Program-made: the position numbers and the translations under genes | The notes under the pieces: generated by a model | What the model was told of the DNA's origin: nothing | The model's input: the letters and a program-made list of their open reading frames with translations, nothing else | The model's database searches: none | From: Brevinematales bacterium | GTDB taxonomy: Bacteria; Spirochaetota; Brevinematia; Brevinematales; GWF1-51-8 | Reading direction: 5' to 3' | DNA: 64,000 nucleotides | Assembly (NCBI GenBank): GCA_020059465.1 | Contig: JAGVBZ010000007.1 | Coordinates: 1 to 64,000 of the forward strand | Part shown: one piece after another, positions 1 through 64,000 of the stretch | How the letters are laid out: every line of letters starts with the position of its first letter | How positions within the stretch are numbered: the first letter of the stretch is position 1

Positions 1-6
1 CGGGAT

Positions 7-34
7 GAGGCTTGCACTGAGCGAAGTCGAAGTG
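7..34. repeat. Short GC-rich repeat of the CACTGAGCGAAGTCGAAGTG type
   Basis: The segment contains CACTGAGCGAAGTCGAAGTG, whose CACT/AGTG ends and internal CTTCG/CGAAG-like blocks can fold back. I recall similar short intergenic repeats from many environmental bacterial genomes. It sits just before a terminator hairpin. I see no second copy in this window. Confidence 0.35.
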
Positions 35-50
35 TTCGTCTTTATTATTC

Positions 51-80
51 AAACCCCTCCGGTCATACGGAGGGGTTTTT
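51..80 (+). terminator. Rho-independent terminator of an upstream gene outside the window
   Basis: A perfect 10-bp stem, AAACCCCTCC with GGAGGGGTTT, has an 8-nt loop and runs into a T tract. It would end a plus-strand gene lying before position 1. The A run on the other side could make it work in both directions. Confidence 0.75.
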
Positions 81-121
81 GTTTACGCTATGACCTATAA
101 GAATACAAGGTATGGAAGGTG

Positions 122-193
122 TCCACGAATATGCACGAATGACTGTCTGCATTACGGTTGTTTTATTCGCGTTAATTCGCGTGTATTCGTGGA
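122..193. repeat. Imperfect inverted repeat, TCCACGAATA...TATTCGTGGA
   Basis: The ends TCCACGAATA (122-131) and TATTCGTGGA (184-193) are perfect 10-bp inverted repeats. Inner blocks built on CACGAAT and ATTCGCG continue the symmetry, so the 72 bp can form a long imperfect hairpin. The composition resembles dispersed palindromic repeats of environmental genomes. It lies in the gene-free first 338 bases, which otherwise hold a terminator and a promoter. Confidence 0.45.
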
Positions 194-277
194 TGGATGT
201 TTCGATATCTATCCTATCCGGCCAAAGGACTTAGTTCTAATAAAAAAATAAATATCATATACTGTAATGTAAAACAC

Positions 278-306
278 TTGACATATAATAGGGGGGAGTA
301 TAGAAT
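278..306 (+). promoter_or_regulatory. Sigma-70-type promoter of the gluzincin-like lipoprotein gene
   Basis: TTGACA (278-283) and TAGAAT (301-306) are separated by 17 bp, about 33 bases before the start codon at 339. Confidence 0.7.
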
Positions 307-338
307 AAGAATAATATTTTTAGAAAGGAAGGGAAATT

Positions 339-1736
339 ATGAAAAGAAAACTCGGCTGTCTTTTTACGCTTACGGTAATCTTATGCTTGATTTCTTGCGC
401 ATCGACAAGCGTTGTAAAGGAAAACGGTATTATTAAGACCTATGATGATAAAGGTCAATTATTAGAAGAGAACTTTGAATCATATGGGTTTAAGAAGATT
501 TACGAAAATAATACAGCAGTTGTAAAAATCTATAAGAACGATAAACTGGAGTTCACTGGTTACAAGTTGATCAGTACGAATGAAATATACGCAATTAAGA
601 ACTTTCAGCACGATTTCAGCATTAAACTGGATATTCCCGATGCATATGTGGTTATCGCGAAAACGGTAATAGGCCCGATGGCTGCGGTTATTATACCGGC
701 CAATAAAGCACAAGCGGTTTATCAAAAAGCGCAGGGAGAAATAGAATATATTTATATCCGTTCATATCCGCAATGGATACAGGAAAACGTATTAAAAAAT
801 GCGGATAAAGTTTCGCTCGATAAAAGTAAATCCGACGAATTGGAGAAGATCGCGAAAAAGTCGCTGGATGAAGGGTTTAATAGTTATCTGCATATGAATG
901 ACTACGCGATGAATGATGAAGAATTTTATATTTGTAGAATAAAAATCGTTCCGGCGAATATCGTTCTCAACTGGACTTCCAAGGGTAAAATGATTAGCCC
1001 TGTTAATCTAACCGCAGGCGGGTATGGCGGGGCAATGGCGTATGAAGCATACTGGAACGAGTATGTTGACGGAGTCTTTAGGGTGTACTACCCTAACGGC
1101 AGTGTGATACAGGATGATCCTGTGAAGTGGCTTGCAAGCAGGAAAGATGCGTTTATTAAAATTACAAATTTTCTGAATGTGAAGTGGACTTTTGGCCCGA
1201 TAAAGTATTATGTGTTTAATGATAAACAGCAGGGCGCGCAGATGGGGTTTCAACTTGGATTTGCTAATCCATACGCCGGGGCGGTTTATACAACGCACGA
1301 TCAAACACCCGGACATGAATTAGCGCATGTCATCGCATACCGGATAAACGGCGGTTTGCGCATATGGTCGGGTGTCGCTAACGAGGGCTTGTCTACGTTA
1401 TTGGATCAGAGCGGAAGGAATTATCACCTTCTGGCTAAATATATGATAGAAAAACAAATCGCATTCCCTAAACTCCTTGGTGATAATTTCCGCCAGAATA
1501 AATACGGGTACTGGCTGGGAGCTTCGTTTGTAAAATACCTCATTGACACCTACGGGATCGAGACTTTCAAGAAGTTTTTCGCGCAGGAAAAGTATGATGA
1601 GAAGGAGGCGTTCAAGCAGTTCTACGTAAAATCGGGGGTCGATCTGATAAAGGAATGGACAGCGTTCCTGAAAGATACCGATTTCGGTAAATTGACCGAT
1701 AAAGAAGAGAAAGCGTTGAAGATGATGGGGGACTGA
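339..1736 (+). CDS. Lipoprotein with gluzincin metallopeptidase motif
   Basis: A 465-residue secreted lipoprotein, probably a zinc peptidase on the cell envelope. The N-terminus is a signal peptide ending in a lipobox (LISC, cysteine near residue 20). The C-terminal half carries HELAH at residues 326-330, followed by a glutamate at 349 in NEGLSTL. This gives HExxH-x18-E, the zinc-ligand spacing of gluzincins such as the M1/peptidase-MA group. The middle region (about 50-300) resembles nothing I recognise. The start is supported by a purine-rich ribosome site (AGGAAGGG) and a good promoter. It appears to be transcribed with the DUF2461 gene that follows after 22 bp. Substrate is unknown. Confidence 0.7.
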   Translation: MKRKLGCLFTLTVILCLISCASTSVVKENGIIKTYDDKGQLLEENFESYGFKKIYENNTAVVKIYKNDKLEFTGYKLISTNEIYAIKNFQHDFSIKLDIPDAYVVIAKTVIGPMAAVIIPANKAQAVYQKAQGEIEYIYIRSYPQWIQENVLKNADKVSLDKSKSDELEKIAKKSLDEGFNSYLHMNDYAMNDEEFYICRIKIVPANIVLNWTSKGKMISPVNLTAGGYGGAMAYEAYWNEYVDGVFRVYYPNGSVIQDDPVKWLASRKDAFIKITNFLNVKWTFGPIKYYVFNDKQQGAQMGFQLGFANPYAGAVYTTHDQTPGHELAHVIAYRINGGLRIWSGVANEGLSTLLDQSGRNYHLLAKYMIEKQIAFPKLLGDNFRQNKYGYWLGASFVKYLIDTYGIETFKKFFAQEKYDEKEAFKQFYVKSGVDLIKEWTAFLKDTDFGKLTDKEEKALKMMGD

Positions 1737-1758
1737 ACCCGTCTTGCCGGAGGAGAAT

Positions 1759-2439
1759 TTGGAATCTCAATTCAATGGATTTACCGAGGAAACGTTCAAA
1801 TTCTTTTTCGAATTGAGCATCAATAATTCGAAGGACTGGTTCGATTCGCACCGTGACGAATATATGGAATATGTCAGGCTGCCGTTACGCGCATTGGTAG
1901 TCGAACTCGGCGCGCGGATACGTGAGATAGACCCGTCGATAGAAATTCCCGGCAATCCCGATAAAGCGATCGCCCGGATCAACCGCGACATCCGTTTCTC
2001 GAAGGACAAGTCCGCATACCGCACCAACCTGTGGATAACGTTCAAACGCGCGGCTCCGGAATGGCAGACCGACCCGGCGTTTTACTTCGACATCGGGTAC
2101 GACCGTTACTCCTACGGCGCGGGGTATTACATTTTTACCCCTGAGATGCGCGAACAGATGAAATCCGAGATACGCGCCGATAGAGAATTGTTCGATAACG
2201 CTGTCGCCGCGCTTGCGGCATCGGTGTTCACACTCGGCGGAGAACGTTATAAGCGCCCGATCGATAAGACGCTGTCCGGACTCGAACGGGAATGGTGCGA
2301 ACGGAAATCGCTCTATATCTATTGTGAGCACGAACCCGAAGATATTCTATTCTCTCGGGATTTGATCGAAAAGATATACAGTGATTTTCTTGCGATTAAG
2401 CCGGTATATGGGTTGTTTCGGTCGATTAAGGGAGATTGA
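1759..2439 (+). CDS. DUF2461 family protein
   Basis: Cytosolic protein of about 226 residues matching the DUF2461 (TIGR02453) family, whose biochemical role is unknown. Typical features are FTEETFKFFFELSINNSKDWF near the start, the INRDIRFSKDKSAYRTN segment and the conserved GAGYYIFTPE stretch. I place the start at TTG 1759 because GGAGGAG (1749-1755) lies at normal distance; the TTG at 1744 in the same frame has no such site. The gene follows the lipoprotein closely and is probably co-transcribed. Nothing in the context suggests a function. Confidence 0.75.
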   Translation: MESQFNGFTEETFKFFFELSINNSKDWFDSHRDEYMEYVRLPLRALVVELGARIREIDPSIEIPGNPDKAIARINRDIRFSKDKSAYRTNLWITFKRAAPEWQTDPAFYFDIGYDRYSYGAGYYIFTPEMREQMKSEIRADRELFDNAVAALAASVFTLGGERYKRPIDKTLSGLEREWCERKSLYIYCEHEPEDILFSRDLIEKIYSDFLAIKPVYGLFRSIKGD

Positions 2440-2499
2440 AAAACCTGCCGATTAAATTCTGTAGTAAAAGTAAACCTTCTATCTTTTCAGGAGCGCTCG

Positions 2500-2967
2500 A
2501 TGGAAAAACCGATCAGAAATTCCGCTAAGGCTATTATTATCGACGGAGGCCGTTTGCTGACAATCAGGTGTACCGACGATGACGGGCTCCCGTTTTATCT
2601 CCTCCCGGGCGGCGGCCAGAATAAGAAGGAAAGCATTACGGATGCGCTGATCCGCGAGTGCCGTGAGGAAGTCGGGGTGACTGTGATTCCGGGGGACATC
2701 CGTTATGTCCGCGACTATATTTCGATGAACCACGAATTCGCTCAAACCAATCCTGAGTTTCACCAAGTGGAGTTTATGTTCATATGCCGTATCAATGGAG
2801 ACGACGAACCTCACATGGGGCATATCAAGGACGAGTGGCAGAATGGGGTCGAATGGCTCGACCTGAAACGGATCGCAGAATATGCGTTATACCCTAAAGC
2901 TCTTAAAAAACTAATTACCTCGGCCGGCGATTTGACCGGGCCGGTCTATCTCGGGGACGTCAATTAA
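2500..2967 (+). CDS. Nudix hydrolase
   Basis: A 155-residue cytosolic Nudix-fold pyrophosphohydrolase, which would cleave a nucleoside diphosphate linked to another group. The Nudix box is complete, from GGQNKKE through REC to REEVGV at about residues 39-61, matching Gx5Ex7REUxEExGU. The catalytic glutamates are therefore present. The exact substrate cannot be told from the sequence; small single-domain enzymes like this include NUDT and MutT-like housecleaning proteins. It starts 60 bp after the DUF2461 gene, behind an AGGAGCG ribosome site. Confidence 0.85.
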   Translation: MEKPIRNSAKAIIIDGGRLLTIRCTDDDGLPFYLLPGGGQNKKESITDALIRECREEVGVTVIPGDIRYVRDYISMNHEFAQTNPEFHQVEFMFICRINGDDEPHMGHIKDEWQNGVEWLDLKRIAEYALYPKALKKLITSAGDLTGPVYLGDVN

Positions 2968-3017
2968 CCGGTAATCCCATTTTTATCCCGATAAACAAAA
3001 ATATTTCTCAAAACCCC

Positions 3018-3046
3018 TTGACAAACGTACTACTATACAATATACT
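3018..3046 (+). promoter_or_regulatory. Promoter and possible self-operator of the first PadR gene
   Basis: TTGACA (3018-3023), a 17-bp spacer and TATACT (3041-3046) form a near-consensus promoter. The spacer and -10 carry the repeated block ACTATAC/ATACTATAC (3032-3050). PadR proteins commonly repress their own operons, so this is a plausible operator. Confidence 0.7.
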
Positions 3047-3081
3047 ATACTGGTTAAAGAGCAGAACTAAACGAGGTGTAT

Positions 3082-3408
3082 ATGAATGTCCAGTTTAAAA
3101 AAGGCGCGCTGGAACTCTGTGTGCTCGGGCAATTATTAAATCAGGACCTCTACGGGTACAGTCTGGTCGAGCGGATTACACGCTTTATTGATATATCCGA
3201 GGGTACTGTTTACCCGATCCTGCGCCGTCTGGAGAAGGACGGAATGGTGGAGAGCTATCTGAAGGAATCCACCGAAGGCCCGGCGCGGAGGTATTACCGA
3301 TTGAACGCGCGCGGGAAGGAACATTTTCAATCGATGCTCGCGGACTGGAATGAACTGTCGCAGGGTGTGGAAGATATACTGAAAGGAGTCGAGAATGAAA
3401 AAAAGTGA
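3082..3408 (+). CDS. PadR-family transcriptional regulator
   Basis: A winged-helix repressor of about 108 residues, short subfamily. PadR hallmarks are GALELCVLGQL, DLYGYSL, the recognition region SEGTVYPILRRLEKDGMV (about residues 45-62) and RRYYRLNARGKE. ATG 3082 is preferred over GTG 3076 because GAGG lies 5 bp upstream of it. It overlaps the next gene, a HAAS-domain membrane protein, by 14 bp. That is the usual PadR-HAAS pairing, in which the regulator controls an operon of envelope-stress or adhesin-like proteins. It probably represses its own promoter. Confidence 0.88.
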   Translation: MNVQFKKGALELCVLGQLLNQDLYGYSLVERITRFIDISEGTVYPILRRLEKDGMVESYLKESTEGPARRYYRLNARGKEHFQSMLADWNELSQGVEDILKGVENEKK

Positions 3409-3964
3409 GTACATGTCGAGGTTAGAAGGAAACCTGAAAGGTGTCGGGATATTAGAACCTGAAATATCGGATATTCTCTCGATTTACGAGGAACATTTTA
3501 TCGGCGGGAAGGAGGAAGGAAAGACTGAAGAAGAAATCGCCGTACGATTGGGAGATCCCGATCAGGTAGCGGCGGAATACTGTTCGGACGATTTCAGGGA
3601 AGAAAGTACGTTGAAAGAAGGTGTTTTCGTGAGGATAAAAAAGATTTCCGGTATTATTGCCGCAGGGGGAGTCCGGAAATTCTTTCTATCGTTCCCGTTT
3701 GTGTTGATCTTTATACTGATTCTCTCCCTTTGGCTCGCGCTTTCCTTTTTCGTGCCGTTAGGGGCATTCGGAGTTTATGCCGGGATTGCGAATATTATCA
3801 TGGGTACTGTACCGGGTTTCCCCTTGCTGCAATTAGCCGTTCATTCCGAATGGTTTATCATTTTCCTATCAATATCGTTTATCTCGGGAGGCGGATTGAT
3901 ATCAATTGGGATTTATTCTCTAATACGGGCATACCTTGGTTTTATGATAAAACAGATACAATAA
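3395..3964 (+). CDS. HAAS (DUF1700-type) signalling membrane protein
   Basis: A 189-residue membrane protein. Residues 1-65 form the helical HAAS/DUF1700 domain, including YEEHF, GKTEEEIAVRLGDP and the QVAAEY helix. Three hydrophobic segments follow (about 95-120, 125-140, 150-180). HAAS domains are known to sit next to PadR regulators, and this one overlaps the padR frame by 14 bp, which implies translational coupling. A role as membrane-side partner or target of PadR signalling is an inference from this family context. Confidence 0.78.
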   Translation: MKKSEYMSRLEGNLKGVGILEPEISDILSIYEEHFIGGKEEGKTEEEIAVRLGDPDQVAAEYCSDDFREESTLKEGVFVRIKKISGIIAAGGVRKFFLSFPFVLIFILILSLWLALSFFVPLGAFGVYAGIANIIMGTVPGFPLLQLAVHSEWFIIFLSISFISGGGLISIGIYSLIRAYLGFMIKQIQ

Positions 3965-3980
3965 TATTCAGGAGGAATAT

Positions 3981-4451
3981 ATGAAAAAAACGTTAAAAGT
4001 AACGTATGCGCTTGCTATTGTGTTTGCTGTTTCATTGACCGGTACCATCGTCTCATGCGCGAACAGTGTTAAGGACGTGAAAAATGTCGTGACTGTCGGA
4101 AATAAGAAGGTCTATCCTATGGATATTGCGAAGACCATTCCGCTTAACAAGATAAAACAGATTACCATGTGCGGCGCGTTAAAGGACAAAGATATGACAA
4201 TCACCGAAACCAGTTCGAATTTTATCACAATCCGAGTTGAAGGAACCTACACTTGCTCGCATCCGGAAATAGTCCCGTTTATCGTACTGGTCGATGAAGG
4301 AAAGACGGGATATTTCGATGTCGGTATCGACACGAAAGCAGCGGAGAAGCTTGAGGATTTCAGCTATAAGGATGAGTACAAGGTATATTTTTACGCGCCG
4401 AAGGGCTGTTTTCCGGTGAAGCTGACCAATCATAATTACAAGTATTGGTAA
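3981..4451 (+). CDS. Small secreted lipoprotein of the PadR-HAAS operon
   Basis: A 156-residue exported protein. The signal peptide ends in TGTIVSCA, a lipobox, so it is probably anchored to a membrane. The rest is beta-rich (ITMCGALKDKDMTITETSSN, FITIRVEGTYTC). It occupies the position where DUF4097-like adhesin proteins are often found in PadR-HAAS operons, but it is much shorter and I cannot confirm membership. An AGGAGG ribosome site precedes the ATG. A hairpin terminator follows 24 bp after the stop, closing the three-gene operon. Confidence 0.55.
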   Translation: MKKTLKVTYALAIVFAVSLTGTIVSCANSVKDVKNVVTVGNKKVYPMDIAKTIPLNKIKQITMCGALKDKDMTITETSSNFITIRVEGTYTCSHPEIVPFIVLVDEGKTGYFDVGIDTKAAEKLEDFSYKDEYKVYFYAPKGCFPVKLTNHNYKYW

Positions 4452-4474
4452 ATCACACTTTTTTTCAGGTCTCA

Positions 4475-4516
4475 GCCCCGTCCGCGGAACTTCGGTTCTT
4501 GCTGGCGGGGTTGTTT
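4475..4516 (+). terminator. Terminator of the PadR-HAAS operon
   Basis: CCCCG and GC pair with GC and CGGGG around an inner GAAC-TTCG-GTTC stem-loop. The hairpin is followed by TTGTTTTC. Confidence 0.65.
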
Positions 4517-4542
4517 TCTGATAGTTTAATATATCGGAATTA

Positions 4543-4571
4543 TTGACGTGATTTTTCTTTAGGTGTATGAT
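4543..4571 (+). promoter_or_regulatory. Promoter of hicBA
   Basis: TTGACG (4543-4548), 17 bp, TATGAT (4566-4571), immediately before the hicB ribosome site AAGGCGG. Confidence 0.65.
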
Positions 4572-4585
4572 AATAAAAAAGGCGG

Positions 4586-4789
4586 ATGATGGTTATGAAT
4601 AAAATTTCAATGGTGTATTGGCAGGAAAAGGACTTCTGGATCGGTTATCTCCTTGAATTTCCCGATTACCGGACTCAGGGTGAAACGCTTGATGAATTAA
4701 AGGAGAATATTCTCGATATTCATCGGGAAATAATCACTGGCGGTATCGGGGAAGTGCATAAGGCGAGCATAATGGAGCTGAATATTTGA
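4586..4789 (+). CDS. hicB: HicB-family antitoxin
   Basis: A 67-residue protein of the UPF0150/HicB type, the antitoxin that binds and blocks HicA. The partial RNase H-like fold is visible as MVYWQEKDFWIGYLLEFPDY followed by TQGETLDELKENILDI, the usual HicB strand-strand-helix pattern. It is a minimal HicB with no C-terminal DNA-binding domain, so autoregulation may be weak. ATG 4595 (MNKISM) is an equally good or better start given AAGGCGG at 4579-4585. Its stop overlaps the hicA start by 4 bp. The order is antitoxin then toxin. Confidence 0.8.
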   Translation: MMVMNKISMVYWQEKDFWIGYLLEFPDYRTQGETLDELKENILDIHREIITGGIGEVHKASIMELNI

Positions 4790-4965
4790 AGCGTAAAGAA
4801 TTGATTAAAGGTCAGGAAAAAGCGGGGTGTATTCTAAAACGTCAAGGGGGAAGACACGATTGGTACGAAAACCCGAACACAGGGGTTTGTCAACCTATCC
4901 CGCGTCATAATGAGATCAATGAAAACCTTTCAAAACACATCAGAAAAATGCTTGGGATCGATTAG
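4786..4965 (+). CDS. hicA: HicA-family mRNA interferase toxin
   Basis: A 59-residue open frame beginning with TTG 4786, which overlaps the hicB stop as TTGA. The protein begins LKRKELIKGQEKAG and contains GGRHDWYENP, matching HicA, a small double-stranded-RNA-binding fold with a catalytic histidine (His24 here). The ending PIPRHNEINENLSKHIRKML also fits the family. HicA toxins cleave mRNA and are neutralised by the adjacent HicB. The gene is easily missed because it is short and has a non-ATG start coupled to hicB. The frame is intact. Confidence 0.85.
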   Translation: MKRKELIKGQEKAGCILKRQGGRHDWYENPNTGVCQPIPRHNEINENLSKHIRKMLGID

Positions 4966-5031
4966 CCTTTTATTAAATGCGGATAAACTATTCATATAAA
5001 GTAGGCGGGGTTGTTTTTTCAGAAACACAAG

Positions 5032-5811
5032 TTATTTCCGCCCGCGGACATGCAGAAAGTACGCCGTAACCTGCGCGTCCTGCACCGAGGGATACTTCCG
5101 TACGGTTTCATCGTCGGGGTACGGCTCGGCGGTATGCTCTATTATAAATCCGGCCCCGATCAAAGTGTTAATCCACTCGCTCAGCGTTCTGTAAAAACAT
5201 GGTATCCTGAACTTCCGCACGCTATGTTTCCGGTCGGCGGGAAGCGCGGAGAACGTCCATTCGTCGACATCCTCCTCGCCCATATAATATCCCCCGATTT
5301 CTATCGCGCGAACTAATCCTCTTTCATCGCGGATATTTGTCTTATGAGGAAGTATAAAACAGGGATGCAGTATGGAAAATTGGAGGAAGCCGCCGGATTT
5401 CAGGACACGGTATGCTTCCGCGAACGCTTCATCTATTTGGGGCAGATCCATGAAGCACATGAACGATACGGCGAAATCGAAGGATTGATCGGGATAAGGG
5501 AGTACGCACGCATCGCCGGTAAGGTATTCGATTCCGCGCGGATGACGGTTTTCCTCGTCCTGAGCATGACGGATAAACACCCCGGATATGTCGATACCGT
5601 GCATCTTAGCGCCTTTATCCGCGACCAGCCGGGTGTTATGCCCCTCGCCGCACCCGATATCGAGGCCGGTCAGTCCGCCGACATCCGGGAGAATAGCGAG
5701 CATCCCGGGTGTATTAAATGCGTCCCGGTAGGTATCGTACCCCTCGCGGGACAGTTCCGTCCATAACCCTGCATTCTCGTTCCAGTACTGCGCGACTTCT
5801 GTGCTTTTCAT
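5032..5811 (-). CDS. Class I SAM-dependent methyltransferase
   Basis: A 259-residue Rossmann-fold methyltransferase of the Methyltransf_11/UbiE-like type. Motif I is GLDIGCGEGHNTRLV (about residues 48-62), the acidic loop is GIDIS, and the post-motif region is DQSFDFAVSFMCFMDL. The substrate is not evident; similar proteins methylate small molecules. Its start overlaps the stop of the upstream adenosine-deaminase-like gene by 4 bp, so the two are translationally coupled. The order on the minus strand is deaminase then methyltransferase. Together they could act in nucleoside or S-adenosyl metabolite handling, but that is inference. Confidence 0.82.
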   Translation of the reverse strand: MKSTEVAQYWNENAGLWTELSREGYDTYRDAFNTPGMLAILPDVGGLTGLDIGCGEGHNTRLVADKGAKMHGIDISGVFIRHAQDEENRHPRGIEYLTGDACVLPYPDQSFDFAVSFMCFMDLPQIDEAFAEAYRVLKSGGFLQFSILHPCFILPHKTNIRDERGLVRAIEIGGYYMGEEDVDEWTFSALPADRKHSVRKFRIPCFYRTLSEWINTLIGAGFIIEHTAEPYPDDETVRKYPSVQDAQVTAYFLHVRGRK

Positions 5812-6746
5812 TCTATCTCCAATCCCAATTCCCGAATGCTATCCAATTCGGCTGCGTCGAACACACCCTCCCGGTACAGCGCGAGGAATTCGTCCGATAC
5901 CGTGCTGCCGAATATCAGGATATCGTCCGAGTTCACAGTCACCCGCACGCCCGCGTCGAAAAGCTCGCGGATCGGGTGCTCGCGGATACTTCCTACCGAG
6001 CCGAGGCGGATATTGCTGGTGGGGCAGACATGAAAAATCGTACCGCGTCCGGCGAGGTACTTCATGACATCGGGGGATTTCGCCGCGCCTATCCCGTGCA
6101 TAACCTCGTCGAGATCGAGAACCTCCACCGTCCGCCGGACACTTTCCGCGTCACCGAACTCGCCGACATGCGCCTTGAGCTTCAGTCCCCGTTCGCGCGC
6201 GTGACGGTAGATGCCTGTGAAATCTTCGGGCGGCTTCGCGTCCTCCCGGCTGTAAAGATCGATCGATCGAAAGTACCCGGTATCGATGCACGCGGAGGTC
6301 AGGGTCTCCAGATCGGATATTTCCCACTCGCGGATCATACCGAGCTGGGGGATAAGCTTTATTTCAGGCGCAATCCGTTTATGAATGGCATCGAACGCCG
6401 AGGTCATTTCGTGCGCGCCCCCGCCGTAGTATCTCATATTCGAGCAGTCGATACTGGCTTCCAGTACGGTTATGCCGTCCGCCTTCGCTGTAAGGAGTGT
6501 GGCCTCGAACAGCGCCTCGATGACATCGCGGCTCAGATCGAACGAGAATGCATCGTCGAGATAAGCGTTCATTCCCTCGATCCCCCGCATCCGTTCGGGA
6601 GAACGCGATAGACTGCGGCCGAGCGTCTTTTCGGCGGTCTCGATTCTCCCGCCCAGAAGACTATGGCAATGGCGGTCGGCTTTCGGGATACTGCGCAGCA
6701 GTTCTGTGTCATCGCTTTTTAATGCGCTGTGAAATGTTTTTTGCAT
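5808..6746 (-). CDS. Adenosine deaminase-family amidohydrolase
   Basis: A 312-residue TIM-barrel metal hydrolase of the adenosine/AMP deaminase superfamily. Family motifs are present in order: KADRHCHSLLGG (metal-binding HxH), HVGE with the catalytic glutamate, HGIGA, CPTSN, and the terminal SDD metal/catalytic aspartates. The usual HVHLDG is altered to HCHSLLG, and the usual HGIR to HGIG, so the substrate may differ from adenosine; adenine, methylthioadenosine or a modified purine are possible. It is the first gene of a two-gene operon with the methyltransferase. Confidence 0.78.
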   Translation of the reverse strand: MQKTFHSALKSDDTELLRSIPKADRHCHSLLGGRIETAEKTLGRSLSRSPERMRGIEGMNAYLDDAFSFDLSRDVIEALFEATLLTAKADGITVLEASIDCSNMRYYGGGAHEMTSAFDAIHKRIAPEIKLIPQLGMIREWEISDLETLTSACIDTGYFRSIDLYSREDAKPPEDFTGIYRHARERGLKLKAHVGEFGDAESVRRTVEVLDLDEVMHGIGAAKSPDVMKYLAGRGTIFHVCPTSNIRLGSVGSIREHPIRELFDAGVRVTVNSDDILIFGSTVSDEFLALYREGVFDAAELDSIRELGLEIE

Positions 6747-6777
6747 ACCAGCCTCTGATTATTATGATCTAAAAATG

Positions 6778-9027
6778 TTATAAACTCAAATACTTTGCGG
6801 TATATGAATCCTTGATTTGCATTAATTCTTCGGGACGGCCCTGGAACAGAACTTTTCCCCCGTTTTTACCCCCCTCCGGCCCCATATCGATGATCCAGTC
6901 TGCGTACTTGATTAAATCCAGATTGTGCTCGATGATGACCACCGTGTTTTGATGTTTAAGCAGCTTTTCGATGATCCGGTATAATTTAGCAATATCGGAG
7001 AGATGCAGCCCTGTAGTTGGTTCATCCAAAACATAGATATTTCCGGCTTTGTGAAGCTCGGACGCGATTTTAAGCCGCTGCGCCTCACCCCCCGAAAGGG
7101 TGCTAAGAGACTGCCCGATCTTCAGGTAATCGAGGCCGACGGACAGCATGATTTTTAATTTTCTTTTCAGGACCGGGGCGTCGAAAAACTCAAAGGCTTC
7201 GGCGACAGTCATATTGAGAACATCATCAATACTTTTATCTCTGTATCGGAGTTCCAATACATCCGCCTGATAACGTTTTCCGTCGCATTCGTCGCATACA
7301 GTTGTAACAGCGTCGAGAAAGTGCAGTTCAAAGGAGAGCGTACCTTTCCCGTTACATTTCGGACACGCCCCTTTGGAATTAAAACTGAACAGTGAGGGAT
7401 TGGAATGAGTATGCTCTGCGAAAATTTTTCTGATAGAATCGAAAATTCCGATGAAAGTCGCCGGATTTGCGCGGGATGTCTTTCCGATCGGCGATTGATC
7501 GACGACTACCGACTCGGGGTGGAGTTTTAGGAAACATTCGTGAATTAAACTGCTTTTTCCGCTTCCCGCGACTCCGGTTACGCAGGTTAATACACCCTTG
7601 GGTATCTTTACTGATACATTTTTCAGGTTATGAATGTTTGCGTTTTCAATCGAATAAAAATCGTTCACAGGCCTGCGTTTTATTTCCGGTTTTTCATGAT
7701 AGTTGAGGTATTGACCCGTGATGCTCTGAGTTTTACTCAAACCTTCCAGTTCACCGGTATAGATCACTTCTCCGCCGAGTGTTCCCGCCTTGGGCCCCAT
7801 ATCCACAATCCATTCGGCCGACCGTATGATTTCCGGGTCGTGCTCAACCACAAATACACTGTTTCCCTTATTTTTGAGTCTGAATAGAAGTTCGATGAGT
7901 TTTTCTGTATCGCGGGGATGAAGCCCGATGGACGGTTCATCCAGAATATATAGCAGATCGACCAGATCGCAATCCAGCTGGCGCGCCATCTTTACCCGCT
8001 GGGACTCGCCCCCGGAAAGTGTGGAAACAGCCCTGCTGAGAGGAAGATATCCCACCCCGATTTCGATAAGCTGTTCCAGAATAAAATTCATTTTTCGGAT
8101 CAGAGGAACGGCAATACTGTCGCGGATACCGTTTAAATACCCGGGCAAATCGGACAGTTCCATATCACAGATCTCACCAATATTGAACCCATTCAGCGAA
8201 ACGGATAATGCCTGTTGGCTGATACGAGTGCCTCGGCAGACAGGACAATTCTCGTAGATATAGTATTTCTGATATGCATTCTTCTGCTCATCGGGTTTTT
8301 CAGCCTCAGCCTTTTCAATCTGTGATCGTTCCAAACGCCGGGCTATACCTTCGTAATTCTTGAAATAAGTGCCCGCGCCGTGCTTTTTTTCGACCGGAAT
8401 CGGGTCGGTGTACAGGAGTTTGTGCAATTCCTCATCGGAATAATCCTTAAGCTTCTTATCGGGATCGAACATACCGATGGAGATTATTTCCCTCCAGAAA
8501 AACCCGCCGACTTTGCACTCCGGGTGTACTAGCGCTCCGTCACGGAGACTCTTCTCCTTGTCAAGAAGCAGATCGAGATCGATGCGGACAATTTTTCCCA
8601 ACCCATGACAGTTTGGGCACATTCCATCAGGATGATTGAAAGAAAACAGGAAGGATGGCCCGATATACGGTTTGCCGCAACGGGAGAATAAGAGACGGAG
8701 ATAGGTGTTGATCTCAGTCGCGGTTCCTACCGTGCTTCGAAGATTATTGCCCATACGCTTCTGATCGATGATGATAGGTGTAGATAGATTGCGGATATCC
8801 TCCACATCAGGACGGGAAAGCTTAGGAAGCCGGGCGCGTGCAAAAGTGGAAAAAGTTTCGATCAGCTGGCGCTGTGCTTCGGTATATATTGTGTCGAAAA
8901 GAAGGGACGATTTTCCCGAACCGGATACGCCGGTAAACACCACCAACTTATGTTTGGGTATATCGAGCGAAACATCCTTCAGGTTGTGAAGCTTTGCCGA
9001 TTTCACAATAATCATATCGTTTTGCAT
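6778..9027 (-). CDS. UvrA-like ABC ATPase (short UvrA paralogue)
   Basis: A 749-residue paralogue of the excision-repair ATPase UvrA. Both nucleotide-binding halves are present: Walker [10 protein letters not shown] (33-41) and GVAGSGKSS in the second half, with LSGGESQR and LSGGEAQR signatures. Zinc-finger cysteines are visible in [25 protein letters not shown] and CDECDGKR. It is about 190 residues shorter than true UvrA and appears to lack the UvrB-binding region after the first Walker A. Such short UvrA proteins are known in antibiotic-resistance or damage-tolerance settings and do not act in canonical UvrABC repair. It follows a padR gene by 19 bp on the same strand. Confidence 0.85.
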
Positions 9028-9046
9028 TTATTTCACCTCCATATTA

Positions 9047-9583
9047 TTATAATGATTTCGGAAGGTTTTTCAGATAATTATCAATCCATTCAATTTCAGC
9101 CCTGAAAAGATAACGGGGCCGTGTGGAGACTGCAAGACGGTGTACAGGACACCCGCTGGCGATCAGGAATTTCTCCAAGTCCTTATAACCGCTAATATTC
9201 TCTTCCAGCTTTGCACGGTAGCGTAGAAGGGCGTCACGAATTTCTAAAGGAGAAATCAAATCACAGTTGTAGATGCCAAGGTCGAACTGCCAACGGATAT
9301 GCTCAGGCTCGCTGAGCAGATCTTTGATTCTTTTTTTTAATTGTTTGGTTCCTGCTGGGGTGATCTCATAAAGCTTTCTCAAACGGTTTTCCTCGCTGAT
9401 CTCGGAATTGGACCGAACCCATCCTAAGGTTTCCATCTTTCTCAATAGTTTATAAATTGACGACATGGACAGTTCCGTCCAGTACCGCATATCCCTGTCT
9501 ACCACTTCCTTTTCAATCTGATAAGGATACATGGGCGTTTCAGACAATAAACCTAAAAGCGCGGTCTCGGCGTTACTCGGCAT
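9047..9583 (-). CDS. PadR-family transcriptional regulator (long form)
   Basis: A 178-residue PadR repressor. The N-terminal winged helix includes TALLGLLSETPMYPYQIEKEV, SMSSIYKLLRKMETLGWV and RKLYEITPAG. It is followed by a C-terminal helical dimerisation domain with LLRYRAKLEENI and the ending AEIEWIDNYL. It is the first gene of an operon with the UvrA-like ATPase and sits behind a promoter covered by strong palindromes. Long PadR proteins often sense small hydrophobic molecules, so the pair looks like a drug-inducible resistance unit; the inducer is unknown. Confidence 0.88.
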   Translation of the reverse strand: MPSNAETALLGLLSETPMYPYQIEKEVVDRDMRYWTELSMSSIYKLLRKMETLGWVRSNSEISEENRLRKLYEITPAGTKQLKKRIKDLLSEPEHIRWQFDLGIYNCDLISPLEIRDALLRYRAKLEENISGYKDLEKFLIASGCPVHRLAVSTRPRYLFRAEIEWIDNYLKNLPKSL

Positions 9584-9604
9584 ATAATCTCCTTGCTGGG
9601 AAAA

Positions 9605-9634
9605 GTATTATATTGTACTGATACAATATAATAC
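9605..9634. promoter_or_regulatory. Palindromic operator O1, likely PadR site
   Basis: GTATTATATTGTA (9605-9617), CTGA, TACAATATAATAC (9622-9634) is a perfect 13-bp inverted repeat. It overlaps the -10 box of the minus-strand padR promoter. Its position and strength point to autorepression by PadR. Confidence 0.75.
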
Positions 9635-9653
9635 GAATACAATATATTGTCAA
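9625..9653 (-). promoter_or_regulatory. Promoter of the padR-uvrA-like operon
   Basis: On the minus strand TTGACA (9653-9648) and TATATT (9630-9625) are separated by 17 bp. Both boxes lie inside palindromes. Confidence 0.75.
9639..9650. promoter_or_regulatory. Palindromic operator O2, likely second PadR site
   Basis: ACAATATATTGT is a perfect 12-bp palindrome. It shares the ACAATAT core with O1 and overlaps the -35 box of the padR promoter. Confidence 0.6.
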
Positions 9654-9684
9654 GAATTATTTTTTATTTTCATGTATTCATCAT

Positions 9685-9713
9685 TTGACATATAAATAAA
9701 CGATGTATATGAT
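9685..9713 (+). promoter_or_regulatory. Promoter of the SdpI-like gene pair
   Basis: TTGACA (9685-9690), 17 bp, TATGAT (9708-9713). It diverges from the padR promoter, with the two -35 boxes about 30 bp apart, so PadR bound at O2 could affect both. Confidence 0.7.
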
Positions 9714-9741
9714 ATATTTATCAGAGAATGGAGGTGCGAAT

Positions 9742-10110
9742 ATGGAGCAAATGAATTTAATTGCAATGATCGTGTTTCTATCGACCGGAGTTCTGATGAT
9801 CGGTCTGGGAATCCCAATGGCTGCGCGGAAAATAAAGCAGAACATGTTTTACGGCGCGAGGCTGAAATATACCCTGATGGATGAAGAGATCTGGTGGGAA
9901 GTGAACGCTAGAGCGGGAAAGGATATGATAATCATTGGGATTGTACTCGCGGCGCTGGGGATCGGAGCGGTTTTTTATTTCAAGGAACAGCCGCTGTCTC
10001 TATATTATCTGATCGGAGGAACAGGCGTCGAAATGATTCTCATTATCGTAATGACTGTACGTTCTATTGCACTTTCGAATAAAATGGCAAAAGAGAAAGG
10101 GTTGAAGTAA
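9742..10110 (+). CDS. SdpI-like membrane protein, first copy
   Basis: A small integral membrane protein of about 122 residues with three hydrophobic segments. The loop GARLKYTLMDEEIWWEVNARAGK matches the conserved G-R-x-W-x-x-x-N pattern of the SdpI/YhfL family, whose characterised member gives immunity to the SdpC toxin in Bacillus. ATG 9742 is chosen because GGAGG (9730-9734) lies 7 bp upstream. A near-identical architecture follows in the next gene, so this is a tandem duplication. Divergence from padR suggests a membrane-protection or immunity role, which is inference. Confidence 0.7.
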   Translation: MEQMNLIAMIVFLSTGVLMIGLGIPMAARKIKQNMFYGARLKYTLMDEEIWWEVNARAGKDMIIIGIVLAALGIGAVFYFKEQPLSLYYLIGGTGVEMILIIVMTVRSIALSNKMAKEKGLK

Positions 10111-10154
10111 CAAACGCGGGATTTATCTACTACTTGTAACAAAGGGAGATCGGT

Positions 10155-10535
10155 ATGGAAGAAATGAAAATCATTGTAATGATTATTTGTTTCTCAAGCG
10201 CGGTTTTAATGATCGGATTGGGTATTCCGATGGCTATTCGCAGGGTAAAACCAAACCGGACATACGGCGCGCGAATGAAATATACGTTGATGAATGACGA
10301 TATTTGGTATGATGTAAACGCAATGGCCGGAAAGGGCATCATAATAATTGGAGTGCTTGAAATGGCGCTTGGTGCCGCATCTATCCCGATACTGAAAAGT
10401 GTTTCCGAAAAAAATCCGGTAATCTTTTATCTGGCCGCCGCAGCCGGGATTGAGATTCTAGGCCTGATTATTATTACTGTTCTTTCGGCTGGAATGTCGA
10501 AGCGAATGGCGGAGGAGAAGGGGCTGATCAAATAA
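10155..10535 (+). CDS. SdpI-like membrane protein, second copy
   Basis: A 126-residue paralogue of the preceding protein. The opening helix (LMIGLGIPMA) and the conserved loop (YGARMKYTLMNDDIWYDVNA) are shared, and both end in KMAKEKGL/RMAEEKGL. It has three to four hydrophobic segments. AAAGGGAG before the ATG is the ribosome site. The 44-bp gap and shared strand indicate one transcript with the first copy. As with its partner, SdpI-like immunity or transporter accessory roles are possible but not shown. Confidence 0.7.
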   Translation: MEEMKIIVMIICFSSAVLMIGLGIPMAIRRVKPNRTYGARMKYTLMNDDIWYDVNAMAGKGIIIIGVLEMALGAASIPILKSVSEKNPVIFYLAAAAGIEILGLIIITVLSAGMSKRMAEEKGLIK

Positions 10536-10594
10536 ATAGACCGGGGTCTCATCTTTCGGTGAAAATTGGATGACTTCGGGAAAAACCAACCCGC

Positions 10595-10622
10595 TTGACA
10601 TTACATGACTCTTCCTTATAAT
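10595..10622 (+). promoter_or_regulatory. Promoter of the PQQ-propeller gene
   Basis: TTGACA (10595-10600), 16 bp, TATAAT (10617-10622). Confidence 0.72.
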
Positions 10623-10650
10623 AATAGCCTATCCGGATGAAGGAGACGCT

Positions 10651-11709
10651 ATGCGATATATTCTATTCACTCTGATACTCTTTCCCCTGCTTGCATACTG
10701 CAAGCCCGGCGATGTGATATGGAGCTATAAAACAAGCGGATCGGTATTTTCCAGCCCAGGCGTATCTGACGGGAAACTCTATGTCGGCAGTTATGACAAT
10801 TTTCTCTATTGCCTCGATTCTATGAGCGGAGCAGAGGTTTGGAAGTATGAAACGAAGGGCTATATAGTATCCAGCCCGTCTGTGTCCGGCGGAAAAGTCT
10901 ATTTCTCCAGCGGCGATTGGTACCTATATAGTCTGAACACCCAGGACGCGTCGCTTGTATGGAAAACGATGATCGGATATGCAAGTTCCTCCAGCCCTAC
11001 AGTTGTTAAAGACAGGCTTTATATTGGATGTATGTATTATTTGTTCTGCATGAGCGCGAAGAACGGCAAGCCTATCTGGAATAATTGGTCATGGGGAGTG
11101 TATGTTTCAAGCCCGGGGCTGGGCGACGGCATGGCGTTTGTCGGTATAAACGACCAGTTCCACGGGATCAGCGTGAATAACGGTAAAATCAGGTGGCGTT
11201 TCGATATGAAAGGAGGAGTGTCCTCCAGTCCCGAAGCCTTAAACGGCGGGGTGTATTTCGGGGGGAACGACGGATTTATTTACTGCCTCGATACCATGAC
11301 GGGCAAACTGAAATGGAAATACGATACCGGGGCGGATATTAATTCAAGCCCATGTCTATCGGATGGAAAGGTTTATATCGGGTCGAAAAGCGGGAGCCTG
11401 TACTGTCTCGACGCGAAGAGCGGAAAACTGCTTTGGGAGTTTAAGACCGGCGGATGGATCGAAACCGCCCCCTGCGCGGCCGGCGGAAAAATTTTCTTCG
11501 GCGGGCATGACGGGAATTTTTACTGTGCAGACGCCGCCGACGGCAGTCTGTTATGGAAGTTCAACGCCGGGAGCGTTATCGAATCGAGCGCATGTGTTGT
11601 CGACGGCAGAGTGTATTTCGGTACGGAAAGCGGGACGGTTTATTGTCTCGACTCCGGCACCCCGAAGGGTTTGTCCGCCGGGAACGCCGTCTCCGGTCAG
11701 GATTATTGA
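10651..11709 (+). CDS. Secreted PQQ-type beta-propeller protein
   Basis: A 352-residue exported protein with a signal peptide ending near AYC (residue 17). The mature part is about eight repeats of roughly 40 residues with the pattern G-x-V-x-SSP, a GKVYVGS-like strand, LYCLDA-like strand, and G-K-L-x-W-K. This is the PQQ/BamB-like eight-bladed propeller signature. It need not bind PQQ; BamB-like propellers act as protein-interaction scaffolds in the envelope. If the N-terminal Cys is lipidated the protein would be a lipoprotein (LAYC). GAAGGAGA precedes the ATG. Confidence 0.8.
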   Translation: MRYILFTLILFPLLAYCKPGDVIWSYKTSGSVFSSPGVSDGKLYVGSYDNFLYCLDSMSGAEVWKYETKGYIVSSPSVSGGKVYFSSGDWYLYSLNTQDASLVWKTMIGYASSSSPTVVKDRLYIGCMYYLFCMSAKNGKPIWNNWSWGVYVSSPGLGDGMAFVGINDQFHGISVNNGKIRWRFDMKGGVSSSPEALNGGVYFGGNDGFIYCLDTMTGKLKWKYDTGADINSSPCLSDGKVYIGSKSGSLYCLDAKSGKLLWEFKTGGWIETAPCAAGGKIFFGGHDGNFYCADAADGSLLWKFNAGSVIESSACVVDGRVYFGTESGTVYCLDSGTPKGLSAGNAVSGQDY

Positions 11710-11813
11710 TTCTATCACCCGGTATGAAATATACCTCCAAGTTTTAAAAACCGGCATCTCCGGTCGAAACGGATACTCTATACTCCATCCCGCGCAGCAC
11801 ACATTTTTTCCAT

Positions 11814-11842
11814 TTGATAATCTTTTAGAATGAAGATATAAT
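11814..11842 (+). promoter_or_regulatory. Promoter of the TSP3-metallopeptidase gene
   Basis: TTGATA (11814-11819), 17 bp, TATAAT (11837-11842). The predicted transcript start falls on the ribosome site itself, so the leader would be only about 10 bases. Confidence 0.65.
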
Positions 11843-11858
11843 ATCGTCGGAGGCATAT

Positions 11859-13847
11859 ATGAAATATTTTTTCTCCGGGATTTTTTTATTCGCACTCTTC
11901 ATCAATAGTCAGTCCTTCGCGTTATCGAAAAAATTCACAGTCAAGACCTTGATCGGCGATCTGACGGTAGAGACTGTCTACAAAGCGGGTATGGAACAAT
12001 GGGCGGATTATGTCAATTCGATCGCAAAGGATTATCTTCCGAAAGTGCTCGAGTATGTAGATGGGAATCCGTATATATTAAAGAGCTTTAAAATCTACGG
12101 AGAAGACAAAACCTATTATAATGGAAAACACGTCGGGGGTGCGAACGACGGCAAAGATGTGCATTTGGAGTACGGATTATCGCAGATAGGTAATCCCGCG
12201 CTCCTGATTCACGAGATCAATCATTTTTTATTTCCCATTCCCAAGGGCGATGAATGGTGTATGGAGGGATTGGGAAGTTTCCTGCCGATTGCAATGATTC
12301 AGGCGGGGTACCTCGAACCGGAGAAATACCCTATTGAAGCGATTTACCGCCATTGGGGTCTCTTCCAGATGATTCCTGAAAAAGTAAAGGATATGCCGGT
12401 AGTCCCGGATTTTAGAAGCTTTGCGAATAAAGACCTGGATGCCCAGTTCGGATTTTTTTATACGAAGACATTCAAAATTCAGTACCTGCTCTATAAGGAA
12501 CTGGGGCCAGAAAATTACCGGGAATTCCTGATCTGGCTGAACGGCAGGAAATACTCCGATAGCGGAACGGATCTGATTCCGGCAAAATTGAAAGAAATGA
12601 AAAGTATCGATTGGAAAGAATTTCTTTCAGGATGGGTATACGCCGGAAAATATCATAAAATCTCATTCGGAAATTTCGGCGACACCGACCGCGATGGGCT
12701 GATCGATGTGGACGAGATGTACGGGGGTTCGGATTATCAGAATCCTGATACGGACAGCGATATGATTCCAGACGGCGCCGAGCTGAGATTAGGCACCGAT
12801 CCTCTGAAAGCAGATCCTTTGAGTACGGTGAAAAAATACGCGCCGTTCGCGGACGGCCTTCCCTACGAATGGAAGTATGTTACCTCTTTAAAACATTATG
12901 ACGCGGTTGGGGACGGGGATAAAAAGACGGGATTTGATTTCACCGAACTGCAATACACGCTCAGGGGGAATGTTCTTTATGTCGCAGTGCAGAATATGCA
13001 CGCCTTCACTCCGAAAGACAATTATTTATTTGACATCCTTATCGATACCGACTTCGACGGGAAAACGGATTATGAAGCCGCATTCATGACCCCCGCGCCG
13101 ATGATGAATTGGATTTACCGCGACGGCCCGAAGAATTCGTTTAATCCGACCAACCTCCAATGCGCATGGAATAATTATAAACTGTCGGACGGTAAAACCG
13201 TATCCTGCTTTGAGATGAAGATATCTTTGGATGAAATCGGTTCGCCGAAAGCGCTGCAAATCCTTCCGATTATCCGGGATACGGTCGCTTCGAAGAATTT
13301 TGACGAATGGAACGGGTGGGTTGAAATTCTGAAATTCGATGCGGGCGACTCGTTTAATGCCATCATCGACCGGTACGGAGTTTTAATAAACGGGGTTGAC
13401 GACGAATGGGAGTATATCCAGCATATATCTTACAAAGATGAAGATGCATCTCCCGTCTCCCAGCAGCCGTTCGATCTTCGCGAATGCTCGATTACTGCGA
13501 AAGACGGATCCTTATACCTATCCGCAAAAACAGCATCGACTGCTTTTCCGATCCGCGATGTGTATTTTATTGTGCGGATTGATAAAGACAGCGACGGACA
13601 GGCGGATATGGAGGCGTCGACCAGTCTGAAATCCCCGGGATACCCGTGGGTGTATTTCTATTCGCTGAAGAACTGGAAGACCGTCCCCGGGCAGAAAGCC
13701 GGATGGAACGACTGCATCGAAATGGTTATCCCGTGCAAAGAACTCGGGCTGCCCGCAAAATTTAAGATTCAGCCCATATTCTGGGATAATGAAAAAATAA
13801 AGATTCTCGACGAATGGAGCGAATGGATCGAAGTAACTGTAAAATAA
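11859..13847 (+). CDS. Secreted HExxH protein with calcium-binding TSP3-like repeats
   Basis: A 662-residue exported protein. It has a signal peptide (cleavage near SFA, residue 21), a metallopeptidase-like domain with HEINH at 118-122 and a candidate third ligand Glu136 in CMEGLGS, then acidic repeats around residues 270-310. These read DTDRDGLIDVDEMYGGSDYQNPDTDSD, broken here as DTDRDGLIDVDE and NPDTDSDMIPDGAE, typical of thrombospondin type-3/dockerin-like calcium loops. Two related C-terminal modules (about 325-490 and 500-660) each contain an IDTD-DGK/DKDSDGQ-D calcium-like loop within a beta-sandwich. The latter resemble carbohydrate- or surface-binding modules. An extracellular protease is likely. 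Confidence 0.7.
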   Translation: MKYFFSGIFLFALFINSQSFALSKKFTVKTLIGDLTVETVYKAGMEQWADYVNSIAKDYLPKVLEYVDGNPYILKSFKIYGEDKTYYNGKHVGGANDGKDVHLEYGLSQIGNPALLIHEINHFLFPIPKGDEWCMEGLGSFLPIAMIQAGYLEPEKYPIEAIYRHWGLFQMIPEKVKDMPVVPDFRSFANKDLDAQFGFFYTKTFKIQYLLYKELGPENYREFLIWLNGRKYSDSGTDLIPAKLKEMKSIDWKEFLSGWVYAGKYHKISFGNFGDTDRDGLIDVDEMYGGSDYQNPDTDSDMIPDGAELRLGTDPLKADPLSTVKKYAPFADGLPYEWKYVTSLKHYDAVGDGDKKTGFDFTELQYTLRGNVLYVAVQNMHAFTPKDNYLFDILIDTDFDGKTDYEAAFMTPAPMMNWIYRDGPKNSFNPTNLQCAWNNYKLSDGKTVSCFEMKISLDEIGSPKALQILPIIRDTVASKNFDEWNGWVEILKFDAGDSFNAIIDRYGVLINGVDDEWEYIQHISYKDEDASPVSQQPFDLRECSITAKDGSLYLSAKTASTAFPIRDVYFIVRIDKDSDGQADMEASTSLKSPGYPWVYFYSLKNWKTVPGQKAGWNDCIEMVIPCKELGLPAKFKIQPIFWDNEKIKILDEWSEWIEVTVK

Positions 13848-13902
13848 AGAGGGTTTCTGCTAAAACAGTATGCCATGCCGGGGCCTTGTTTCAGCGCGAA
13901 AC

Positions 13903-14910
13903 TTATTTCAGCCAGCCGTGTTCTTTATACCACTTTAATGTTTCGGCCAGCCCGCGAACGAGATCGTATTTGCATTGAAACCCGAAATCGTTTCGCGCTT
14001 CTTTGCAGCTGACCAGCCAGTATTTTTTAATACTTTCGCTGACCTTACTCCCCGAGAAAAACACCGACCGCCCGGTAATCTTCGCATACACATCTGAAAA
14101 GAACCCCCATATCCTGAAAAAGATAGGAGGTATGAAAATGAATTTGGCCCGAAGTCCCATCACTTGCGACAGGGTATCCGCAAATTCCCGCCATGTGTAA
14201 TTCGTTTCGTTTGCGAGAAAATAGGTTTTCCCGATAGTATGTTCGGATTCCGCCGCGTTGACAGCCGCGTCGAGAAGGTCGGAGACATAGATAAGGTTCA
14301 ACTGCCGTTTTCCCAACCCCAGTACGGGCTTTAAACGGAACATCGCGATACTATTGAAATATTTAAAGAACTCGCGGTCTCCCGGTCCGTAAACCGAAAC
14401 AGGGCGGATAATGGTATAGGGAATATTCGCGGAATGGCACCTGATGAGCGTTTCCGCTTCGAGTTTGCTTTTCCCGTAGAGGCTCACCGGGACGCAGGCG
14501 ATATTTTCCTGCGCAGGATGCTCGGCGTCTGTAGCGGGATATCCCGCCGCCTGACTGCTGAAGAAGATGAACCGCTTGAGTTTATTCCCGCATTCCGCAA
14601 CCGCATCGAGGAGATTCAATGTCCCGGTGACGTTTGCGGCATGGAACTCCTTTTTACCGAGCGCTTTCACCAGCGCGGCGTTATGGAAAATGATATCGAT
14701 ATCGCGGACGGAATCGGCTAGGATTTTTTTATCGAACAGGTCGCCCTCAATTACTTCAACAGTCTCCGGCAGGTTTTGGGGATGAATTCTTTTATGGATA
14801 CGGCGCAGGCAGCGTACCGAGTATCCGCGGCGCAACAACTCCTCGATCAGACGGGGCCCGATAAACCCCGTGCCTCCGGTTACTAGGACTTTTTGAGCAG
14901 ATTTTTCCAT
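13903..14910 (-). CDS. NAD(P)-dependent epimerase/dehydratase (extended SDR)
   Basis: A 335-residue extended short-chain dehydrogenase. The nucleotide motif TGGTGFIGPRL is near the N-terminus, and the catalytic YGKSK (Tyr-x-x-x-Lys) follows FFSSQAAGYP, giving the S-Y-K triad. GPGDREFFKY and the NAD-binding core match sugar epimerases and 3-beta-hydroxysteroid-like reductases. Substrate cannot be assigned; sugar nucleotide or isoprenoid-type reductions are possible. It lies convergent to the TSP3 gene and is followed upstream by a 180-bp gap with no recognisable feature. Confidence 0.82.
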   Translation of the reverse strand: MEKSAQKVLVTGGTGFIGPRLIEELLRRGYSVRCLRRIHKRIHPQNLPETVEVIEGDLFDKKILADSVRDIDIIFHNAALVKALGKKEFHAANVTGTLNLLDAVAECGNKLKRFIFFSSQAAGYPATDAEHPAQENIACVPVSLYGKSKLEAETLIRCHSANIPYTIIRPVSVYGPGDREFFKYFNSIAMFRLKPVLGLGKRQLNLIYVSDLLDAAVNAAESEHTIGKTYFLANETNYTWREFADTLSQVMGLRAKFIFIPPIFFRIWGFFSDVYAKITGRSVFFSGSKVSESIKKYWLVSCKEARNDFGFQCKYDLVRGLAETLKWYKEHGWLK

Positions 14911-15092
14911 CGAGCGCTCCTGAATCGGAAACTATGTTCTTTTCGTGTATAAAAAAGTCCATTAATTCTATATTTACCCGAAATGCGTTCCGCCTGCATA
15001 TTAAATATTCTATCAAAAAAATGAAAAGCTGGCAAATTTCTAGTAATGAATAATATACACCATGGTCATCTATTTAATAACACACAAGCCCA

Positions 15093-15998
15093 TCACGATA
15101 AAGTATTGACCTTTTCAGTCACGGGTACGCGAATCCCCAGTTCATTCCCCATCCGGATAATCGTTCCGCCGAACAAGTCTCCCTCGTTCCGCCCCCCATT
15201 TTCGACATCCCTCTGGAACGATGTTTTTGTGCCGGGCGGAAAATTTTTCGCTTTTTCGAGCGAAATCTCGACCGCATTCCCGGGAAGGTTTACCCCGCGC
15301 TTTCGCGCGATCGATTCTATCTCACCCATAATTCCCCGAACCGTTTCCCGCATCCCTAAATCGGAGTATACCTCGTCGAGAGTCTTTCCGTAGGCGGCGG
15401 TGACCAGCCCGTACGCGCTGATGAAGATATATTTCATCCAGATCGGCGGGTAGGGATCGGTATAGTATTCGGAGAGAATCCCGGCCTTGCCGAACAGGGA
15501 ATTTATCCATGAAGGATTGAAATCCGGCGTCTCCGGGCCGGGGCCGAACAGAATTTTTCCGTCGCCGCCGCTCTGCGATACTACCCCCGGACTCTCGATA
15601 TGTGTGCCGACATAGACGCACGCGGGGAGAATACAGCCGTTTTCGATAATCGAGCGGATTCGTTCGGGAATATCTACCCCGTTCAGCAGGGGCAGGATTA
15701 CAGTCTTTTCGCCGATAATCCCTTTGAGGCGCGGGAGGATCTCCGGTAGACTGTAACTTTTAACCGCGATAATCACGAGATCGCATACCGGGAGTTCTTC
15801 AGGGTTATCGGTCGCGGCCGCGGGGCGGGAAATGCTTGTTCCCGACGGGGTTTTCAGCGTCAGGCCGTCCCGCCTGATTCGCCGGAGGTGTTCCCCGCGC
15901 GCGATGAAATGAACGGCGCCGTTTCCCCCGCTTGAGGCAAGTTTGCCGCCGAAATAACCGCCGACGCCTCCGATCCCGCAGACACACACCTGATACAT
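15093..15998 (-). CDS. panE: 2-Dehydropantoate 2-reductase-like protein
   Basis: A 301-residue ketopantoate reductase (ApbA/PanE family), which would reduce 2-dehydropantoate to pantoate with NADPH in pantothenate and CoA synthesis. The N-terminal Rossmann motif GIGGVGGYFGGKL, the VKSYSL segment with the conserved lysine, LLNGVDIPERI and a C-terminal all-helical domain with WMKYIFISAYG match the family. Length is normal. Paralogues reducing other substrates exist, so the symbol is provisional. The start codon lies over the -35 box of the divergent SDR gene promoter. Confidence 0.8.
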   Translation of the reverse strand: MYQVCVCGIGGVGGYFGGKLASSGGNGAVHFIARGEHLRRIRRDGLTLKTPSGTSISRPAAATDNPEELPVCDLVIIAVKSYSLPEILPRLKGIIGEKTVILPLLNGVDIPERIRSIIENGCILPACVYVGTHIESPGVVSQSGGDGKILFGPGPETPDFNPSWINSLFGKAGILSEYYTDPYPPIWMKYIFISAYGLVTAAYGKTLDEVYSDLGMRETVRGIMGEIESIARKRGVNLPGNAVEISLEKAKNFPPGTKTSFQRDVENGGRNEGDLFGGTIIRMGNELGIRVPVTEKVNTLS

Positions 15999-16026
15999 TG
16001 ATTTCCCCTGAAAAATGTAATATGAT
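15998..16026 (+). promoter_or_regulatory. Promoter of the RmlD-like SDR gene
   Basis: TTGATT (15998-16003), 17 bp, TATGAT (16021-16026). The imperfect palindrome ATGATA-ATTA-TATCAT (16022-16037) covers the -10 and could be an operator. Confidence 0.55.
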
Positions 16027-16055
16027 AATTATATCATGAATTTCCGGGAGTAGCA

Positions 16056-16844
16056 ATGAGAATTCTTATCACTGGCAGGAACGGTACGGTCGGCGGCAGG
16101 CTTTCACGGCGGCTGGAACAGATGGGGCATGAGGTTACCGGATGGGATCGTGCGAAGGTACCGATCGATGATTATCATGCAATGGAAAAGTTCGTAAGTT
16201 CGATATCGCCGGACGCGGTGTATCATCTCGCAATACTGAGCGTGCCGACGGGAATCCCCGACGAGGGATGGAAGGTGAACTACGAATGGGCGAGCGAGCT
16301 CGCGTGGATATGCCGTACTGCGGAAATCCGTTTTATCTTTTCCAGCTCCGTGATGGTGTTTTCGAACCGCGCGCAGGGACCGTTCACTCCCGACGCGATT
16401 CCCGACGAGACCGGGGGGTACGGATACGAGAAGCGGATGGCCGAGGAGCGGGTGCGGTATCAGTACCCCGGAGCGGTTATTGCGCGGATGGGGTGGCAGA
16501 TCGGGGATGCTCCCGGATCGAACAATATGATCGATTTTCTTGAAACGCGGATGCGTGAGGACGGCGAGATTCGTGCAAGCAGACTATGGTTTCCCGCCTG
16601 CTCCTTCCTTGCAGATACGGTCGATGTTCTCGCGGGACTAAACCGGGTATCGACGGGACTCTATCAGATCGATTCGAACAGGGGATGGAGTTTCTACGAG
16701 ATCGCGGAGGCGTTGAACCGTCTGCACGGAGGGCGGTGGAAGATCGTGCCGACCGATGATTTTATCTATAACCAGCGCATGATCGACGAACGGACAAAGA
16801 TACCGCCGTTGAGCGAACGGCTGTCGGGACTGCGGGAGATATAG
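16056..16844 (+). CDS. RmlD-like NAD-dependent sugar reductase/epimerase
   Basis: A 262-residue SDR. It begins with ITGRNGTVGGRLSRRL, a GxxGxxG nucleotide motif, followed by short loops and SSSVMVF and YGYEKRMAEE (Tyr-x-x-x-Lys). The compact length and the VPIDDYHAMEKFVSSISPDAVYHLA region resemble dTDP-4-dehydrorhamnose reductase (RmlD). No rhamnose pathway genes are nearby, so a general sugar-nucleotide or other carbonyl reductase is as likely. The AGGAG-like site (CGGGAGTAGC) precedes the ATG. Confidence 0.72.
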   Translation: MRILITGRNGTVGGRLSRRLEQMGHEVTGWDRAKVPIDDYHAMEKFVSSISPDAVYHLAILSVPTGIPDEGWKVNYEWASELAWICRTAEIRFIFSSSVMVFSNRAQGPFTPDAIPDETGGYGYEKRMAEERVRYQYPGAVIARMGWQIGDAPGSNNMIDFLETRMREDGEIRASRLWFPACSFLADTVDVLAGLNRVSTGLYQIDSNRGWSFYEIAEALNRLHGGRWKIVPTDDFIYNQRMIDERTKIPPLSERLSGLREI

Positions 16845-16898
16845 AATACGATCCGTCTTTTTATTCTATCAGAATATCAAAAAATTAAGGACAAAGAT

Positions 16899-17567
16899 AT
16901 GAAAATTATAAACTATATTCTGGACGTCATTCAATCCGTCAAGGGAAAGAAACCCATTCTGGTGGCTTTTGACGGGATTGATACTTCAGGAAAAACAACA
17001 CTTGCGGATAAAGTTTATGAAATGATGGTGAAGAAAAAGCTATTTGCTCCGGTGAGAATTTCGATAGACAAATTTCATAATCCGAGGGAGGTCAGACTAC
17101 GGAGAGGCGAATTATCCCCGGAAGGCTTTTTTTATGACAGTTTTAATTATAGATGTGTCATAGATCATGTGATTCTGCCGGTAAAAAATAAACATGAATA
17201 CATCATTGGCGGGGTATTCGATTATCTAACGGAAAAAAAACTTTTAGAAAATAAGATCAGAGTGACCGACGAAACCGTGGTATTATTCGACGGGATTTTC
17301 ATGAATCGGGACGAATTATATAAGTATTGGGATATCTCCATATTTCTGGAAATATCGTATCAGACCGCGATAAAAAGAGCCTTATCGAGAGATCTTAAGC
17401 TATTTGGGACGGAAGAGGAAATAATCAGGAAATACCAAAACAGGTATCTTCCGGGAGAATCCATTTATTTGGAAACATGTAAACCGAAGGAAAGATCGGG
17501 TATTGTAATCGATAATAATGATTATAATAATCCCAAGTTTATCAGAAAATGGAACGGCGGTATCTAA
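16899..17567 (+). CDS. Uridine kinase-like P-loop kinase
   Basis: A 222-residue cytosolic P-loop kinase of the uridine kinase/phosphoribulokinase-like group. The Walker A motif is FDGIDTSGKTTLAD (about residues 24-37). The segments SIDKFHNPREVRLRRGE and YDSFNY match the substrate-binding region of uridine kinases, and LFDGIFMNRDELYKYWDISIFLE matches the Walker B-like region. It lacks a recognisable N- or C-terminal extra domain. Codon use is more AT-rich than its neighbours, which may point to a separate origin. Nucleoside phosphorylation is likely; the exact nucleoside is unknown. Confidence 0.72.
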   Translation: MKIINYILDVIQSVKGKKPILVAFDGIDTSGKTTLADKVYEMMVKKKLFAPVRISIDKFHNPREVRLRRGELSPEGFFYDSFNYRCVIDHVILPVKNKHEYIIGGVFDYLTEKKLLENKIRVTDETVVLFDGIFMNRDELYKYWDISIFLEISYQTAIKRALSRDLKLFGTEEEIIRKYQNRYLPGESIYLETCKPKERSGIVIDNNDYNNPKFIRKWNGGI

Positions 17568-17594
17568 CCGGAAAATTCCGGACGGAACAGCATA

Positions 17595-19091
17595 CTATTT
17601 CAGTTTCTTAAGCTTCATCTCGAGTATCTTAAGTTTCTCCTTGGCGGTCTGCTTATAGCCGGTGCTTTCCGGGGAATGGAGCGCGATTTCATAATACTTT
17701 TTCGCGCTGTCGTAATCTTTCGTATTCTCGTACGCAACCCCGAGATTTACGAGAGAAATTACATCGTAAGGGTATTCTTCGAGAGCCATCGAAAGATACC
17801 TGATCGCCTCGGAGTTCTGTTTATCCATCAGATATAGCGTGCCCAGATTGGAAAGATAGTAATATTTCTCTGTGAATAATAACTTCTGACCGAGTCCGCC
17901 CAGAAGCAGGTCTATCCCTGTTTTATAATCTTTAGTGATAAAACAGATCATCGATCGATGATACCGGATTTCCGCCTCGAAAACCCCATTCTGATACGGT
18001 TCAGCCATTTCGTAATACTTTTCGCCTTCGTTCCCGAGCGACCTGAGATAACAGAAATTCAGCATCTCGCACAGGATGAAACTTTTGTCCGTTACGTCCG
18101 CCGCCAAATCATAAGCCTTTTCCCAAAAATTGAGCGCCAAATACGGCATATCGGTTTCCGTTTCGATGTACTTTGCGAACGACCAGTAACCGTAGGGACT
18201 GCCGGAAAAACGTTTTTCTATCTCATTGATAAAAAGATCGTACTGCGAATTATTCAACGACTGCTTCGGCTCGATGGAGTATCCTCCCTTGTTATCCGGC
18301 GATATCCTGATATCGGAGGTGGAGGTTAAATGAACGATCATCGAATGAGCATGCATCGAGAAGGGAGACACCTCGATCAGTTCCCATGCCGCATTGTAGA
18401 TAGTTTTCTTATCGATGCCGGTGTAATAATAGCACATCATCAGGTTATTCGCGGCGGGGTAGCATCCGGAGTCAAGTTGGAGCGCGTACTGGTAAAGGGG
18501 GATAAGCTCTTCGCAAACATCCGTGTCCGTTTCCCCAGACATTGACTGATAAAAATACCCCGCGAATGCGGCCGCGAATGCGTTCTTATTATCCAGTTCG
18601 AAACTCCTGATAAACGCGGCTAACGGTTTCTGAGGCGTTTCCTTTTTATAAAAATACGAGAGCCCCTTGAGAAACCAAGCCATCGAGGAATTGGTATTCT
18701 GCGCGAGGTAAGTATTGCAGAAATCGACGATTTTTATGATCATTTTCGAGTCGGTTACGTGATATTTCTTTGAATACAGGGTGATCTCAAGGAGCCTGTG
18801 GGTAAAGCCTCCTGTTTCGCTGGCGATCATCATCGCGACCGGGTCGCCGGGATATATCTCCAGATATTTCGATCCCTCGATAAACGCTTTATTCCAATCT
18901 TGATTGAGAAACGCGATGAAAAACGGTTCGTTCCGGTACTTCAGCACCAGATTTTTACCGTTCTCGGTAGCAAAGACTTTAAGCGGAGAGTGGGGTATAT
19001 TCTTGACGATTGATTCTATCTCATCAGCACCCACGGGGTATGCCGCAGTAACCGCGATGGAGATTATGATTGACGATAAAATGCGTTTCAT
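17595..19091 (-). CDS. Secreted TPR protein
   Basis: A 498-residue exported protein with an N-terminal signal peptide (AAYPVGADE, cleavage near residue 22). The C-terminal third shows clear tetratricopeptide repeats (LGTLYLMDKQNSEAIRYLS, LGVAYENTKDYDSAKKYYEIAL), and weaker helical repeats occupy most of the rest. It is probably a periplasmic scaffold. No enzymatic motif is visible. It is transcribed alone from the minus strand, convergent with the kinase gene. Confidence 0.72.
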   Translation of the reverse strand: MKRILSSIIISIAVTAAYPVGADEIESIVKNIPHSPLKVFATENGKNLVLKYRNEPFFIAFLNQDWNKAFIEGSKYLEIYPGDPVAMMIASETGGFTHRLLEITLYSKKYHVTDSKMIIKIVDFCNTYLAQNTNSSMAWFLKGLSYFYKKETPQKPLAAFIRSFELDNKNAFAAAFAGYFYQSMSGETDTDVCEELIPLYQYALQLDSGCYPAANNLMMCYYYTGIDKKTIYNAAWELIEVSPFSMHAHSMIVHLTSTSDIRISPDNKGGYSIEPKQSLNNSQYDLFINEIEKRFSGSPYGYWSFAKYIETETDMPYLALNFWEKAYDLAADVTDKSFILCEMLNFCYLRSLGNEGEKYYEMAEPYQNGVFEAEIRYHRSMICFITKDYKTGIDLLLGGLGQKLLFTEKYYYLSNLGTLYLMDKQNSEAIRYLSMALEEYPYDVISLVNLGVAYENTKDYDSAKKYYEIALHSPESTGYKQTAKEKLKILEMKLKKLK

Positions 19092-19115
19092 AGAGTACCT
19101 CGCTTTATCAGTATA

Positions 19116-19144
19116 ATATTACCATTAAGGTAGGGAAAAATCAA
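19116..19144 (-). promoter_or_regulatory. Promoter of the secreted TPR gene
   Basis: Minus strand TTGATT (19144-19139), 17 bp, TAATAT (19121-19116), a moderate match. Confidence 0.45.
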
Positions 19145-19227
19145 TTTGTAACCGTTGGGAACAAAACTACTAATGCAATTTTATATGAATCATTCTATAA
19201 TACATCCATCATTTCAGGGGATTTGTT

Positions 19228-20076
19228 ATGAAGATCGAATTTTTAGGAACGGGCGGGCCGGTACCAATCCCGCGTTTTGGATGCGATTGTTTTAAGTGTG
19301 AGGAGGCACGGAAGAACGGGATTCCGTTCAGTAGGGGCGGTCCAAGCGTGTTTGTGCATGGCCCTGATATTCTAATTGATACCCCTGAGGACATCCATTT
19401 TCTTCTTGAACGCTCGACTGTAAAACATATCGCAGGAGGAATGTACTCCCACTGGCATCCCGACCATGTTATGGGACGAAGGATCTGGGAAATCGTTAAT
19501 ATGGACTGGGATAATTACCCAGCGAAAAACCAGTGCACTCCGCTTTATCTTCCCCGTCGTGTATCGGAGGATTTTACGCACACGCTCGGATCAGGAAATC
19601 ATTTGGAATATCTCGAACATATGGGAGTGATAAAAATCCATACCATCGAGGCATGGGATAGTGTGACGGTCGATAGCGTGAAAATTACAATTATTCCGTT
19701 GAATCTCGATTATTCATTCGGATTCTTGTTTGATTACGGCACGAAACGGGCACTGATCGTGATGGACGAGATTAGCGGATGGGAACCGCCCGATGATCTA
19801 AGTGGGCTGGATGTCGCGGTCATACCGACGGGATTGTTCGAGATAAACCCGTATACAGGAGAAAGGTATATCACTAATGGGCATCCCATCCTGAAGGCGG
19901 AAACAATGTTTTCCGAATGTCTCAGTATTATGAAGAAACTCGACCCGGGACGGGGGTATATGACCCACAATGAGGGATTCCTGACTATCGGCGATCAGAC
20001 ACGTCTTAGGGATGAAATCCGCGCAGGGGGATTAAACCTCGATTTTGCATACGATACCCAGATTGTGGAGATTTGA
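19228..20076 (+). CDS. Metallo-beta-lactamase-fold hydrolase, PhnP-like
   Basis: A 282-residue metal-dependent hydrolase. The metal-binding motif is SHWHPDHVMG, equivalent to HxHxDH, with downstream histidines in GHPILK and MTHNEG. The N-terminal GTGGPVPIPRFGCDCFKCEEA with its Cys cluster is the signature of PhnP-type cyclic phosphodiesterases, which hold an extra structural zinc. Related proteins act on cyclic ribose phosphate or lipoyl precursors. No phosphonate genes surround it. The ATG follows GGGGATTTGTT. Confidence 0.78.
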   Translation: MKIEFLGTGGPVPIPRFGCDCFKCEEARKNGIPFSRGGPSVFVHGPDILIDTPEDIHFLLERSTVKHIAGGMYSHWHPDHVMGRRIWEIVNMDWDNYPAKNQCTPLYLPRRVSEDFTHTLGSGNHLEYLEHMGVIKIHTIEAWDSVTVDSVKITIIPLNLDYSFGFLFDYGTKRALIVMDEISGWEPPDDLSGLDVAVIPTGLFEINPYTGERYITNGHPILKAETMFSECLSIMKKLDPGRGYMTHNEGFLTIGDQTRLRDEIRAGGLNLDFAYDTQIVEI

Positions 20077-20110
20077 CACTATTTTTACTTAATTATATAA
20101 CAGGTAAATT

Positions 20111-20138
20111 TTGCTTTTTGGTCTACAGGTGCTACAAT
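20111..20138 (+). promoter_or_regulatory. Promoter of the GNAT gene
   Basis: TTGCTT (20111-20116), 16 bp, TACAAT (20133-20138). Confidence 0.5.
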
Positions 20139-20174
20139 AAATCCGTCGAATCAGTAAAAAACGGATGGTAAAAA

Positions 20175-20969
20175 ATGGCCGACTTCATGGAAATCAAAAT
20201 GGCGAAGAGCCTCGATGCTGTTAACGATATGCGAAAGGAGCGGCTGGCGCGGTTGAGCGAACCGCAGGAATATTTTTTAGAGGAGCAGGCAGCGCGATCG
20301 AAACCTTACCTGATCGTCGAGGACGGAACCATGACAGGATACACGTTGGTATCAGATGGAAACACTCTCATCGAGTTTTTCTGTTCTGAGATGGCGGTAC
20401 TCAAACGGCGCGATCTATTGAAGCATGTTGTACATGAGTTGAAAATCAAAAAAGCGTTCTGCCAGACCTTCGATCATGATTTTCTTTCTGTCGCAATGCT
20501 GCTGAAGCCGAAGATTGAAGCTGAAGGCACGCTTTTCCGCAAATTCGACCCGTTTCGCTACTGGAACACCCATCCCAAGGGTCTCGAATATAAGACCGCT
20601 ACGAAGAAAGACTATGATCTGCTGCGGGGGATAAACGACGGATTTTTTGAATCGGACGAGGAATTACGCGGCAGAATCGATAGAAAAGAATTGACGGTTT
20701 TTTACAGTGATAAGCATTTGGTAGGGTGCGGATTCATGCTGCAGACGATCCCCGGCATAAACGCCTATGATATCGGGATGATGGTTGCGCCCGCTTTCCG
20801 CCGGCAGGGATTCGGGGCGTATATCGCATACCGTATGGCGTCGGAATGCATCGCCGCTGGACACAGGCCTGTCGCGGGATGTGGTGTTGACAACACCGCC
20901 TCCCTGAAAGCCCTGGAAAATGCAGGGTTCATTTCACAGCACTTGATAATAGAATTAAAAATGAAATAA
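20175..20969 (+). CDS. GNAT-family N-acetyltransferase
   Basis: A 264-residue protein whose C-terminal half is a GNAT domain. The acetyl-CoA-binding motif A is VAPAFRRQGFGAYIAYRMAS (Q/R-x-x-G-x-G/A), followed by GCGVDNTASLKALENAGF. The N-terminal half looks like a second, degenerate GNAT fold. Substrate unknown. It ends convergent to the starch-binding-type lipoprotein gene, with a hairpin terminator between them. Confidence 0.75.
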   Translation: MADFMEIKMAKSLDAVNDMRKERLARLSEPQEYFLEEQAARSKPYLIVEDGTMTGYTLVSDGNTLIEFFCSEMAVLKRRDLLKHVVHELKIKKAFCQTFDHDFLSVAMLLKPKIEAEGTLFRKFDPFRYWNTHPKGLEYKTATKKDYDLLRGINDGFFESDEELRGRIDRKELTVFYSDKHLVGCGFMLQTIPGINAYDIGMMVAPAFRRQGFGAYIAYRMASECIAAGHRPVAGCGVDNTASLKALENAGFISQHLIIELKMK

Positions 20970-21032
20970 AAAAAGAACCGTCCCGCAGCTTTACATGCCT
21001 CGGGTGAGAAGCAGGAAAAAGATGCGGGACGG
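20970..21032 (-). terminator. Terminator of the starch-binding-type lipoprotein gene
   Basis: CCGTCCCGCA (20978-20987) and TGCGGGACGG (21023-21032) form a perfect 10-bp stem with a 35-nt loop. On the minus strand it is followed by TTCTTTTTTT. A smaller stem (GCTT/AAGC) can form inside the loop. Confidence 0.7.
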
Positions 21033-21058
21033 CGCGGCTATCTTAAAACGGTTTATGG

Positions 21059-21892
21059 TTATTTCCAAATAGTACCGGGCGTAAGCGTATAATTCCTGCC
21101 GAAGTTATTATCCCATGCCGTGCTGCCGTTCAATGTGTACGCTATGGCGAACTTTATATTCGCGGGCGATCCTTCGACCGGTACGTTGTACCACCATACG
21201 GAGCATTTATTACCGCCCCAGAAATCCGAATCGTCATAGCTGTATTGAGCGATGCATTCCTTTACAGTCGCCCAATTATCGGTAGTATAGACAATCTTTA
21301 CACTCTTGTCTCCCTCGGCGTACTTTGTATACACACGTCCGGTAAAGAACGGAGCCGAAACCGCGTTATTATACTGCGCGGTCTGCAACGCGACTATGCT
21401 TTTCCCCCATGCGAAATCGGGATAGAAATTCCGGGGGCCGGCGCCGACATGATAATCAGCCCCGCCGTTGTTGTCCCAGTACGTCTGTCCGTTAACGACA
21501 TACTTTATCGCGAAACTGATATCCCATCCGCCGAAGGGATTAAAGCCGATATTAGTATAGGTGAAGTACCAAAGTTCTTTGTTATTGCCCAATGATTTGA
21601 CGTAGGCAGCGGCGACATCTCTCCATTCGTCGTAAAGCTTGTAATGTACCGTCACCTCTTTCCGGTATGCGGCGTTCTCGATCTCGATATAGCCCATAAA
21701 TGTGCCTTTACCGAATGTCTGAAGCGCAAAACAGTGGGAATAAAAAAGTTTCACCATCGTGCCTTCGCCGTAACCGAGCGGGGAAACAGGAGCGCCTTTG
21801 CCGGACTTGTCCGCCTGCATCGTTTCGCTGACCGAGCATGAGGCGGTAACCAGAACGAAAACAGCCGCCATGCATAAAAAGGTTTTTTTCAT
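21059..21892 (-). CDS. Lipoprotein with two starch-binding-like (CBM21/53-type) domains
   Basis: A 277-residue exported lipoprotein. The start at 21892 (MKKTFLCMAA) has AGGAG at proper distance, and the signal peptide ends in VTASC. Two domains follow, each with a beta-sandwich strand pattern and the ending motif WDNN-G-x-x-Y (TYWDNNGGADYHV and TAWDNNFGRNYTL). This W-D-N-N-x-G-x-N/D-Y signature is typical of family 21/53 starch-binding modules. No catalytic domain is present. It may hold alpha-glucan at the cell surface. Confidence 0.72.
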   Translation of the reverse strand: MKKTFLCMAAVFVLVTASCSVSETMQADKSGKGAPVSPLGYGEGTMVKLFYSHCFALQTFGKGTFMGYIEIENAAYRKEVTVHYKLYDEWRDVAAAYVKSLGNNKELWYFTYTNIGFNPFGGWDISFAIKYVVNGQTYWDNNGGADYHVGAGPRNFYPDFAWGKSIVALQTAQYNNAVSAPFFTGRVYTKYAEGDKSVKIVYTTDNWATVKECIAQYSYDDSDFWGGNKCSVWWYNVPVEGSPANIKFAIAYTLNGSTAWDNNFGRNYTLTPGTIWK

Positions 21893-21923
21893 TGAAGAAC
21901 TCCTAAATTTTAATTCGGGAAAT

Positions 21924-21952
21924 ATTATAGAGTAAAAATATGTAAAAATCAA
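21924..21952 (-). promoter_or_regulatory. Promoter of the starch-binding-type lipoprotein gene
   Basis: Minus strand TTGATT (21952-21947), 17 bp, TATAAT (21929-21924). Confidence 0.65.
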
Positions 21953-22045
21953 GAAAGCGGTTACATTTTTTCTGTTTTTTTTATGCTTCGTTTTTTACTT
22001 AAAGGCATGTATAACCGATAAATAAAGCGGTAATTCCTGAAAAAA

Positions 22046-22073
22046 TTGACTTTAAAATTATATCCGTTAAAAT
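22046..22073 (+). promoter_or_regulatory. Promoter of the TPR lipoprotein gene
   Basis: TTGACT (22046-22051), 16 bp, TAAAAT (22068-22073). Confidence 0.5.
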
Positions 22074-22134
22074 ATATAGTGTATCATTAATACTAAGAAT
22101 GAATAATATATGGTTTACAGGCGGAGGGTCACGA

Positions 22135-23727
22135 ATGATAAAAATCAAAAAACTGCTTTTCATGTTTGTACTCATTGTTATTTCGGTAACAGCTTCCTGC
22201 GGTTCGGCTGTCGATGGATTTCTAAGGGCGGGCGAATTTGCGAAAGCTGATACGGAATGCGGTAAACAGAAAGGGAAAGCCAAAATAGAGTGTTTGAATA
22301 AAATTGCCGAATTCTATTATCTTCAAGGGTCTTTTTCCAATTCCGCGAAATACTATAAAAAAATCGAAGACGTTTTCTTCGAAAGTAAAATAGCATCGGG
22401 CTCTCTCGCCGAGCAATTCGATAAAGAGACGATGAGTATTCCCAATAAGGGGTATCAGAAAATCGGGGACGCTTATTTTACCAACGGTGATTATCAGAAC
22501 GCTATCAAGTATTATGAAAAAACGGGCTATAAAGAAGGATACCGTCTCATCGCAGATGCTTATCTGATAAAAAAAGACCCGGTCAATGCGTTGAAGTACT
22601 ATGAAAAGCTGGGCGATAAGAATAATTTCAAGAAAGTAGGTGATTTATACTTAGAACTGCAGAACCCCGACGCCGCCGCAAAGGTTTACGATAAACTGGA
22701 AGATAAGGAAAGTTTCAAGATGCTTGCCGCAAAATTCTTCAAGATGGAGAAGTTTGAGCTTGCCGGAAAATATTTCCAAAAGATCGATGACAAGGATGGG
22801 ATGAAAGCGGTCGCGGATAAGTACTACTCCAAGGAAAACTATGAGAGCGCGGCGCGTTATTACGGTTTTGTCGGCGATACAATGAAACAGAAAGAGTGCT
22901 TTAAGAATCTTGCCGACGATTATGTCGATTTGGAAAACTTTGTAAAGGCGGGGGATTTCTACGGGAAGGCGGGAGACGCCAATAAAGAAAAAGAGATGTA
23001 CCTGAAATCGGCAAATATTTTTGCCGAGAACGGAGATATGACCAACGCCGCCGATTACTACGGGAAAGCTGGCGACCAGAAGATGAAAAAAGAAATCTAT
23101 ATCAAGCTCGCGAAGGAATCGGACAAACTAAAAAAATATGAATTGGCGGCGTTTTATTCGATGAAGGCCGGCGACGAAAAAGGGATGAAGAATTATTACC
23201 TGAAAATCGCGGATGCTTATGATAAAAAGAAAGATTATGAAAAGGCTATCGAATACGCGATCAAGGCGGGCGACACCGGCGCCGAGAAAAAGTACTATAA
23301 GAAAATTGCCGAAGCATTGATGGAACTCGAAGCTTATCAGGAAGCATCGGAATACTATAAAAAAGCCGGGGATGAGAAAAAGGTGAAGGCAGCGCTGAAA
23401 AAAGCCGCCGATAAAGAAAAGATGATAATGGATTACGGGAACAAAATACTCGATTATATAATGGAGCATTATGACGAGATTATTGCGGCAGAATCGAACC
23501 TGACGGGATTGAAAAAAGTCCTCGATTCTTACGTTAAAAAAATCGGGTATAATGATCTAATCCAGGCGGAAATTTTTGCGAGAGATTTTGCGATCAGTGA
23601 AGCCGAGAAGATACTGAAGAGCGTCTCGTTCGAGGATATGTCCGACGAACAATTACAGCTTCTCGAATCGTATAAGTCGATTGCAGATTTCCTGAAAAAC
23701 TTCATCGAAGGTACTGTGCCTAAATAA
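22135..23727 (+). CDS. TPR-repeat lipoprotein
   Basis: A 530-residue lipoprotein. ATG 22135 has GGAGGG 6 bp upstream, and the signal peptide ends in VTASCGSA, a lipobox. The body is about 14 short helix-turn-helix repeats (YYEKTGYKEG, YYEKLGDKNN, YYGKAGDQKM and so on), with a recurring Y-x-K-x-G-D signature every 18-37 residues. It is therefore a long superhelical scaffold, probably periplasmic. Clusters of Lys and Asp give a highly charged surface. It is probably in one operon with the GNAT and mraY genes that follow at 12 and 14 bp. Confidence 0.72.
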   Translation: MIKIKKLLFMFVLIVISVTASCGSAVDGFLRAGEFAKADTECGKQKGKAKIECLNKIAEFYYLQGSFSNSAKYYKKIEDVFFESKIASGSLAEQFDKETMSIPNKGYQKIGDAYFTNGDYQNAIKYYEKTGYKEGYRLIADAYLIKKDPVNALKYYEKLGDKNNFKKVGDLYLELQNPDAAAKVYDKLEDKESFKMLAAKFFKMEKFELAGKYFQKIDDKDGMKAVADKYYSKENYESAARYYGFVGDTMKQKECFKNLADDYVDLENFVKAGDFYGKAGDANKEKEMYLKSANIFAENGDMTNAADYYGKAGDQKMKKEIYIKLAKESDKLKKYELAAFYSMKAGDEKGMKNYYLKIADAYDKKKDYEKAIEYAIKAGDTGAEKKYYKKIAEALMELEAYQEASEYYKKAGDEKKVKAALKKAADKEKMIMDYGNKILDYIMEHYDEIIAAESNLTGLKKVLDSYVKKIGYNDLIQAEIFARDFAISEAEKILKSVSFEDMSDEQLQLLESYKSIADFLKNFIEGTVPK

Positions 23728-23739
23728 CAGGCAGGGTCT

Positions 23740-24339
23740 ATGCCGTTTAATATTGCGGAGGGGCATCCGTCTTTTCACTCCCGGATTCCGCAGTTTATTC
23801 TTTTTAGCGGAATTGAAATCAATACTGCGATTTTCGGAGTGCGTCCCGAAAGATTTTTATCTTCGTTATATCGTAAAAAACACGGCTACTATAGTTTCAC
23901 CCGCTCATGGCTTGCTGTTGAAAACGGGAATACCCTTTCGGGTTGCGTTTTTGCGCTGGATTATGCTATAATTAGAAACGATTATTTTTCAGAAGTCCTG
24001 ATTCATCTTTTTCATCCTTTGAGGCTTATCCGGCAGTATAAAGCCCTTCGGGATGCCGAGCAGATAATATCAAGTGTTGAAGAGCACGATTGTTATATTA
24101 CGCATCTTGCCGTACTTCCCGAGCGCAGGTCGATGGGGATTGGCGAGGCGCTGCTGATGCGGGCAGTGGAGTTCTACCGCGGAAAGGGCAGGCGGCGCGT
24201 ACTTTTAGACGTTGATTCCGAAAACACAGGGGCTGTCAGGTTTTACAAACGCTGCGGTTTTTCGGAGCTTTTCTTCAGAAAAGTGCCTATCGCGGGAAGT
24301 ATATTTCCGCTGATAAGAATGGGAATGATTATTCAATAG
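23740..24339 (+). CDS. RimI-like GNAT acetyltransferase
   Basis: A 199-residue GNAT protein. The C-terminal acetyl-CoA-binding motif is LAVLPERRSMGIGEALLMRA, followed by VLLDVDSENTGAVRFYKRCGF, both typical of the RimI/amino-acid N-acetyltransferase group. The N-terminal extension (residues 1-80) is unusual in length. It starts 12 bp after the TPR lipoprotein gene and ends 14 bp before mraY, so the three are likely co-transcribed. Confidence 0.75.
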   Translation: MPFNIAEGHPSFHSRIPQFILFSGIEINTAIFGVRPERFLSSLYRKKHGYYSFTRSWLAVENGNTLSGCVFALDYAIIRNDYFSEVLIHLFHPLRLIRQYKALRDAEQIISSVEEHDCYITHLAVLPERRSMGIGEALLMRAVEFYRGKGRRRVLLDVDSENTGAVRFYKRCGFSELFFRKVPIAGSIFPLIRMGMIIQ

Positions 24340-24353
24340 AGGGTGAGGGAATT

Positions 24354-25826
24354 ATGCTCTATCTGTTATTCTACCAGTTTCGCGACAGCTTCATACTGTT
24401 CAATCTGCTGCGGTATATCAGTTTCCGGTCGATTGCGGCGTTTTTTACGGCGTTTTTCATCGGGATGATCGTATTTCCGGGATTTATCCGCAAACTCCGC
24501 GAACGGAAGATGGGGCAGGCTATCCGTGACGACGGCCCTCAAAGTCACCAGACTAAGGCGGGTACGCCGACTATGGGCGGATTGATCGTCATTCTCGCCG
24601 GGCTGACTTCTATTCTACTCTGGGTAAAACTCGAATACTATGTAGCGGTCGTCTCGGTGGCTATCGTTTTCTTCGGCGCGATCGGTTTCATAGACGATTA
24701 TCTGAAAGTCCGGTATAATAATTCGAAAGGGATTTCAGCCAAACTAAAACTCGCCCTGCAGTTGGGAACCGCGGCTGTCATTCTTGCGATGCTTTATTTC
24801 AATCCCCAGCACTGGCGTGAAAATAATTTTTCCATATTGCTGAAGAATGATCAATCCAAGGCGGTGATCGAGTTTCCATATACATGGCAGAACGCTCAAC
24901 CGATGGAGTGGAAGCATACGAACAGCACGGGGCAGGTTCAGCCTCCCGGACGTTATCAGTTCTTTTTTGTTGTATCGGATATATTTGGGAACAGGGATGA
25001 GCACCTTCTCTCGATTGTCAGGTTATTCGAGGATTACGGCCCGGTCGTACTGGATATCCACGCTGTGGATATCAAACCGGAGGAGGTGGAATCCCCGAAG
25101 GATTCGATGCTCAAACTGCGATGGCAGATCGATCTGACTACGCCTGTCTCGGACTCGAAAGTTCAGCAGTACTCCGGCGAACTAGAAGTGAAACGAAGTT
25201 CTGACTTCTTTTTCAGTTTTTATATTCCGTTTTTCTCGCAGCCTATTTTTATTTGGCCGCCCATCCTCGGCTTCGCCTTTTTTGCCTTCGTCCTTATCGC
25301 GTTCTCCAACGCGACCAACCTATCGGACGGATTGGACGGACTGGCGGCGGGTATGGGAATTATCCTGTATGTCCCGTTTGCGATATTCGCCTACGTGATG
25401 GGCAATTTTCTAATGTCGAGTTATTTACTATTTCCCCATCTGGCGGGCGCCGGGGAAATGAGTGTCATTATTGCGGCGCTGATCGGCGGTTTCACGGCGT
25501 TTCTCTGGTACAATGTACATCCGGCGCAGATTTTCATGGGCGATACGCTCTCGCTTGCGATGGGCGGGACTATAGCCACAATCGCGATCATCCTGAAATT
25601 GGAATTGCAGCTTCTGATCGCGGGGTTCATGTTCGTCATGGAAACTGTTTCGGTGGTTTTACAGGTATTCTGGTTCAAACGGTTTAAAAAACGGATATTT
25701 CGCATGGCGCCTATCCATCATCATTTCGAATTGGGCGGGTGGAAGGAAACTCAGGTTGTCGTGCGTTTTTATATCATCAGCGTACTCTGCGCGTTTATCG
25801 CGCTATCGGCACTCAAGATTCGTTAG
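24354..25826 (+). CDS. mraY: Phospho-N-acetylmuramoyl-pentapeptide transferase with inserted periplasmic domain
   Basis: MraY makes lipid I in peptidoglycan synthesis. Family motifs are intact: DDGPQSHQTKAGTPTMGG (59-76), the catalytic DDYLK (114-118), NATNLSDGLDGLAAG (319-333), GDTLSLAMGG and HHHFELGGW. The protein has 490 residues against about 360 normally. The extra sequence (about 151-287) lies in the loop between the fourth and fifth membrane helices, which faces the periplasm. It is hydrophilic and beta-rich (PPGRYQFFFVVSDIFGN) and resembles an Ig-like fold. Active-site regions are not interrupted, so the enzyme should work. It stands apart from other mur genes, and AMMECR1 and glycosidase genes follow. 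Confidence 0.9.
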   Translation: MLYLLFYQFRDSFILFNLLRYISFRSIAAFFTAFFIGMIVFPGFIRKLRERKMGQAIRDDGPQSHQTKAGTPTMGGLIVILAGLTSILLWVKLEYYVAVVSVAIVFFGAIGFIDDYLKVRYNNSKGISAKLKLALQLGTAAVILAMLYFNPQHWRENNFSILLKNDQSKAVIEFPYTWQNAQPMEWKHTNSTGQVQPPGRYQFFFVVSDIFGNRDEHLLSIVRLFEDYGPVVLDIHAVDIKPEEVESPKDSMLKLRWQIDLTTPVSDSKVQQYSGELEVKRSSDFFFSFYIPFFSQPIFIWPPILGFAFFAFVLIAFSNATNLSDGLDGLAAGMGIILYVPFAIFAYVMGNFLMSSYLLFPHLAGAGEMSVIIAALIGGFTAFLWYNVHPAQIFMGDTLSLAMGGTIATIAIILKLELQLLIAGFMFVMETVSVVLQVFWFKRFKKRIFRMAPIHHHFELGGWKETQVVVRFYIISVLCAFIALSALKIR

Positions 25827-25834
25827 GGGGGATT

Positions 25835-26404
25835 ATGGAAAAGTTGAAATTAACCGAGGAGCAGAAAAAGACTCTGCTTAAAACAGTGCGCGCCACCATA
25901 GAACGCGAACTGAAGCAGCCGACGCCTTCGCCAATGCCGTCGATGGAGGATGAGGTATTCTCCGGTAAATTCGGCCTGTTTGTCACCTTGACTATACAGG
26001 GCAATCTCCGGGGATGTATCGGGTATGTCGAGGGAGTGAAACCGATCCGCGAGGCGGTCGAGGACATGGCGATCCAGGCGGCGTTCCACGATCCCCGGTT
26101 TTACCCGTTAGCGCAGAAGGAATATTCCGGCCTTGATATAGAAATCTCAATCCTGTATCCTGTCGAAGAAGTCGCCGACCTTGAAAGCATCCAAGTCGGC
26201 CGGGACGGGCTGATAATGGAAAAGGGGTACCGGCGAGGGCTGCTCCTTCCGCAGGTTGCTGCGGAATACGGGTGGGACAGGACGCGATTTCTCAACGAAA
26301 CCTGCCGGAAGGCTGGACTCGAACCATTCGCTTGGGAGAACGGCGCTAAGGTCTATAAGTTCGAAGCGGAGATATTTAACGAGGAAGAACTGGGGTTAAA
26401 ATAA
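25835..26404 (+). CDS. AMMECR1-domain protein (AmmeMemoRadiSam system protein A-like)
   Basis: A 189-residue protein with the AMMECR1 fold. The conserved LRGCIGYVEG motif (LRGCIG) is at about residues 60-65, with the downstream LDIEISIL and GRRGLLLPQVAAEYGWDRTRFL segments typical of the family. The function is not established; the protein often occurs with Memo and a radical-SAM enzyme, neither of which is seen here. ATG 25835 follows GGGGGG at short distance, 8 bp after mraY. Confidence 0.85.
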   Translation: MEKLKLTEEQKKTLLKTVRATIERELKQPTPSPMPSMEDEVFSGKFGLFVTLTIQGNLRGCIGYVEGVKPIREAVEDMAIQAAFHDPRFYPLAQKEYSGLDIEISILYPVEEVADLESIQVGRDGLIMEKGYRRGLLLPQVAAEYGWDRTRFLNETCRKAGLEPFAWENGAKVYKFEAEIFNEEELGLK

Positions 26405-26420
26405 AATTTCCGGGGCGCGG

Positions 26421-28118
26421 ATGCGGTACGGTTTTTTCGGAAATCGCGGCATAAACGAGTTTCTGAATGAAAAGGGCGAGGGCTTCTTTTTTTCCATCCT
26501 GAAAAACGGGAAAAGCTGGAATAAATTTTTCTACAATGTCGGGATGCCCGATCCTTCGCCGGTGCTGAATCCTCTGCATAAGGACGATCCGACCTATTGC
26601 TCCGAAATTCATATCGGGCCCTGCTCCTTTTCGCCGTTCTATGCGAAATACCGCCTGTTTGACAACTCGTTCGAATGGATACAATACCGTAATGTCATTC
26701 TCCTCAAAGCGCATCTTCTAAATCCCATGGATTTTCATGCAAACAGTATTGTCAAGCGTGTCGAGGAATATTTGGTTATCGGTGATGAGTTTTTTGTGCG
26801 GGGTATCGATTTCGAACTATCCTACCTCGGAGAACTGGAAATCATCATATCCGACCGCCAGATCGAGTTTTTTTCATTCGATGAGTACTACAGAAAGGCG
26901 AAGGAAGAACTCCCGCTCGATATTTTCAAAGAACGCGCAGGCGAGATCGCGAAGGCGTCCGTGTTTTATAATCTTACCCTGACTCGTCCCGATGAGCCGC
27001 GATTCATCGTACAAGTGAACAAAACATGGGCGGGTTTCATGAGCAGGCTGTTCGGTTTGAAAAATTCCATCGCGGGAGAGCTGGTCTTTGCATGGGACAT
27101 GTCGTTTTCATCCATCATCCTGAGCAGATACGATATCCTGCTCGCCGAGAACACTATCAAGGAATTGTTTTCCCACCAGACTGAGGACGGGCGAATCCCG
27201 CAATTCATCATCGATGACCGCCGGAGCAACAGAAGCAATCCGCCGGTATGGTTTCTTGCGGTCAAGGAGATCTACGAGCGCGGACAGAACGTGCATTTTG
27301 TATGGGAGTTGTATCCTAAACTGATCGCCAATTACCGCTGGTTCAAGGCAAACCGGATGAATCCCGATTATACGTTCAGTTGGGGCAACGATAACGAGGA
27401 TGACGAAGCATTATTCCGGCTTATTGGGAAGACCGGTGCAGTATTGGAATCGGGGCTGGATAATTCCCCGTTATTCGACGAAATGGGGTTTGTCGACGGT
27501 AAACTCGACTTCGCGTGCATCGATTTGTCGAGCATGATGTATCTCGCGGCAGAAATTCTGCTCGAGTTTTCTCGGCTCATGTCGCTTCCGGGAGGCGAAT
27601 TTGTGGAAGACCTGATTTTTTACGGAAAGGCAATTCATGAATTCTTCGACACCCGAACCGGGATAGCGAACTCGTTCAGGCGCGAGGGTAACAATAAGGT
27701 TTTCGCTCAGGAGATCACGCCTCTTTCTTTCTATCCCCTCCTATCGTTTCTGGTCGAAAAAGACGAAGTCCGTCTGCTGGAAAATCTGTATCTATCGAAA
27801 CATTTCCAGAACGATCACGCAATTCCCTCGCTGAGCCGGCTTTCGCCGAATTACGATCCCGACGGAGATTACTGGAGGGGGAGGGTATGGCCGCCCCTAA
27901 ACTATCTTGCGGCGTATGGATTCAGACGGCACGGATCGGATATTCACCGGCTGATCAAGGAAGCGTCGGAGAGAATGCTGATGACCGAATGGATTAAGCA
28001 TAATCATATCCATGAAAACTACTCCGCATCCTCCGGGTACGGAGAACCGCAGAACGCAATATACGCACGCAGTTGTCCGTTCTATTCTTGGGGCGGGTTG
28101 CTTGGAATTATAGATTAA
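26421..28118 (+). CDS. GH63/trehalase-like glycoside hydrolase
   Basis: A 565-residue soluble protein whose C-terminal two-thirds form an (alpha/alpha)6 barrel. Motifs such as WDMSFSSIILSRYD, EDGRIPQFIIDD, PPVWFLAVKEIYE and YWRGRVWPPLNYLAAYG match the trehalase/GH63/mannosylglycerate-hydrolase clan (GH-G/MGH-like). No signal peptide is seen, so it probably acts on a cytosolic glycan or trehalose-like sugar. It follows AMMECR1 by 16 bp and overlaps the convergent PilZ gene by 11 bp at the end. Substrate uncertain. Confidence 0.72.
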   Translation: MRYGFFGNRGINEFLNEKGEGFFFSILKNGKSWNKFFYNVGMPDPSPVLNPLHKDDPTYCSEIHIGPCSFSPFYAKYRLFDNSFEWIQYRNVILLKAHLLNPMDFHANSIVKRVEEYLVIGDEFFVRGIDFELSYLGELEIIISDRQIEFFSFDEYYRKAKEELPLDIFKERAGEIAKASVFYNLTLTRPDEPRFIVQVNKTWAGFMSRLFGLKNSIAGELVFAWDMSFSSIILSRYDILLAENTIKELFSHQTEDGRIPQFIIDDRRSNRSNPPVWFLAVKEIYERGQNVHFVWELYPKLIANYRWFKANRMNPDYTFSWGNDNEDDEALFRLIGKTGAVLESGLDNSPLFDEMGFVDGKLDFACIDLSSMMYLAAEILLEFSRLMSLPGGEFVEDLIFYGKAIHEFFDTRTGIANSFRREGNNKVFAQEITPLSFYPLLSFLVEKDEVRLLENLYLSKHFQNDHAIPSLSRLSPNYDPDGDYWRGRVWPPLNYLAAYGFRRHGSDIHRLIKEASERMLMTEWIKHNHIHENYSASSGYGEPQNAIYARSCPFYSWGGLLGIID

Positions 28119-28443
28119 CCTGCTCGGTCGGCGGGATATTCGAGGTAATAAAGGATTTGAGCATATATTCTTCGTATGTAGTTTTGTCCTCGGGATGAAG
28201 TTCCTCGATGCGCAGCCCGTACTCCCCCTCTCTTTCTCCCTTATTTTTGATCACGCAGAAGAAAACAACGTCCTTTCCCTCGAGTGAAAGCGAGATTTTC
28301 AACAGGTCGCCGACTTCGAGGATTTGCCGCGTTCTGATTTTCAATCCTTCCAGAGAAAGATCGGTTATTTCACAACTGTAGGTCGATTCGTTTAGAGTAT
28401 AAGTTGATTTGATGCTGACAATGATGCGGGTACTTCGAATCAT
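28108..28443 (-). CDS. PilZ-domain protein
   Basis: A 111-residue single-domain PilZ protein, a c-di-GMP receptor fold. The short N-terminal RSTRI, then EITDLSLEGLKIRT, correspond to the RxxxR and D-x-S-x-x-G motifs, although the arginine motif is weak. It may therefore bind c-di-GMP poorly. It overlaps the end of the convergent glycosidase gene. The gap before dtd holds nothing further except a promoter region. Confidence 0.65.
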   Translation of the reverse strand: MIRSTRIIVSIKSTYTLNESTYSCEITDLSLEGLKIRTRQILEVGDLLKISLSLEGKDVVFFCVIKNKGEREGEYGLRIEELHPEDKTTYEEYMLKSFITSNIPPTEQVNL

Positions 28444-28589
28444 AACTTTCTCCTTGATCGCCTTCAGTCAAATAAATTATATTGGGGGTTTCGCGATTTG
28501 TCCATTTCCATTTCAATATAACTGCTGATAGAGGAACAAATTCGATAATAACACTCCATCAATGATATGAAAATAAATTTGGACGATGA

Positions 28590-28612
28590 AACATTCCGCT
28601 TGACGGAACGTT
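28590..28612. promoter_or_regulatory. Inverted repeat overlapping the dtd promoter -35
   Basis: AACATTCCG (28590-28598), CTTGA, CGGAACGTT (28604-28612) is an inverted repeat with one mismatch. It covers the -35 box of the dtd promoter, so it is a candidate operator. Confidence 0.5.
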
Positions 28613-28628
28613 GCGCTCTGTTTATAAT
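28600..28628 (+). promoter_or_regulatory. Promoter of dtd and the following MBL gene
   Basis: TTGACG (28600-28605), 17 bp, TATAAT (28623-28628). A 7-bp stem (CCTCGCT/AGCGAGG, 28658-28690) lies in the leader before the ribosome site. Confidence 0.7.
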
Positions 28629-28705
28629 AATGCTAAGATAAAAAAACGAATACTTGCCCTCGCTGCTCTTTGTTTACAACGGGAGCGAGGACACACAGGA
28701 AGCTT

Positions 28706-29155
28706 ATGCGCGCAGTAATCCAACGGGTCAGAGAGGCAAAGGTAGAGGTAGACGGCGAGATCATCGGTTCCATCCGGAAAGGAATCCTTGTTTTTGTCGG
28801 CATCGGAAAAGGCGATACGGAAAAAGACATAGAATATATGGTAAACAAAATTCCGGGATTGAGAATTTTTCCCGACGGTAATTCGGAGACCGCATTGTCG
28901 GTTACCGAAACCGGGGGAGAGATCATGGTGGTTTCCCAGTTTACGCTGTTCGGGGATTTGAGGAAGGGGAAACGGCCGTCCTTTTCGGACGCGATGCAGC
29001 CCGCTCATGCGAAGGAAATGTTCGAACGGCTCCTGATCGCGTTCAAACAGGCGGAAATCGCAGTAAAGACGGGCGTATTCCAAGCGATGATGGACATCAG
29101 CCTGGTAAACGACGGCCCATATACGGTACTTTTAGATTCCGCCAAAGTATTCTAG
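28706..29155 (+). CDS. dtd: D-aminoacyl-tRNA deacylase
   Basis: Dtd removes D-amino acids (and glycine from tRNA-Ala) mischarged onto tRNAs. The 149-residue length is standard. Conserved motifs are MRAVIQRVREAKV at the start, SQFTLFGD (catalytic region with the family Ser-Gln and Thr) and the VNDGPYT motif, matching the NxGPxT signature. The start at 28706 is set by CACAGGAAG. It begins the transcription unit and the MBL-fold gene follows by 9 bp. Confidence 0.93.
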   Translation: MRAVIQRVREAKVEVDGEIIGSIRKGILVFVGIGKGDTEKDIEYMVNKIPGLRIFPDGNSETALSVTETGGEIMVVSQFTLFGDLRKGKRPSFSDAMQPAHAKEMFERLLIAFKQAEIAVKTGVFQAMMDISLVNDGPYTVLLDSAKVF

Positions 29156-29164
29156 GAGCAGAGA

Positions 29165-29989
29165 ATGAAGTTAACATTTTGGGGTGTAAGGGGTTCCATT
29201 CCTGTCCCGGAAATCAATAAGATGAAGGTCGGCGGCAATACCTCATGTGTAGAGGTGGATTTAGGCATTTCCACCCGACTGATTCTCGACGCCGGTACGG
29301 GAATCCGCCCGCTCGGCGCGAAGATCGCCAAAGAGATCGCGGAGGGAAAGGTTACAGAAGTAATCATCCTCCTCAGCCATTATCACTGGGATCATATTCA
29401 GGGGTTTCCGTTCTTTAATCCGATTTTCAACCCTAAATTCAAAATTTATATATTCGGGCCCGCCAAGGCGAACCGGAAACTCGAAGGGCTTTTATCCGGA
29501 CAGATGGAATACGACTACTGGCCTGTTAAATTCTCGCAGCTTCCGGTGAACATCGATTTTTACGAACTGAACGAGGGGTCACACCTGTTCAAAGCGGGGC
29601 TGAGGGTGATAGCGAAACGCCATATCCATCCCGGAACCGCGCTCGGATACCGTGTCGAGTTCGGCGGTAAGTCGTTTGTTTACTGCACCGACGCCGAGCA
29701 TTTCCAGAACCAGGTGGATAAGCGGGTGGTCGACCTATCGACGGAAACCAACCTGCTGATTCACGACGCGCAGTATACCGACGACGAGATCGAATTCCGG
29801 CTCGGATGGGGGCACAGCACATGGCGGCAGTCGGTGGATGTCGCGAAGCAGGCGGGGGTGAAGCGTCTTGTTCTGTTCCATATGGATCCTGAACGCTGCG
29901 ACGAGGATGCGCTTGCCATCGAGGCCGAGGCAAAGAAGGAGTTCCCCGGCGCGGTGCTCGCTAAGGAAGGCATGACGCTGGAAGTGTAG
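29165..29989 (+). CDS. Metallo-beta-lactamase-fold hydrolase
   Basis: A 274-residue metal-dependent hydrolase. The motif LLSHYHWDHIQGFPFF contains HxHxDH, with GTALGYRV and YCTDAEH downstream, and the conserved FWGVRGSIPVPE start of this subfamily. Such proteins resemble phosphodiesterase-type beta-lactamase-fold enzymes (cyclic nucleotide or tRNA 3'-end related). The exact substrate is unclear. It is coupled to dtd by a 9-bp gap. Confidence 0.72.
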   Translation: MKLTFWGVRGSIPVPEINKMKVGGNTSCVEVDLGISTRLILDAGTGIRPLGAKIAKEIAEGKVTEVIILLSHYHWDHIQGFPFFNPIFNPKFKIYIFGPAKANRKLEGLLSGQMEYDYWPVKFSQLPVNIDFYELNEGSHLFKAGLRVIAKRHIHPGTALGYRVEFGGKSFVYCTDAEHFQNQVDKRVVDLSTETNLLIHDAQYTDDEIEFRLGWGHSTWRQSVDVAKQAGVKRLVLFHMDPERCDEDALAIEAEAKKEFPGAVLAKEGMTLEV

Positions 29990-29991
29990 GG

Positions 29992-31092
29992 TTATTTTAA
30001 TTTTTTATAAAGCTTAAACACGGTTCCCGGCTTATAAATTTCTTTTTTATCACCCTCTTCATCTGAATGAATTTCATATAAAACGTTCATTAACATCATA
30101 TTCGATTGAATTAGAACAATACATTCTTCCGAAAAGCCTATACAACAACATTCTCCGATGGCATCGATAGAAAATAAACTTAATCCGTTCTTATTTTTAA
30201 ATTTATATGGACCGCTATATTTATGATAGAATAAGCTTTTTATTTCATTAAAAGAATGTTTTTTCAGGTTTGTAGTAACTGCACACATCTCTGCCCTATA
30301 ACTCTTCATTTCTTTCTCATCAATAAAAAGAAATTCCTGTAAACTGGTACCGTAGGGGTCAGAATCAGGTGTATCAGGAGAGTACATTAGCCAGATTCCA
30401 TACATTTCTTTTTGCTTAATTGTCTCGGGTTTCATTTTAGACCAAAGAAATGCGAAATACTTCTGAAAAAACGATTTCTTTGAATCTAGAAGCTTGCTGA
30501 GAGAATATTTTTTACCTTCGTACATTATTTCCAGTTCACTAAGACAAATATCTTTATATTTGGTTCCAGGATAGATAGAAATCACCTCAAGTTTCAAAAG
30601 ATTCGTAGTAACAAGGTGGGAAAACTTGATAATTTGCGGCAATGGTGAATCTTCCAGTACAAAATTCTGTCCGTTAATCAAAAGTTCCTTAATACGTGCG
30701 TTCTTAAAATAGAGATCGGAGTTTTTTTGGTAACCATTATAAAAAACAAGCTTATCGAGTTTTATCGGTGCATTCAACGATATATTAAAAAAAGGATTGG
30801 AATTGCTTACTGTGTAAAAATCACCGTTTAACTGAGCGGAGGTATCGATTCGGTTATCGAAAAGATGAAATGGCGCATATTGAAATGGATTGAAATAATC
30901 GAGAATGACCTGAGAAGGATGAAATAACCCGGAACCGTTAAGTCTAAAAAGTTCGGAGCCTTTGCTGAGTTTTTTATTTATTTGCTTAAACTGCATACAA
31001 ATAGTATTGGAATTCTCGTCACAGTAGCTGAAAATCGGAAGAAGTAAAATAGCAGTAAAAAGGTTTAGTATAAAAAACATTCTCATCATCAT
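29992..31092 (-). CDS. Secreted protein with NADase-type glycan-binding domain
   Basis: A 366-residue exported protein with a signal peptide (FFILNLFTAILLL...). Residues about 55-190 contain the discoidin-like, NADase-type glycan-binding fold: FYNGYQKNSDLYFKNARIKE and IYPGTKYKDICLSELEI are its strongest landmarks. The rest (200-366) is unrecognised. The gene is markedly more AT-rich than its surroundings, suggesting separate acquisition. It shares the glycan-binding module with the gene at 55841. No catalytic motif is evident; the NADase name refers to the domain family, not to an activity shown here. Confidence 0.62.
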   Translation of the reverse strand: MMMRMFFILNLFTAILLLPIFSYCDENSNTICMQFKQINKKLSKGSELFRLNGSGLFHPSQVILDYFNPFQYAPFHLFDNRIDTSAQLNGDFYTVSNSNPFFNISLNAPIKLDKLVFYNGYQKNSDLYFKNARIKELLINGQNFVLEDSPLPQIIKFSHLVTTNLLKLEVISIYPGTKYKDICLSELEIMYEGKKYSLSKLLDSKKSFFQKYFAFLWSKMKPETIKQKEMYGIWLMYSPDTPDSDPYGTSLQEFLFIDEKEMKSYRAEMCAVTTNLKKHSFNEIKSLFYHKYSGPYKFKNKNGLSLFSIDAIGECCCIGFSEECIVLIQSNMMLMNVLYEIHSDEEGDKKEIYKPGTVFKLYKKLK

Positions 31093-31119
31093 GCATTATA
31101 TGATGGATTCTAAAATTCG

Positions 31120-31878
31120 TCAACACATACCGAATACTCTCTTAAAATTCCTTTCGATTTCCGCGGCAAATTCTTTCAAATCCCTTTCCAATAACCTCGC
31201 TGTAAATTCATACGTATGCCGGACATACTCAGGGATGTTTTTTTTGCCCCGGTGTGGGATGGGGGTCAGATAGGGCGCGTCGGTCTCTAAAAGAAGTCTG
31301 TCCGATGGGACTAAACGCGCGGCCTCTCTCAGCGGTTCAGCCTTCGAATAGGTGATATTCCCCGCGAACGAGAGATAATACCCGTGTTCTATCAACCGCG
31401 CGGCCTCGGCGGGGCCGTACCCGAAGCAGTGGAAAACGACCGGTATCGAGAGCGCATAACTTCGCAGGATTCGGAACGTGTCGTCGAACGCGTCGCGGGA
31501 ATGGATAATCAGCGGGAGATTTTTCGATATTGCGGTCTCGATATTGAAGCGGAAAAGGGCTTCCTGCTCCGCCGGGGTCGAATATCCCCAGTGGTAGTCC
31601 AATCCGACTTCTCCGATAGCATCGGGGGGGTATTCGGACAGCAGGCGCAGGAATTCATTCCGCATATCCGAACCGAACTCCGGGGCGTTCTCGGGATACA
31701 ATCCGCATCCGTGAAGGATTCTGGGATTGCCTCGAAGCGGGTGAAAAGTTAAGATTTCGGTATTATTTGTCGATATTTCAACAAGATAGGATAAATCTTG
31801 CGGAATTCTGTTTAAAAAATCCGCGAGTTCCTCCGGGGAATAAGTATGACGCAGGTGACAATGGCTGTCGATAAACAT
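31120..31878 (-). CDS. tatD: TatD-family DNase
   Basis: A 252-residue TIM-barrel metal-dependent hydrolase of the TatD family, linked to 3'-5' DNA processing and repair. Metal-binding motifs are DSHCHL (residues about 4-9), GEVGLDYHW, HSRDA, HCFGYG and LETDAPYLTP, all in family order. ATG 31878 is chosen because AAGGAG lies 5 bp upstream; the GTG at 31884 in frame has no such site. The gene is transcribed singly from a strong promoter. Confidence 0.9.
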   Translation of the reverse strand: MFIDSHCHLRHTYSPEELADFLNRIPQDLSYLVEISTNNTEILTFHPLRGNPRILHGCGLYPENAPEFGSDMRNEFLRLLSEYPPDAIGEVGLDYHWGYSTPAEQEALFRFNIETAISKNLPLIIHSRDAFDDTFRILRSYALSIPVVFHCFGYGPAEAARLIEHGYYLSFAGNITYSKAEPLREAARLVPSDRLLLETDAPYLTPIPHRGKKNIPEYVRHTYEFTARLLERDLKEFAAEIERNFKRVFGMC

Positions 31879-31901
31879 AACCACTCCTTAGATAGGTAAA
31901 A

Positions 31902-31930
31902 ATTATACTGAAAGACTGCCGGCTTGTCAA
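31902..31930 (-). promoter_or_regulatory. Promoter of tatD
   Basis: Minus strand TTGACA (31930-31925), 17 bp, TATAAT (31907-31902), a perfect consensus in both boxes. Confidence 0.85.
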
Positions 31931-32053
31931 AGGATAGAAGGGAAGAAAAAAATGCATTTATAGACGGAAAAACGTACAAATATTAGCGTATTTTTTCAGA
32001 ATGTGATAAAATATTACGGGGTGGAGTGAATTAAGGGACTCCAGGAGGTATTC

Positions 32054-33091
32054 ATGGTACATTACAAGAAAAAACGGCCGGCGCTTAAGTCATCCGCAGA
32101 GGTATATAAAAAATCCAAATGGATGAAATTTAAAGAGCAGACCGCGCTATTTTTCAGTAACATGAAGCGGTTTTTTGCAAAAATTGCGCTGAAGATACAC
32201 GAAAAGGGTTCTCAGAAACTTACCATCATGATTGTACCGCACAATGAAAAGAAGATCTTCAATATTCCGATCTCGAATTATATCATGTTTTTCGCGATGG
32301 TGATTCTTGGGGTAACGATTGTCACATCTGTTATTACGATTTCCAGCAATCAGCAGAACGCAAAGAAATTAGTCAGCCTGAGCGATGAAAACCAGTCCCA
32401 GATTTTAGTGATCGAGGGATTCAAGAACAGCATACAGAGCCTGAATAATAAATTCACCAAGTTCAAAAGCGACGTAAACCAGATTTTCCGCGCGGCAGGC
32501 GGCGACAGCGATATTTATCAGTTTAACGAGATTAAGATCGGAAACGAATATACTAATAATACATTACCGCAGGAAGCGCTCTCGCTTGAAAAACTCGCTA
32601 TGGAACTTGAGTTGACCAAAATGAAGATCGGCGAGATGCTGATGTTCAAAGCGCAGATGGGAACTCTCCTTAGCGAAATACCGTCGCTTTATCCTCTAGC
32701 CGCACGCGCGAGAATTACGTCTCCCTACGGCCCGCGTATAGACCCTGTCTATCGCTGGAAGTCCAGCTTCCATGCGGGGCTTGACCTTGCCGTCGATCCC
32801 GGAACTCCCGTATTTGCGGCCGCCGACGGTGTGATCGATACTGCGGGTTATCACGGCGGATACGGCCTTTTAGTAAAAATCAAACATAAATACGGATTTG
32901 AGACCAAGTACGGTCATATGCTGAAACTCGGCGAACAGATTACGGTAGGCGCCCAGGTTAAGCAAGGGCAGATTATCGGATATGTCGGTTCATCGGGAAA
33001 GGCGACCGGCCCCCATCTTCATTATGAAGTGCTAATCGGCGGCAAAACTGTCAATCCGGAGCCGTTTATCTGCATGCGTCCCGGAAACTAA
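32054..33091 (+). CDS. M23-family metallopeptidase with membrane anchor
   Basis: A 345-residue LytM-type peptidoglycan hydrolase. A basic cytoplasmic segment (1-75) precedes one membrane helix (about 75-100), a coiled-coil-like linker and the C-terminal M23 domain. Zinc ligands are intact: His240 and Asp244 in FHAGLDL and His323 in HLHYE, with the catalytic His321. The active site therefore faces the periplasm. It heads the bactofilin-STAS-lpx cluster, and in other bacteria M23 genes next to bactofilins control cell shape. AGGAGG precedes the ATG. Confidence 0.88.
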   Translation: MVHYKKKRPALKSSAEVYKKSKWMKFKEQTALFFSNMKRFFAKIALKIHEKGSQKLTIMIVPHNEKKIFNIPISNYIMFFAMVILGVTIVTSVITISSNQQNAKKLVSLSDENQSQILVIEGFKNSIQSLNNKFTKFKSDVNQIFRAAGGDSDIYQFNEIKIGNEYTNNTLPQEALSLEKLAMELELTKMKIGEMLMFKAQMGTLLSEIPSLYPLAARARITSPYGPRIDPVYRWKSSFHAGLDLAVDPGTPVFAAADGVIDTAGYHGGYGLLVKIKHKYGFETKYGHMLKLGEQITVGAQVKQGQIIGYVGSSGKATGPHLHYEVLIGGKTVNPEPFICMRPGN

Positions 33092-33128
33092 TACTGAATA
33101 AACTATTACATTGTCGATTGGAGGGGTT

Positions 33129-33563
33129 GTGTCGGAAAAAGAGAAGTCTCAAGTGAATATTGATGTACAGGGCAGAGTAGATACACATAGTGTAATCGGT
33201 ATTGCCAACGGGTTCAGCGGCGAATTCCGCGCCGACGGCATACTGCGGATAGACGGAGACTTTAGGGGTGTTGTGAAGGGAAAGGGGACGGTCCTGATAG
33301 GTGAAAAGGGCCGGATTCAGGGCGATATCTACGCCCGTTCCGTCCGTGTTGGCGGGAAAATTAAAGGCAATATTTACGCGATGGAAAAAGTGGAAATCCT
33401 TTCTACCGGTAAGCTCGTCGGCAACCTTTGGGCTCCAAAATTTCTTGCCGAAGAGGGGATGGTTTTTACCGGAAACGGAAAAACCCTGTTGAAAGAGGAT
33501 GTCGAAAAATTATTCAAGCAGAATGTGGAAAACCAAGTCCCGATAATAAATGAGGATATATAG
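33129..33563 (+). CDS. bacA: Bactofilin
   Basis: A 144-residue polymer-forming beta-helical cytoskeletal protein. The bactofilin core is seen as GFSGEFRADGILRIDGDFRG, KGTVLIGEKGRIQGDIYARS, VRVGGKIKGNIYA and VEILSTGKLVGNLWAP, the usual G-x-x-x-G-x-I ladder. The N-terminal tail (about 25 residues) and the C-terminal tail after KTLLKEDVE are disordered. GTG 33129 is the best start (GGAGGGG just upstream). Adjacency to M23 suggests a shape-determining role; the symbol is by family, not by orthology. Confidence 0.9.
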   Translation: MSEKEKSQVNIDVQGRVDTHSVIGIANGFSGEFRADGILRIDGDFRGVVKGKGTVLIGEKGRIQGDIYARSVRVGGKIKGNIYAMEKVEILSTGKLVGNLWAPKFLAEEGMVFTGNGKTLLKEDVEKLFKQNVENQVPIINEDI

Positions 33564-33572
33564 GGGATCGTT

Positions 33573-34082
33573 ATGTCAGAGATTTCCAAGGTAATGGTCG
33601 GACCTTTTGATGGCGGAGTGCTGGTAAAGGTCACCGGCAGAGGTACTATGGAATTCTGTTCCCAATTATTCGATTATCTGATTGCGCGGATTGAGAAAAA
33701 CAAGTCCGAGAATATTTACTTCGAGCTTTCCGAAACAAATTATCTCGACAGTTCTTTTATCGGGGTGATTGTTTCGATTGAAAAGAAGCTCCAGAAGGAA
33801 TCGCGCGGATCGATTGTGATTCTGAATCCCACCGAAAAGGTGAAAGAAATTCTTTCCATGATGGGATTGAGCGAAATCCTACCTATGAAAGAAAGCGCGA
33901 AAATAAAGAATATCGAATTGAACGAGGAAATTTCAAAGAAGCTCGAAAAAGATTATAAAGATATCAAATTGCTCTTAGAATCCCATCAGAACCTTATGGA
34001 AATCAATCCTGAGAATAAGAAGCGTTTCGGCCTCGTCGAGGAAATGCTGAAACAGGAACTCGAAAGGAATAAAAATGAATGA
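33573..34082 (+). CDS. STAS-domain anti-sigma-factor-antagonist-like protein
   Basis: A 169-residue protein. The N-terminal 110 residues form a STAS domain with TNYLDSSFIGVIVSI, where the Asp-Ser-Ser phosphorylation site is kept (family DSSG is changed to DSSF). The C-terminal helices (about 115-169) are lysine- and glutamate-rich and may be a coiled coil. A role in a partner-switching circuit is inferred. It is embedded between bactofilin (9 bp) and lpxA (8-bp overlap), so it may link envelope assembly to a phospho-switch. No anti-sigma kinase is nearby. Confidence 0.75.
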   Translation: MSEISKVMVGPFDGGVLVKVTGRGTMEFCSQLFDYLIARIEKNKSENIYFELSETNYLDSSFIGVIVSIEKKLQKESRGSIVILNPTEKVKEILSMMGLSEILPMKESAKIKNIELNEEISKKLEKDYKDIKLLLESHQNLMEINPENKKRFGLVEEMLKQELERNKNE

Positions 34083-34872
34083 TATCCATCCTAGCGCAAT
34101 AATTGGGCAAGATGTTGTTTTAGGCGACGGAATTAAGATTCATCCATACGCGGTTATCGACGGGAAGGTCGAGATCGGCGACGGCTGTATTATCGGGCCG
34201 TATGTGCATCTTACCGGATGGGTTAAAATCGGAAAACGTACGAAAATATATGCTCATGCCGCAATCGGCGAAGACCCTCAGGATTATTCGTTCGACGGCA
34301 CTCCGGGTCTGGTCGAGATCGGCGACGAATGCCTGATCCGCGAGGGAGTTACGATTCATACTCCGGTTCACGGGGACGAGGGCTGTAAGACGATTGTCGC
34401 GAATAGGGCGTTCCTGATGGCAAACTGCCATGTGGCGCACAATGTGGAAGTAGGTGAAAATACCGTCGTCGCAAATGGAACACTGCTCGCCGGGTTTGCG
34501 AAGGTCGAGGAGCGTGTATTCCTTTCGGGAAACATCGGGGTTCACCAATTTTGCCAGATCGGCGCATACTGTATAGTCGCGCCGGTCGCGAAAGTTGTCC
34601 AGAATATTCCTCCGTTTATGACCGCCGATGGAAATCCCGCTACGGTTCACGGATTGAATGTGATCGGCCTGAAGCGGAATGGTTTTAAAGAGGAAGAACG
34701 CTCGAAAATAAAGGACGCCTTCAAGATGCTGTACTATAGCGGTTTGGGCTATCGCGCCGCATGCGACGAGATAGAAGCGAAATACCAAAACGATCCCTGG
34801 ATAACGAGGCTTACCGCGTTTGTCCGGCAATCCAAGAGGGGGATAATCGGTGCCGCCCAACAAGGGGAATAA
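34075..34872 (+). CDS. lpxA: UDP-N-acetylglucosamine acyltransferase
   Basis: LpxA transfers a 3-hydroxyacyl chain from ACP to UDP-GlcNAc, the first step of lipid A synthesis. The 265-residue length is standard. The hexapeptide-repeat left-handed beta helix shows as IHPYAVIDGKVEIGDGCIIG and similar repeats, with the catalytic region NCHVAHNVEVGE and the HQFCQIG and NGFKEEER parts of the C-terminal helical domain. It overlaps the STAS gene by 8 bp and lpxB by 23 bp. No lpxD or fabZ is present in the cluster. Confidence 0.94.
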   Translation: MNDIHPSAIIGQDVVLGDGIKIHPYAVIDGKVEIGDGCIIGPYVHLTGWVKIGKRTKIYAHAAIGEDPQDYSFDGTPGLVEIGDECLIREGVTIHTPVHGDEGCKTIVANRAFLMANCHVAHNVEVGENTVVANGTLLAGFAKVEERVFLSGNIGVHQFCQIGAYCIVAPVAKVVQNIPPFMTADGNPATVHGLNVIGLKRNGFKEEERSKIKDAFKMLYYSGLGYRAACDEIEAKYQNDPWITRLTAFVRQSKRGIIGAAQQGE

Positions 34873-36052
34873 GCCATCCGGTACGGAAACACCTTCCTTT
34901 CAAAACGAACCTCAGACATTAAAAACATTCTTTTTATCCGCCGGTGAAATTTCCGGCGACGCTCACGCCTCGGAACTGATCGGCGAACTCAGGAAAATGG
35001 GCCGCTGCGATTTTGTCGGGCTGGGCGGAAAGCATATGTTCGACGCGGGACTTCGTTCTGCGTTCGGCGACGTATCCACACTGAGTACGGTCGGGTTTAT
35101 CGAATCCCTCCGGTTTATCGGAAAAAAAGTACGCCTTCTCAGGAATTCGGTGGAGTACCTGAAAAACACCCCACCCGACGCGGTTATCCTTGTCGACAAT
35201 CAGGGGTTCAATATCCTTCTCGGAAGGGAAGCGAAAAAGCTGGGGATTCCCGTGTTTTATTATCTTCCCCCCACAGTATCGGTGTGGGCTGAATGGAACG
35301 CCCCGAAAGTGGTCGACATCAGCGATCATCTGATCTGCAATATCCGTGCTGACGCCGATATCTACGGCAGGCTTACGGAAAACGTGTTTTATCCCGGCCA
35401 TCCGACTATCGATAAGATCGCCAAATTCAAATCCGGCTCCGGTTTCCTCAAGAAAATCGGACTTAATCCGGATATGCCGGCGGTTTCAATATTTCCCGGC
35501 AGCCGTCATCAGGAATTGAAAAAACTTCTGGGAATCATGCTGGATACCGCTAAGATACTGATCGAGGATCGCGGTTATCAGGTACTGCTCTCTCTTTCGC
35601 ACGCCAAGTTCAGGGATTTCATAGAACGGGCGATGCGAGCAAGGAAATTGGACGGGAAGATTGTGCTGGTCGAGGACGACCCGTATTCCGTCATGCATGC
35701 ATCCTCGGTGAACATTATGGCGTCCGGTACGGCGACCCTCGAGTCGGTACTGATGCGGAGGCCTCCGGTGATCTGCTACCGGATTTCTCCCGTCTCGTTC
35801 GCCATAGCCAAACGATTGGTAAAAAAGCAGATGATCGGCCTTCCGAATATTTTCCTCGATGAAAAGGTATTTCCCGAGCTTCTTCAGCGCGACTGCAATC
35901 CTAAAAAAATCGCGGACACCGTCAGTGGGTTGATTTCTCCCGCTCCGGATCTCCATGCCCTATTGGAACGTTCGTACGACAGTGTTCGGGAGATTGTGGG
36001 CGAACCGGGCGTATCCTCCCGGGTCGCGCGCTATATCCTCGAACGGGTGTAG
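34850..36052 (+). CDS. lpxB: Lipid-A-disaccharide synthase
   Basis: LpxB joins two acylated glucosamines into the lipid A disaccharide. The 400 residues start from GTG 34850, inside the end of lpxA. Conserved blocks are LSAGEISGDAHASEL (25-40), FVGLGGKHM, YLPPTVSVWAE, VFYPGHPTIDKI, FPGSRHQELKKLL and SGTATLESVLMRRPPVICYR. A short N-terminal extension precedes the family start. It is translationally coupled to lpxA and followed by ruvX at 1 bp. Confidence 0.94.
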   Translation: MPPNKGNKPSGTETPSFQNEPQTLKTFFLSAGEISGDAHASELIGELRKMGRCDFVGLGGKHMFDAGLRSAFGDVSTLSTVGFIESLRFIGKKVRLLRNSVEYLKNTPPDAVILVDNQGFNILLGREAKKLGIPVFYYLPPTVSVWAEWNAPKVVDISDHLICNIRADADIYGRLTENVFYPGHPTIDKIAKFKSGSGFLKKIGLNPDMPAVSIFPGSRHQELKKLLGIMLDTAKILIEDRGYQVLLSLSHAKFRDFIERAMRARKLDGKIVLVEDDPYSVMHASSVNIMASGTATLESVLMRRPPVICYRISPVSFAIAKRLVKKQMIGLPNIFLDEKVFPELLQRDCNPKKIADTVSGLISPAPDLHALLERSYDSVREIVGEPGVSSRVARYILERV

Positions 36053-36053
36053 G

Positions 36054-36470
36054 ATGGGCAGGATTCTCGCAATCGACGTCGGTGAGAAACGGATCGGGCT
36101 TGCGGTTACCGACGACCTCCAGATCATCGCATCCCCCCTCGACGTATTCCCGAACAACTCGGAACTCTTTACCAGATTAGAAAATATCTGTATCGAATAC
36201 GGGGTTTCTAAATTGGTAATCGGAATGCCGTTATCGAAAAAGCACAAAGAAGCGTTCGTTATGACGGAAAAATTTACGGAAGGCATAAAACAGGCGTTTG
36301 CCGACGGAATGGGTTTGGAAATCGATTTTCAGGACGAGCGGTACAGTTCGATTTACGCGGAAACGTGGATGAAAACCGAGGGCTATTCCCGCAAGCGAAT
36401 ACGTGAAAGCTCCGATAAATACGCTGCGCTTAAGATACTTGAAGATTATATAACCCGACCAAAAGAGTAA
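36054..36470 (+). CDS. ruvX: Putative pre-16S rRNA nuclease/Holliday-junction resolvase YqgF
   Basis: A 138-residue RNase H-fold protein of the YqgF/RuvX family, linked to pre-16S rRNA processing and earlier to Holliday junction resolution. Conserved ILAIDVGEKRIGLAV (Asp of the metal site), VIGMPLS and DERYSSIYAE (second acidic cluster) are present, along with DKYAALKILEDY at the end. It begins directly after the lpxB stop (ATG 36054), so it is in the same operon. A longer in-frame start overlaps lpxB and lacks support. Confidence 0.9.
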   Translation: MGRILAIDVGEKRIGLAVTDDLQIIASPLDVFPNNSELFTRLENICIEYGVSKLVIGMPLSKKHKEAFVMTEKFTEGIKQAFADGMGLEIDFQDERYSSIYAETWMKTEGYSRKRIRESSDKYAALKILEDYITRPKE

Positions 36471-36523
36471 GTGTATTATTAATGACACAGTAATGATGCA
36501 AAATGCCCTGATATACGCTATAA

Positions 36524-36539
36524 CTTATTATCTAATAAG
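36524..36539. promoter_or_regulatory. Palindrome upstream of the lpxC promoter
   Basis: CTTATTA-TC-TAATAAG, a perfect 7-bp inverted repeat, ends about 20 bp before the -24 box. It is a candidate regulator binding site. Confidence 0.4.
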
Positions 36540-36559
36540 GAATTGAAAATTCATTACGA

Positions 36560-36575
36560 TGGCATATTTCTTGCA
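36560..36575 (+). promoter_or_regulatory. Sigma-54-type promoter of lpxC
   Basis: TGGCATATTTCTTGCA matches the -24/-12 consensus TGGCACG-N4-TTGCW at the GG and GC positions with correct spacing. It lies 32 bases before the lpxC start. I see no convincing sigma-70 boxes in the same place. Confidence 0.5.
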
Positions 36576-36606
36576 TTAATATACTCATTATGGGTGGGAG
36601 CAATTT

Positions 36607-37536
36607 ATGAGAAATCAGAATACAATTAAAAAGCAGATAACGTTCAAAGGAAAGGGACTTCATAGCGGCAGAATAGGGCATCTGACCCTGAAACCCGCCC
36701 CCGAAGATACAGGTTTGGTATTTGTATATAAAGACAATCATCAGAGACATTTTATTCCTTATACCCCCGAAAACGTAGTGGATACCCGGAATAACATATC
36801 TATCAGTAACGGTAAGGTGGTGATTCGTACGGTCGAACATCTTGTTGCGGCGCTGTACGGACAGCGAATCGATAACTGCCTGATCGAGAGCGATATGAAC
36901 GAAATCCCGATCATGGACGGGAGCGCACTCGAATTTGTGGCAGGGCTTGAGGAAACCGAGGCTGTGGAACAGGCAAAGGAGCGCGAAGAACTCCGGATTA
37001 TTAACCCGGTATGGGTAACCTCGGAGGACAAGTTTATCGTAGCCCTTCCGTATAACGGTCTTAAGCTGAGTTATACGATCTCCTTCCCTAATTCCCCCAT
37101 CGGTACGCAGACATTCAATTTGGATTTTTCATCGGAGAGCTTTCAGAAGAAAATCGCCGGGGCGAGAACCTTCGGTTTTATAGAGGATTTGGATTATTAC
37201 CGGAAGCACGGCCTGGTATTGGGCGGCGATTTCGATAATGTCCACGTATTCAGTAAAAAAGAGAACCGTTCGCTGAATAGCCCGCGTTACGACGACGAAC
37301 CGGTCCGGCATAAAGTGCTCGACCTGCTCGGCGGCATAGCGATGCTGAACTTCGACATTAAGGCGTTTATCATATCCTATAAGGGCGGGCATACGCTCGA
37401 CACCATGTTCGCGCAGAGGGTGATGAGCACAATCTCCGGCGTCCAGAAAGTCGGCGGGGTTTACTCCTACGGTACCGACACGAATTATTATTACATGCTG
37501 GCCGATATTCTCGATCTTGAGAAATTTCCTTCATAG
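36607..37536 (+). CDS. lpxC: UDP-3-O-acyl-N-acetylglucosamine deacetylase
   Basis: LpxC catalyses the committed, zinc-dependent deacetylation of lipid A synthesis. Its 309-residue length is standard. Zinc ligands are intact: His78 in VEHLVAAL, His235 and Asp239 in RHKVLDLLGG, and the catalytic His262 in GGHTLD. It has MDGSALEF and RTFGF too. Because LpxC level sets the lipopolysaccharide amount, its own promoter, apart from lpxAB, is notable. Transcription appears separate from ruvX, with a 136-bp gap. Confidence 0.95.
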   Translation: MRNQNTIKKQITFKGKGLHSGRIGHLTLKPAPEDTGLVFVYKDNHQRHFIPYTPENVVDTRNNISISNGKVVIRTVEHLVAALYGQRIDNCLIESDMNEIPIMDGSALEFVAGLEETEAVEQAKEREELRIINPVWVTSEDKFIVALPYNGLKLSYTISFPNSPIGTQTFNLDFSSESFQKKIAGARTFGFIEDLDYYRKHGLVLGGDFDNVHVFSKKENRSLNSPRYDDEPVRHKVLDLLGGIAMLNFDIKAFIISYKGGHTLDTMFAQRVMSTISGVQKVGGVYSYGTDTNYYYMLADILDLEKFPS

Positions 37537-37539
37537 ATT

Positions 37540-37752
37540 AAAAGGGCGTGTAAGGGCTTGTTAACGAACACGGAAAACACTTATTTTCTTGTCACAGCCT
37601 GCCTTCTACGAAGGTAGATAGGCGAGACGCGACGCGGCGAAGCAGTCTGTTTAATTCATTAAATGATATTAAGGTAGATTGCTTCGTAAATCCTAACGGA
37701 TTAACTCGCAATAACATTATTAGTTCTTCAACAGTCCCATAAACGCCCTTTT
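37540..37752 (+). terminator. Terminator of lpxC split by a repeat element
   Basis: AAAAGGGCGT (37540-37549) and ACGCCCTTTT (37743-37752) are perfect 10-bp complements followed by TTATTCTC, as in a terminator. They are separated by 193 bases, most of which is the repeat element 37590-37716. The original hairpin loop was probably interrupted. Confidence 0.55.
37590..37716 (+). repeat. MITE-like repeat, copy A (127 bp)
   Basis: This copy aligns without gaps over 127 bp with copy B (44720-44846). Shared blocks are GCCTGCCTTCTACGAAGGTAGA, given here as GCCTTCTACGAAGG, then AGCAGTC, TTAATTCAT, TAGATTGCTTCG and CGCAAT. The left end is TGTCAC. Internal CGAAGCAGTC and AGATTGCTTCG form an inverted pair, so the element can fold. 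It lies between the two arms of the lpxC terminator. Confidence 0.75.
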
Positions 37753-37760
37753 TTATTCTC

Positions 37761-37789
37761 TTGCTTTTTCTTACCAAATCGGATACAAT
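37761..37789 (+). promoter_or_regulatory. Promoter of the HisI/HisE-like gene
   Basis: TTGCTT (37761-37766), 17 bp, TACAAT (37784-37789). Confidence 0.55.
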
Positions 37790-37815
37790 TTTAAAAAATC
37801 ATTTCGGAGGGCACG

Positions 37816-38415
37816 TTGTCTGGCAGCTCTGCGTTAAAATGGGATGAACTTATCCAAAACCATTCCGGGACTATTCCCGCGGTCGTTCAGGATGCCGCGT
37901 CAAAGGCCGTATTAGGCGTTATCAGGATGAATCGCGAGGCTTATGATAAAACTATCGAGACCGGCGGTATAAACCGCATTACGGACGCCGGGACGGCGCT
38001 TTTCAGCATTGACGGGTTAGACTTAAAGCTGAAGAATGTCTCGGGGAATTCCTCAAAAGACGCCCTTCTGATTACGGTGGACGCCGGGCGCGCGGATATC
38101 CTGCATACCCAGTTCGGGGATATCGCCGCGGATAAGTCAGCGGTGTTGAACGATGTTTACGGGGTGATCCGAGAACGGAAGATGCATCCGCCGGAGAATT
38201 CCTATGTGGCGAAAAAACTTTCCGAAGGCATCGACCGTATCCTGAAAAAGGTCGGCGAGGAAGCGGGAGAAGTCATTATCGCCGCAAAAAACGGCGACCC
38301 GAAGGAGATGGGTTGGGAAATGGCCGATCTGATTTTTCATCTGTGGCTCGTGCTCGGATTTTACGACCTGTCCCCCGACATCGTTTACGATAAACTGATC
38401 GAACGCAGGAAGTGA
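37816..38415 (+). CDS. HisE-type phosphoribosyl-ATP pyrophosphatase with degenerate HisI-like N-terminus
   Basis: A 199-residue protein. The C-terminal HisE domain (about 120-199) is well preserved: PPENSYVAKKLSEGIDRILKKV, then EEAGEVIIAAKNGD and EMADLIFHLWLVL carry the metal-binding Glu/Asp helices. The N-terminal half follows the HisI fold: TIPAVVQDAASKAVLGVIRMN and TIETGG are recognisable. However the DCDxD metal motif, the SRSR loop and the zinc cysteines of HisI are missing, with about 12 residues lost. The cyclohydrolase step is therefore doubtful; the pyrophosphatase may be active. Start TTG 37816 follows GGAGGG. Confidence 0.75.
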   Translation: MSGSSALKWDELIQNHSGTIPAVVQDAASKAVLGVIRMNREAYDKTIETGGINRITDAGTALFSIDGLDLKLKNVSGNSSKDALLITVDAGRADILHTQFGDIAADKSAVLNDVYGVIRERKMHPPENSYVAKKLSEGIDRILKKVGEEAGEVIIAAKNGDPKEMGWEMADLIFHLWLVLGFYDLSPDIVYDKLIERRK

Positions 38416-38460
38416 GTGTTACATAATCCCTGATTGAAAAATAAAGTCAGCAGGTGCTGC

Positions 38461-38685
38461 ATGAAGAAACTGATTATCAGCGAAGACCAGATATCCCTCG
38501 ACTATGCCGTGATCGAGGGCGATTCTTTTAACGAAATCGTCTATATCCAGCAGAGGGGAGTGGGGGAGACGATCGACGGTACGGACGAACGGGGCAACGG
38601 GCTGAAACTCCGTATCGATTCGATTATCGATTCCCGGATGGTTGTCCAGATCATGGAAATCATTCCCCCGTCCCTAAACCGATGA
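38461..38685 (+). CDS. Stand-alone paralogue of the RsmE N-terminal PUA-like domain
   Basis: A 74-residue protein that aligns without gaps to residues 1-74 of the following RsmE. Shared positions include Gly35, Ile38, Thr41-Asp42, Gly45-Asn46, Leu48, Ile52, Ser54, Ile68-Pro69 and Arg74, plus similar residues throughout. Residues 1-74 of RsmE are its RNA-binding beta-barrel (PUA-like) domain. The gene overlaps rsmE by 4 bp (ATGA), so the two are translated together. I know of no described stand-alone version, so a regulatory or RNA-binding partner is inference. Start ATG 38461. Confidence 0.6.
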   Translation: MKKLIISEDQISLDYAVIEGDSFNEIVYIQQRGVGETIDGTDERGNGLKLRIDSIIDSRMVVQIMEIIPPSLNR

Positions 38686-39416
38686 GGCGTTTTTTCATTC
38701 CTGCCGAACGAATTGACGGCGGCCGTGTCACGTTCGCCGGAGGCGACTACCATCATCTGATCCATGTGCTAAGAAAACAAACCGGCGATATTATCGAGGC
38801 GACCGACGGATGGGGGAATATTTTGCGGATAAAAATCGGAAGTGCCGGGGCGGATAATATATCGGGCGAGATTATCGGACGGATACCCGCGCCGGAACGA
38901 CGGATATCCCTCACTCTGTATCAGGCCATCCCGAGGCAGGGACTGTTCGATTTTATCATAGAAAAATGCGCCGAGCTTGGAGTCCGGAGGGTCGTACCTT
39001 TGGTCACCGAAAGAACGGTCGTCCGTCTCGCGGAGGAACGCTCGGCAAAGAAGCTCGAACGTTGGCGGCGTATTGCGGGCGAAACGGTTAAGAAGGTCGG
39101 CAGGGCAGATACGATTGAGGTCTTTTCGGTATGCGGATTGCCGGAGATCGCGGGCTTTCTCAGGCCGGAGTCGCTCAGGCTCGCCGCGTGGGAAATGGAG
39201 GATATGAGAGGACTCAAATCCGTCCTGCGGGAGAAGTCAGGGGTTAACGATGTCGAGATCGTGATCGGACCGGAGGGCGGCTTGAGCGCCGCCGAAATCA
39301 GTGTTCTGAACGGGATGGGGTTCGGGAATGTCAGTCTCGGTAAACGTATCCTGAAGGTCGAAACCGCCGCAATCGCGGCGGTAGCCAACATCTTTTACGA
39401 ACTCGATGACGATTAA
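38682..39416 (+). CDS. rsmE: 16S rRNA (uracil-1498-N3)-methyltransferase
   Basis: RsmE methylates U1498 of 16S rRNA with SAM. The 244-residue length is standard. An N-terminal PUA-like barrel (1-74) precedes a SPOUT domain with IEKCAELGVRRVVPLVTERTVV, IGPEGGLSAAEI (the IGPEGG knot-loop motif) and LGKRILKVETAAIAA. All catalytic-fold elements are present. It overlaps the small paralogue by 4 bp and the convergent FlcA-like gene by 4 bp. Confidence 0.93.
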   Translation: MRRFFIPAERIDGGRVTFAGGDYHHLIHVLRKQTGDIIEATDGWGNILRIKIGSAGADNISGEIIGRIPAPERRISLTLYQAIPRQGLFDFIIEKCAELGVRRVVPLVTERTVVRLAEERSAKKLERWRRIAGETVKKVGRADTIEVFSVCGLPEIAGFLRPESLRLAAWEMEDMRGLKSVLREKSGVNDVEIVIGPEGGLSAAEISVLNGMGFGNVSLGKRILKVETAAIAAVANIFYELDDD

Positions 39417-42400
39417 ATACCCTTCAGCAGGTTGGCTTTAAATTCGTCGATAATATCCTGAAGAGTCGTGCGCATCGGTATCTCGTCGTCAAACGCGGGC
39501 TGCTGGTTCTTCATTGCGGGGTTCAGGATATACTTAATGTTGGCTTCCGATTGGGCGTAGATAGTTTTTATCTTGTTTGCGGAGTTTTTCGCCTGATAAA
39601 AGTCGAGGAGCGCGTCCTGTTCGTACTTATCCTTATAAGCTGCGTACTGATAAGCGTAAATCAGGTTCACCACCCCCTTATTGTTATAGCTTCGCGAGAG
39701 TTGGGAGAATATCTCGATATGCCTCTGCAATTCCGGATTGATGTATCCCATCTTCTGGGCGATACTGTCATAGTATTCGATCGCTTTCTCGTACTGGGTT
39801 TTTGCCAGACTGTATTTTCCGGTATGGAAATATGTATTTCCCAAGGCATATGAAAGAATGGGGTTATAAGGTTCGTCGATATACAGGTCCTGCCATTCTC
39901 CGGAGGCCTTTTCATAACTCTTCTCCCGGTAATATAACCATGCGAGATTATACTGAAGGAGAAAATCCTTATGATCCTTCGGCATATAGAAACGCGCGGT
40001 CTTGTAAACCATCAGGGCTTTATTCAACGATTTCTCGGGATCGGGCATCTGCAGTTTGTTATAAAAATAGATATGCCCGAGATTCGCATAGGGTTTGTAG
40101 TAGTAGGGCGCGTAATTGGTTGCGTTTTCAAACTCGTACTTCGCTAATTCAATATTTCTGGGCAGCCCTTCGCTGATATAATAGATCTCACCTCGGAGAT
40201 TGTACGCCTTTCCGTTTTTAGCATTCAGGATAATGGAATTGGAAGCGGCAATAAGCGCGTCGATAAAATTCATATTCAGCGTCAGATAACGCGCATATTC
40301 GTAATACGCCTCGCTGTACAGCATTTTTTTCGGTATCTCGTTGCTCTTAAAGCTTTTTTTATTCTTTTCTTCGGTCTCCACTACTTTTCCCTTTTTTGGA
40401 AGGTTCTGATCAATGTAATCGATCAGTCCAAGGAGTATCGCTTTAGCTTCTTTGATCTTACGGTTGTCGTTATAATAACGGGCGAGCCGGGTCATAACCT
40501 CGACATTGATCGCCTTCGGGTCTGCGGTTGTGATTCTCTGCATCAGGTACTCGATCAGTTCATCGTCTTTTTCACGGATAGCGATTTCGACCTGCCGGAA
40601 CATTGTCCCGATATGCTTCGCGTTTTTCTCAAGGAATTCCTGATAAGTTTTCTTTGCCTCGGTATAATACTTCTTCTGTTCATCAGGATTTGAAATACTG
40701 TCGCCCCATTCGATATATGTCTGACCGAGACGGTCGACAACATCGAATTCGTCGGGTATCTTCTTCTTAAGACTGTTTAGAATGGCTGCGGCTTTATCAT
40801 ATTTCTTCGGATAAACTGTTTTATAATATTCCGCGAAATTGAAAACCGTGAGTTTATCGAGAGGTTTTTCCTGCAGCGCCTGGAGGAATTTTTTCTCTGC
40901 GAGCTGAAATTCGTTCTTTTCAAGATAGGCGATCGCATAGCGGTTATACCAATCCATATCCGGGCCGCCCTTATTCACGCCCTCGGTAAATTTCGCTTCG
41001 GCGACAATATAATTACCTTTCTTCAGCTCTGCGATACCGTCTTCATAAGAACGGCCGGCGTTTCCGGGAACCCATACCAGGCGCCAGATTAAAATGGCGG
41101 CGATTAAAAGCGCGCCGAAAAACATAGCGGCGTATTTTGTAATGTTCTGGAGTTCCTTCTGGAACTCCTCCGCTTTTCGCGCCTCTTCCGTGAATATCAC
41201 ACGGCGGGTCTTCGGTTTCGGTACCTCAGGTCGTTCTTCGATTTCCTCTTCTATTTGAATCTGGTCTTCGGGTACGTTCTGTTTGATAAAGAGATTGACC
41301 GTTTCTTCGGGCTGTTCCAGAATAAGCATCGCGACAAGTTGTTCCAATATTCCCTTGGGGAGCAGCCGGTCTATAAATATTTTTCTGAGTTTCTTTCTAA
41401 GGTCGGGATCGCTGAACTGGTTGATCCGGTTCCTTAACCGGAGAGTTTTCGATTCATCGAGGTCGATTTCGGGTTCGCCGGCATAAGGAGACCTTGCCGG
41501 GGTAGAAACCGAAGGCTCTCTCAGCGGCGGCTGGGAGATCGACGGTTCCTCTTCATCATGGATTTCCTCGACTTCATCTGCGCCCCCCGCATCGAACGAA
41601 GGTTCCGGGAATTCCATATCACCGGGTTCTCCGAAGGATGATAAGTCGGGAGTATCGCCGCCGATTTCCGGCTCCTCAAACACCGGGAATTCCGGCATTT
41701 CCGTGCCGGCTTCCGGCTCCATCAGCGCCGAGAGATCGTCCTGCTGAGGAGTCTCCGTCTCTGTTTCCATAAACGCCGTAAGGTCTTCCTGCGGGGCGGT
41801 ATCCGTTTCCATAAACGCACTGAGATCGGGCTCGGAGGTTTTTAACTCGGATGGGTCTTCCGTACCGAAGTCGGGCATCTCGAAGGATTCTTCAGGGAAT
41901 ACTGCGCCCCCGTCTTCTCCCATTTCGGGGAATCCGGCCAGCATGGAATCATCGGATGCTGCGGGCAGTTCCGGGCTATCGCCGGGAAATGAGGGGTGTG
42001 AATCGTCGAAAAGGGCTTCAAGTTCGCCGAGACCCGCTTCCTCGGTTGAAAGGTCTTTCCCGGGTTCCTGCGGTTTTGCAGGGGCTTCCGGCTCGAGCGG
42101 GGGTTCGCCTATATCGACGATAGGTTTGCCGGGTTCTTTTTCCTCGTCTCCCATCTTAGCCTGGGAAAGCAGATCGGAGAATTCGCTTTCTATCTCGCTG
42201 GGAGCGCCGCCCGGTTCTAATCCGCCGATGTCGCCGAAATCGTATCCGCCCGATGCTTCTTCGCCTTCCGTTTCGGTCTGATCGAAATCGAAGGACGATT
42301 CCCCGCCATGTTCGGCGGCCGTTTCGTCCATAATATCCTGTATCAGATCCTGCGGCCCTCCGCCGGATTGAAAACGCTTATGCAGGTCTTCGAGGGACGG

Positions 42401-43036
42401 AGGAATCATATCAAGATTTTCTATTTCATCCAATACTTCTTTATCGATTTCAGGCACCGGGGTATCCGGGATGACAGTCTGCGGCGGTGCGGCAGGGGCC
42501 GGCGACGGTGCGGAGGCTGCAGCCGGGGGCGGAGGGGGGGATTTTTCTTCCGGGGCGCCCCACGCCTCGTCGGAGAATACATCGCCGGTGTCCTTTTTTT
42601 CCGGCGGGGGGGCTGGGAACGGATCTTCGCCGAATGCGGCGAAATCCTCATCAATAGTCTGCCCGGAATCTTCCATTGTAAGCGCGCTGTATTCGGACAG
42701 GTCGTCCATCTGGGAAGGAGGTTCGGATTCTCCGCCGAATTCTGAAATTTCATCCATTATTGAGGCGGGTGCGGATTCTCTCCCGATAGGCATATCCGAA
42801 AGCTCGTCAAGTGACGCTGCAGGGGAAGGCGCGGGAGCTTTTTTCTCTTCCTTGCCGGATGTGGCGGCATTGATCAGGCTGTCGAGATTATCCCAGCTTT
42901 CGGGATTGATTTCCTCTTCGGAAACAGGCATTCCTGATTCTGCATTCTCTATCCCGTCGAGTTCCATATTTAGATTATTGGGATCGAATTTATTCTCATG
43001 ACCTAAGAATTTTAAAAGAAAATCGTATTTACCCAT
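39413..43036 (-). CDS. FlcA-like TPR membrane protein
   Basis: A 1207-residue single-pass protein. Residues 1-500 are acidic, rich in Pro, Ala, Glu and Ser and probably disordered. Residues about 525-600 form a conserved-looking helical block (LRKKLRKIFIDRLLPKG), followed by one membrane helix near 640-660. The C-terminal half has at least seven TPR-like repeats (WYNRYAIAYLEKNEFQLAEKKF, LAWLYYREKSYEKASG). The architecture matches the spirochete flagellar collar protein FlcA (BB0326 in Borrelia), a stator scaffold. I cannot confirm orthology from sequence by eye. It overlaps rsmE at its end. Confidence 0.55.
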   Translation of the reverse strand: MGKYDFLLKFLGHENKFDPNNLNMELDGIENAESGMPVSEEEINPESWDNLDSLINAATSGKEEKKAPAPSPAASLDELSDMPIGRESAPASIMDEISEFGGESEPPSQMDDLSEYSALTMEDSGQTIDEDFAAFGEDPFPAPPPEKKDTGDVFSDEAWGAPEEKSPPPPPAAASAPSPAPAAPPQTVIPDTPVPEIDKEVLDEIENLDMIPPSLEDLHKRFQSGGGPQDLIQDIMDETAAEHGGESSFDFDQTETEGEEASGGYDFGDIGGLEPGGAPSEIESEFSDLLSQAKMGDEEKEPGKPIVDIGEPPLEPEAPAKPQEPGKDLSTEEAGLGELEALFDDSHPSFPGDSPELPAASDDSMLAGFPEMGEDGGAVFPEESFEMPDFGTEDPSELKTSEPDLSAFMETDTAPQEDLTAFMETETETPQQDDLSALMEPEAGTEMPEFPVFEEPEIGGDTPDLSSFGEPGDMEFPEPSFDAGGADEVEEIHDEEEPSISQPPLREPSVSTPARSPYAGEPEIDLDESKTLRLRNRINQFSDPDLRKKLRKIFIDRLLPKGILEQLVAMLILEQPEETVNLFIKQNVPEDQIQIEEEIEERPEVPKPKTRRVIFTEEARKAEEFQKELQNITKYAAMFFGALLIAAILIWRLVWVPGNAGRSYEDGIAELKKGNYIVAEAKFTEGVNKGGPDMDWYNRYAIAYLEKNEFQLAEKKFLQALQEKPLDKLTVFNFAEYYKTVYPKKYDKAAAILNSLKKKIPDEFDVVDRLGQTYIEWGDSISNPDEQKKYYTEAKKTYQEFLEKNAKHIGTMFRQVEIAIREKDDELIEYLMQRITTADPKAINVEVMTRLARYYNDNRKIKEAKAILLGLIDYIDQNLPKKGKVVETEEKNKKSFKSNEIPKKMLYSEAYYEYARYLTLNMNFIDALIAASNSIILNAKNGKAYNLRGEIYYISEGLPRNIELAKYEFENATNYAPYYYKPYANLGHIYFYNKLQMPDPEKSLNKALMVYKTARFYMPKDHKDFLLQYNLAWLYYREKSYEKASGEWQDLYIDEPYNPILSYALGNTYFHTGKYSLAKTQYEKAIEYYDSIAQKMGYINPELQRHIEIFSQLSRSYNNKGVVNLIYAYQYAAYKDKYEQDALLDFYQAKNSANKIKTIYAQSEANIKYILNPAMKNQQPAFDDEIPMRTTLQDIIDEFKANLLKGI

Positions 43037-43106
43037 GCGTTTTCCCTATCCCGCCTCGTAGAGAAGAATCGTTATCCTATTGAGTATCGGTAAAAAGTCT
43101 TTATTA

Positions 43107-43135
43107 TTTATCAGTTTAACTTAAAACCTGATAAA
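43107..43135. promoter_or_regulatory. Inverted repeat between comF and the FlcA-like gene
   Basis: TTTATCAG (43107-43114) and CTGATAAA (43128-43135) are perfect 8-bp arms with a 13-nt gap. It may be a weak terminator for comF or an operator for the FlcA-like gene. Confidence 0.35.
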
Positions 43136-43154
43136 TGTCCATCACGAATGGTAT

Positions 43155-43871
43155 TTAAGCCCTGAAAAACGTAAGAATCTCCGTTTCGCGCGCCCCGCCC
43201 GCTAATAGCGTAGTTGTGCATTCCTCTGCCGTACTCCCGGTAGTAAAAATATCGTCTATCAGAAGAATCTTTTTATTTTCAATTAATCCGCGCGCGTCCG
43301 GCATGAGCGTAAACTGTCCTTTTACCGTCTCGCGTCGTTCCTTCTGGCTCAAGCGGCTCTGATGGGTAGGGTGGTCTTTCCGTTCCAGCAAACCTGTATG
43401 CGGAATTTCCAGCTGTCGAAGGATATAGTCGACCTGATTATATCCCCGCTCTTTTAGGCTTCGCCGAGATAACGGTACGGATGAAATAATATCGAATTGC
43501 CGGGTATTCAGAAACTCCCGTACAGACGGCTCAAGAAGACGCGCAAGATCGCCGCCGGTCAGATAATCCGATTCGAATTTAAAAGAAAGCACCATATCCC
43601 GGATAACCGGATTTTGGTACGATAGGAGCGAAGTGTTTTTAAGAAAACTATATTCCTTAAGGGAACAATCGTAGCATAACCCGGCGGAATTATGATAGGT
43701 TTCTGCGGAGCACCTGACGCAGGGAGATTGGATAGCCGCGCCGGAGGACGCCAGATATGCGGCGCAGTCCCGGCAGAGATGGTAAAAGAATGATTCATCG
43801 ACAGGCATCCCGCATGAAAGACAGGGATGCGGAAAAAAGAACGACAGTATTCGATGGAGGAGTCTTTTCAT
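43155..43871 (-). CDS. comF: ComF-family phosphoribosyltransferase-like protein
   Basis: A 238-residue ComF protein, linked to DNA uptake and to PRTase-fold proteins. The N-terminal double zinc finger is seen as CLSCGMP, CRDC, CVRC and CYDC. The C-terminal PRTase motif is KILLIDDIFTTGSTAEEC (PRPP-binding loop). It matches the ComFC family in length and order. It is coupled by a 1-bp gap to the upstream thioredoxin-fold gene. The partner genes needed for competence are not in the window. Confidence 0.88.
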   Translation of the reverse strand: MKRLLHRILSFFFPHPCLSCGMPVDESFFYHLCRDCAAYLASSGAAIQSPCVRCSAETYHNSAGLCYDCSLKEYSFLKNTSLLSYQNPVIRDMVLSFKFESDYLTGGDLARLLEPSVREFLNTRQFDIISSVPLSRRSLKERGYNQVDYILRQLEIPHTGLLERKDHPTHQSRLSQKERRETVKGQFTLMPDARGLIENKKILLIDDIFTTGSTAEECTTTLLAGGARETEILTFFRA

Positions 43872-43872
43872 G

Positions 43873-44610
43873 TCAGGCTGTTTTCCGGACTATCGGCCAT
43901 AGCTCGGAAAGATTTCCGAGCATATAGTCCCATACCGCGCGGGCCTTGGACGGAATTGTCCCGGAGGCGGATTCGGTTCTGATGCCAATTCGGCCTACGG
44001 CCGGACGGATGAAAAGCCAGTGCGCGAACATTTCGGGAGTATAAAGCTCCCGCATCTTATTTTCATCGGGAGTCTGTCCTGTGGCCCAGTAAACCTCCCG
44101 CAGGAAATTCAGAGCGATGACTTTATAAAACAGATGAGGCTTCTCTATTAAAAATCCCGGCAGATTGCTTTCCGCGAGCGCGCGGAGTTTCCCAAGAAAT
44201 CCGTCCCTGTCCCTGACCGCTATCCATATCAGGCCGGATGCCGCAAGCAGGTAATCGGGATTCTGGAAAAGGATGCCCGGTTCCTCGTAGAGGTAAAGGT
44301 ACGCGGCGATCCCGACGTTATCGGTCGCCGCGTTTATCATTCCATGAAACAGGGTTTCGTCGCCGGGAATGACGGGCGTGAATAGACTGAGATAGTTCCG
44401 CAGACGCTCGGGCTCGAACGTACCGGACGCCACGAGATTGTTATCCGCGAACAGCGAGGGTACGGATAATACCCCATGCCGGAATGTATCGAACGGCGTG
44501 TTGCCCGCATCGACGACAACCGTACTTTCCCGCAGGCCTGTCTGGTCGAGCAGCGCGAGCAGTTCCCGGCTATGCGGGCAGGTGAGGTGAATATATGCCG
44601 TGAGTACCAT
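43873..44610 (-). CDS. Thioredoxin/glutathione-S-transferase-fold protein
   Basis: A 245-residue cytosolic protein. The N-terminal 75 residues fit a thioredoxin-like fold: AYIHLTCPHSRELLALL carries a CPHS motif (Cys-x-x-Ser, as in glutaredoxin-like GST N-termini), and the cis-proline loop is VLSVPSL. The C-terminal 170 residues are helical and may form a GST-like all-alpha domain, though I do not recognise a specific family. It is the first gene of an operon with comF. Confidence 0.5.
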   Translation of the reverse strand: MVLTAYIHLTCPHSRELLALLDQTGLRESTVVVDAGNTPFDTFRHGVLSVPSLFADNNLVASGTFEPERLRNYLSLFTPVIPGDETLFHGMINAATDNVGIAAYLYLYEEPGILFQNPDYLLAASGLIWIAVRDRDGFLGKLRALAESNLPGFLIEKPHLFYKVIALNFLREVYWATGQTPDENKMRELYTPEMFAHWLFIRPAVGRIGIRTESASGTIPSKARAVWDYMLGNLSELWPIVRKTA

Positions 44611-44660
44611 TTTTCCGCTCCGGTGTTTTATTGTATATTATAGCAGGATTATGGGGTTTT

Positions 44661-44684
44661 GCCAATAAAGAAACCGGGTTTTCA
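44661..44684 (+). repeat. 24-bp direct repeat, left copy flanking MITE-like copy B
   Basis: GCCAATAAAGAAACCGGGTT continues with TTCA. It matches the right copy (44855-44878) at 22 of 24 positions, with differences only at GCC[A/G]AT[A/G]. Between the two copies lies repeat element copy B. Confidence 0.65.
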
Positions 44685-44719
44685 TTTGTAAGGACTGGGG
44701 ATATACCAGCAACAAACTT

Positions 44720-44846
44720 TGTCACTGCCTGCCTTCTACGAAGGTAGACAGGCGAGACACAAAGTGACGAAGCAGTCCGGTTAATTCATATTTTGGTATT
44801 AGCATAGATTGCTTCGCGAATCCTTCCGGATTCGTTCGCAATGACA
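44720..44846 (+). repeat. MITE-like repeat, copy B (127 bp)
   Basis: This copy aligns gapless with copy A. Its ends form terminal inverted repeats, TGTCACTGC and GCAATGACA, with one mismatch in 9 bp. Internal inverted pairs include ACGAAGCAGTC/AGATTGCTTCGC and the palindrome TCTAC-CTTC-GTAGA (read on the minus strand). No open frame is carried, so any mobility would need a transposase elsewhere. The gene-free interval 44611-45045 holds this repeat, flanking direct repeats, a hairpin and a promoter. Confidence 0.8.
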
Positions 44847-44854
44847 AAACATTC

Positions 44855-44878
44855 GCCGATGAAGAAACCGGGTTTTCA
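44855..44878 (+). repeat. 24-bp direct repeat, right copy
   Basis: GCCGATGAAGAAACCGGGTT continues with TTCA. Only this copy continues into the complementary arm ACCCGGTTTC, so it keeps the whole hairpin. Confidence 0.65.
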
Positions 44879-44887
44879 CCCGGTTTC
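44864..44887. terminator. Perfect hairpin beside repeat copy B
   Basis: GAAACCGGGT-TTTC-ACCCGGTTTC is a perfect 10-bp stem with a 4-base loop. The flanking T tract is weak, so its terminator role is uncertain. Confidence 0.45.
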
Positions 44888-44996
44888 AATGTATGAAAAA
44901 TGGTTCTGGGGGCATCCGAATTCCATATAATATTAGCCCTGTTTTGTTAAGTATTGATTAGGATTGAATAAAAATACGGGAAATTCAGTTTTTCGC

Positions 44997-45025
44997 TTGC
45001 GTAAAAACCGTGTACGATTTAAAAT
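44997..45025 (+). promoter_or_regulatory. Promoter of the WbuC cupin gene
   Basis: TTGCGT (44997-45002), 17 bp, TAAAAT (45020-45025). Confidence 0.5.
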
Positions 45026-45045
45026 AAGAAACTGAGGAGGAAGAG

Positions 45046-45519
45046 GTGGGAGATTATCAGCTCATCAGTTTCAGCATGATGAACGATCTACTCGTTTCGG
45101 CAAGGCGTTCGACGCGGCTGAGACGGAACTACAATTTTCACGAACATAAGGATGCCGTACAAAGGTTTTTAAATGCATTGATACCAAAGACTTATATCCG
45201 TCCGCACCGGCACAACAACCCGCCCCGTTTCGAGACATTCCTTGTAATGCGGGGACGGATTGCAGTGGTCTTTTTTGATAATGAAGGAAAGATCACTGAA
45301 TACACCTATATGGGCGAAAAGTGCGAGGTGAAGGGAATCGATATCAGTCCGGGAGTATGGCATACCCTGATCAGTCTCGAGGATACGGTCCTTTTTGAGG
45401 TGAAGGAAGGGCCGTATAAGGAGGACACAGATAAGGAATTCGCGATATGGGCGCCCGACGAGGGTTCGCCGGAATCGGAGAAATACCTTATCCATCTGAT
45501 CGCAAATATAGGGGGCTAA
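45046..45519 (+). CDS. WbuC-family cupin protein
   Basis: A 157-residue protein of the WbuC cupin-fold metalloprotein family, usually near polysaccharide genes. Metal ligands fit a cupin: RPHRHNNPPRFETFLVMRG, with histidines and glutamate, and WHTLISLEDTVLFEVKEG. Function is unknown in general. GTG 45046 is preceded by GAGGAGG. The downstream phospholipase-type gene follows by 2 bp, suggesting coupling. Confidence 0.78.
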   Translation: MGDYQLISFSMMNDLLVSARRSTRLRRNYNFHEHKDAVQRFLNALIPKTYIRPHRHNNPPRFETFLVMRGRIAVVFFDNEGKITEYTYMGEKCEVKGIDISPGVWHTLISLEDTVLFEVKEGPYKEDTDKEFAIWAPDEGSPESEKYLIHLIANIGG

Positions 45520-45521
45520 TC

Positions 45522-46526
45522 ATGCCGAAAGAGGCCGCTCATTGGATATTTGCCAAGAAAGCGCTCGACCGGTTAAAAAACGAATCTCCGTTACGCCGCC
45601 TCATCGAGAAATACGAGCATCTCTATTTCAGCGCGGCAGTGGCGCCGGATTCCCCATACTATTATACCTCCGGCCGGAATTGGAAAGATTTCCGGCGAGC
45701 GGGTTCATTAATTCATAATAATAAGGATTCATTCGAAGTATTCAGAAAACTGTGCGCTATCTTCCGGACTAAAACTTATCCCCCTGTTTGGGTGTTTATC
45801 GCGGGAGTATTATGTCATTTTATCGGGGACGCCGTTTTTCATCCGTTTGTCATCCATTTCAGCGGGGACAGCGCCGGAAAGAAAGGACGCGCGTTTATCG
45901 ACACGGTTTACCGTCATTCCATGATCGAGACGATGATGGATATATATTTCTGGGATGATGTAAAACTTCCCGAGGGAATGATTGCACGGGATTACTTTTC
46001 CCGCGTGGAGATACCGTTCGGGGAATTTGCGGAATTATTAAAAATTCTTTATTCCGGCGAAATTTCTATCGATAATAGAATCATTAATAACTATCTGACC
46101 AAGCATTCACGGACACAGGCGATGTTCCATAAACGCGGCCCTCATGTGCTGTTCCGTTCGCTCGATTTGGCGACAGGCCGTTCCCTGCGTCATTTCATGG
46201 CGCTGTTCTATCCGCTGAAACGGCCGAAGGCGTCCGAAATTTTCCGTTATCCCATAGCGTTCAGGCATCCCCTGAACGGTGAACGGCAGGTAGCGTCGTT
46301 ACGCGAACTGGAAATCAAGGCGCTTGACAAGACCGGCGAATGGTTCAGGAAAATTGAAGCGTTCTGGGATACGCCCGATCTCTGGACAATATTCGAGCAT
46401 GAGATAGGCCCGAATCTGAAGACAGGCGAACCCGATACCTTGGGGGAGGATATGCGCTTTTTCAACACAGGTGTTTCCATATGGAATATTATTAAACAGC
46501 CCGCCGGGCCGTATAATTATATCTAG
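45522..46526 (+). CDS. Zinc-dependent phospholipase C-family protein
   Basis: A 334-residue protein whose N-terminal region is the zinc-dependent phospholipase C domain (Zn_dep_PLPC). It shows HWIFAKKAL, YFSAAVAPDSPYYY, FIAGVLCHFIGDAVFHPFVIH (histidine and aspartate ligand cluster) and SMIETMMD. No signal peptide is seen, so the role may be intracellular. ATG 45522 is chosen because it follows the cupin stop after 2 bp and the family motif HW starts soon after. Substrate unknown. Confidence 0.75.
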   Translation: MPKEAAHWIFAKKALDRLKNESPLRRLIEKYEHLYFSAAVAPDSPYYYTSGRNWKDFRRAGSLIHNNKDSFEVFRKLCAIFRTKTYPPVWVFIAGVLCHFIGDAVFHPFVIHFSGDSAGKKGRAFIDTVYRHSMIETMMDIYFWDDVKLPEGMIARDYFSRVEIPFGEFAELLKILYSGEISIDNRIINNYLTKHSRTQAMFHKRGPHVLFRSLDLATGRSLRHFMALFYPLKRPKASEIFRYPIAFRHPLNGERQVASLRELEIKALDKTGEWFRKIEAFWDTPDLWTIFEHEIGPNLKTGEPDTLGEDMRFFNTGVSIWNIIKQPAGPYNYI

Positions 46527-46555
46527 TTGCTTTTTTATTAAAATATTATTATATT
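46527..46555 (+). promoter_or_regulatory. Promoter of the 104-residue unknown gene
   Basis: TTGCTT (46527-46532), 17 bp, TATATT (46550-46555). Confidence 0.5.
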
Positions 46556-46571
46556 ATGTAAGGAATATGAT

Positions 46572-46886
46572 ATGGCGATGATGCTGGAATTCTGGAAAAA
46601 CGGCGCGATGAAAAGGATTTACGTCAATTTCGACAGACAAGTGATGAGCCTGAGCGCATTTCTGCGGCATCCGGAGGCGAAAGTGATCGTCGATATGATG
46701 TACAAAAAAATCTCGTCGGATTTCACGCTGGAACTGAGGGATACCCCGCTCAGGACGGTGGGGGAGTTTATCAAGAACCACTTCTTAAGCCTGGATAAAA
46801 CGTTCGATGTAGTGGTGCTGGGCAGCAAAGAAAAGAATACGGTGTTGTTTAATCTGGAAGATAAGCCGTATGGCGAAAGATACTGA
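46572..46886 (+). CDS. Uncharacterised small protein, first of a tandem pair
   Basis: A 104-residue soluble protein I do not recognise. It shares with the next gene the pattern LEFWK, I-VNF-R, SL-FL, MYKKI, TVGEFIK-HFL and DVV-LG followed by V-FN-EDK. The pair is probably a duplication. There is no transmembrane segment or Cys pair. The gene lies in an operon-like run with its paralogue (11-bp gap) and an HMA copper-chaperone gene (18-bp gap). A metal-related role is a guess from this context only. Confidence 0.45.
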   Translation: MAMMLEFWKNGAMKRIYVNFDRQVMSLSAFLRHPEAKVIVDMMYKKISSDFTLELRDTPLRTVGEFIKNHFLSLDKTFDVVVLGSKEKNTVLFNLEDKPYGERY

Positions 46887-46897
46887 ATGGGGGAATT

Positions 46898-47197
46898 ATG
46901 GCGGTAACTCTGGAATTCTGGAAAAGCAAGTCTTTGAACTCGATTTGCGTCAATTTTAACAGGGAAACATATTCTCTCAGGGACTTTCTCCTGTTGGACG
47001 ACGCGAAACAGGTTGTCAAGGCGATGTATAAAAAGATCGAGCAGGATTACACCAACGAGCTGAAGGATACGATTCCCGCTACGGTGGGAGAATTTATTAA
47101 GAAACATTTCCTAGACTACGATAAAAACTACGATGTGGTTATCCTCGGGGAAGAACCGAAATTATCGGTCATATTCAATATCGAGGACAAAAAATAG
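46898..47197 (+). CDS. Uncharacterised small protein, second of a tandem pair
   Basis: A 99-residue paralogue of the preceding gene. Conserved positions are LEFWK, NF-RETYSL, DAKQVVKAMYKKI, TVGEFIKKHFLDYDKNYDVVILG and VIFNIEDKK. The pair differ mainly in the surface loops. GGGGGAATT precedes the ATG. It is followed by an HMA-domain protein at 18 bp, again suggesting co-transcription. Confidence 0.45.
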   Translation: MAVTLEFWKSKSLNSICVNFNRETYSLRDFLLLDDAKQVVKAMYKKIEQDYTNELKDTIPATVGEFIKKHFLDYDKNYDVVILGEEPKLSVIFNIEDKK

Positions 47198-47215
47198 GGT
47201 TTCAGGAGGCCATTC

Positions 47216-47413
47216 ATGAAACAATCGGTAAAAATAAACGGGATGAGCTGTATGCATTGCGTAAAAGCGGTGGAACAGGCGTTGTCCAGAGTGAAGGGTA
47301 TTTCAGATATCTCGGTAAAGATCGGCGAGGCGGAATTTGTTGCCGGTGACGGTTTCGATATGACGAAAGTGCGAGCCGTTATCGAGGACGCAGGGTACGA
47401 GGTCGCGTCCTAA
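47216..47413 (+). CDS. copZ: HMA-domain copper chaperone
   Basis: A 65-residue single heavy-metal-associated domain. The metal site is GMSCMHC (Cys-x-x-Cys), and the fold shows as VKAVEQALSRVKGISDISV and AVIEDAGYEV. It is the size and type of a CopZ chaperone, which delivers Cu(I) to CopA. copA lies 460 bp downstream on the same strand, with a minus-strand gene between them, so the two are separately transcribed. It follows the tandem pair by 18 bp and starts after AGGAGG. Confidence 0.82.
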   Translation: MKQSVKINGMSCMHCVKAVEQALSRVKGISDISVKIGEAEFVAGDGFDMTKVRAVIEDAGYEVAS

Positions 47414-47416
47414 CTG

Positions 47417-47746
47417 TTACAGCGAAGGCCCTGTGACGATCATGGAGAACATCACGATCATCAGCACAATCATAAAGAGCGACATGAGAATGCCGGCAAT
47501 AGCCATTATTTTCCCCCGCTCATTTTCATGATCGAGCTTCAGCCTGCCAGTTACGCAGAGTATCAGCGCGATCGATTGAGAGATAAGCACCATCAGATTG
47601 ACCGACCAGAACGTATACAGCACGATCGGAAGCCCCATCAGTATAAACGTACCCCCGACGGTGAACGAAAACGCGGATACGGAAAGGATAAATCCCGTCA
47701 GTATCTGAGATTGAAACTTTTTACGCGGTAAAAAACGATCCGGCAT
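47417..47746 (-). CDS. Small membrane protein of unknown function
   Basis: A 109-residue integral membrane protein with three hydrophobic segments (about 16-40, 44-64, 80-105). The N-terminus is basic (MPDRFLPRKKFQ). No family is recognisable by eye. It lies divergent to copA and convergent with copZ. A copper link is only positional. Confidence 0.5.
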   Translation of the reverse strand: MPDRFLPRKKFQSQILTGFILSVSAFSFTVGGTFILMGLPIVLYTFWSVNLMVLISQSIALILCVTGRLKLDHENERGKIMAIAGILMSLFMIVLMIVMFSMIVTGPSL

Positions 47747-47819
47747 TGCCCCTCCCGGAAAGACTATAGATTCTAAAACGTAATTCGTTTCATGTCAATA
47801 ATCCCGGCGTGAAATTTAT

Positions 47820-47848
47820 TTGCCTTAGCTGAAACATATTAGTATACT
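47820..47848 (+). promoter_or_regulatory. Promoter of copA with palindromic -10
   Basis: TTGCCT (47820-47825), 17 bp, TATACT (47843-47848). The -10 lies inside TAGTATACTA, a perfect 10-bp palindrome, which could be a metal-sensor operator. A second TATAAT lies at 47848-47853. Confidence 0.55.
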
Positions 47849-47875
47849 ATAATTATATGAATGCGGGAGGACGTT

Positions 47876-50089
47876 ATGGTTAAAAAGATAGAAGCCGTTG
47901 TCGAAGGAATGACCTGTGCCGCATGTTCTACACGGATTGCGAAGTCGTTAAATAAGCAGGAGGGCGTGCTCGATGCGTCCGTGAACCTCGCGGCGGAGAA
48001 AGCGTACATTGTCTACGACCCCAAGAAAATCAGTCCCGACACCCTGATAAAGACTGTCGAACGGGCGGGATACAGTCTGATTCTCGACAAAGCGAGAGCG
48101 ATGACCGAGGAAGAGCGATTCCGCAAGACCCGCGCGAATTTCATTATCGCGCTGATTTTCGCGGGCCCCGGCGCATTGCTCATGCTTTTCCATATGCTGG
48201 GATGGCTTCACCTCCCGTATTGGGATTATATCGAAATCGTTCTCACCCTGCCGGTGCTTTTTTTCTCCGGCCGTCATGTGATGAAAAACGCGCTTCTATC
48301 GATCCTGAGCCTATCGCCGGGGATGGATGTGCTGATTGCGATGGGGTCGCTTGCGTCGCTCTCGACCGGAATTATGCGGGTATTCGGCGTCCCAGTATCC
48401 AATTTCGCGCTGGTCGGCAGTATGATTATCGCGTTCCATTTATTAGGAAAGTACCTTGAGGCCGCCGCGAAGGGAAAGGCATCCCGCGCGATCAAGGCTC
48501 TCATCGAGTTCGGCGCGAAAAACGCGCGCGTGCTGGTCGACGGGGTAGAGACCGAGATTCCGGTAGATCAGCTGAAAATCGGCGATATCGCGGTGATCCG
48601 GCCGGGCGATAAGATTCCGTCGGACGGCGAGGTGATCGAGGGATATTCAGCGGTGGACGAATCGATGATCAGCGGTGAGTCCGTGCCTGTCGAAAAAAAG
48701 ACTGGCGATCCCGTGATCGGAAGCACGATTAACGGCACGGGTGTAATGAAAATTAAAATCACGAAAATCGGGAGGGATACTTTCCTTTCGCAGCTGATAC
48801 GTTTAGTCGAAGAGGCACAGGCCGGGAAAGTGCCTATTCAGGAATTCGCCGATAAGGTGACGGGGGTATTCGTCCCCGTACTGGTAGGGATAGCCGCGGC
48901 GGTGTTCCTGTTCTGGTACTTCCTGCCCGATCTCGGGGACAGCATCATGAAATGGGGGACGGGCTGGATCCCGTGGGTAGACCCGTCGATGAACAGGCTG
49001 TCCCGCGCGGTGTTCGCGGCTGTCGCGACATTGGTGATCGCATGCCCCTGCGCGCTCGGTCTTGCGACCCCGATGGCGATCATGGTCGGCGGCGGACTCG
49101 GCGCGCGGCACGGCATCCTGATCCGGAACGGCGAAGCGATCGAGATGATGAAGGATATCGATACGGCGCTGTTCGATAAGACCGGCACGATTACCGAGGG
49201 GAAGCCCGATGTGGCGGAAATATTCCATACCCCGGGATTCGATGAATTTACCGTAGTGCTCGCCTCGCTCGAACAGTACTCGGAGCATCCGCTCGCCGGG
49301 GCGGTACGGGAATACGCGAAGGCGCACGCCCTGAAGCTGACCGAACCGGAGGAATTCCGGGCGATACCCGGGAAGGGCGTGAGCGGGAAAATCGGCGGTA
49401 CGATGTATTACGCGGGAAGTCCCGGTCTGATGCGCGAGAACGGCGGGGATTTGTCGGAGTTCGCCGGGGCGCTGGATACAGCGAACGCGGACGGACTGAG
49501 TATTATCTGTCTCGGATCGCCGGGTATGGTTTATGGATTCGTGACCCTCGCGGACAAGATGAAGCCGGATTCGAAAACCGCGATCGAGGCGTTGAAGGCT
49601 ATCGGGGTTACTCCGATCATGGTAACAGGGGATAACGAGAAGACCGCGAAACGCATCGCGCGGGAAGCGGGTATAGAACATGTGTATTCCGGAGTATTGC
49701 CCGGTCAGAAGATTGATATCGTCAATCGGCTGAAGGCCGAGGGGCGGAAAGTAGTGATGATCGGCGACGGTATCAACGACGCTCCTGCGCTGAAGGGCGC
49801 CGATGTCGGTATCGCGATCGGCACAGGGACCGATATCGCTATCGAGGCGGGCGATATCACTCTGGTTAACGGCAGCCTTACGGGGGTGGAACGCGCAGTA
49901 CGTTTATCCCGCGCGATCTTTGTGAAGATTCGCCAGAACCTGTTCTGGGCGTTCTTCTATAATCTTGTGGCGATTCCGATGGCCGCGATGGGGCTTTTAC
50001 ATCCGGTTATAGCCGAGGCGGCGATGGCGTTCTCGTCGATAAACGTGATACTGAATTCATTGCGTCTGAACGGAGTAAAGCTGGAATAG
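47876..50089 (+). CDS. copA: Copper-exporting P1B-type ATPase
   Basis: A 737-residue Cu(I)-type P-ATPase that pumps copper out of the cytoplasm. An N-terminal HMA domain has GMTCAAC (Cys14 and Cys17). The membrane metal site is CPC at 390-392, the phosphorylation site DKTGTIT has Asp434, and GDGINDAPALKG is the hinge motif. ATG 47876 is chosen because GGGAGG lies 5 bp upstream, in preference to ATG 47861. A single HMA domain is common in this family. copZ is nearby, which fits copper homeostasis. Confidence 0.93.
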   Translation: MVKKIEAVVEGMTCAACSTRIAKSLNKQEGVLDASVNLAAEKAYIVYDPKKISPDTLIKTVERAGYSLILDKARAMTEEERFRKTRANFIIALIFAGPGALLMLFHMLGWLHLPYWDYIEIVLTLPVLFFSGRHVMKNALLSILSLSPGMDVLIAMGSLASLSTGIMRVFGVPVSNFALVGSMIIAFHLLGKYLEAAAKGKASRAIKALIEFGAKNARVLVDGVETEIPVDQLKIGDIAVIRPGDKIPSDGEVIEGYSAVDESMISGESVPVEKKTGDPVIGSTINGTGVMKIKITKIGRDTFLSQLIRLVEEAQAGKVPIQEFADKVTGVFVPVLVGIAAAVFLFWYFLPDLGDSIMKWGTGWIPWVDPSMNRLSRAVFAAVATLVIACPCALGLATPMAIMVGGGLGARHGILIRNGEAIEMMKDIDTALFDKTGTITEGKPDVAEIFHTPGFDEFTVVLASLEQYSEHPLAGAVREYAKAHALKLTEPEEFRAIPGKGVSGKIGGTMYYAGSPGLMRENGGDLSEFAGALDTANADGLSIICLGSPGMVYGFVTLADKMKPDSKTAIEALKAIGVTPIMVTGDNEKTAKRIAREAGIEHVYSGVLPGQKIDIVNRLKAEGRKVVMIGDGINDAPALKGADVGIAIGTGTDIAIEAGDITLVNGSLTGVERAVRLSRAIFVKIRQNLFWAFFYNLVAIPMAAMGLLHPVIAEAAMAFSSINVILNSLRLNGVKLE

Positions 50090-50131
50090 AAATATAAAGG
50101 ATGAGTGCGGATTGAATGATGAAAAATGACA

Positions 50132-50172
50132 GTCATTGCGAACTTATCCGTCCGGATTTGTGAAGCAATCTG
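50132..50172 (-). repeat. MITE-like repeat fragment, copy C
   Basis: About 41 bp, reading GTCATTGCGAAC, a TCCG block and GAAGCAATCT, match the reverse complement of the right end of copies A and B. The fragment lies immediately beside the terminator at 50178-50206. Confidence 0.65.
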
Positions 50173-50177
50173 TTTTA

Positions 50178-50206
50178 ATAAAAAAGGGCTGTCCGGGGAC
50201 AGCCCT
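50178..50206 (-). terminator. Terminator of the AIM24-family gene
   Basis: AGGGCTGTCC-GG-GGACAGCCCT is a perfect 10-bp stem. On the minus strand it is followed by a T tract (TTTTTATT), as expected for the AIM24 gene that ends at 50225. Confidence 0.8.
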
Positions 50207-50224
50207 GAAAGTATTCGTTTCGAA

Positions 50225-50893
50225 TTAGCTTCTGACGATCATCGGGGCAAGGATGCCTGCGAGCGCGGAGAGGTTGCGGGTCTGGAGCCAGAGTTTACCG
50301 GGGCCGGTATATTCGCCGACCAAACCTTCGCCGGACGCCATAGTGGAAAACAATCCTTTGGCCGCCTTTTTCAGCTTATACTGTACCTGAGATTCCCATG
50401 CTACCATATGGCCGGTATCGACAATATAGGTTTCGCCGGGCTGGAGTTCCTTCATCAGGATAGCTCCGTAAGAACCGAGGAACAGGTCGCCGGTTCCGGT
50501 GATCTTCGAGAGAAAGAGGCCTTCTCCGCCGATCAACGCTTTGAGCGAACCCTGCGCGCTAATCGTGAGATCGACCGACCCCGCGAGGTATGCCCCGGCC
50601 TGCGCCATCAAGGTCTGGCCCGCGAGTTTAACATGGACTATATCGCCGGGTGTCGCGGGAGTTATGAGTAATTCCCCGGCGGCATTAGCGGTATAAACAG
50701 ACGAAAACAAAGATTCACCCCCAACCATTGCACCTAAAGCGCCTAAAAGACCCTTCCCGGTAGTTTTTGCCTTTAGCTCGATAGAAGGGCTCATTGCAAC
50801 CATCGCACCCGCTTCAGCCTTGATATTTTCACCCGCAGCCAAATTAACACGCAGAATGGTAAAAACCGGCCCGCCTTCAATTTTAAAATCCAT
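50225..50893 (-). CDS. AIM24/TIGR00266 family protein
   Basis: A 222-residue protein matching the AIM24 family, which has a TRAP-like beta-helical fold. Glycine-rich strands follow a regular pattern: GAMVAMSPSIELK, GKGLLGALGAMVGGESLF, GELLITPATPGDI, and GEGLFLSKITGTG. Molecular function is unknown in bacteria. It is transcribed alone, with a good promoter and a terminator at its end. Confidence 0.85.
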   Translation of the reverse strand: MDFKIEGGPVFTILRVNLAAGENIKAEAGAMVAMSPSIELKAKTTGKGLLGALGAMVGGESLFSSVYTANAAGELLITPATPGDIVHVKLAGQTLMAQAGAYLAGSVDLTISAQGSLKALIGGEGLFLSKITGTGDLFLGSYGAILMKELQPGETYIVDTGHMVAWESQVQYKLKKAAKGLFSTMASGEGLVGEYTGPGKLWLQTRNLSALAGILAPMIVRS

Positions 50894-50916
50894 ATCAGCC
50901 TCCTAGAATTTGGTTA

Positions 50917-50944
50917 ATTATAATACATGATTTCTTTTTGTCAA
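50917..50944 (-). promoter_or_regulatory. Promoter of the AIM24-family gene
   Basis: Minus strand TTGACA (50944-50939), 16 bp, TATAAT (50922-50917). Confidence 0.75.
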
Positions 50945-50954
50945 AGAACCTTAA

Positions 50955-51560
50955 TTATTTATCAAAAAAACTTAGGACTCCCTTATGAAGAAGCCGGATA
51001 ATATCGTACATCACCTGCTCGATCCATTCCTTCGATTTATTTTTCTTCAGGATTTCAATAACCATTGTGATATAGGTTTCCGAAAGCAGGTCGATAACAA
51101 ATTCCTTATTGACGTCGAATTTCTTCGATGTCTCTGCTTCGATCTGCTCGATAACTTTTTTTAGAGTTTGGGATAGCTTATCGGCAAATTTATGCCTGAA
51201 ATCCCCAAAAAGCGAACCTTTAGTCCCTTGAAATAGTATAATGCATTCTTTTTTTCGTTTATAGATATAATCCGCTGCTAACGAAACAACCTCTTTCAAG
51301 TTTTTCTCCGGAAAATCGATTTCAAGCAGCAGAGGAGCCGCGATCTTGGATACCAGGTCGAGAATCTCCTTCCGGACACTATCGATGAGCGAGCGGAACA
51401 TATCTTCCTTGTTCTCAAAATAACAGTAAAGGTTGCCGACAGTCATATCGGCTTTTTTCGCGATCACCCGCATTGAAGCGTTTTTGAATCCGAATTGATA
51501 AAACTCTTCAAGTGCGGCTTTTTCAATCTTCTTTCGTGTACTCTCAAGTTTCACTCTCAT
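50955..51560 (-). CDS. TetR/AcrR-family transcriptional regulator
   Basis: A 201-residue TetR repressor. The N-terminal HTH shows as KIEKAALEEFYQFGFKNASM and the recognition helix ADMTVGNLYCYFENKEDMF. The rest is helical, the ligand-binding and dimer part. It follows the CocE-type hydrolase by 25 bp on the same strand, so it probably regulates its own operon. Ligand unknown. Confidence 0.88.
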   Translation of the reverse strand: MRVKLESTRKKIEKAALEEFYQFGFKNASMRVIAKKADMTVGNLYCYFENKEDMFRSLIDSVRKEILDLVSKIAAPLLLEIDFPEKNLKEVVSLAADYIYKRKKECIILFQGTKGSLFGDFRHKFADKLSQTLKKVIEQIEAETSKKFDVNKEFVIDLLSETYITMVIEILKKNKSKEWIEQVMYDIIRLLHKGVLSFFDK

Positions 51561-51585
51561 TCTTTTCCCCGTATTTGAATATTAT

Positions 51586-53583
51586 TTATTGGAACCAGTT
51601 CATTTTTTTCTTAAATTCCTTCTCAAAAATGGGTTTTTCGTTCTCGGTTATCGTACATTTTATCGATACGTTATCGTACTCCGCTGTCTGTTCCGATTTC
51701 GCATGATACTGCTTGCCGTCCAGATGGAATTTCATCTCGGTATTCGAGGTAAGCGCGGCCTTTTCCGGACTATCGGTGAATGAATTGGCCTCGTAGATAT
51801 GGGTGAGATTGATATCAGGGAGACCCGGAAATACGCTGAGCGATAACTTCAGCCCGGATTTTACATTGATGCATTTTTCCTTGCCGTTGTCATTTATCTC
51901 CCATATTTTTTCCTGCTTGGGGGAGCCGAGGCCGTTCAGCATTCCGGTATCCGCCGGTTTAAACTGTGGCTTGAACGTCGGCATGGGTTTATCCTTCAAA
52001 GTAGGCAGGACCAGTTCTTCGGTGATATCCGGGCCGAAATGCAGGCTGATGCTGCCGGTATGAGGTAATGGAAAAATCCGGGGAAAATCGGATAACTGGA
52101 CACAGACGCGCAGCGAGTGGAGTTTTTCCAAACGGTATGCGGCCGGCATGAGGGGGATCGTTATTTTATACACTTTACCCGGCTCTACCGGGCTGACCTT
52201 ATCCAACCCGTCCCGCCGGCTGAGGCGCATCCATCCGCGCGTAATAAATTTAGAATTCTCCTCACCGTCTACATCGCATAGACGCACAGTGATCGCAGCG
52301 TCCGGCATATCGGTGGATACGGTTAATGATACACGGGGTTCGCCCGTGATCTCGATATTTTCAGGTATCGGCGACGTAGTAAACGCGAGCGATCTCGCAT
52401 CGTCGCGGGATTGTTCCTTCGGATAGTCGATTCCCAACGTGAGTACGCTCATCAGTCCGGAATATGCTCCCGCAGCCGCATCGTGCGAGCATATCAGCAT
52501 CATATCCCGAATTTCGGTACCCTTTCCCAGAGTACGGTTCGAACGCAGATTCAGGACAATCTCGTTCAGTCCGTTAGGGGGCCAATTTTCCTCATAGCGC
52601 CAATGCTCCTCTCCCAGCAGATATACAGAAACAGGGTGCTCTTCCATAATGCCGTTGGGGATGCCCTTCAGCCAGTAATCGAACCACCGGATCGCAATGG
52701 AGAGATAATCAATCGGTTCCGCATCCGTCAGGCTCGGCCACATATGCACCCACGGCCCCATGACAAGCTTTTTCGGCCCGCGTATCTGATTGAATAGCTC
52801 TGTGGAATCTTTATGGGAAAACCCGTTCCATCCGTCGAGTACATAGGTAGGGACGGTAATTTTATCGGATTCGATGTTAACTTTTTTCCAATACGGGTCG
52901 TTTAGGGTATGATCGACGGGTTCCATGATAAACGGTTCGAAACCGTCAAGATGCGTCTGCCAGATTTCTTTCCAGTTCTTGAGATTGGTATGATTGAGCG
53001 GGGGTAGAATCTGGATCAGGTTCATGATATTGATCCACGAGCCGAACAAACCGAGCATATTGAGGGAGCCCCCGGGATACACCAGATTCGGGTAAAAATT
53101 GATAGGCGCCATCATCGAAAAAATCGCCTTCAATGCGGGCGGATTTTCGGTTGCGGCGTTGAGAGCGGCCATGCCCCCGAACGATTCTCCCATCATACCG
53201 ACGTTGCCGTCGGAAAATTCCTGCGCGGCGCACCATTCGACAACCCGGGATAAAATCTTGGGATCGAGAATATCGAACGGATTTTTAGCTACTCCGCCGG
53301 AAGCACCGATGCCGGGAAGGTCGACCATCACTACCGCATACCCCGTCGAAGTCAACTGGTGTGCCTCGATGCTGAACAATGGGGACATCATCCCGTCTTT
53401 CATATAAGGATAGGCCATTAATATGACGGGCCACGGCTGTTTGCCGGAGGGAAGATTGATATTCGCCCGAAGTATCAGCGAATCTCCCGCGGGAATTTCT
53501 ATATTTCGACGGGTATTCGAATTAATAAATGAAACGAGTTTGAGTTTTTCTACCAGATTTCCAAGCCCCACGGGCGCCCCCAA
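51586..53583 (-). CDS. CocE/NonD-type alpha/beta hydrolase
   Basis: A 665-residue hydrolase of the CocE/NonD X-Pro-dipeptidyl-peptidase-like group. The alpha/beta-hydrolase domain has the nucleophile elbow GESFGG (in VGMMGESFGG), with GPWVHMWPSLTDAEP further on in the region that supplies the histidine. The C-terminal beta-sandwich (PepX C-terminal fold) follows from about residue 340. Acyl-ester or acyl-peptide substrates are typical. GTG 53571 with GGGGG upstream is an alternative start to TTG 53583. It is followed by the tetR gene. Confidence 0.72.
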   Translation of the reverse strand: MGAPVGLGNLVEKLKLVSFINSNTRRNIEIPAGDSLILRANINLPSGKQPWPVILMAYPYMKDGMMSPLFSIEAHQLTSTGYAVVMVDLPGIGASGGVAKNPFDILDPKILSRVVEWCAAQEFSDGNVGMMGESFGGMAALNAATENPPALKAIFSMMAPINFYPNLVYPGGSLNMLGLFGSWINIMNLIQILPPLNHTNLKNWKEIWQTHLDGFEPFIMEPVDHTLNDPYWKKVNIESDKITVPTYVLDGWNGFSHKDSTELFNQIRGPKKLVMGPWVHMWPSLTDAEPIDYLSIAIRWFDYWLKGIPNGIMEEHPVSVYLLGEEHWRYEENWPPNGLNEIVLNLRSNRTLGKGTEIRDMMLICSHDAAAGAYSGLMSVLTLGIDYPKEQSRDDARSLAFTTSPIPENIEITGEPRVSLTVSTDMPDAAITVRLCDVDGEENSKFITRGWMRLSRRDGLDKVSPVEPGKVYKITIPLMPAAYRLEKLHSLRVCVQLSDFPRIFPLPHTGSISLHFGPDITEELVLPTLKDKPMPTFKPQFKPADTGMLNGLGSPKQEKIWEINDNGKEKCINVKSGLKLSLSVFPGLPDINLTHIYEANSFTDSPEKAALTSNTEMKFHLDGKQYHAKSEQTAEYDNVSIKCTITENEKPIFEKEFKKKMNWFQ

Positions 53584-53683
53584 ATTATGATAGTTTATTC
53601 TATATGTAATATGTTAATCAATCAATATTTTTTCAGATATTTTTCTTATTTTTATACTTTATTTCTAATATTCCGCAACGGTC

Positions 53684-53712
53684 TTGTTAATTCATATTCC
53701 ATGTGATATAAT
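53684..53712 (+). promoter_or_regulatory. Promoter of the caspase-like gene
   Basis: TTGTTA (53684-53689), 17 bp, TATAAT (53707-53712). Confidence 0.6.
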
Positions 53713-53744
53713 AATCTGAAAGGAAGGACGGGTTGGAGGCGGAT

Positions 53745-55820
53745 ATGCGTAAAGTTTCGATAATGGCCGCGTTTTTTATTCTTATTGTAAATCCCATGTT
53801 TTCCGAAACCGTTGATGTAGTAAAAATAGGGAATTTTGCCGGGAACGTTCAGTTTCGGGAGCTGGAATCCAGCACATGGAAGAACGCGGGATACGGGGAT
53901 ATAATATCCGGATACAGTGAAATCCGGGTGAACGGGAAAAACGACTTTGTTACACTGGTCTTTCCCGACGGCGGCGAAGCGGTGATCGAGGGCTTATCGA
54001 TGATACGGATCGAAGATATAAACTCGAAGGATAAAAACGGTATTCATTACAGTAAATTGGAAATATTCACCGGCAGGATCAAATTTTACCCGAAAGATTC
54101 GCAGATACATTATTTTGTGGTAAAAACACAATCGGCTAATCTGGAAGTGAAAAGCAAGAATCAGGTCGGCGCGGACGGAAAAATTCTGGCGCTCGAGACT
54201 GAGGCCGGGGTAAAACCTCCCCTCATCTTTCTCACCGCCGAGGTCGACGTGGGTGCCGATAAAGTCCTGAAGGCGGGGGAAGTGGGAGAGATACTGCTCC
54301 AGATCGAAAATCGCGGAAAAGGCGACGCGGCAGGAGTTTGGATTGAACTCAAACCGGTCTCAGGGACGAACGGTATCGTGTTCACTCTGCCGGGTACGGT
54401 CGATATTCCCGCGTCATCCAGCAAAACGGTGAAAATCAAGATATCAGCGTTGAAAACGGTTCTGAGCGGATTCGCGCAGTTCCGTGTCACCATAAAAGAA
54501 CCGTTCTTTAAAAAGGACTCCGACCCCATCAATATCCAGATAGAAACACAGGAATTCCTGTACCCGCAGTTCAGTATAATCGATTGGGGTATCGACGACG
54601 ACAAGGAAGGGGAAAGCTACGGGAACAACAACCACAGTGCGGAGGAAGGGGAGAATATCGAATTGGAAGTCATCATCGGGAATACCGGCGAGGGCAGGGC
54701 GCTCGGCGTGTTTCTGAACGCGACCATTATCGGAAGCGGCGGAGTAGTACTGATCAGCGACCTTCCTTACTTCAATCTCGGCGATATCGCGCCCGGAGAT
54801 TACCGGAAAATTAAGGTGCCGTTGTCGATCGGAAAGAACCTGTCCCAGAAAACGGTCAAGGTCCAGCTGGATATCAAGGAGACAAAAGGGAGTCTTTCTC
54901 TGACCGAGTTTATCGACTGCAAGATAGGAAAGCCCAAGGCTGCCGCCAAGGATATTGTTGTCGGAAAGCCGGGTTCGCTGAACGCCAAATCGGCAAAGGT
55001 GGATGTGGATACCAAAATCCCGGCCGGTAAAACACCGTATAAAAACCCTATCGCGGTGGTTATCGGGAATAAAGATTATTTCAACGATATCAAGAACGTC
55101 GAGTTCGCTGTACGTGACGCGGAGACGATGAAAAAATATTTTATTAAGACATTCGGTATCCCCGAGAAAAATATTCTTTACAAGGAAAACGCCGACGGCG
55201 CGGTTTTTACCGATATTTTCGGGCAGAAGGACGGGGCAAAGAAGAGCCGTCTCTATCAATTGACTGTCAAGCAGAAACCCGACGCCGTGTACATTTTCTA
55301 CAGCGGGCACGGGATACCCGGACTGAGCGATAAGAAGGGTTATTTCGCCCCGGTGAATGTCATCAAGGATAACGCGGAATCTACGGGATACTCCATCGAC
55401 GTGTTCTATAACAACCTGAAAGAGCTGAAATCGCTGGGTGTGAAAAAGATCATCGTAATTATCGACGCATGTTTCTCCGGCGATTCGGATGTGGGGATGA
55501 TTATCGAGGACGTTTCGCCAATCTACGCAAAAGTCGATAACCAGCTTGTTGCGGATGATGCGGGCATCGTATTCACCGCGACCAGCGGCTCCGATTATGC
55601 GACATGGTTCCGCGAGAAGTATCACGGGCTATTCACCTATTATTTCCTCAAAGGTATCGGTGGGGATGCGGATAAGAATGCCGATAAAAAGGTCACCGTT
55701 GGCGAGATGCGCGACTATCTCCTCGCGACTGTCCCCGATGAAGCGATGTTTATCAAGGGGATTGCGCAGACCCCTCAGGTACGCGGGGACGATAACGAGG
55801 TGCTGGTTACCTTGGAGTAG
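53745..55820 (+). CDS. Secreted caspase-family protein with FecR-like and CARDB-like domains
   Basis: A 691-residue exported protein. A signal peptide ends near SET (residue 21). A FecR-like segment (about 25-130) contains VFPDGGEAVIEG. Two CARDB-like beta-sandwich regions (about 155-260, 285-395) have VEIG-like and N-T-G-E-G-R strands. The C-terminal caspase/metacaspase domain (about 420-690) keeps the catalytic dyad: His522 in FYSGHG and Cys576 in IDACFSG. IAVVIGNKDYFNDIKNVEFAVRDA is the family start. A secreted cysteine protease is inferred; the substrate is unknown. GGAGG supports the start at 53745, and a glycan-binding-domain gene follows by 20 bp. Confidence 0.75.
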   Translation: MRKVSIMAAFFILIVNPMFSETVDVVKIGNFAGNVQFRELESSTWKNAGYGDIISGYSEIRVNGKNDFVTLVFPDGGEAVIEGLSMIRIEDINSKDKNGIHYSKLEIFTGRIKFYPKDSQIHYFVVKTQSANLEVKSKNQVGADGKILALETEAGVKPPLIFLTAEVDVGADKVLKAGEVGEILLQIENRGKGDAAGVWIELKPVSGTNGIVFTLPGTVDIPASSSKTVKIKISALKTVLSGFAQFRVTIKEPFFKKDSDPINIQIETQEFLYPQFSIIDWGIDDDKEGESYGNNNHSAEEGENIELEVIIGNTGEGRALGVFLNATIIGSGGVVLISDLPYFNLGDIAPGDYRKIKVPLSIGKNLSQKTVKVQLDIKETKGSLSLTEFIDCKIGKPKAAAKDIVVGKPGSLNAKSAKVDVDTKIPAGKTPYKNPIAVVIGNKDYFNDIKNVEFAVRDAETMKKYFIKTFGIPEKNILYKENADGAVFTDIFGQKDGAKKSRLYQLTVKQKPDAVYIFYSGHGIPGLSDKKGYFAPVNVIKDNAESTGYSIDVFYNNLKELKSLGVKKIIVIIDACFSGDSDVGMIIEDVSPIYAKVDNQLVADDAGIVFTATSGSDYATWFREKYHGLFTYYFLKGIGGDADKNADKKVTVGEMRDYLLATVPDEAMFIKGIAQTPQVRGDDNEVLVTLE

Positions 55821-55840
55821 TATTCTTATCGGGAGTATAT

Positions 55841-56482
55841 ATGATACCGCGCGTATGTCTTGTGATTGTATTCGTGTTTGCAGGATTGTCCCTCGCCGGA
55901 GGGGAGAATATCGATAATTTTGACGACCAACCCTTTTCGGAGCAAAATCTGCCGCCGGAAGTAGCGGTCTCCAAGCTCGAATCGTCATCCACCCTGAAGT
56001 CCGACGGGAAGAACAGTTACTCGGTCAAGAACCTGTTCGACGGCGACCTTTCCACTTGCTGGGCTGAGGGGAAGAAGGGATGGGGCATAGGCGAATGGAT
56101 CCGGATCAGTATGCATCCGGGAACGACGATCTATAAAATCTCTATCGCCAACGGCTACCAGAAATCGAAAAAACTTTACTACCAGAACGGCGCTGTAAAG
56201 AAAATTGAAATCGGGGTGGAATACTGGAACGGCGAATCCAAATCCTTCAAAATTACTCTTGATAATATGGGCTATACCGCGGATTCCCTTCAATCCGAAG
56301 GCGATTTCCATGACGTTTTCCCCGTTATCCGGATCGGAGACTACGCTGATCTCGATCCGATGAAGAAAATCACTCTGAAAATTCTCGAAGTCTATACCGG
56401 AACGAAGTATGAGGACACCTGCATATCGGAGATATTTTTATACGGCGATCAGGAAGGATACGGGGATGCGTACGGGGATTAG
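55841..56482 (+). CDS. Secreted NADase-type glycan-binding domain protein
   Basis: A 213-residue exported protein, apparently only a signal peptide (first about 20 residues) and one discoidin-like domain. Diagnostic segments are NLFDGDLSTCWAEGKKGWG, GEWIRISM, IANGYQKSKKLYYQNGAVKK and VYTGTKYEDTCISEIFLYG. It is very similar in pattern to the domain at 29992-31092. It lies 20 bp after the caspase gene and is probably co-transcribed. Its stop region overlaps the convergent ferritin-like gene by 4 bp. A role in binding surface glycans is inferred. Confidence 0.72.
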   Translation: MIPRVCLVIVFVFAGLSLAGGENIDNFDDQPFSEQNLPPEVAVSKLESSSTLKSDGKNSYSVKNLFDGDLSTCWAEGKKGWGIGEWIRISMHPGTTIYKISIANGYQKSKKLYYQNGAVKKIEIGVEYWNGESKSFKITLDNMGYTADSLQSEGDFHDVFPVIRIGDYADLDPMKKITLKILEVYTGTKYEDTCISEIFLYGDQEGYGDAYGD

Positions 56483-56967
56483 ACTTCTTTAGCTCGTTTC
56501 AATTGGAGCAGGTGCACGAAGTGCGCCCGTTCCTCGTTGATAATCTCGTCGATAAAGTTATGCTCGGAAGCGGCGACAATAGAACGGGTCTCGCTGTAGA
56601 ACAGGACATGGTCCAACTCGATCCCCATCGCGAATTCGAAAATCCCTTCGACATCTTTTAACCGGCGAAGCTTCTCATTTAAAATTTCACGCGAGAACAG
56701 GTTGGTGCTGAAATAATAGATTAAAGACTTCAGATTGATATCCAGCGCGGGGATTTCCGATTCCGCCCGGATTTCGGAGAGGCGTTCGGAGAATTTCATC
56801 CGGTGCTTGTCTTCCGAATCCGCTAGGATTTTAAAAAGGTTCTTGATATCGTTGTCTTTTGCCATGATTGCGATTTTATCATACAGGTCTCTGGTCGTTT
56901 TTTCCGTTTCTATCGCAAAACGATATACATCCTGCGCGGATATATTACTGATGTTTCCAAAATCCAT
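56479..56967 (-). CDS. Ferritin-like diiron protein
   Basis: A 162-residue four-helix-bundle protein of the ferritin/rubrerythrin-like family. Metal-type motifs are in order: AIETEKTTRDLYD, DSEDKHRMKF, GIELDHVLFY and NEERAHFVHLLQ, giving two E-x6-Y/E-x-x-H type ligand sets. It lacks a rubredoxin domain. Start ATG 56967 sits about 20 bases after the predicted transcript start; TTG 56979 is possible but less likely. Oxidative-stress or iron-related activity is inferred from the fold. Confidence 0.72.
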   Translation of the reverse strand: MDFGNISNISAQDVYRFAIETEKTTRDLYDKIAIMAKDNDIKNLFKILADSEDKHRMKFSERLSEIRAESEIPALDINLKSLIYYFSTNLFSREILNEKLRRLKDVEGIFEFAMGIELDHVLFYSETRSIVAASEHNFIDEIINEERAHFVHLLQLKRAKEV

Positions 56968-56993
56968 GTGTTTCCCCAAATATATATACTACT

Positions 56994-57022
56994 ATAGTAT
57001 TGGAGAAAGTTTGAAATGTCAA
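56994..57022 (-). promoter_or_regulatory. Promoter of the ferritin-like gene
   Basis: Minus strand TTGACA (57022-57017), 17 bp, TACTAT (56999-56994). It is back-to-back with the promoter at 57035-57063. Confidence 0.7.
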
Positions 57023-57034
57023 GCTAAAAATTGC

Positions 57035-57063
57035 TTGATAAGTTTGTCCTGTTATGGTATATT
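57035..57063 (+). promoter_or_regulatory. Promoter of the Ig-like lipoprotein gene
   Basis: TTGATA (57035-57040), 17 bp, TATATT (57058-57063). Confidence 0.6.
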
Positions 57064-57088
57064 CATAGCAGTATCTTTGGAGATTGCC

Positions 57089-57736
57089 ATGAAAATAAGA
57101 TTGTTCTTTACCGGAATTGTCATGGTGCTTTTCTGCGGGTGTTCCATGATCCTCGAATCATTGTTTGCGGGCGACCTGACGGTATATATTCACACACCCT
57201 CCGAGTACTACCAGAAAACCACATCCTTCACTCTATCGGGAACTGTCTACACGAAAGAATCCGTTCTGGAAAGGATATCGGTCTATGTGTCTCCCGGCGG
57301 ATATACAAACTCGGTAACCGTAGGCGGGGGCAGTTGGGATATCTGGGTTGTATTGACCGAGGGGGCGAATACGGTCAAGGTGTGGGCGACCGCGACTAAC
57401 AGTGTTTCCGGATCGAGCGCGGCCAAGGAATATTTCGTCGATACGGTCAAACCCCTGATCACTTTTACATCGGCGTATGGCGGAAACGTGTATTATAATA
57501 CCAATCCCGTCACATTCAGCGGAACGATCACGGAGGCGAACAAGATTACATTTTTCGTATACGAGTGCAGTTCCGGGCAATGGGCGAGTCTCCCCAAGGT
57601 CAGCGGAAGTTGGAGTGCGACGATAACCAACCCGAAATACAACTCGAATTATACTTTCGGGATTCTCGCGAACGACGAGGCTGGATGGGAAACCGAGGAA
57701 AGTTTCAGCTTCCGGGTGACGAATACGAATATTTAA
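57089..57736 (+). CDS. Lipoprotein with bacterial Ig-like domains
   Basis: A 215-residue lipoprotein with the lipobox VLFCGCSM. The rest consists of two Ig-like beta-sandwich domains: residues about 35-125 (FTLSGTVYTKESVLERISVYV ... GANTVKVWATATN) and 130-215 (PVTFSGTITEANKITFFVYE ... FGILANDEAGWETEESF). These resemble glucodextranase-B/adhesin-type domains. No enzyme is present, so a surface or structural role is likely. It overlaps the convergent cheY-like gene by 4 bp. Confidence 0.68.
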   Translation: MKIRLFFTGIVMVLFCGCSMILESLFAGDLTVYIHTPSEYYQKTTSFTLSGTVYTKESVLERISVYVSPGGYTNSVTVGGGSWDIWVVLTEGANTVKVWATATNSVSGSSAAKEYFVDTVKPLITFTSAYGGNVYYNTNPVTFSGTITEANKITFFVYECSSGQWASLPKVSGSWSATITNPKYNSNYTFGILANDEAGWETEESFSFRVTNTNI

Positions 57737-58176
57737 GTGGGCTGATAATTATTCCGCCCGAGAATACGCGCGACCCGAAGCAGCAGGTCTTCCCGTTTGA
57801 ACGGCTTGACCACATATCCGCTGATGCCGAGTTCCACGAGCGTTCTAACGCACGATTCATCCGTGATGCTGGTTACCATGATTACCTTAATCTGAGGATT
57901 GATCTTCTTGAGTTCGGCCATTGTTTCGATCCCGTTCATCTCCGGCATCTCGACGTCGAGAAAAATAAAATCGGGCTTCTTACCCAAAGTAGAATATATT
58001 TCCAACGCCGAACGTCCGCTGTCCGCTTCCGCGATCATCTCAAAACCCTCGCCGCGCAGGATTTGTATGAGCAGCTTCCGCATCATGGTGGAATCGTCGA
58101 TGGTCATCGCTGTGAACGGAAAACCGTTTGTCGGACGAATTCCTAACGGGATTCTGTGTTCTTCGGGGGGATTCAT
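57733..58176 (-). CDS. CheY-like response regulator
   Basis: A 147-residue receiver-only protein. Asp74 is the phosphorylation site in FIFLDVEMPEMNG, with the acidic pair Asp27-Asp28, Thr102-Ser103 (switch residue) and Lys124 in YVVKPFKRED all present. An N-terminal tail of about 20 residues precedes the usual CheY start. No output domain is present, so it acts by protein-protein contact, as CheY does on the flagellar switch. The upstream neighbour on the same strand is the aldolase gene. Confidence 0.85.
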   Translation of the reverse strand: MNPPEEHRIPLGIRPTNGFPFTAMTIDDSTMMRKLLIQILRGEGFEMIAEADSGRSALEIYSTLGKKPDFIFLDVEMPEMNGIETMAELKKINPQIKVIMVTSITDESCVRTLVELGISGYVVKPFKREDLLLRVARILGRNNYQPT

Positions 58177-58203
58177 GATATCCTCTTAGAAGGTATTTAA
58201 AGC

Positions 58204-58226
58204 GGCGGCGCTCCGAAGAGCGCCGC
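58204..58226 (-). terminator. Terminator after the aldolase gene
   Basis: GCGGCGCTC-CGAA-GAGCGCCGC is a perfect 9-bp stem. On the minus strand it is followed by only a short T tract, so the termination strength is uncertain. Confidence 0.55.
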
Positions 58227-58234
58227 TTGAATAT

Positions 58235-59242
58235 TTACTTCTTTAGTAATGCGATAATTTCAGGAGCTTTTCCGGCGCTGCCGAGAACATCTTTATTCTT
58301 GCGCATATACATCGCCTTAAGCGCGTCGCGGGCAGGGCCGAGGTATTTGCGGGGGTCGAATTCTTCCGGTTTGGTAGCGAATATTTCGCGGATTTTCGCG
58401 GTCATCACGAGACGCCCGTCGGAATCGATATTCACCTTACAGACTGCGGACTTTGTCGCCTCGAGAATCTGTTCCTCGGGGATACCGATCGCTTCCTGCA
58501 TTTTACCGCCGTACTTATTGATCGTAGCGACCGCGTCCTGCGGGACGGACGATGATCCGTGCATGACGATCGGGAAGCCGGGAAGGCGCTTGACTATCTC
58601 GTTGAGAATATCCAGGCGGATCTGGGGCTTGGTGCCCGGTTTAAATTTATATGCGCCGTGTGATGTGCCGATAGCGATCGCAAGCGAATCGCATCCGGTC
58701 TTGGAGACAAAGTCCTCGACTTCTTCGGGGCGGGTGTACACATGCTCGGCCGCGGATACTTCGTCTTCTACGCCCGCGAGCACACCGAGTTCGCCCTCGA
58801 CTGTTACGTCGTGCTTGTGAGCGTACTCGACGACCTTTTTTGTCAGCGCGACGTTATCATCATAGGAATGATGGGAACCGTCGATCATGACGGACGAAAA
58901 TCCAGATTCGATACACGACACGCAGAGTTCGAACGTATCGCCGTGATCGAGATGGAGACTGATAGGTATCTCGCCCAAACCTTTTTCATTGGCGATTTCC
59001 CTTGCCATCTCTACCGCTCCCTGTCCCATCCATCGAAGCAAAGTCTGGTTCGCGTATTTGCGCGCGCCCGACGACACCTGAAGGATGACGGGAGACTGGG
59101 TTTCGACACATGCGGCTATAATCGCCTGAATCTGCTCCATATTATTGAAATTATAGGCGGGCACAGCGAAGGCGCTGTCTACCGCGCGCGTGAACATAGC
59201 ACGCGTATTGACGAATCCGAGTTCCTTATAACTTACTGCCAT
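58235..59242 (-). CDS. fba: Class II fructose-1,6-bisphosphate aldolase
   Basis: The zinc-dependent glycolytic aldolase that cleaves fructose 1,6-bisphosphate into DHAP and glyceraldehyde 3-phosphate. The 335-residue length is standard. Zinc and active-site motifs are present: SLHLDHGDTFE, VEGELGVLAGVED, GTSHGAYKFK, MHGSSSVPQD and CKVNIDSDGR. It is monocistronic, with a promoter at 59270-59298 and a terminator after the stop. Confidence 0.95.
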   Translation of the reverse strand: MAVSYKELGFVNTRAMFTRAVDSAFAVPAYNFNNMEQIQAIIAACVETQSPVILQVSSGARKYANQTLLRWMGQGAVEMAREIANEKGLGEIPISLHLDHGDTFELCVSCIESGFSSVMIDGSHHSYDDNVALTKKVVEYAHKHDVTVEGELGVLAGVEDEVSAAEHVYTRPEEVEDFVSKTGCDSLAIAIGTSHGAYKFKPGTKPQIRLDILNEIVKRLPGFPIVMHGSSSVPQDAVATINKYGGKMQEAIGIPEEQILEATKSAVCKVNIDSDGRLVMTAKIREIFATKPEEFDPRKYLGPARDALKAMYMRKNKDVLGSAGKAPEIIALLKK

Positions 59243-59269
59243 ATTCTACTCCTTAATTTAATTCGATAT

Positions 59270-59298
59270 ATCCTAATTGGGATAATCCTAAAAGTCAA
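59270..59298 (-). promoter_or_regulatory. Promoter of fba
   Basis: Minus strand TTGACT (59298-59293), 17 bp, TAGGAT (59275-59270). Confidence 0.6.
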
Positions 59299-59349
59299 TT
59301 TTAGAAGGCCTCGATTTCGGTGGGACAGTACGGGAATTCATTTTTCGAG

Positions 59350-59378
59350 TTGACATTTTGATTTTCTTGTAATACAAT
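59350..59378 (+). promoter_or_regulatory. Promoter of the acidic TerB-like gene
   Basis: TTGACA (59350-59355), 17 bp, TACAAT (59373-59378). Confidence 0.7.
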
Positions 59379-59416
59379 TTTATCGGATATGGCTGGTTAG
59401 TTTCCGGAGGTAAAAC

Positions 59417-59944
59417 ATGAATCAAATGAGAGCGGCATTTGATATTCTCGCAATTTTATCGGGGAATGAGGACGATCTTATCGAGACCGACGTCAATCAG
59501 ATCATGGATTTTCTGCAGGAGCATTTTGACGGCGAGATCGATGAGGACGATGAAATGGAGGATTTAGGGGAATTGTCTCAAAGCGAACTGGCAGACCGGT
59601 TTAAAAAGTCGGCGGATTCGTTCAAAGGGGAATGCACCGATGAAGAAATTGAAATTATGCTGGAGTATATCAGGGAAAATATCGTGGACGATAACGATAT
59701 CCCGGATTCGAAGTATAACCTTCTCCTTGAACTGAGCGCGGCATGGGAGTTCGATATCGACGAGATAGTCGAGGAACGTTTCAGCGAGTTGGACGAATAC
59801 GCTGTCGAGAAGGATACCGAATGGGACGACGATTTCCTTGAAGATGAAGATGAGGACGATGATGATGACGGTTTTGAGGACGAAGACGATTTTGACGGCG
59901 AATATGAGGAAGAGGAACTTGAAGAGGATTTCGACGACCGCTAA
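59417..59944 (+). CDS. Acidic protein with TerB-like domain
   Basis: A 175-residue, strongly acidic protein. Residues 5-130 show an all-helical pattern with FDILAILSGNEDDLIETDVNQIMDFL, EEIEIMLEYIRENI and LLLELSAAWEFDIDEIVEE. These parallel the TerB-like protein at 60740, where the same places read FDILYALMAGDGHIDDREI and EFLAGEWRFDAAELL. The last 40 residues are almost all Asp and Glu, a tail typical of metal-buffering or nucleic-acid-mimic proteins. TerB folds can bind metal through acidic clusters. Assignment is by pattern and uncertain. GGAGG precedes the ATG. Confidence 0.5.
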   Translation: MNQMRAAFDILAILSGNEDDLIETDVNQIMDFLQEHFDGEIDEDDEMEDLGELSQSELADRFKKSADSFKGECTDEEIEIMLEYIRENIVDDNDIPDSKYNLLLELSAAWEFDIDEIVEERFSELDEYAVEKDTEWDDDFLEDEDEDDDDDGFEDEDDFDGEYEEEELEEDFDDR

Positions 59945-60040
59945 AAAATATTCAGGGAAATTTCCTTTTTTTAGACATATTCCGGTAATATATATAGGAT
60001 GCTTTCATAGGGTTGGGAAATAAGAAGTGTATGATTTGGA

Positions 60041-60071
60041 AACGGGGCTGGCTGTAATGGGCGGCCCCGTT
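60041..60071. other. Hairpin in the 59945-60208 intergenic region
   Basis: AACGGGGC (60041-60048) and GCCCCGTT (60064-60071) form an 8-bp stem with a 15-nt loop. No T tract follows. I see no gene or RNA in the surrounding 264 bp except a promoter at the end. Confidence 0.35.
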
Positions 60072-60153
60072 CCGATTGCAGGGGGAATAGGTTAAAGCGG
60101 TGCCTTGTTTCATTCCGAACAAGCCGTCATCTCCGGTCATTTGATAATCCTTA

Positions 60154-60182
60154 TTGACAAATTCTGAATTAATGTGTAAACT
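60154..60182 (+). promoter_or_regulatory. Promoter of the small membrane-protein gene
   Basis: TTGACA (60154-60159), 17 bp, TAAACT (60177-60182). Confidence 0.6.
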
Positions 60183-60208
60183 TGTATATATTCCACAGGA
60201 GGAAAATT

Positions 60209-60643
60209 ATGACAGGGATTCTTGCAATAGTTCAGATTCTTGTTCTTTTGGCCGGGGGAGTAATTGCGACAAAAGTATTATTTACCAAAATAGTCCCGCC
60301 GGTCGGCGATTTAATTGAAAAGATAACACCCTATCAGTCCTACATCGGTATTGTGATCGGAATTTGGGGAGCCGTTGATCTGATTGTATTTCTGCTTTTC
60401 CCCCATCCGGCATTTTACTATCTGCCGCTATCAAGGGTGTTTTTTATACTGATCGGTGCAGTTGAACTTTTACTCGGTATCCTTCTCGCGATGGATTTCT
60501 TGAAGGCGAGGAAAGAGTTGAAAGCGGAGTCTGTCGAGAAACTCGAAAAAGTATTAATTCCCTTCAGAACTCCTTTAGGGATACTCTCGATTATCGCGGG
60601 GTTTTATTCGCTGATTTTTAGAATAATTTGGGGTGTTTTTTAA
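60209..60643 (+). CDS. Small membrane protein with four hydrophobic segments
   Basis: A 144-residue membrane protein I do not recognise. It has four hydrophobic stretches (about 2-25, 45-68, 75-98, 118-140), with a lysine/glutamate-rich amphipathic segment (KARKELKAESVEKLEKV) before the last. ATG 60209 has AGGAGG 6 bp upstream. It is monocistronic, with a promoter upstream and a strong terminator just downstream. Confidence 0.6.
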   Translation: MTGILAIVQILVLLAGGVIATKVLFTKIVPPVGDLIEKITPYQSYIGIVIGIWGAVDLIVFLLFPHPAFYYLPLSRVFFILIGAVELLLGILLAMDFLKARKELKAESVEKLEKVLIPFRTPLGILSIIAGFYSLIFRIIWGVF

Positions 60644-60654
60644 AATAACATTTC

Positions 60655-60684
60655 TCCCTCCCCTTCGGGGGAGGGAATTTTTTT
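60655..60684 (+). terminator. Strong rho-independent terminator
   Basis: TCCCTCCCC-TTCG-GGGGAGGGA is a perfect 9-bp stem with a UUCG tetraloop. It is followed by A and seven T's. Confidence 0.9.
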
Positions 60685-60691
60685 CATTCCT

Positions 60692-60720
60692 TTGACTCCC
60701 GCCGCCGTTTTTAGTATATT
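60692..60720 (+). promoter_or_regulatory. Promoter of the TerB-like gene
   Basis: TTGACT (60692-60697), 17 bp, TATATT (60715-60720), just after the terminator. Confidence 0.65.
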
Positions 60721-60739
60721 ACTCTACAAGGAGAATACT

Positions 60740-61180
60740 ATGGCCGAAGCGACTTATCTGGTTACTCTCGAACAGGCAGGATTCGATATCCTTTACGCTC
60801 TTATGGCCGGCGACGGGCATATCGACGACAGGGAGATAGACGTCATCAAGGAATTCCTTCATTCCGAACGGGTCAAGCACAGCGCCTTATTCAATTACGA
60901 AAAACCTTATTTCGGCGAATGCAACTATCTCAAGGAACGGGATTACCTGAAGGAACTGGAACCGAGATGGCTCAGACGGCGTTTCGAGAAGGCTGTAAAG
61001 GTATTGGGCGGATGGCTGGAAAGCGAGCCGGATGCCGAAGGATTCGAGCATGATTTGCTGGAATTTGCCGTAAAACTGATTAAGGCTGACGGGGTAATCT
61101 CAACCGAGGAAAAGGAGATGATCGAATTCCTCGCCGGCGAATGGCGGTTTGATGCCGCCGAACTTCTTAAAATTTCATAA
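60740..61180 (+). CDS. TerB-like protein
   Basis: A 146-residue all-helical protein with the TerB/DjlA-like repeat pattern. Two halves each place a short acidic loop before an E-x-x-x-I helix: AGDGHIDDREIDVIKEFL and KADGVISTEEKEMIEFLAG (D-G-x-I-x-x-x-E). TerB-fold proteins occur in tellurite-resistance and stress systems and can bind divalent cations at these loops. No other ter genes are in the window. AAGGAG supports ATG 60740. The end overlaps the convergent chemoreceptor gene by 6 bp. Confidence 0.7.
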   Translation: MAEATYLVTLEQAGFDILYALMAGDGHIDDREIDVIKEFLHSERVKHSALFNYEKPYFGECNYLKERDYLKELEPRWLRRRFEKAVKVLGGWLESEPDAEGFEHDLLEFAVKLIKADGVISTEEKEMIEFLAGEWRFDAAELLKIS

Positions 61181-63070
61181 TTTAAACTGTCCTACGATAT
61201 CTGAAAGTTCCCTTCCTTTTATTTCCAGCTGCTCCGCGAGGACGGAGAGTTCCTCGGAGGACTGCACGTTTTCCTCGCCGTTGCGGACAATCTCCTGGAT
61301 ACTGTCCACGATCTGGTTGGCGCCCTTGGTCTGTTCCTCGATAGCGGTACGGATACTGTTTGATATGGCGCTGAGTTTATCGCTGTTCCGGAAAACATCC
61401 TGCACCATCGATTCCTGTTCGCCCGTGATCAGGGTGATCTCCTGGAACATTCTATTACTGCTCTCAATATTCTGCACGATTGTCTTGAGCGATTCGCTTG
61501 CGTCACGGTTTAACGCCTCCGACTCCAGCCATTCCTTATGCCCCGCGTCGGAAAGCCTGACCGCATCGTCGACGCTGGTCTTGATCGAGTAGATCAGCTG
61601 TTCGATACTTTGCACCGATAGGGAAGTCCGTTCGGCGAGATTGCGGATTTCTCCCGCGACGATGGCGAAACCCTGCCCCATAGCGCCGGCGTGAGCGGCC
61701 TCGATTGCAGCGTTCATCGAAAGTATGGTCGTACTTTCGGCGATAGCTTCGATGGATTCGAGTATCTCGTCGATATGACGGGTTTGTTCTCCGGCGTCGC
61801 GGATTTTTTTTGATACCTCGCGGATATTATCCATGATTTTCGCAGTTCGTTCGATGGATACGTTTACCTTACTGATACCCTTTTCAGCGGATTCGATATT
61901 CTCCGAGGCTTTTCGGGTGATATCCTTGGAATTTTCAACAATCGACCGTATGGCTTGGGAAAGTTTTTCGACAGCCTGATTCGTATTCACCATAATTTCA
62001 GTCTGGTTATTGACATTGGAGGTGATGCTTTCCATTGTCTGCGAAAATTCTTCCATCGCAGAAAGTATTTCTTCTGTGTTGGAGGACTGGTCGTTGACAT
62101 TCTCGCTTACCGTGTGGGACGAGGCTGCCACAGCATGGGAACTGGTATCGATTTCCCCGGAAATTTCCTTGATGCTGCTGAAATTCTGCTGTAGTTTACG
62201 GGTAAAAAAATTGACTTTATGAACTATGTCTCCTATCTCGTCGAAATGGGTAAGAATAATCCTTTTGGTCAGGTCGGCGTCCTTTCCGGCTGTCAGTTCG
62301 TCCAATTTATCGTTCAGGGTAGCGAGCTGTTTCTTGCTTTCGAGGGTGGAGATATAATAGAGACCGTAGCTGATCATAAAAAAGACGAGGCACATAAACC
62401 CGATCCGCCACGACACCCCCTCCAGCGAAGTAAAATAATCCGATCGGACATAGCTGATGAACATGTAATATGCGAAGTGGGTGATAAGGAAAAATAATGC
62501 GGCAAACATAATGATAGAATTCTTATTCCGGTAAAATACGTCGTTCTCGCCAGGGCGGATATCAGTCATATTCAGAAGAAGCTTATAATCGAAGAGCAGA
62601 CGGTTTGCGAGAAATACCGCAAAAAGCGATGCGGTCAGTCCCGAAGCGTATTTCAGGATGAGAGTCCAAAAAAACGGCATCGGCGCCTGCCATTTAGATA
62701 TCGCGTAAAAAACTATTACCCCGAGCGTCCAGAATACCATATTCGTGATTATAAAAAACCATGGAACGTTTAAGGTGGATTTCCGCGCCTTCTCCTCCTC
62801 GGAGCCGTCCAGAATGTAACGGAACAGCGGATTCAGAAAGCGGAAAATGACGAACACGAATACCACGGCGAATACCAGATAGAGCAGGTATGGAAGCGGC
62901 GCGAATGCTTTTTCGATCTGTGTCGGGAAATCGTTCGGTATAGTCACGTGATAGAACGCAATATACAGTTCGCCGAACGCTAAAAACGCTAAGGGAATCA
63001 GGATAAAAGTAAGCGCCAGTTTTATTTTTAATATCCGAATCGCGCGAATGGTACGGGGAGTTCCGTTCAT
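61175..63070 (-). CDS. Methyl-accepting chemotaxis protein with multi-helix membrane sensor
   Basis: A 631-residue chemoreceptor. The N-terminal 245 residues carry about six membrane helices and no large periplasmic domain, so the signal may be sensed within the membrane. A HAMP-like linker (about 245-300) leads to the cytoplasmic coiled coil. The signalling hairpin TTILSMNAAIEAAHAGAMGQGFAIVAGEIRNLA (split: ILSMNAAIEAAHAG, GQGFAIVAGEIRNLAERT) is at about 450-485. Glutamate-rich flanks supply methylation sites. The receptor and the CheY-like protein suggest active chemotaxis. Confidence 0.88.
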   Translation of the reverse strand: MNGTPRTIRAIRILKIKLALTFILIPLAFLAFGELYIAFYHVTIPNDFPTQIEKAFAPLPYLLYLVFAVVFVFVIFRFLNPLFRYILDGSEEEKARKSTLNVPWFFIITNMVFWTLGVIVFYAISKWQAPMPFFWTLILKYASGLTASLFAVFLANRLLFDYKLLLNMTDIRPGENDVFYRNKNSIIMFAALFFLITHFAYYMFISYVRSDYFTSLEGVSWRIGFMCLVFFMISYGLYYISTLESKKQLATLNDKLDELTAGKDADLTKRIILTHFDEIGDIVHKVNFFTRKLQQNFSSIKEISGEIDTSSHAVAASSHTVSENVNDQSSNTEEILSAMEEFSQTMESITSNVNNQTEIMVNTNQAVEKLSQAIRSIVENSKDITRKASENIESAEKGISKVNVSIERTAKIMDNIREVSKKIRDAGEQTRHIDEILESIEAIAESTTILSMNAAIEAAHAGAMGQGFAIVAGEIRNLAERTSLSVQSIEQLIYSIKTSVDDAVRLSDAGHKEWLESEALNRDASESLKTIVQNIESSNRMFQEITLITGEQESMVQDVFRNSDKLSAISNSIRTAIEEQTKGANQIVDSIQEIVRNGEENVQSSEELSVLAEQLEIKGRELSDIVGQFKL

Positions 63071-63096
63071 TATTCCACCTTATTTCATAGGTGTAT

Positions 63097-63124
63097 ATTG
63101 TAATATAAATATTATATTAATCAA
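63097..63124 (-). promoter_or_regulatory. Promoter of the chemoreceptor gene
   Basis: Minus strand TTGATT (63124-63119), 16 bp, TACAAT (63102-63097). Confidence 0.5.
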
Positions 63125-63134
63125 GTTTTCAGCA

Positions 63135-63473
63135 TTAAAGCGCGTCCTCTCCCTGTTCGCCGGTGCGAATCCTGATCACCTCACCGATCGGATAAATAAA
63201 AATTTTCCCGTCGCCCGCTTCCCCGGTATAACAGACATCCTTGATTTTTCCTATTATTTTTTCAGCTAGATCGTCACGGGTAACCAGAACGATCATGAGT
63301 TTCGGGATGAGTTCGACTTCGTACTCCCCTCCGCGGAATAATTCCTTATGCCCCCGTTGACGCCCGAACCCTCCGGCCTCGAGAATAGTCATCCCGTGCA
63401 CTCCGAGCAACGAGAGAGAATCTTTCAGCTGGGTCAGACGCGACGGCCGGATAATCGCTTCGATTTTTATCAT
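63135..63473 (-). CDS. PII-family nitrogen regulatory protein
   Basis: A 112-residue PII signalling protein, which senses ATP/ADP and 2-oxoglutarate and controls nitrogen uptake. The length is standard. The T loop GFGRQRGHKELFRGGEYEVELIPK (split: GFGRQRGHKE, FRGGEYEVELIPK) keeps Tyr51 at the uridylylation position. The C-terminal GDGKIFIYPIGEV and RIRTGEQGEDAL complete the nucleotide site. No amtB partner is visible; the gene upstream beyond 63650 is a membrane protein of unknown type. AGGAGGAAC precedes the ATG. Confidence 0.93.
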   Translation of the reverse strand: MIKIEAIIRPSRLTQLKDSLSLLGVHGMTILEAGGFGRQRGHKELFRGGEYEVELIPKLMIVLVTRDDLAEKIIGKIKDVCYTGEAGDGKIFIYPIGEVIRIRTGEQGEDAL

Positions 63474-63493
63474 GGTGTTCCTCCTGAGTATCT

Positions 63494-63509
63494 ATAACAA
63501 ATATCATGC
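63494..63509 (-). promoter_or_regulatory. Sigma-54-type promoter of the PII gene
   Basis: The minus strand reads TGGCATGATATTTGTT, matching TGGCACG-N4-TTGCW with correct spacing. It sits about 20 bases before the start codon. PII genes are frequently sigma-54 dependent. Confidence 0.6.
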
Positions 63510-63564
63510 CAATGCAGGAGAAAATCATCACATATAAATCTATATATAATAACGAGATAAAAAT

Positions 63565-63596
63565 ATGCATGCGAATTGCGCATATAATATATGCAT
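63565..63596. promoter_or_regulatory. Palindromic block upstream of the PII promoter, enhancer-like
   Basis: ATGCG-AATTG-CGCAT (63569-63583) and GCATATAATATATGC (63580-63594) are perfect palindromes that overlap, bounded by ATGCAT at both ends. The block lies 56-87 bp upstream of the -24 box, as expected for an enhancer-binding protein site. Confidence 0.5.
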
Positions 63597-63649
63597 TCTA
63601 ATGATTAAATACTATGCATGATAGAATATTGTGGTTAGATTATGTGCCG

Positions 63650-63940
63650 TCAGGCAGGCAGCAGCCAGATGAGGAGGTTCAATGTGATCAGGAGGGTGAC
63701 AAGAATAAAAATGATTACGATCAGGATTCGTTCGCTTTTCAGGTTGGTAAAAAGATACCTGAGAAAATAGCGGGAACCTGTCCGCGCGATGTATTTCTGC
63801 GAGCCCGGCGGTAACGAGCGGAATACCTTATAGTAGGGGTTGATGATCTTATAGGACTGGATGAACGCCGTTATAAACGAGCCTGCGATCAGCGCCCAGT
63901 AGAAAACCCGGTATGCGATATAAAATACGTCCCCCGCCAT
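63650..63940 (-). CDS. Small membrane protein, unknown
   Basis: A 96-residue protein with two hydrophobic segments (about 5-25 and 70-95), separated by a basic loop (KYIARTGSRYFLRYLFTNLK). I recognise no family. Its start codon overlaps the stop of the preceding gene on the minus strand (ATGA), implying translational coupling. It sits 176 bp upstream of the PII start. Confidence 0.55.
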   Translation of the reverse strand: MAGDVFYIAYRVFYWALIAGSFITAFIQSYKIINPYYKVFRSLPPGSQKYIARTGSRYFLRYLFTNLKSERILIVIIFILVTLLITLNLLIWLLPA

Positions 63941-64000
63941 CAGAACACCTTGAAATAGAATTTCAGAAGAAGGGTGATCACCGCCGCAACGAGTGCCCCG
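63940..64000 (-). CDS. C-terminal end of a membrane protein (partial)
   Basis: The minus strand from 64000 to 63940 reads ALVAAVITLLLKFYFKVF and then stop. The gene runs out of the window at its 5' side. The hydrophobic run suggests a membrane protein. The TGA overlaps the start of the 96-residue gene by 4 bp. Confidence 0.6.
   Translation of the reverse strand, partial: GALVAAVITLLLKFYFKVF

Follow-up and report, generated by a model that had tools for sequence, protein, structure and literature searches.

A stand-alone paralog of the RsmE N-terminal domain, encoded in overlap with rsmE in one genus of Brevinematales

In one genus of uncultured bacteria of the order Brevinematales, the gene for the 16S rRNA methyltransferase RsmE is preceded by a small overlapping gene, here called X. 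According to profile comparison and structure prediction, its product is a genuine paralog of RsmE's N-terminal PUA-like domain and represents a novel form of this known domain. X was identified in a window of 64,000 nucleotides, i.e. the whole stretch of DNA analyzed, whose relevant features are collected in Table 1. The reading that we favor, at about even probability, is that X is a genus-specific accessory or modulating protein that would be made with RsmE and would act on it, presumably through physical binding.

Table 1. Features of the X-rsmE locus; positions are counted from the first letter of the window.
Feature	Position	Strand	Remarks
HisIE-like protein, ancestral upstream neighbor of rsmE	37816..38415	+	HisI half decayed, HisE half intact
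Shine-Dalgarno-like AGGTG before X	38452..38456	+	anti-SD duplex -7.7 kcal/mol
Gene X, 74-aa stand-alone RsmE N-terminal PUA-like domain paralog	38461..38685	+	homology, selection, 4/4 genomes of the genus
Helix-1 region, X residues 20-36	38518..38568	+	RsmE D.HHLxHVLRK becomes.FNEIVYIQQRG
ATGA overlap of X stop and rsmE start, 4 bp	38682..38685	+	kept in 4/4 genomes
rsmE, 244 aa, complete	38682..39416	+	PUA-like and SPOUT domains, GPEGG motif
RsmE residues 47-66, beta4-beta5 hairpin	38820..38879	+	weak in the genus

The open reading frame of X encodes 74 amino acids from an ATG; an alternative TTG start nine codons upstream would extend the protein to 83 residues. The gene that follows encodes a complete RsmE (Pfam Methyltrans_RNA 4e-38, PUA_4 1e-6) that scores above the cut-off for TIGR00046 and whose best-matching PDB sequences are RsmE structures. 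The original prediction that X aligns without gaps to residues 1-74 of this RsmE was confirmed. All the residues it had listed are common to both proteins, several of them (among which Thr41, Ser54 and Arg74) not being conserved across the X and RsmE families. The common core consists of M1, I11, G20, G35, D42 and I52, with I6, L48 and I64 nearly invariant. X and the window RsmE are identical at 16 of 73 positions and two-sequence BLASTP found no match between them, so that profile methods are required to detect the relationship. Their BLOSUM score was reached by none of 20,000 shuffles. Profile-profile comparison of the four X orthologs with RsmE by hhalign gave 98.6% with a score of 72, as compared to a maximum of 18.8 for shuffled columns (0 of 200 shuffles reached the observed score), and the result was unchanged (98.5%) when the genus's own RsmEs were left out. 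Genome searches with X returned, apart from X orthologs, RsmE N-termini only. Against the RsmE models of NCBIfam, each of the four X proteins gives a weak match (best E 7e-4), and none of the four matches Pfam, PUA_4 (PF20260) included, at the gathering cut-off. X ends at residue 74, without the C-terminal SPOUT knot, the GPEGG motif and the AdoMet site; it is therefore not an RsmE but a paralog of the N-domain only. A second RsmE, broken by a split or a frameshift, was ruled out because no SPOUT remnant follows X and the full RsmE begins immediately.

The predicted structure agrees with this relationship. The AF2 model obtained from X sequences alone (two sequences) has a pLDDT of 74 and comprises strands at residues 15-19, 37-42, 47-56 and 59-68 and a helix at residues 22-30. 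The top 18 PDB matches of this model all belong to the RsmE family (prob 0.99-1.00, TM 0.59-0.72), the E-values being only 2e-3 and weaker. The fold comparison proposed with the original prediction thus came out in its favor, X being modeled with the RsmE N-domain fold, as did the profile searches, which relate X to RsmE N-domains and find it conserved next to rsmE. For the window RsmE, a model likewise built on two sequences was poor overall, with a pLDDT of 49; only the register of its secondary-structure elements was used, which is that of X.

All four genus genomes carry X, each time with the 4-bp overlap. Nine further genomes of the order encode rsmE but lack X. Among the matches listed, from which the weakest were left out, a profile of both families detected the RsmE N-domain in 178 of 393 Spirochaetota genomes and no other stand-alone copy, which makes the coverage of the phylum good though incomplete; short RsmE N-domain frames in G083 and G110 lie at contig ends and were rejected as stand-alone genes. 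Pattern scanning of 84,980 species, which is sensitive to close relatives only, gave one match, and no X was found in phages, plasmids and viral contigs, which leaves a mobile origin unsupported. As far as tested, X appears restricted to one genus, the coverage beyond Spirochaetota being that of the close-relative scan. Outside the genus, in families f2 and f3, hisIE is directly followed by rsmE, and within the genus X lies between the two. X branches within the RsmEs of the order (support 98/92) on a long stem of about 2 changes per column. The tree gives no preference between a duplication slightly predating the genus ancestor and one inside it (support 26/0), and a constraint uniting all the order's RsmEs apart from X was not rejected (p-AU 0.34). 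X arose a single time inside the order, between hisIE and rsmE, and its simplest source would be a tandem duplication of the rsmE 5' end. In the scenario proposed here, this 5' end would have been duplicated once in the genus ancestor and have become a separate small acidic protein.

Fast change on the stem followed by strong constraint is expected of a protein taking up a new role. Such a role could be with an unrelated partner or a small ligand, adjacency to rsmE being then a relic of the tandem duplication. This is rather unlikely, although it keeps some weight, since the adjacency and the 4-bp overlap persist in all four genomes despite the insertion of a gene upstream in G003, where it separates the HisIE-like gene from X and leaves the X-rsmE pairing intact.

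The genes flanking the pair have features of their own. The HisIE-like protein has no PRA-CH (HisI) match and has lost the CHT..SCF cysteines, the YDCD site and the LW.KGETSG motif. Three of the four genus genomes encode, at another place, an intact HisI on its own, e.g. G000:C3:28378-28599 (L077), and none was found in G001, which is 73% complete. A decayed HisI domain thus stays fused to HisE. The HisIE-like gene of a relative is located at L014:3738-4337. In two relatives the HisIE-like gene is preceded upstream by a DUF3800 gene (L002:665-1405 and L014:2927-3667, in the latter between lpxC and the HisIE-like gene). The DUF3800 gene is absent from the window, in which lpxC and the HisIE-like gene are separated by a short stretch only. 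On the other side, rsmE overlaps by 4 bp with a convergent gene (39413-43036, minus strand) conserved in all four genus genomes; its product of 1207 aa has a long N-terminal part that is acidic and rich in proline, a hydrophobic stretch resembling a single membrane span, and TPR repeats.

Judging from substitution patterns, X is under purifying selection and varies less than the N-domain of RsmE itself. Its dN/dS is 0.08-0.23 versus 0.18-0.31 for the RsmE N-domain, its amino-acid identity among the four genomes is 65-92% versus 54-84%, and 46 of its 74 residues are invariant. A decaying fragment or an assembly artefact could be suspected from the small size of X and its position under the Pfam gathering cut-offs. 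The chance of either is negligible, as X is intact in four separate assemblies, at the identities given above and with dN/dS well below 1.

The 4-bp gene overlap that had been claimed is real, the X stop and the rsmE start at 38682 overlapping in ATGA. The Shine-Dalgarno duplex before X amounts to -7.7, -7.0, -3.3 and -7.9 kcal/mol in the four genomes; the site is weak in G002 and clear in the other three. No such site precedes rsmE in the same genomes (+0.7, +0.7, +0.7 and -2.2 kcal/mol), and the rsmE genes of six relatives without X have their own Shine-Dalgarno-like site (-3.3 to -10.7 kcal/mol). A Shine-Dalgarno on X, none on rsmE and the ATGA overlap suggest termination-reinitiation; rsmE is probably translated through X, so that RsmE would be made only after X. 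Ribosomes would bind at the Shine-Dalgarno of X, complete X and start again at the ATGA, and both proteins would thereby be co-produced in a fixed order. The same arrangement in all four genomes is also what is expected if X were retained mainly as a translational coupler, i.e. if the duplicated 5' end had taken the Shine-Dalgarno and rsmE depended on X translation whatever its product. A coupler requires no conserved product, yet the product of X is strongly constrained (dN/dS and invariant residues above), and we consider this explanation improbable. It remains a point against the accessory reading that upstream coupled genes can persist for expression or for an unrelated partner.

The changes that distinguish X from RsmE were located by position-by-position scoring against 45 other RsmE N-domains. 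The helix-1 block scores 4-9 bits in X against a mean of 38, which is lower than in all 45 comparison RsmEs. At the position of RsmE His25 (window numbering) the X proteins carry E, E, D and S, and at that of the universal Arg31 they carry Q. They are strongly acidic, with a net charge of -4 to -7 and a pI of 4.2-4.6, whereas all 51 RsmE N-domains compared lie above pI 4.6. In Lpg2936, the N-domain is held to the SPOUT domain by helix 1 and strand 1, with conserved His29 and Tyr9 (PMC5699498), which were mapped by alignment to H25 and F5 of the window RsmE. X lacks the residues matching both, so any contact with RsmE must involve a different surface, and the role of competitor, one of those first envisaged for X, is disfavored in its plain form, in which X would displace the N-domain from the SPOUT domain. 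Helix-1 loss and acidity together make it unlikely that X takes the place of the N-domain there or binds rRNA in the same manner. X had been presented as the RNA-binding domain of RsmE: fold, homology and adjacency stand, but the RNA-binding label is not supported for a protein with these two changes, which also make a role as protein partner or regulator more likely than one as a second RNA binder.

RNA binding is common among PUA-like domains. It has been reported for the RsmE domain itself (PMC9508554). X keeps the fold and shares an operon with an rRNA enzyme, and it could therefore be an independent RNA- or ribosome-binding protein that recognizes another RNA or 30S site and is merely co-regulated with RsmE. 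The loss of the universal Arg31 and of most of helix 1, together with a pI and a charge unlike those of all 51 RsmE N-domains, makes this an unlikely account.

The beta4-beta5 hairpin is retained in X (15-18.5 bits, mean 18.8), with Ile55 and Val62 kept. In the genus RsmEs this hairpin scores at the 9th percentile, Ile55 being replaced by A, T, A and V and the hydrophobic residue 62 by Gly in all four, and helix 1 is normal. Helix 1 is thus gone from X and beta4-beta5 retained, whereas in the genus RsmE helix 1 is retained and beta4-beta5 weakened. From the sequences, this complementary change is suggestive but does not prove contact, the weakening of the RsmE hairpin being moderate and the sample consisting of four genomes. 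With its signature helix lost, its acidic character and its strong conservation, X resembles a dedicated helper or brake of RsmE rather than a spare RNA binder. In the accessory reading, X would be a subunit or modulator dedicated to RsmE, helping or braking either the enzyme itself or its complex with the 30S subunit, and would contact protein, e.g. the basic RNA-binding face of the RsmE N-domain or its altered beta4-beta5 hairpin, and not helix 44. The bolder proposal that X is the first dedicated regulator or subunit of RsmE, an acidified domain completing or blocking an altered N-domain with structural features split between the paralogs, is conceivable but doubtful.

Two further residues of RsmE vary in this order. 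Residue 44 (38811-38813) is an invariant Trp in the genus (DGWGN); the RsmEs of other families of the order lack this Trp, and X has Arg or Lys at the position. Residue 225 (39354-39356) corresponds to the catalytic Arg (Lpg2936 Arg225, E. coli Arg223), whose Ala mutant is inactive (PMC5699498). Lys replaces it in G005 and in three of the four genus RsmEs; family f2 and G008 have Thr. Given these substitutions, catalysis by RsmE may be altered in this order.

RsmE was reported as a family of orthologs only, with no detectable paralogs in almost 12,000 genomes (PMC4119055). No precedent for X was found in the literature on stand-alone PUA or PUA-like proteins, non-catalytic partners and RsmE paralogs. 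To our knowledge, RsmE has been described as a homodimer without helpers. If X is indeed a coupled and conserved single-domain paralog, it would show in nature how a methyltransferase can acquire a control protein through duplication of its substrate-binding domain, and it would offer a handle on the contribution of the RsmE N-domain to 30S subunit recognition.

Among known systems, X is closest to the N-domain of RsmE itself (m3U1498 methyltransferase; TIGR00046, PF20260 PUA_4 with PF04452), with which it shares the fold, the gapless register and G20, G35, D42 and I52. It descends from the order's RsmE but, unlike it, has no SPOUT domain, no HHLxHVLR motif and is acidic. Trm6, in the Trm6-Trm61 complex, is a non-catalytic paralog that serves as subunit or modulator of an RNA methyltransferase. 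The idea is similar for X, a non-catalytic paralog made with its enzyme, whose binding is predicted; however, Trm6-type paralogs include the catalytic domain, whereas X copies the substrate-binding domain only. The MCT-1/Tma20-type factors are small stand-alone PUA or PUA-like proteins tied to the ribosome. X resembles them in size and fold but, in contrast to these factors, derives from RsmE, has lost the most conserved residues of the RsmE N-domain and is acidic.
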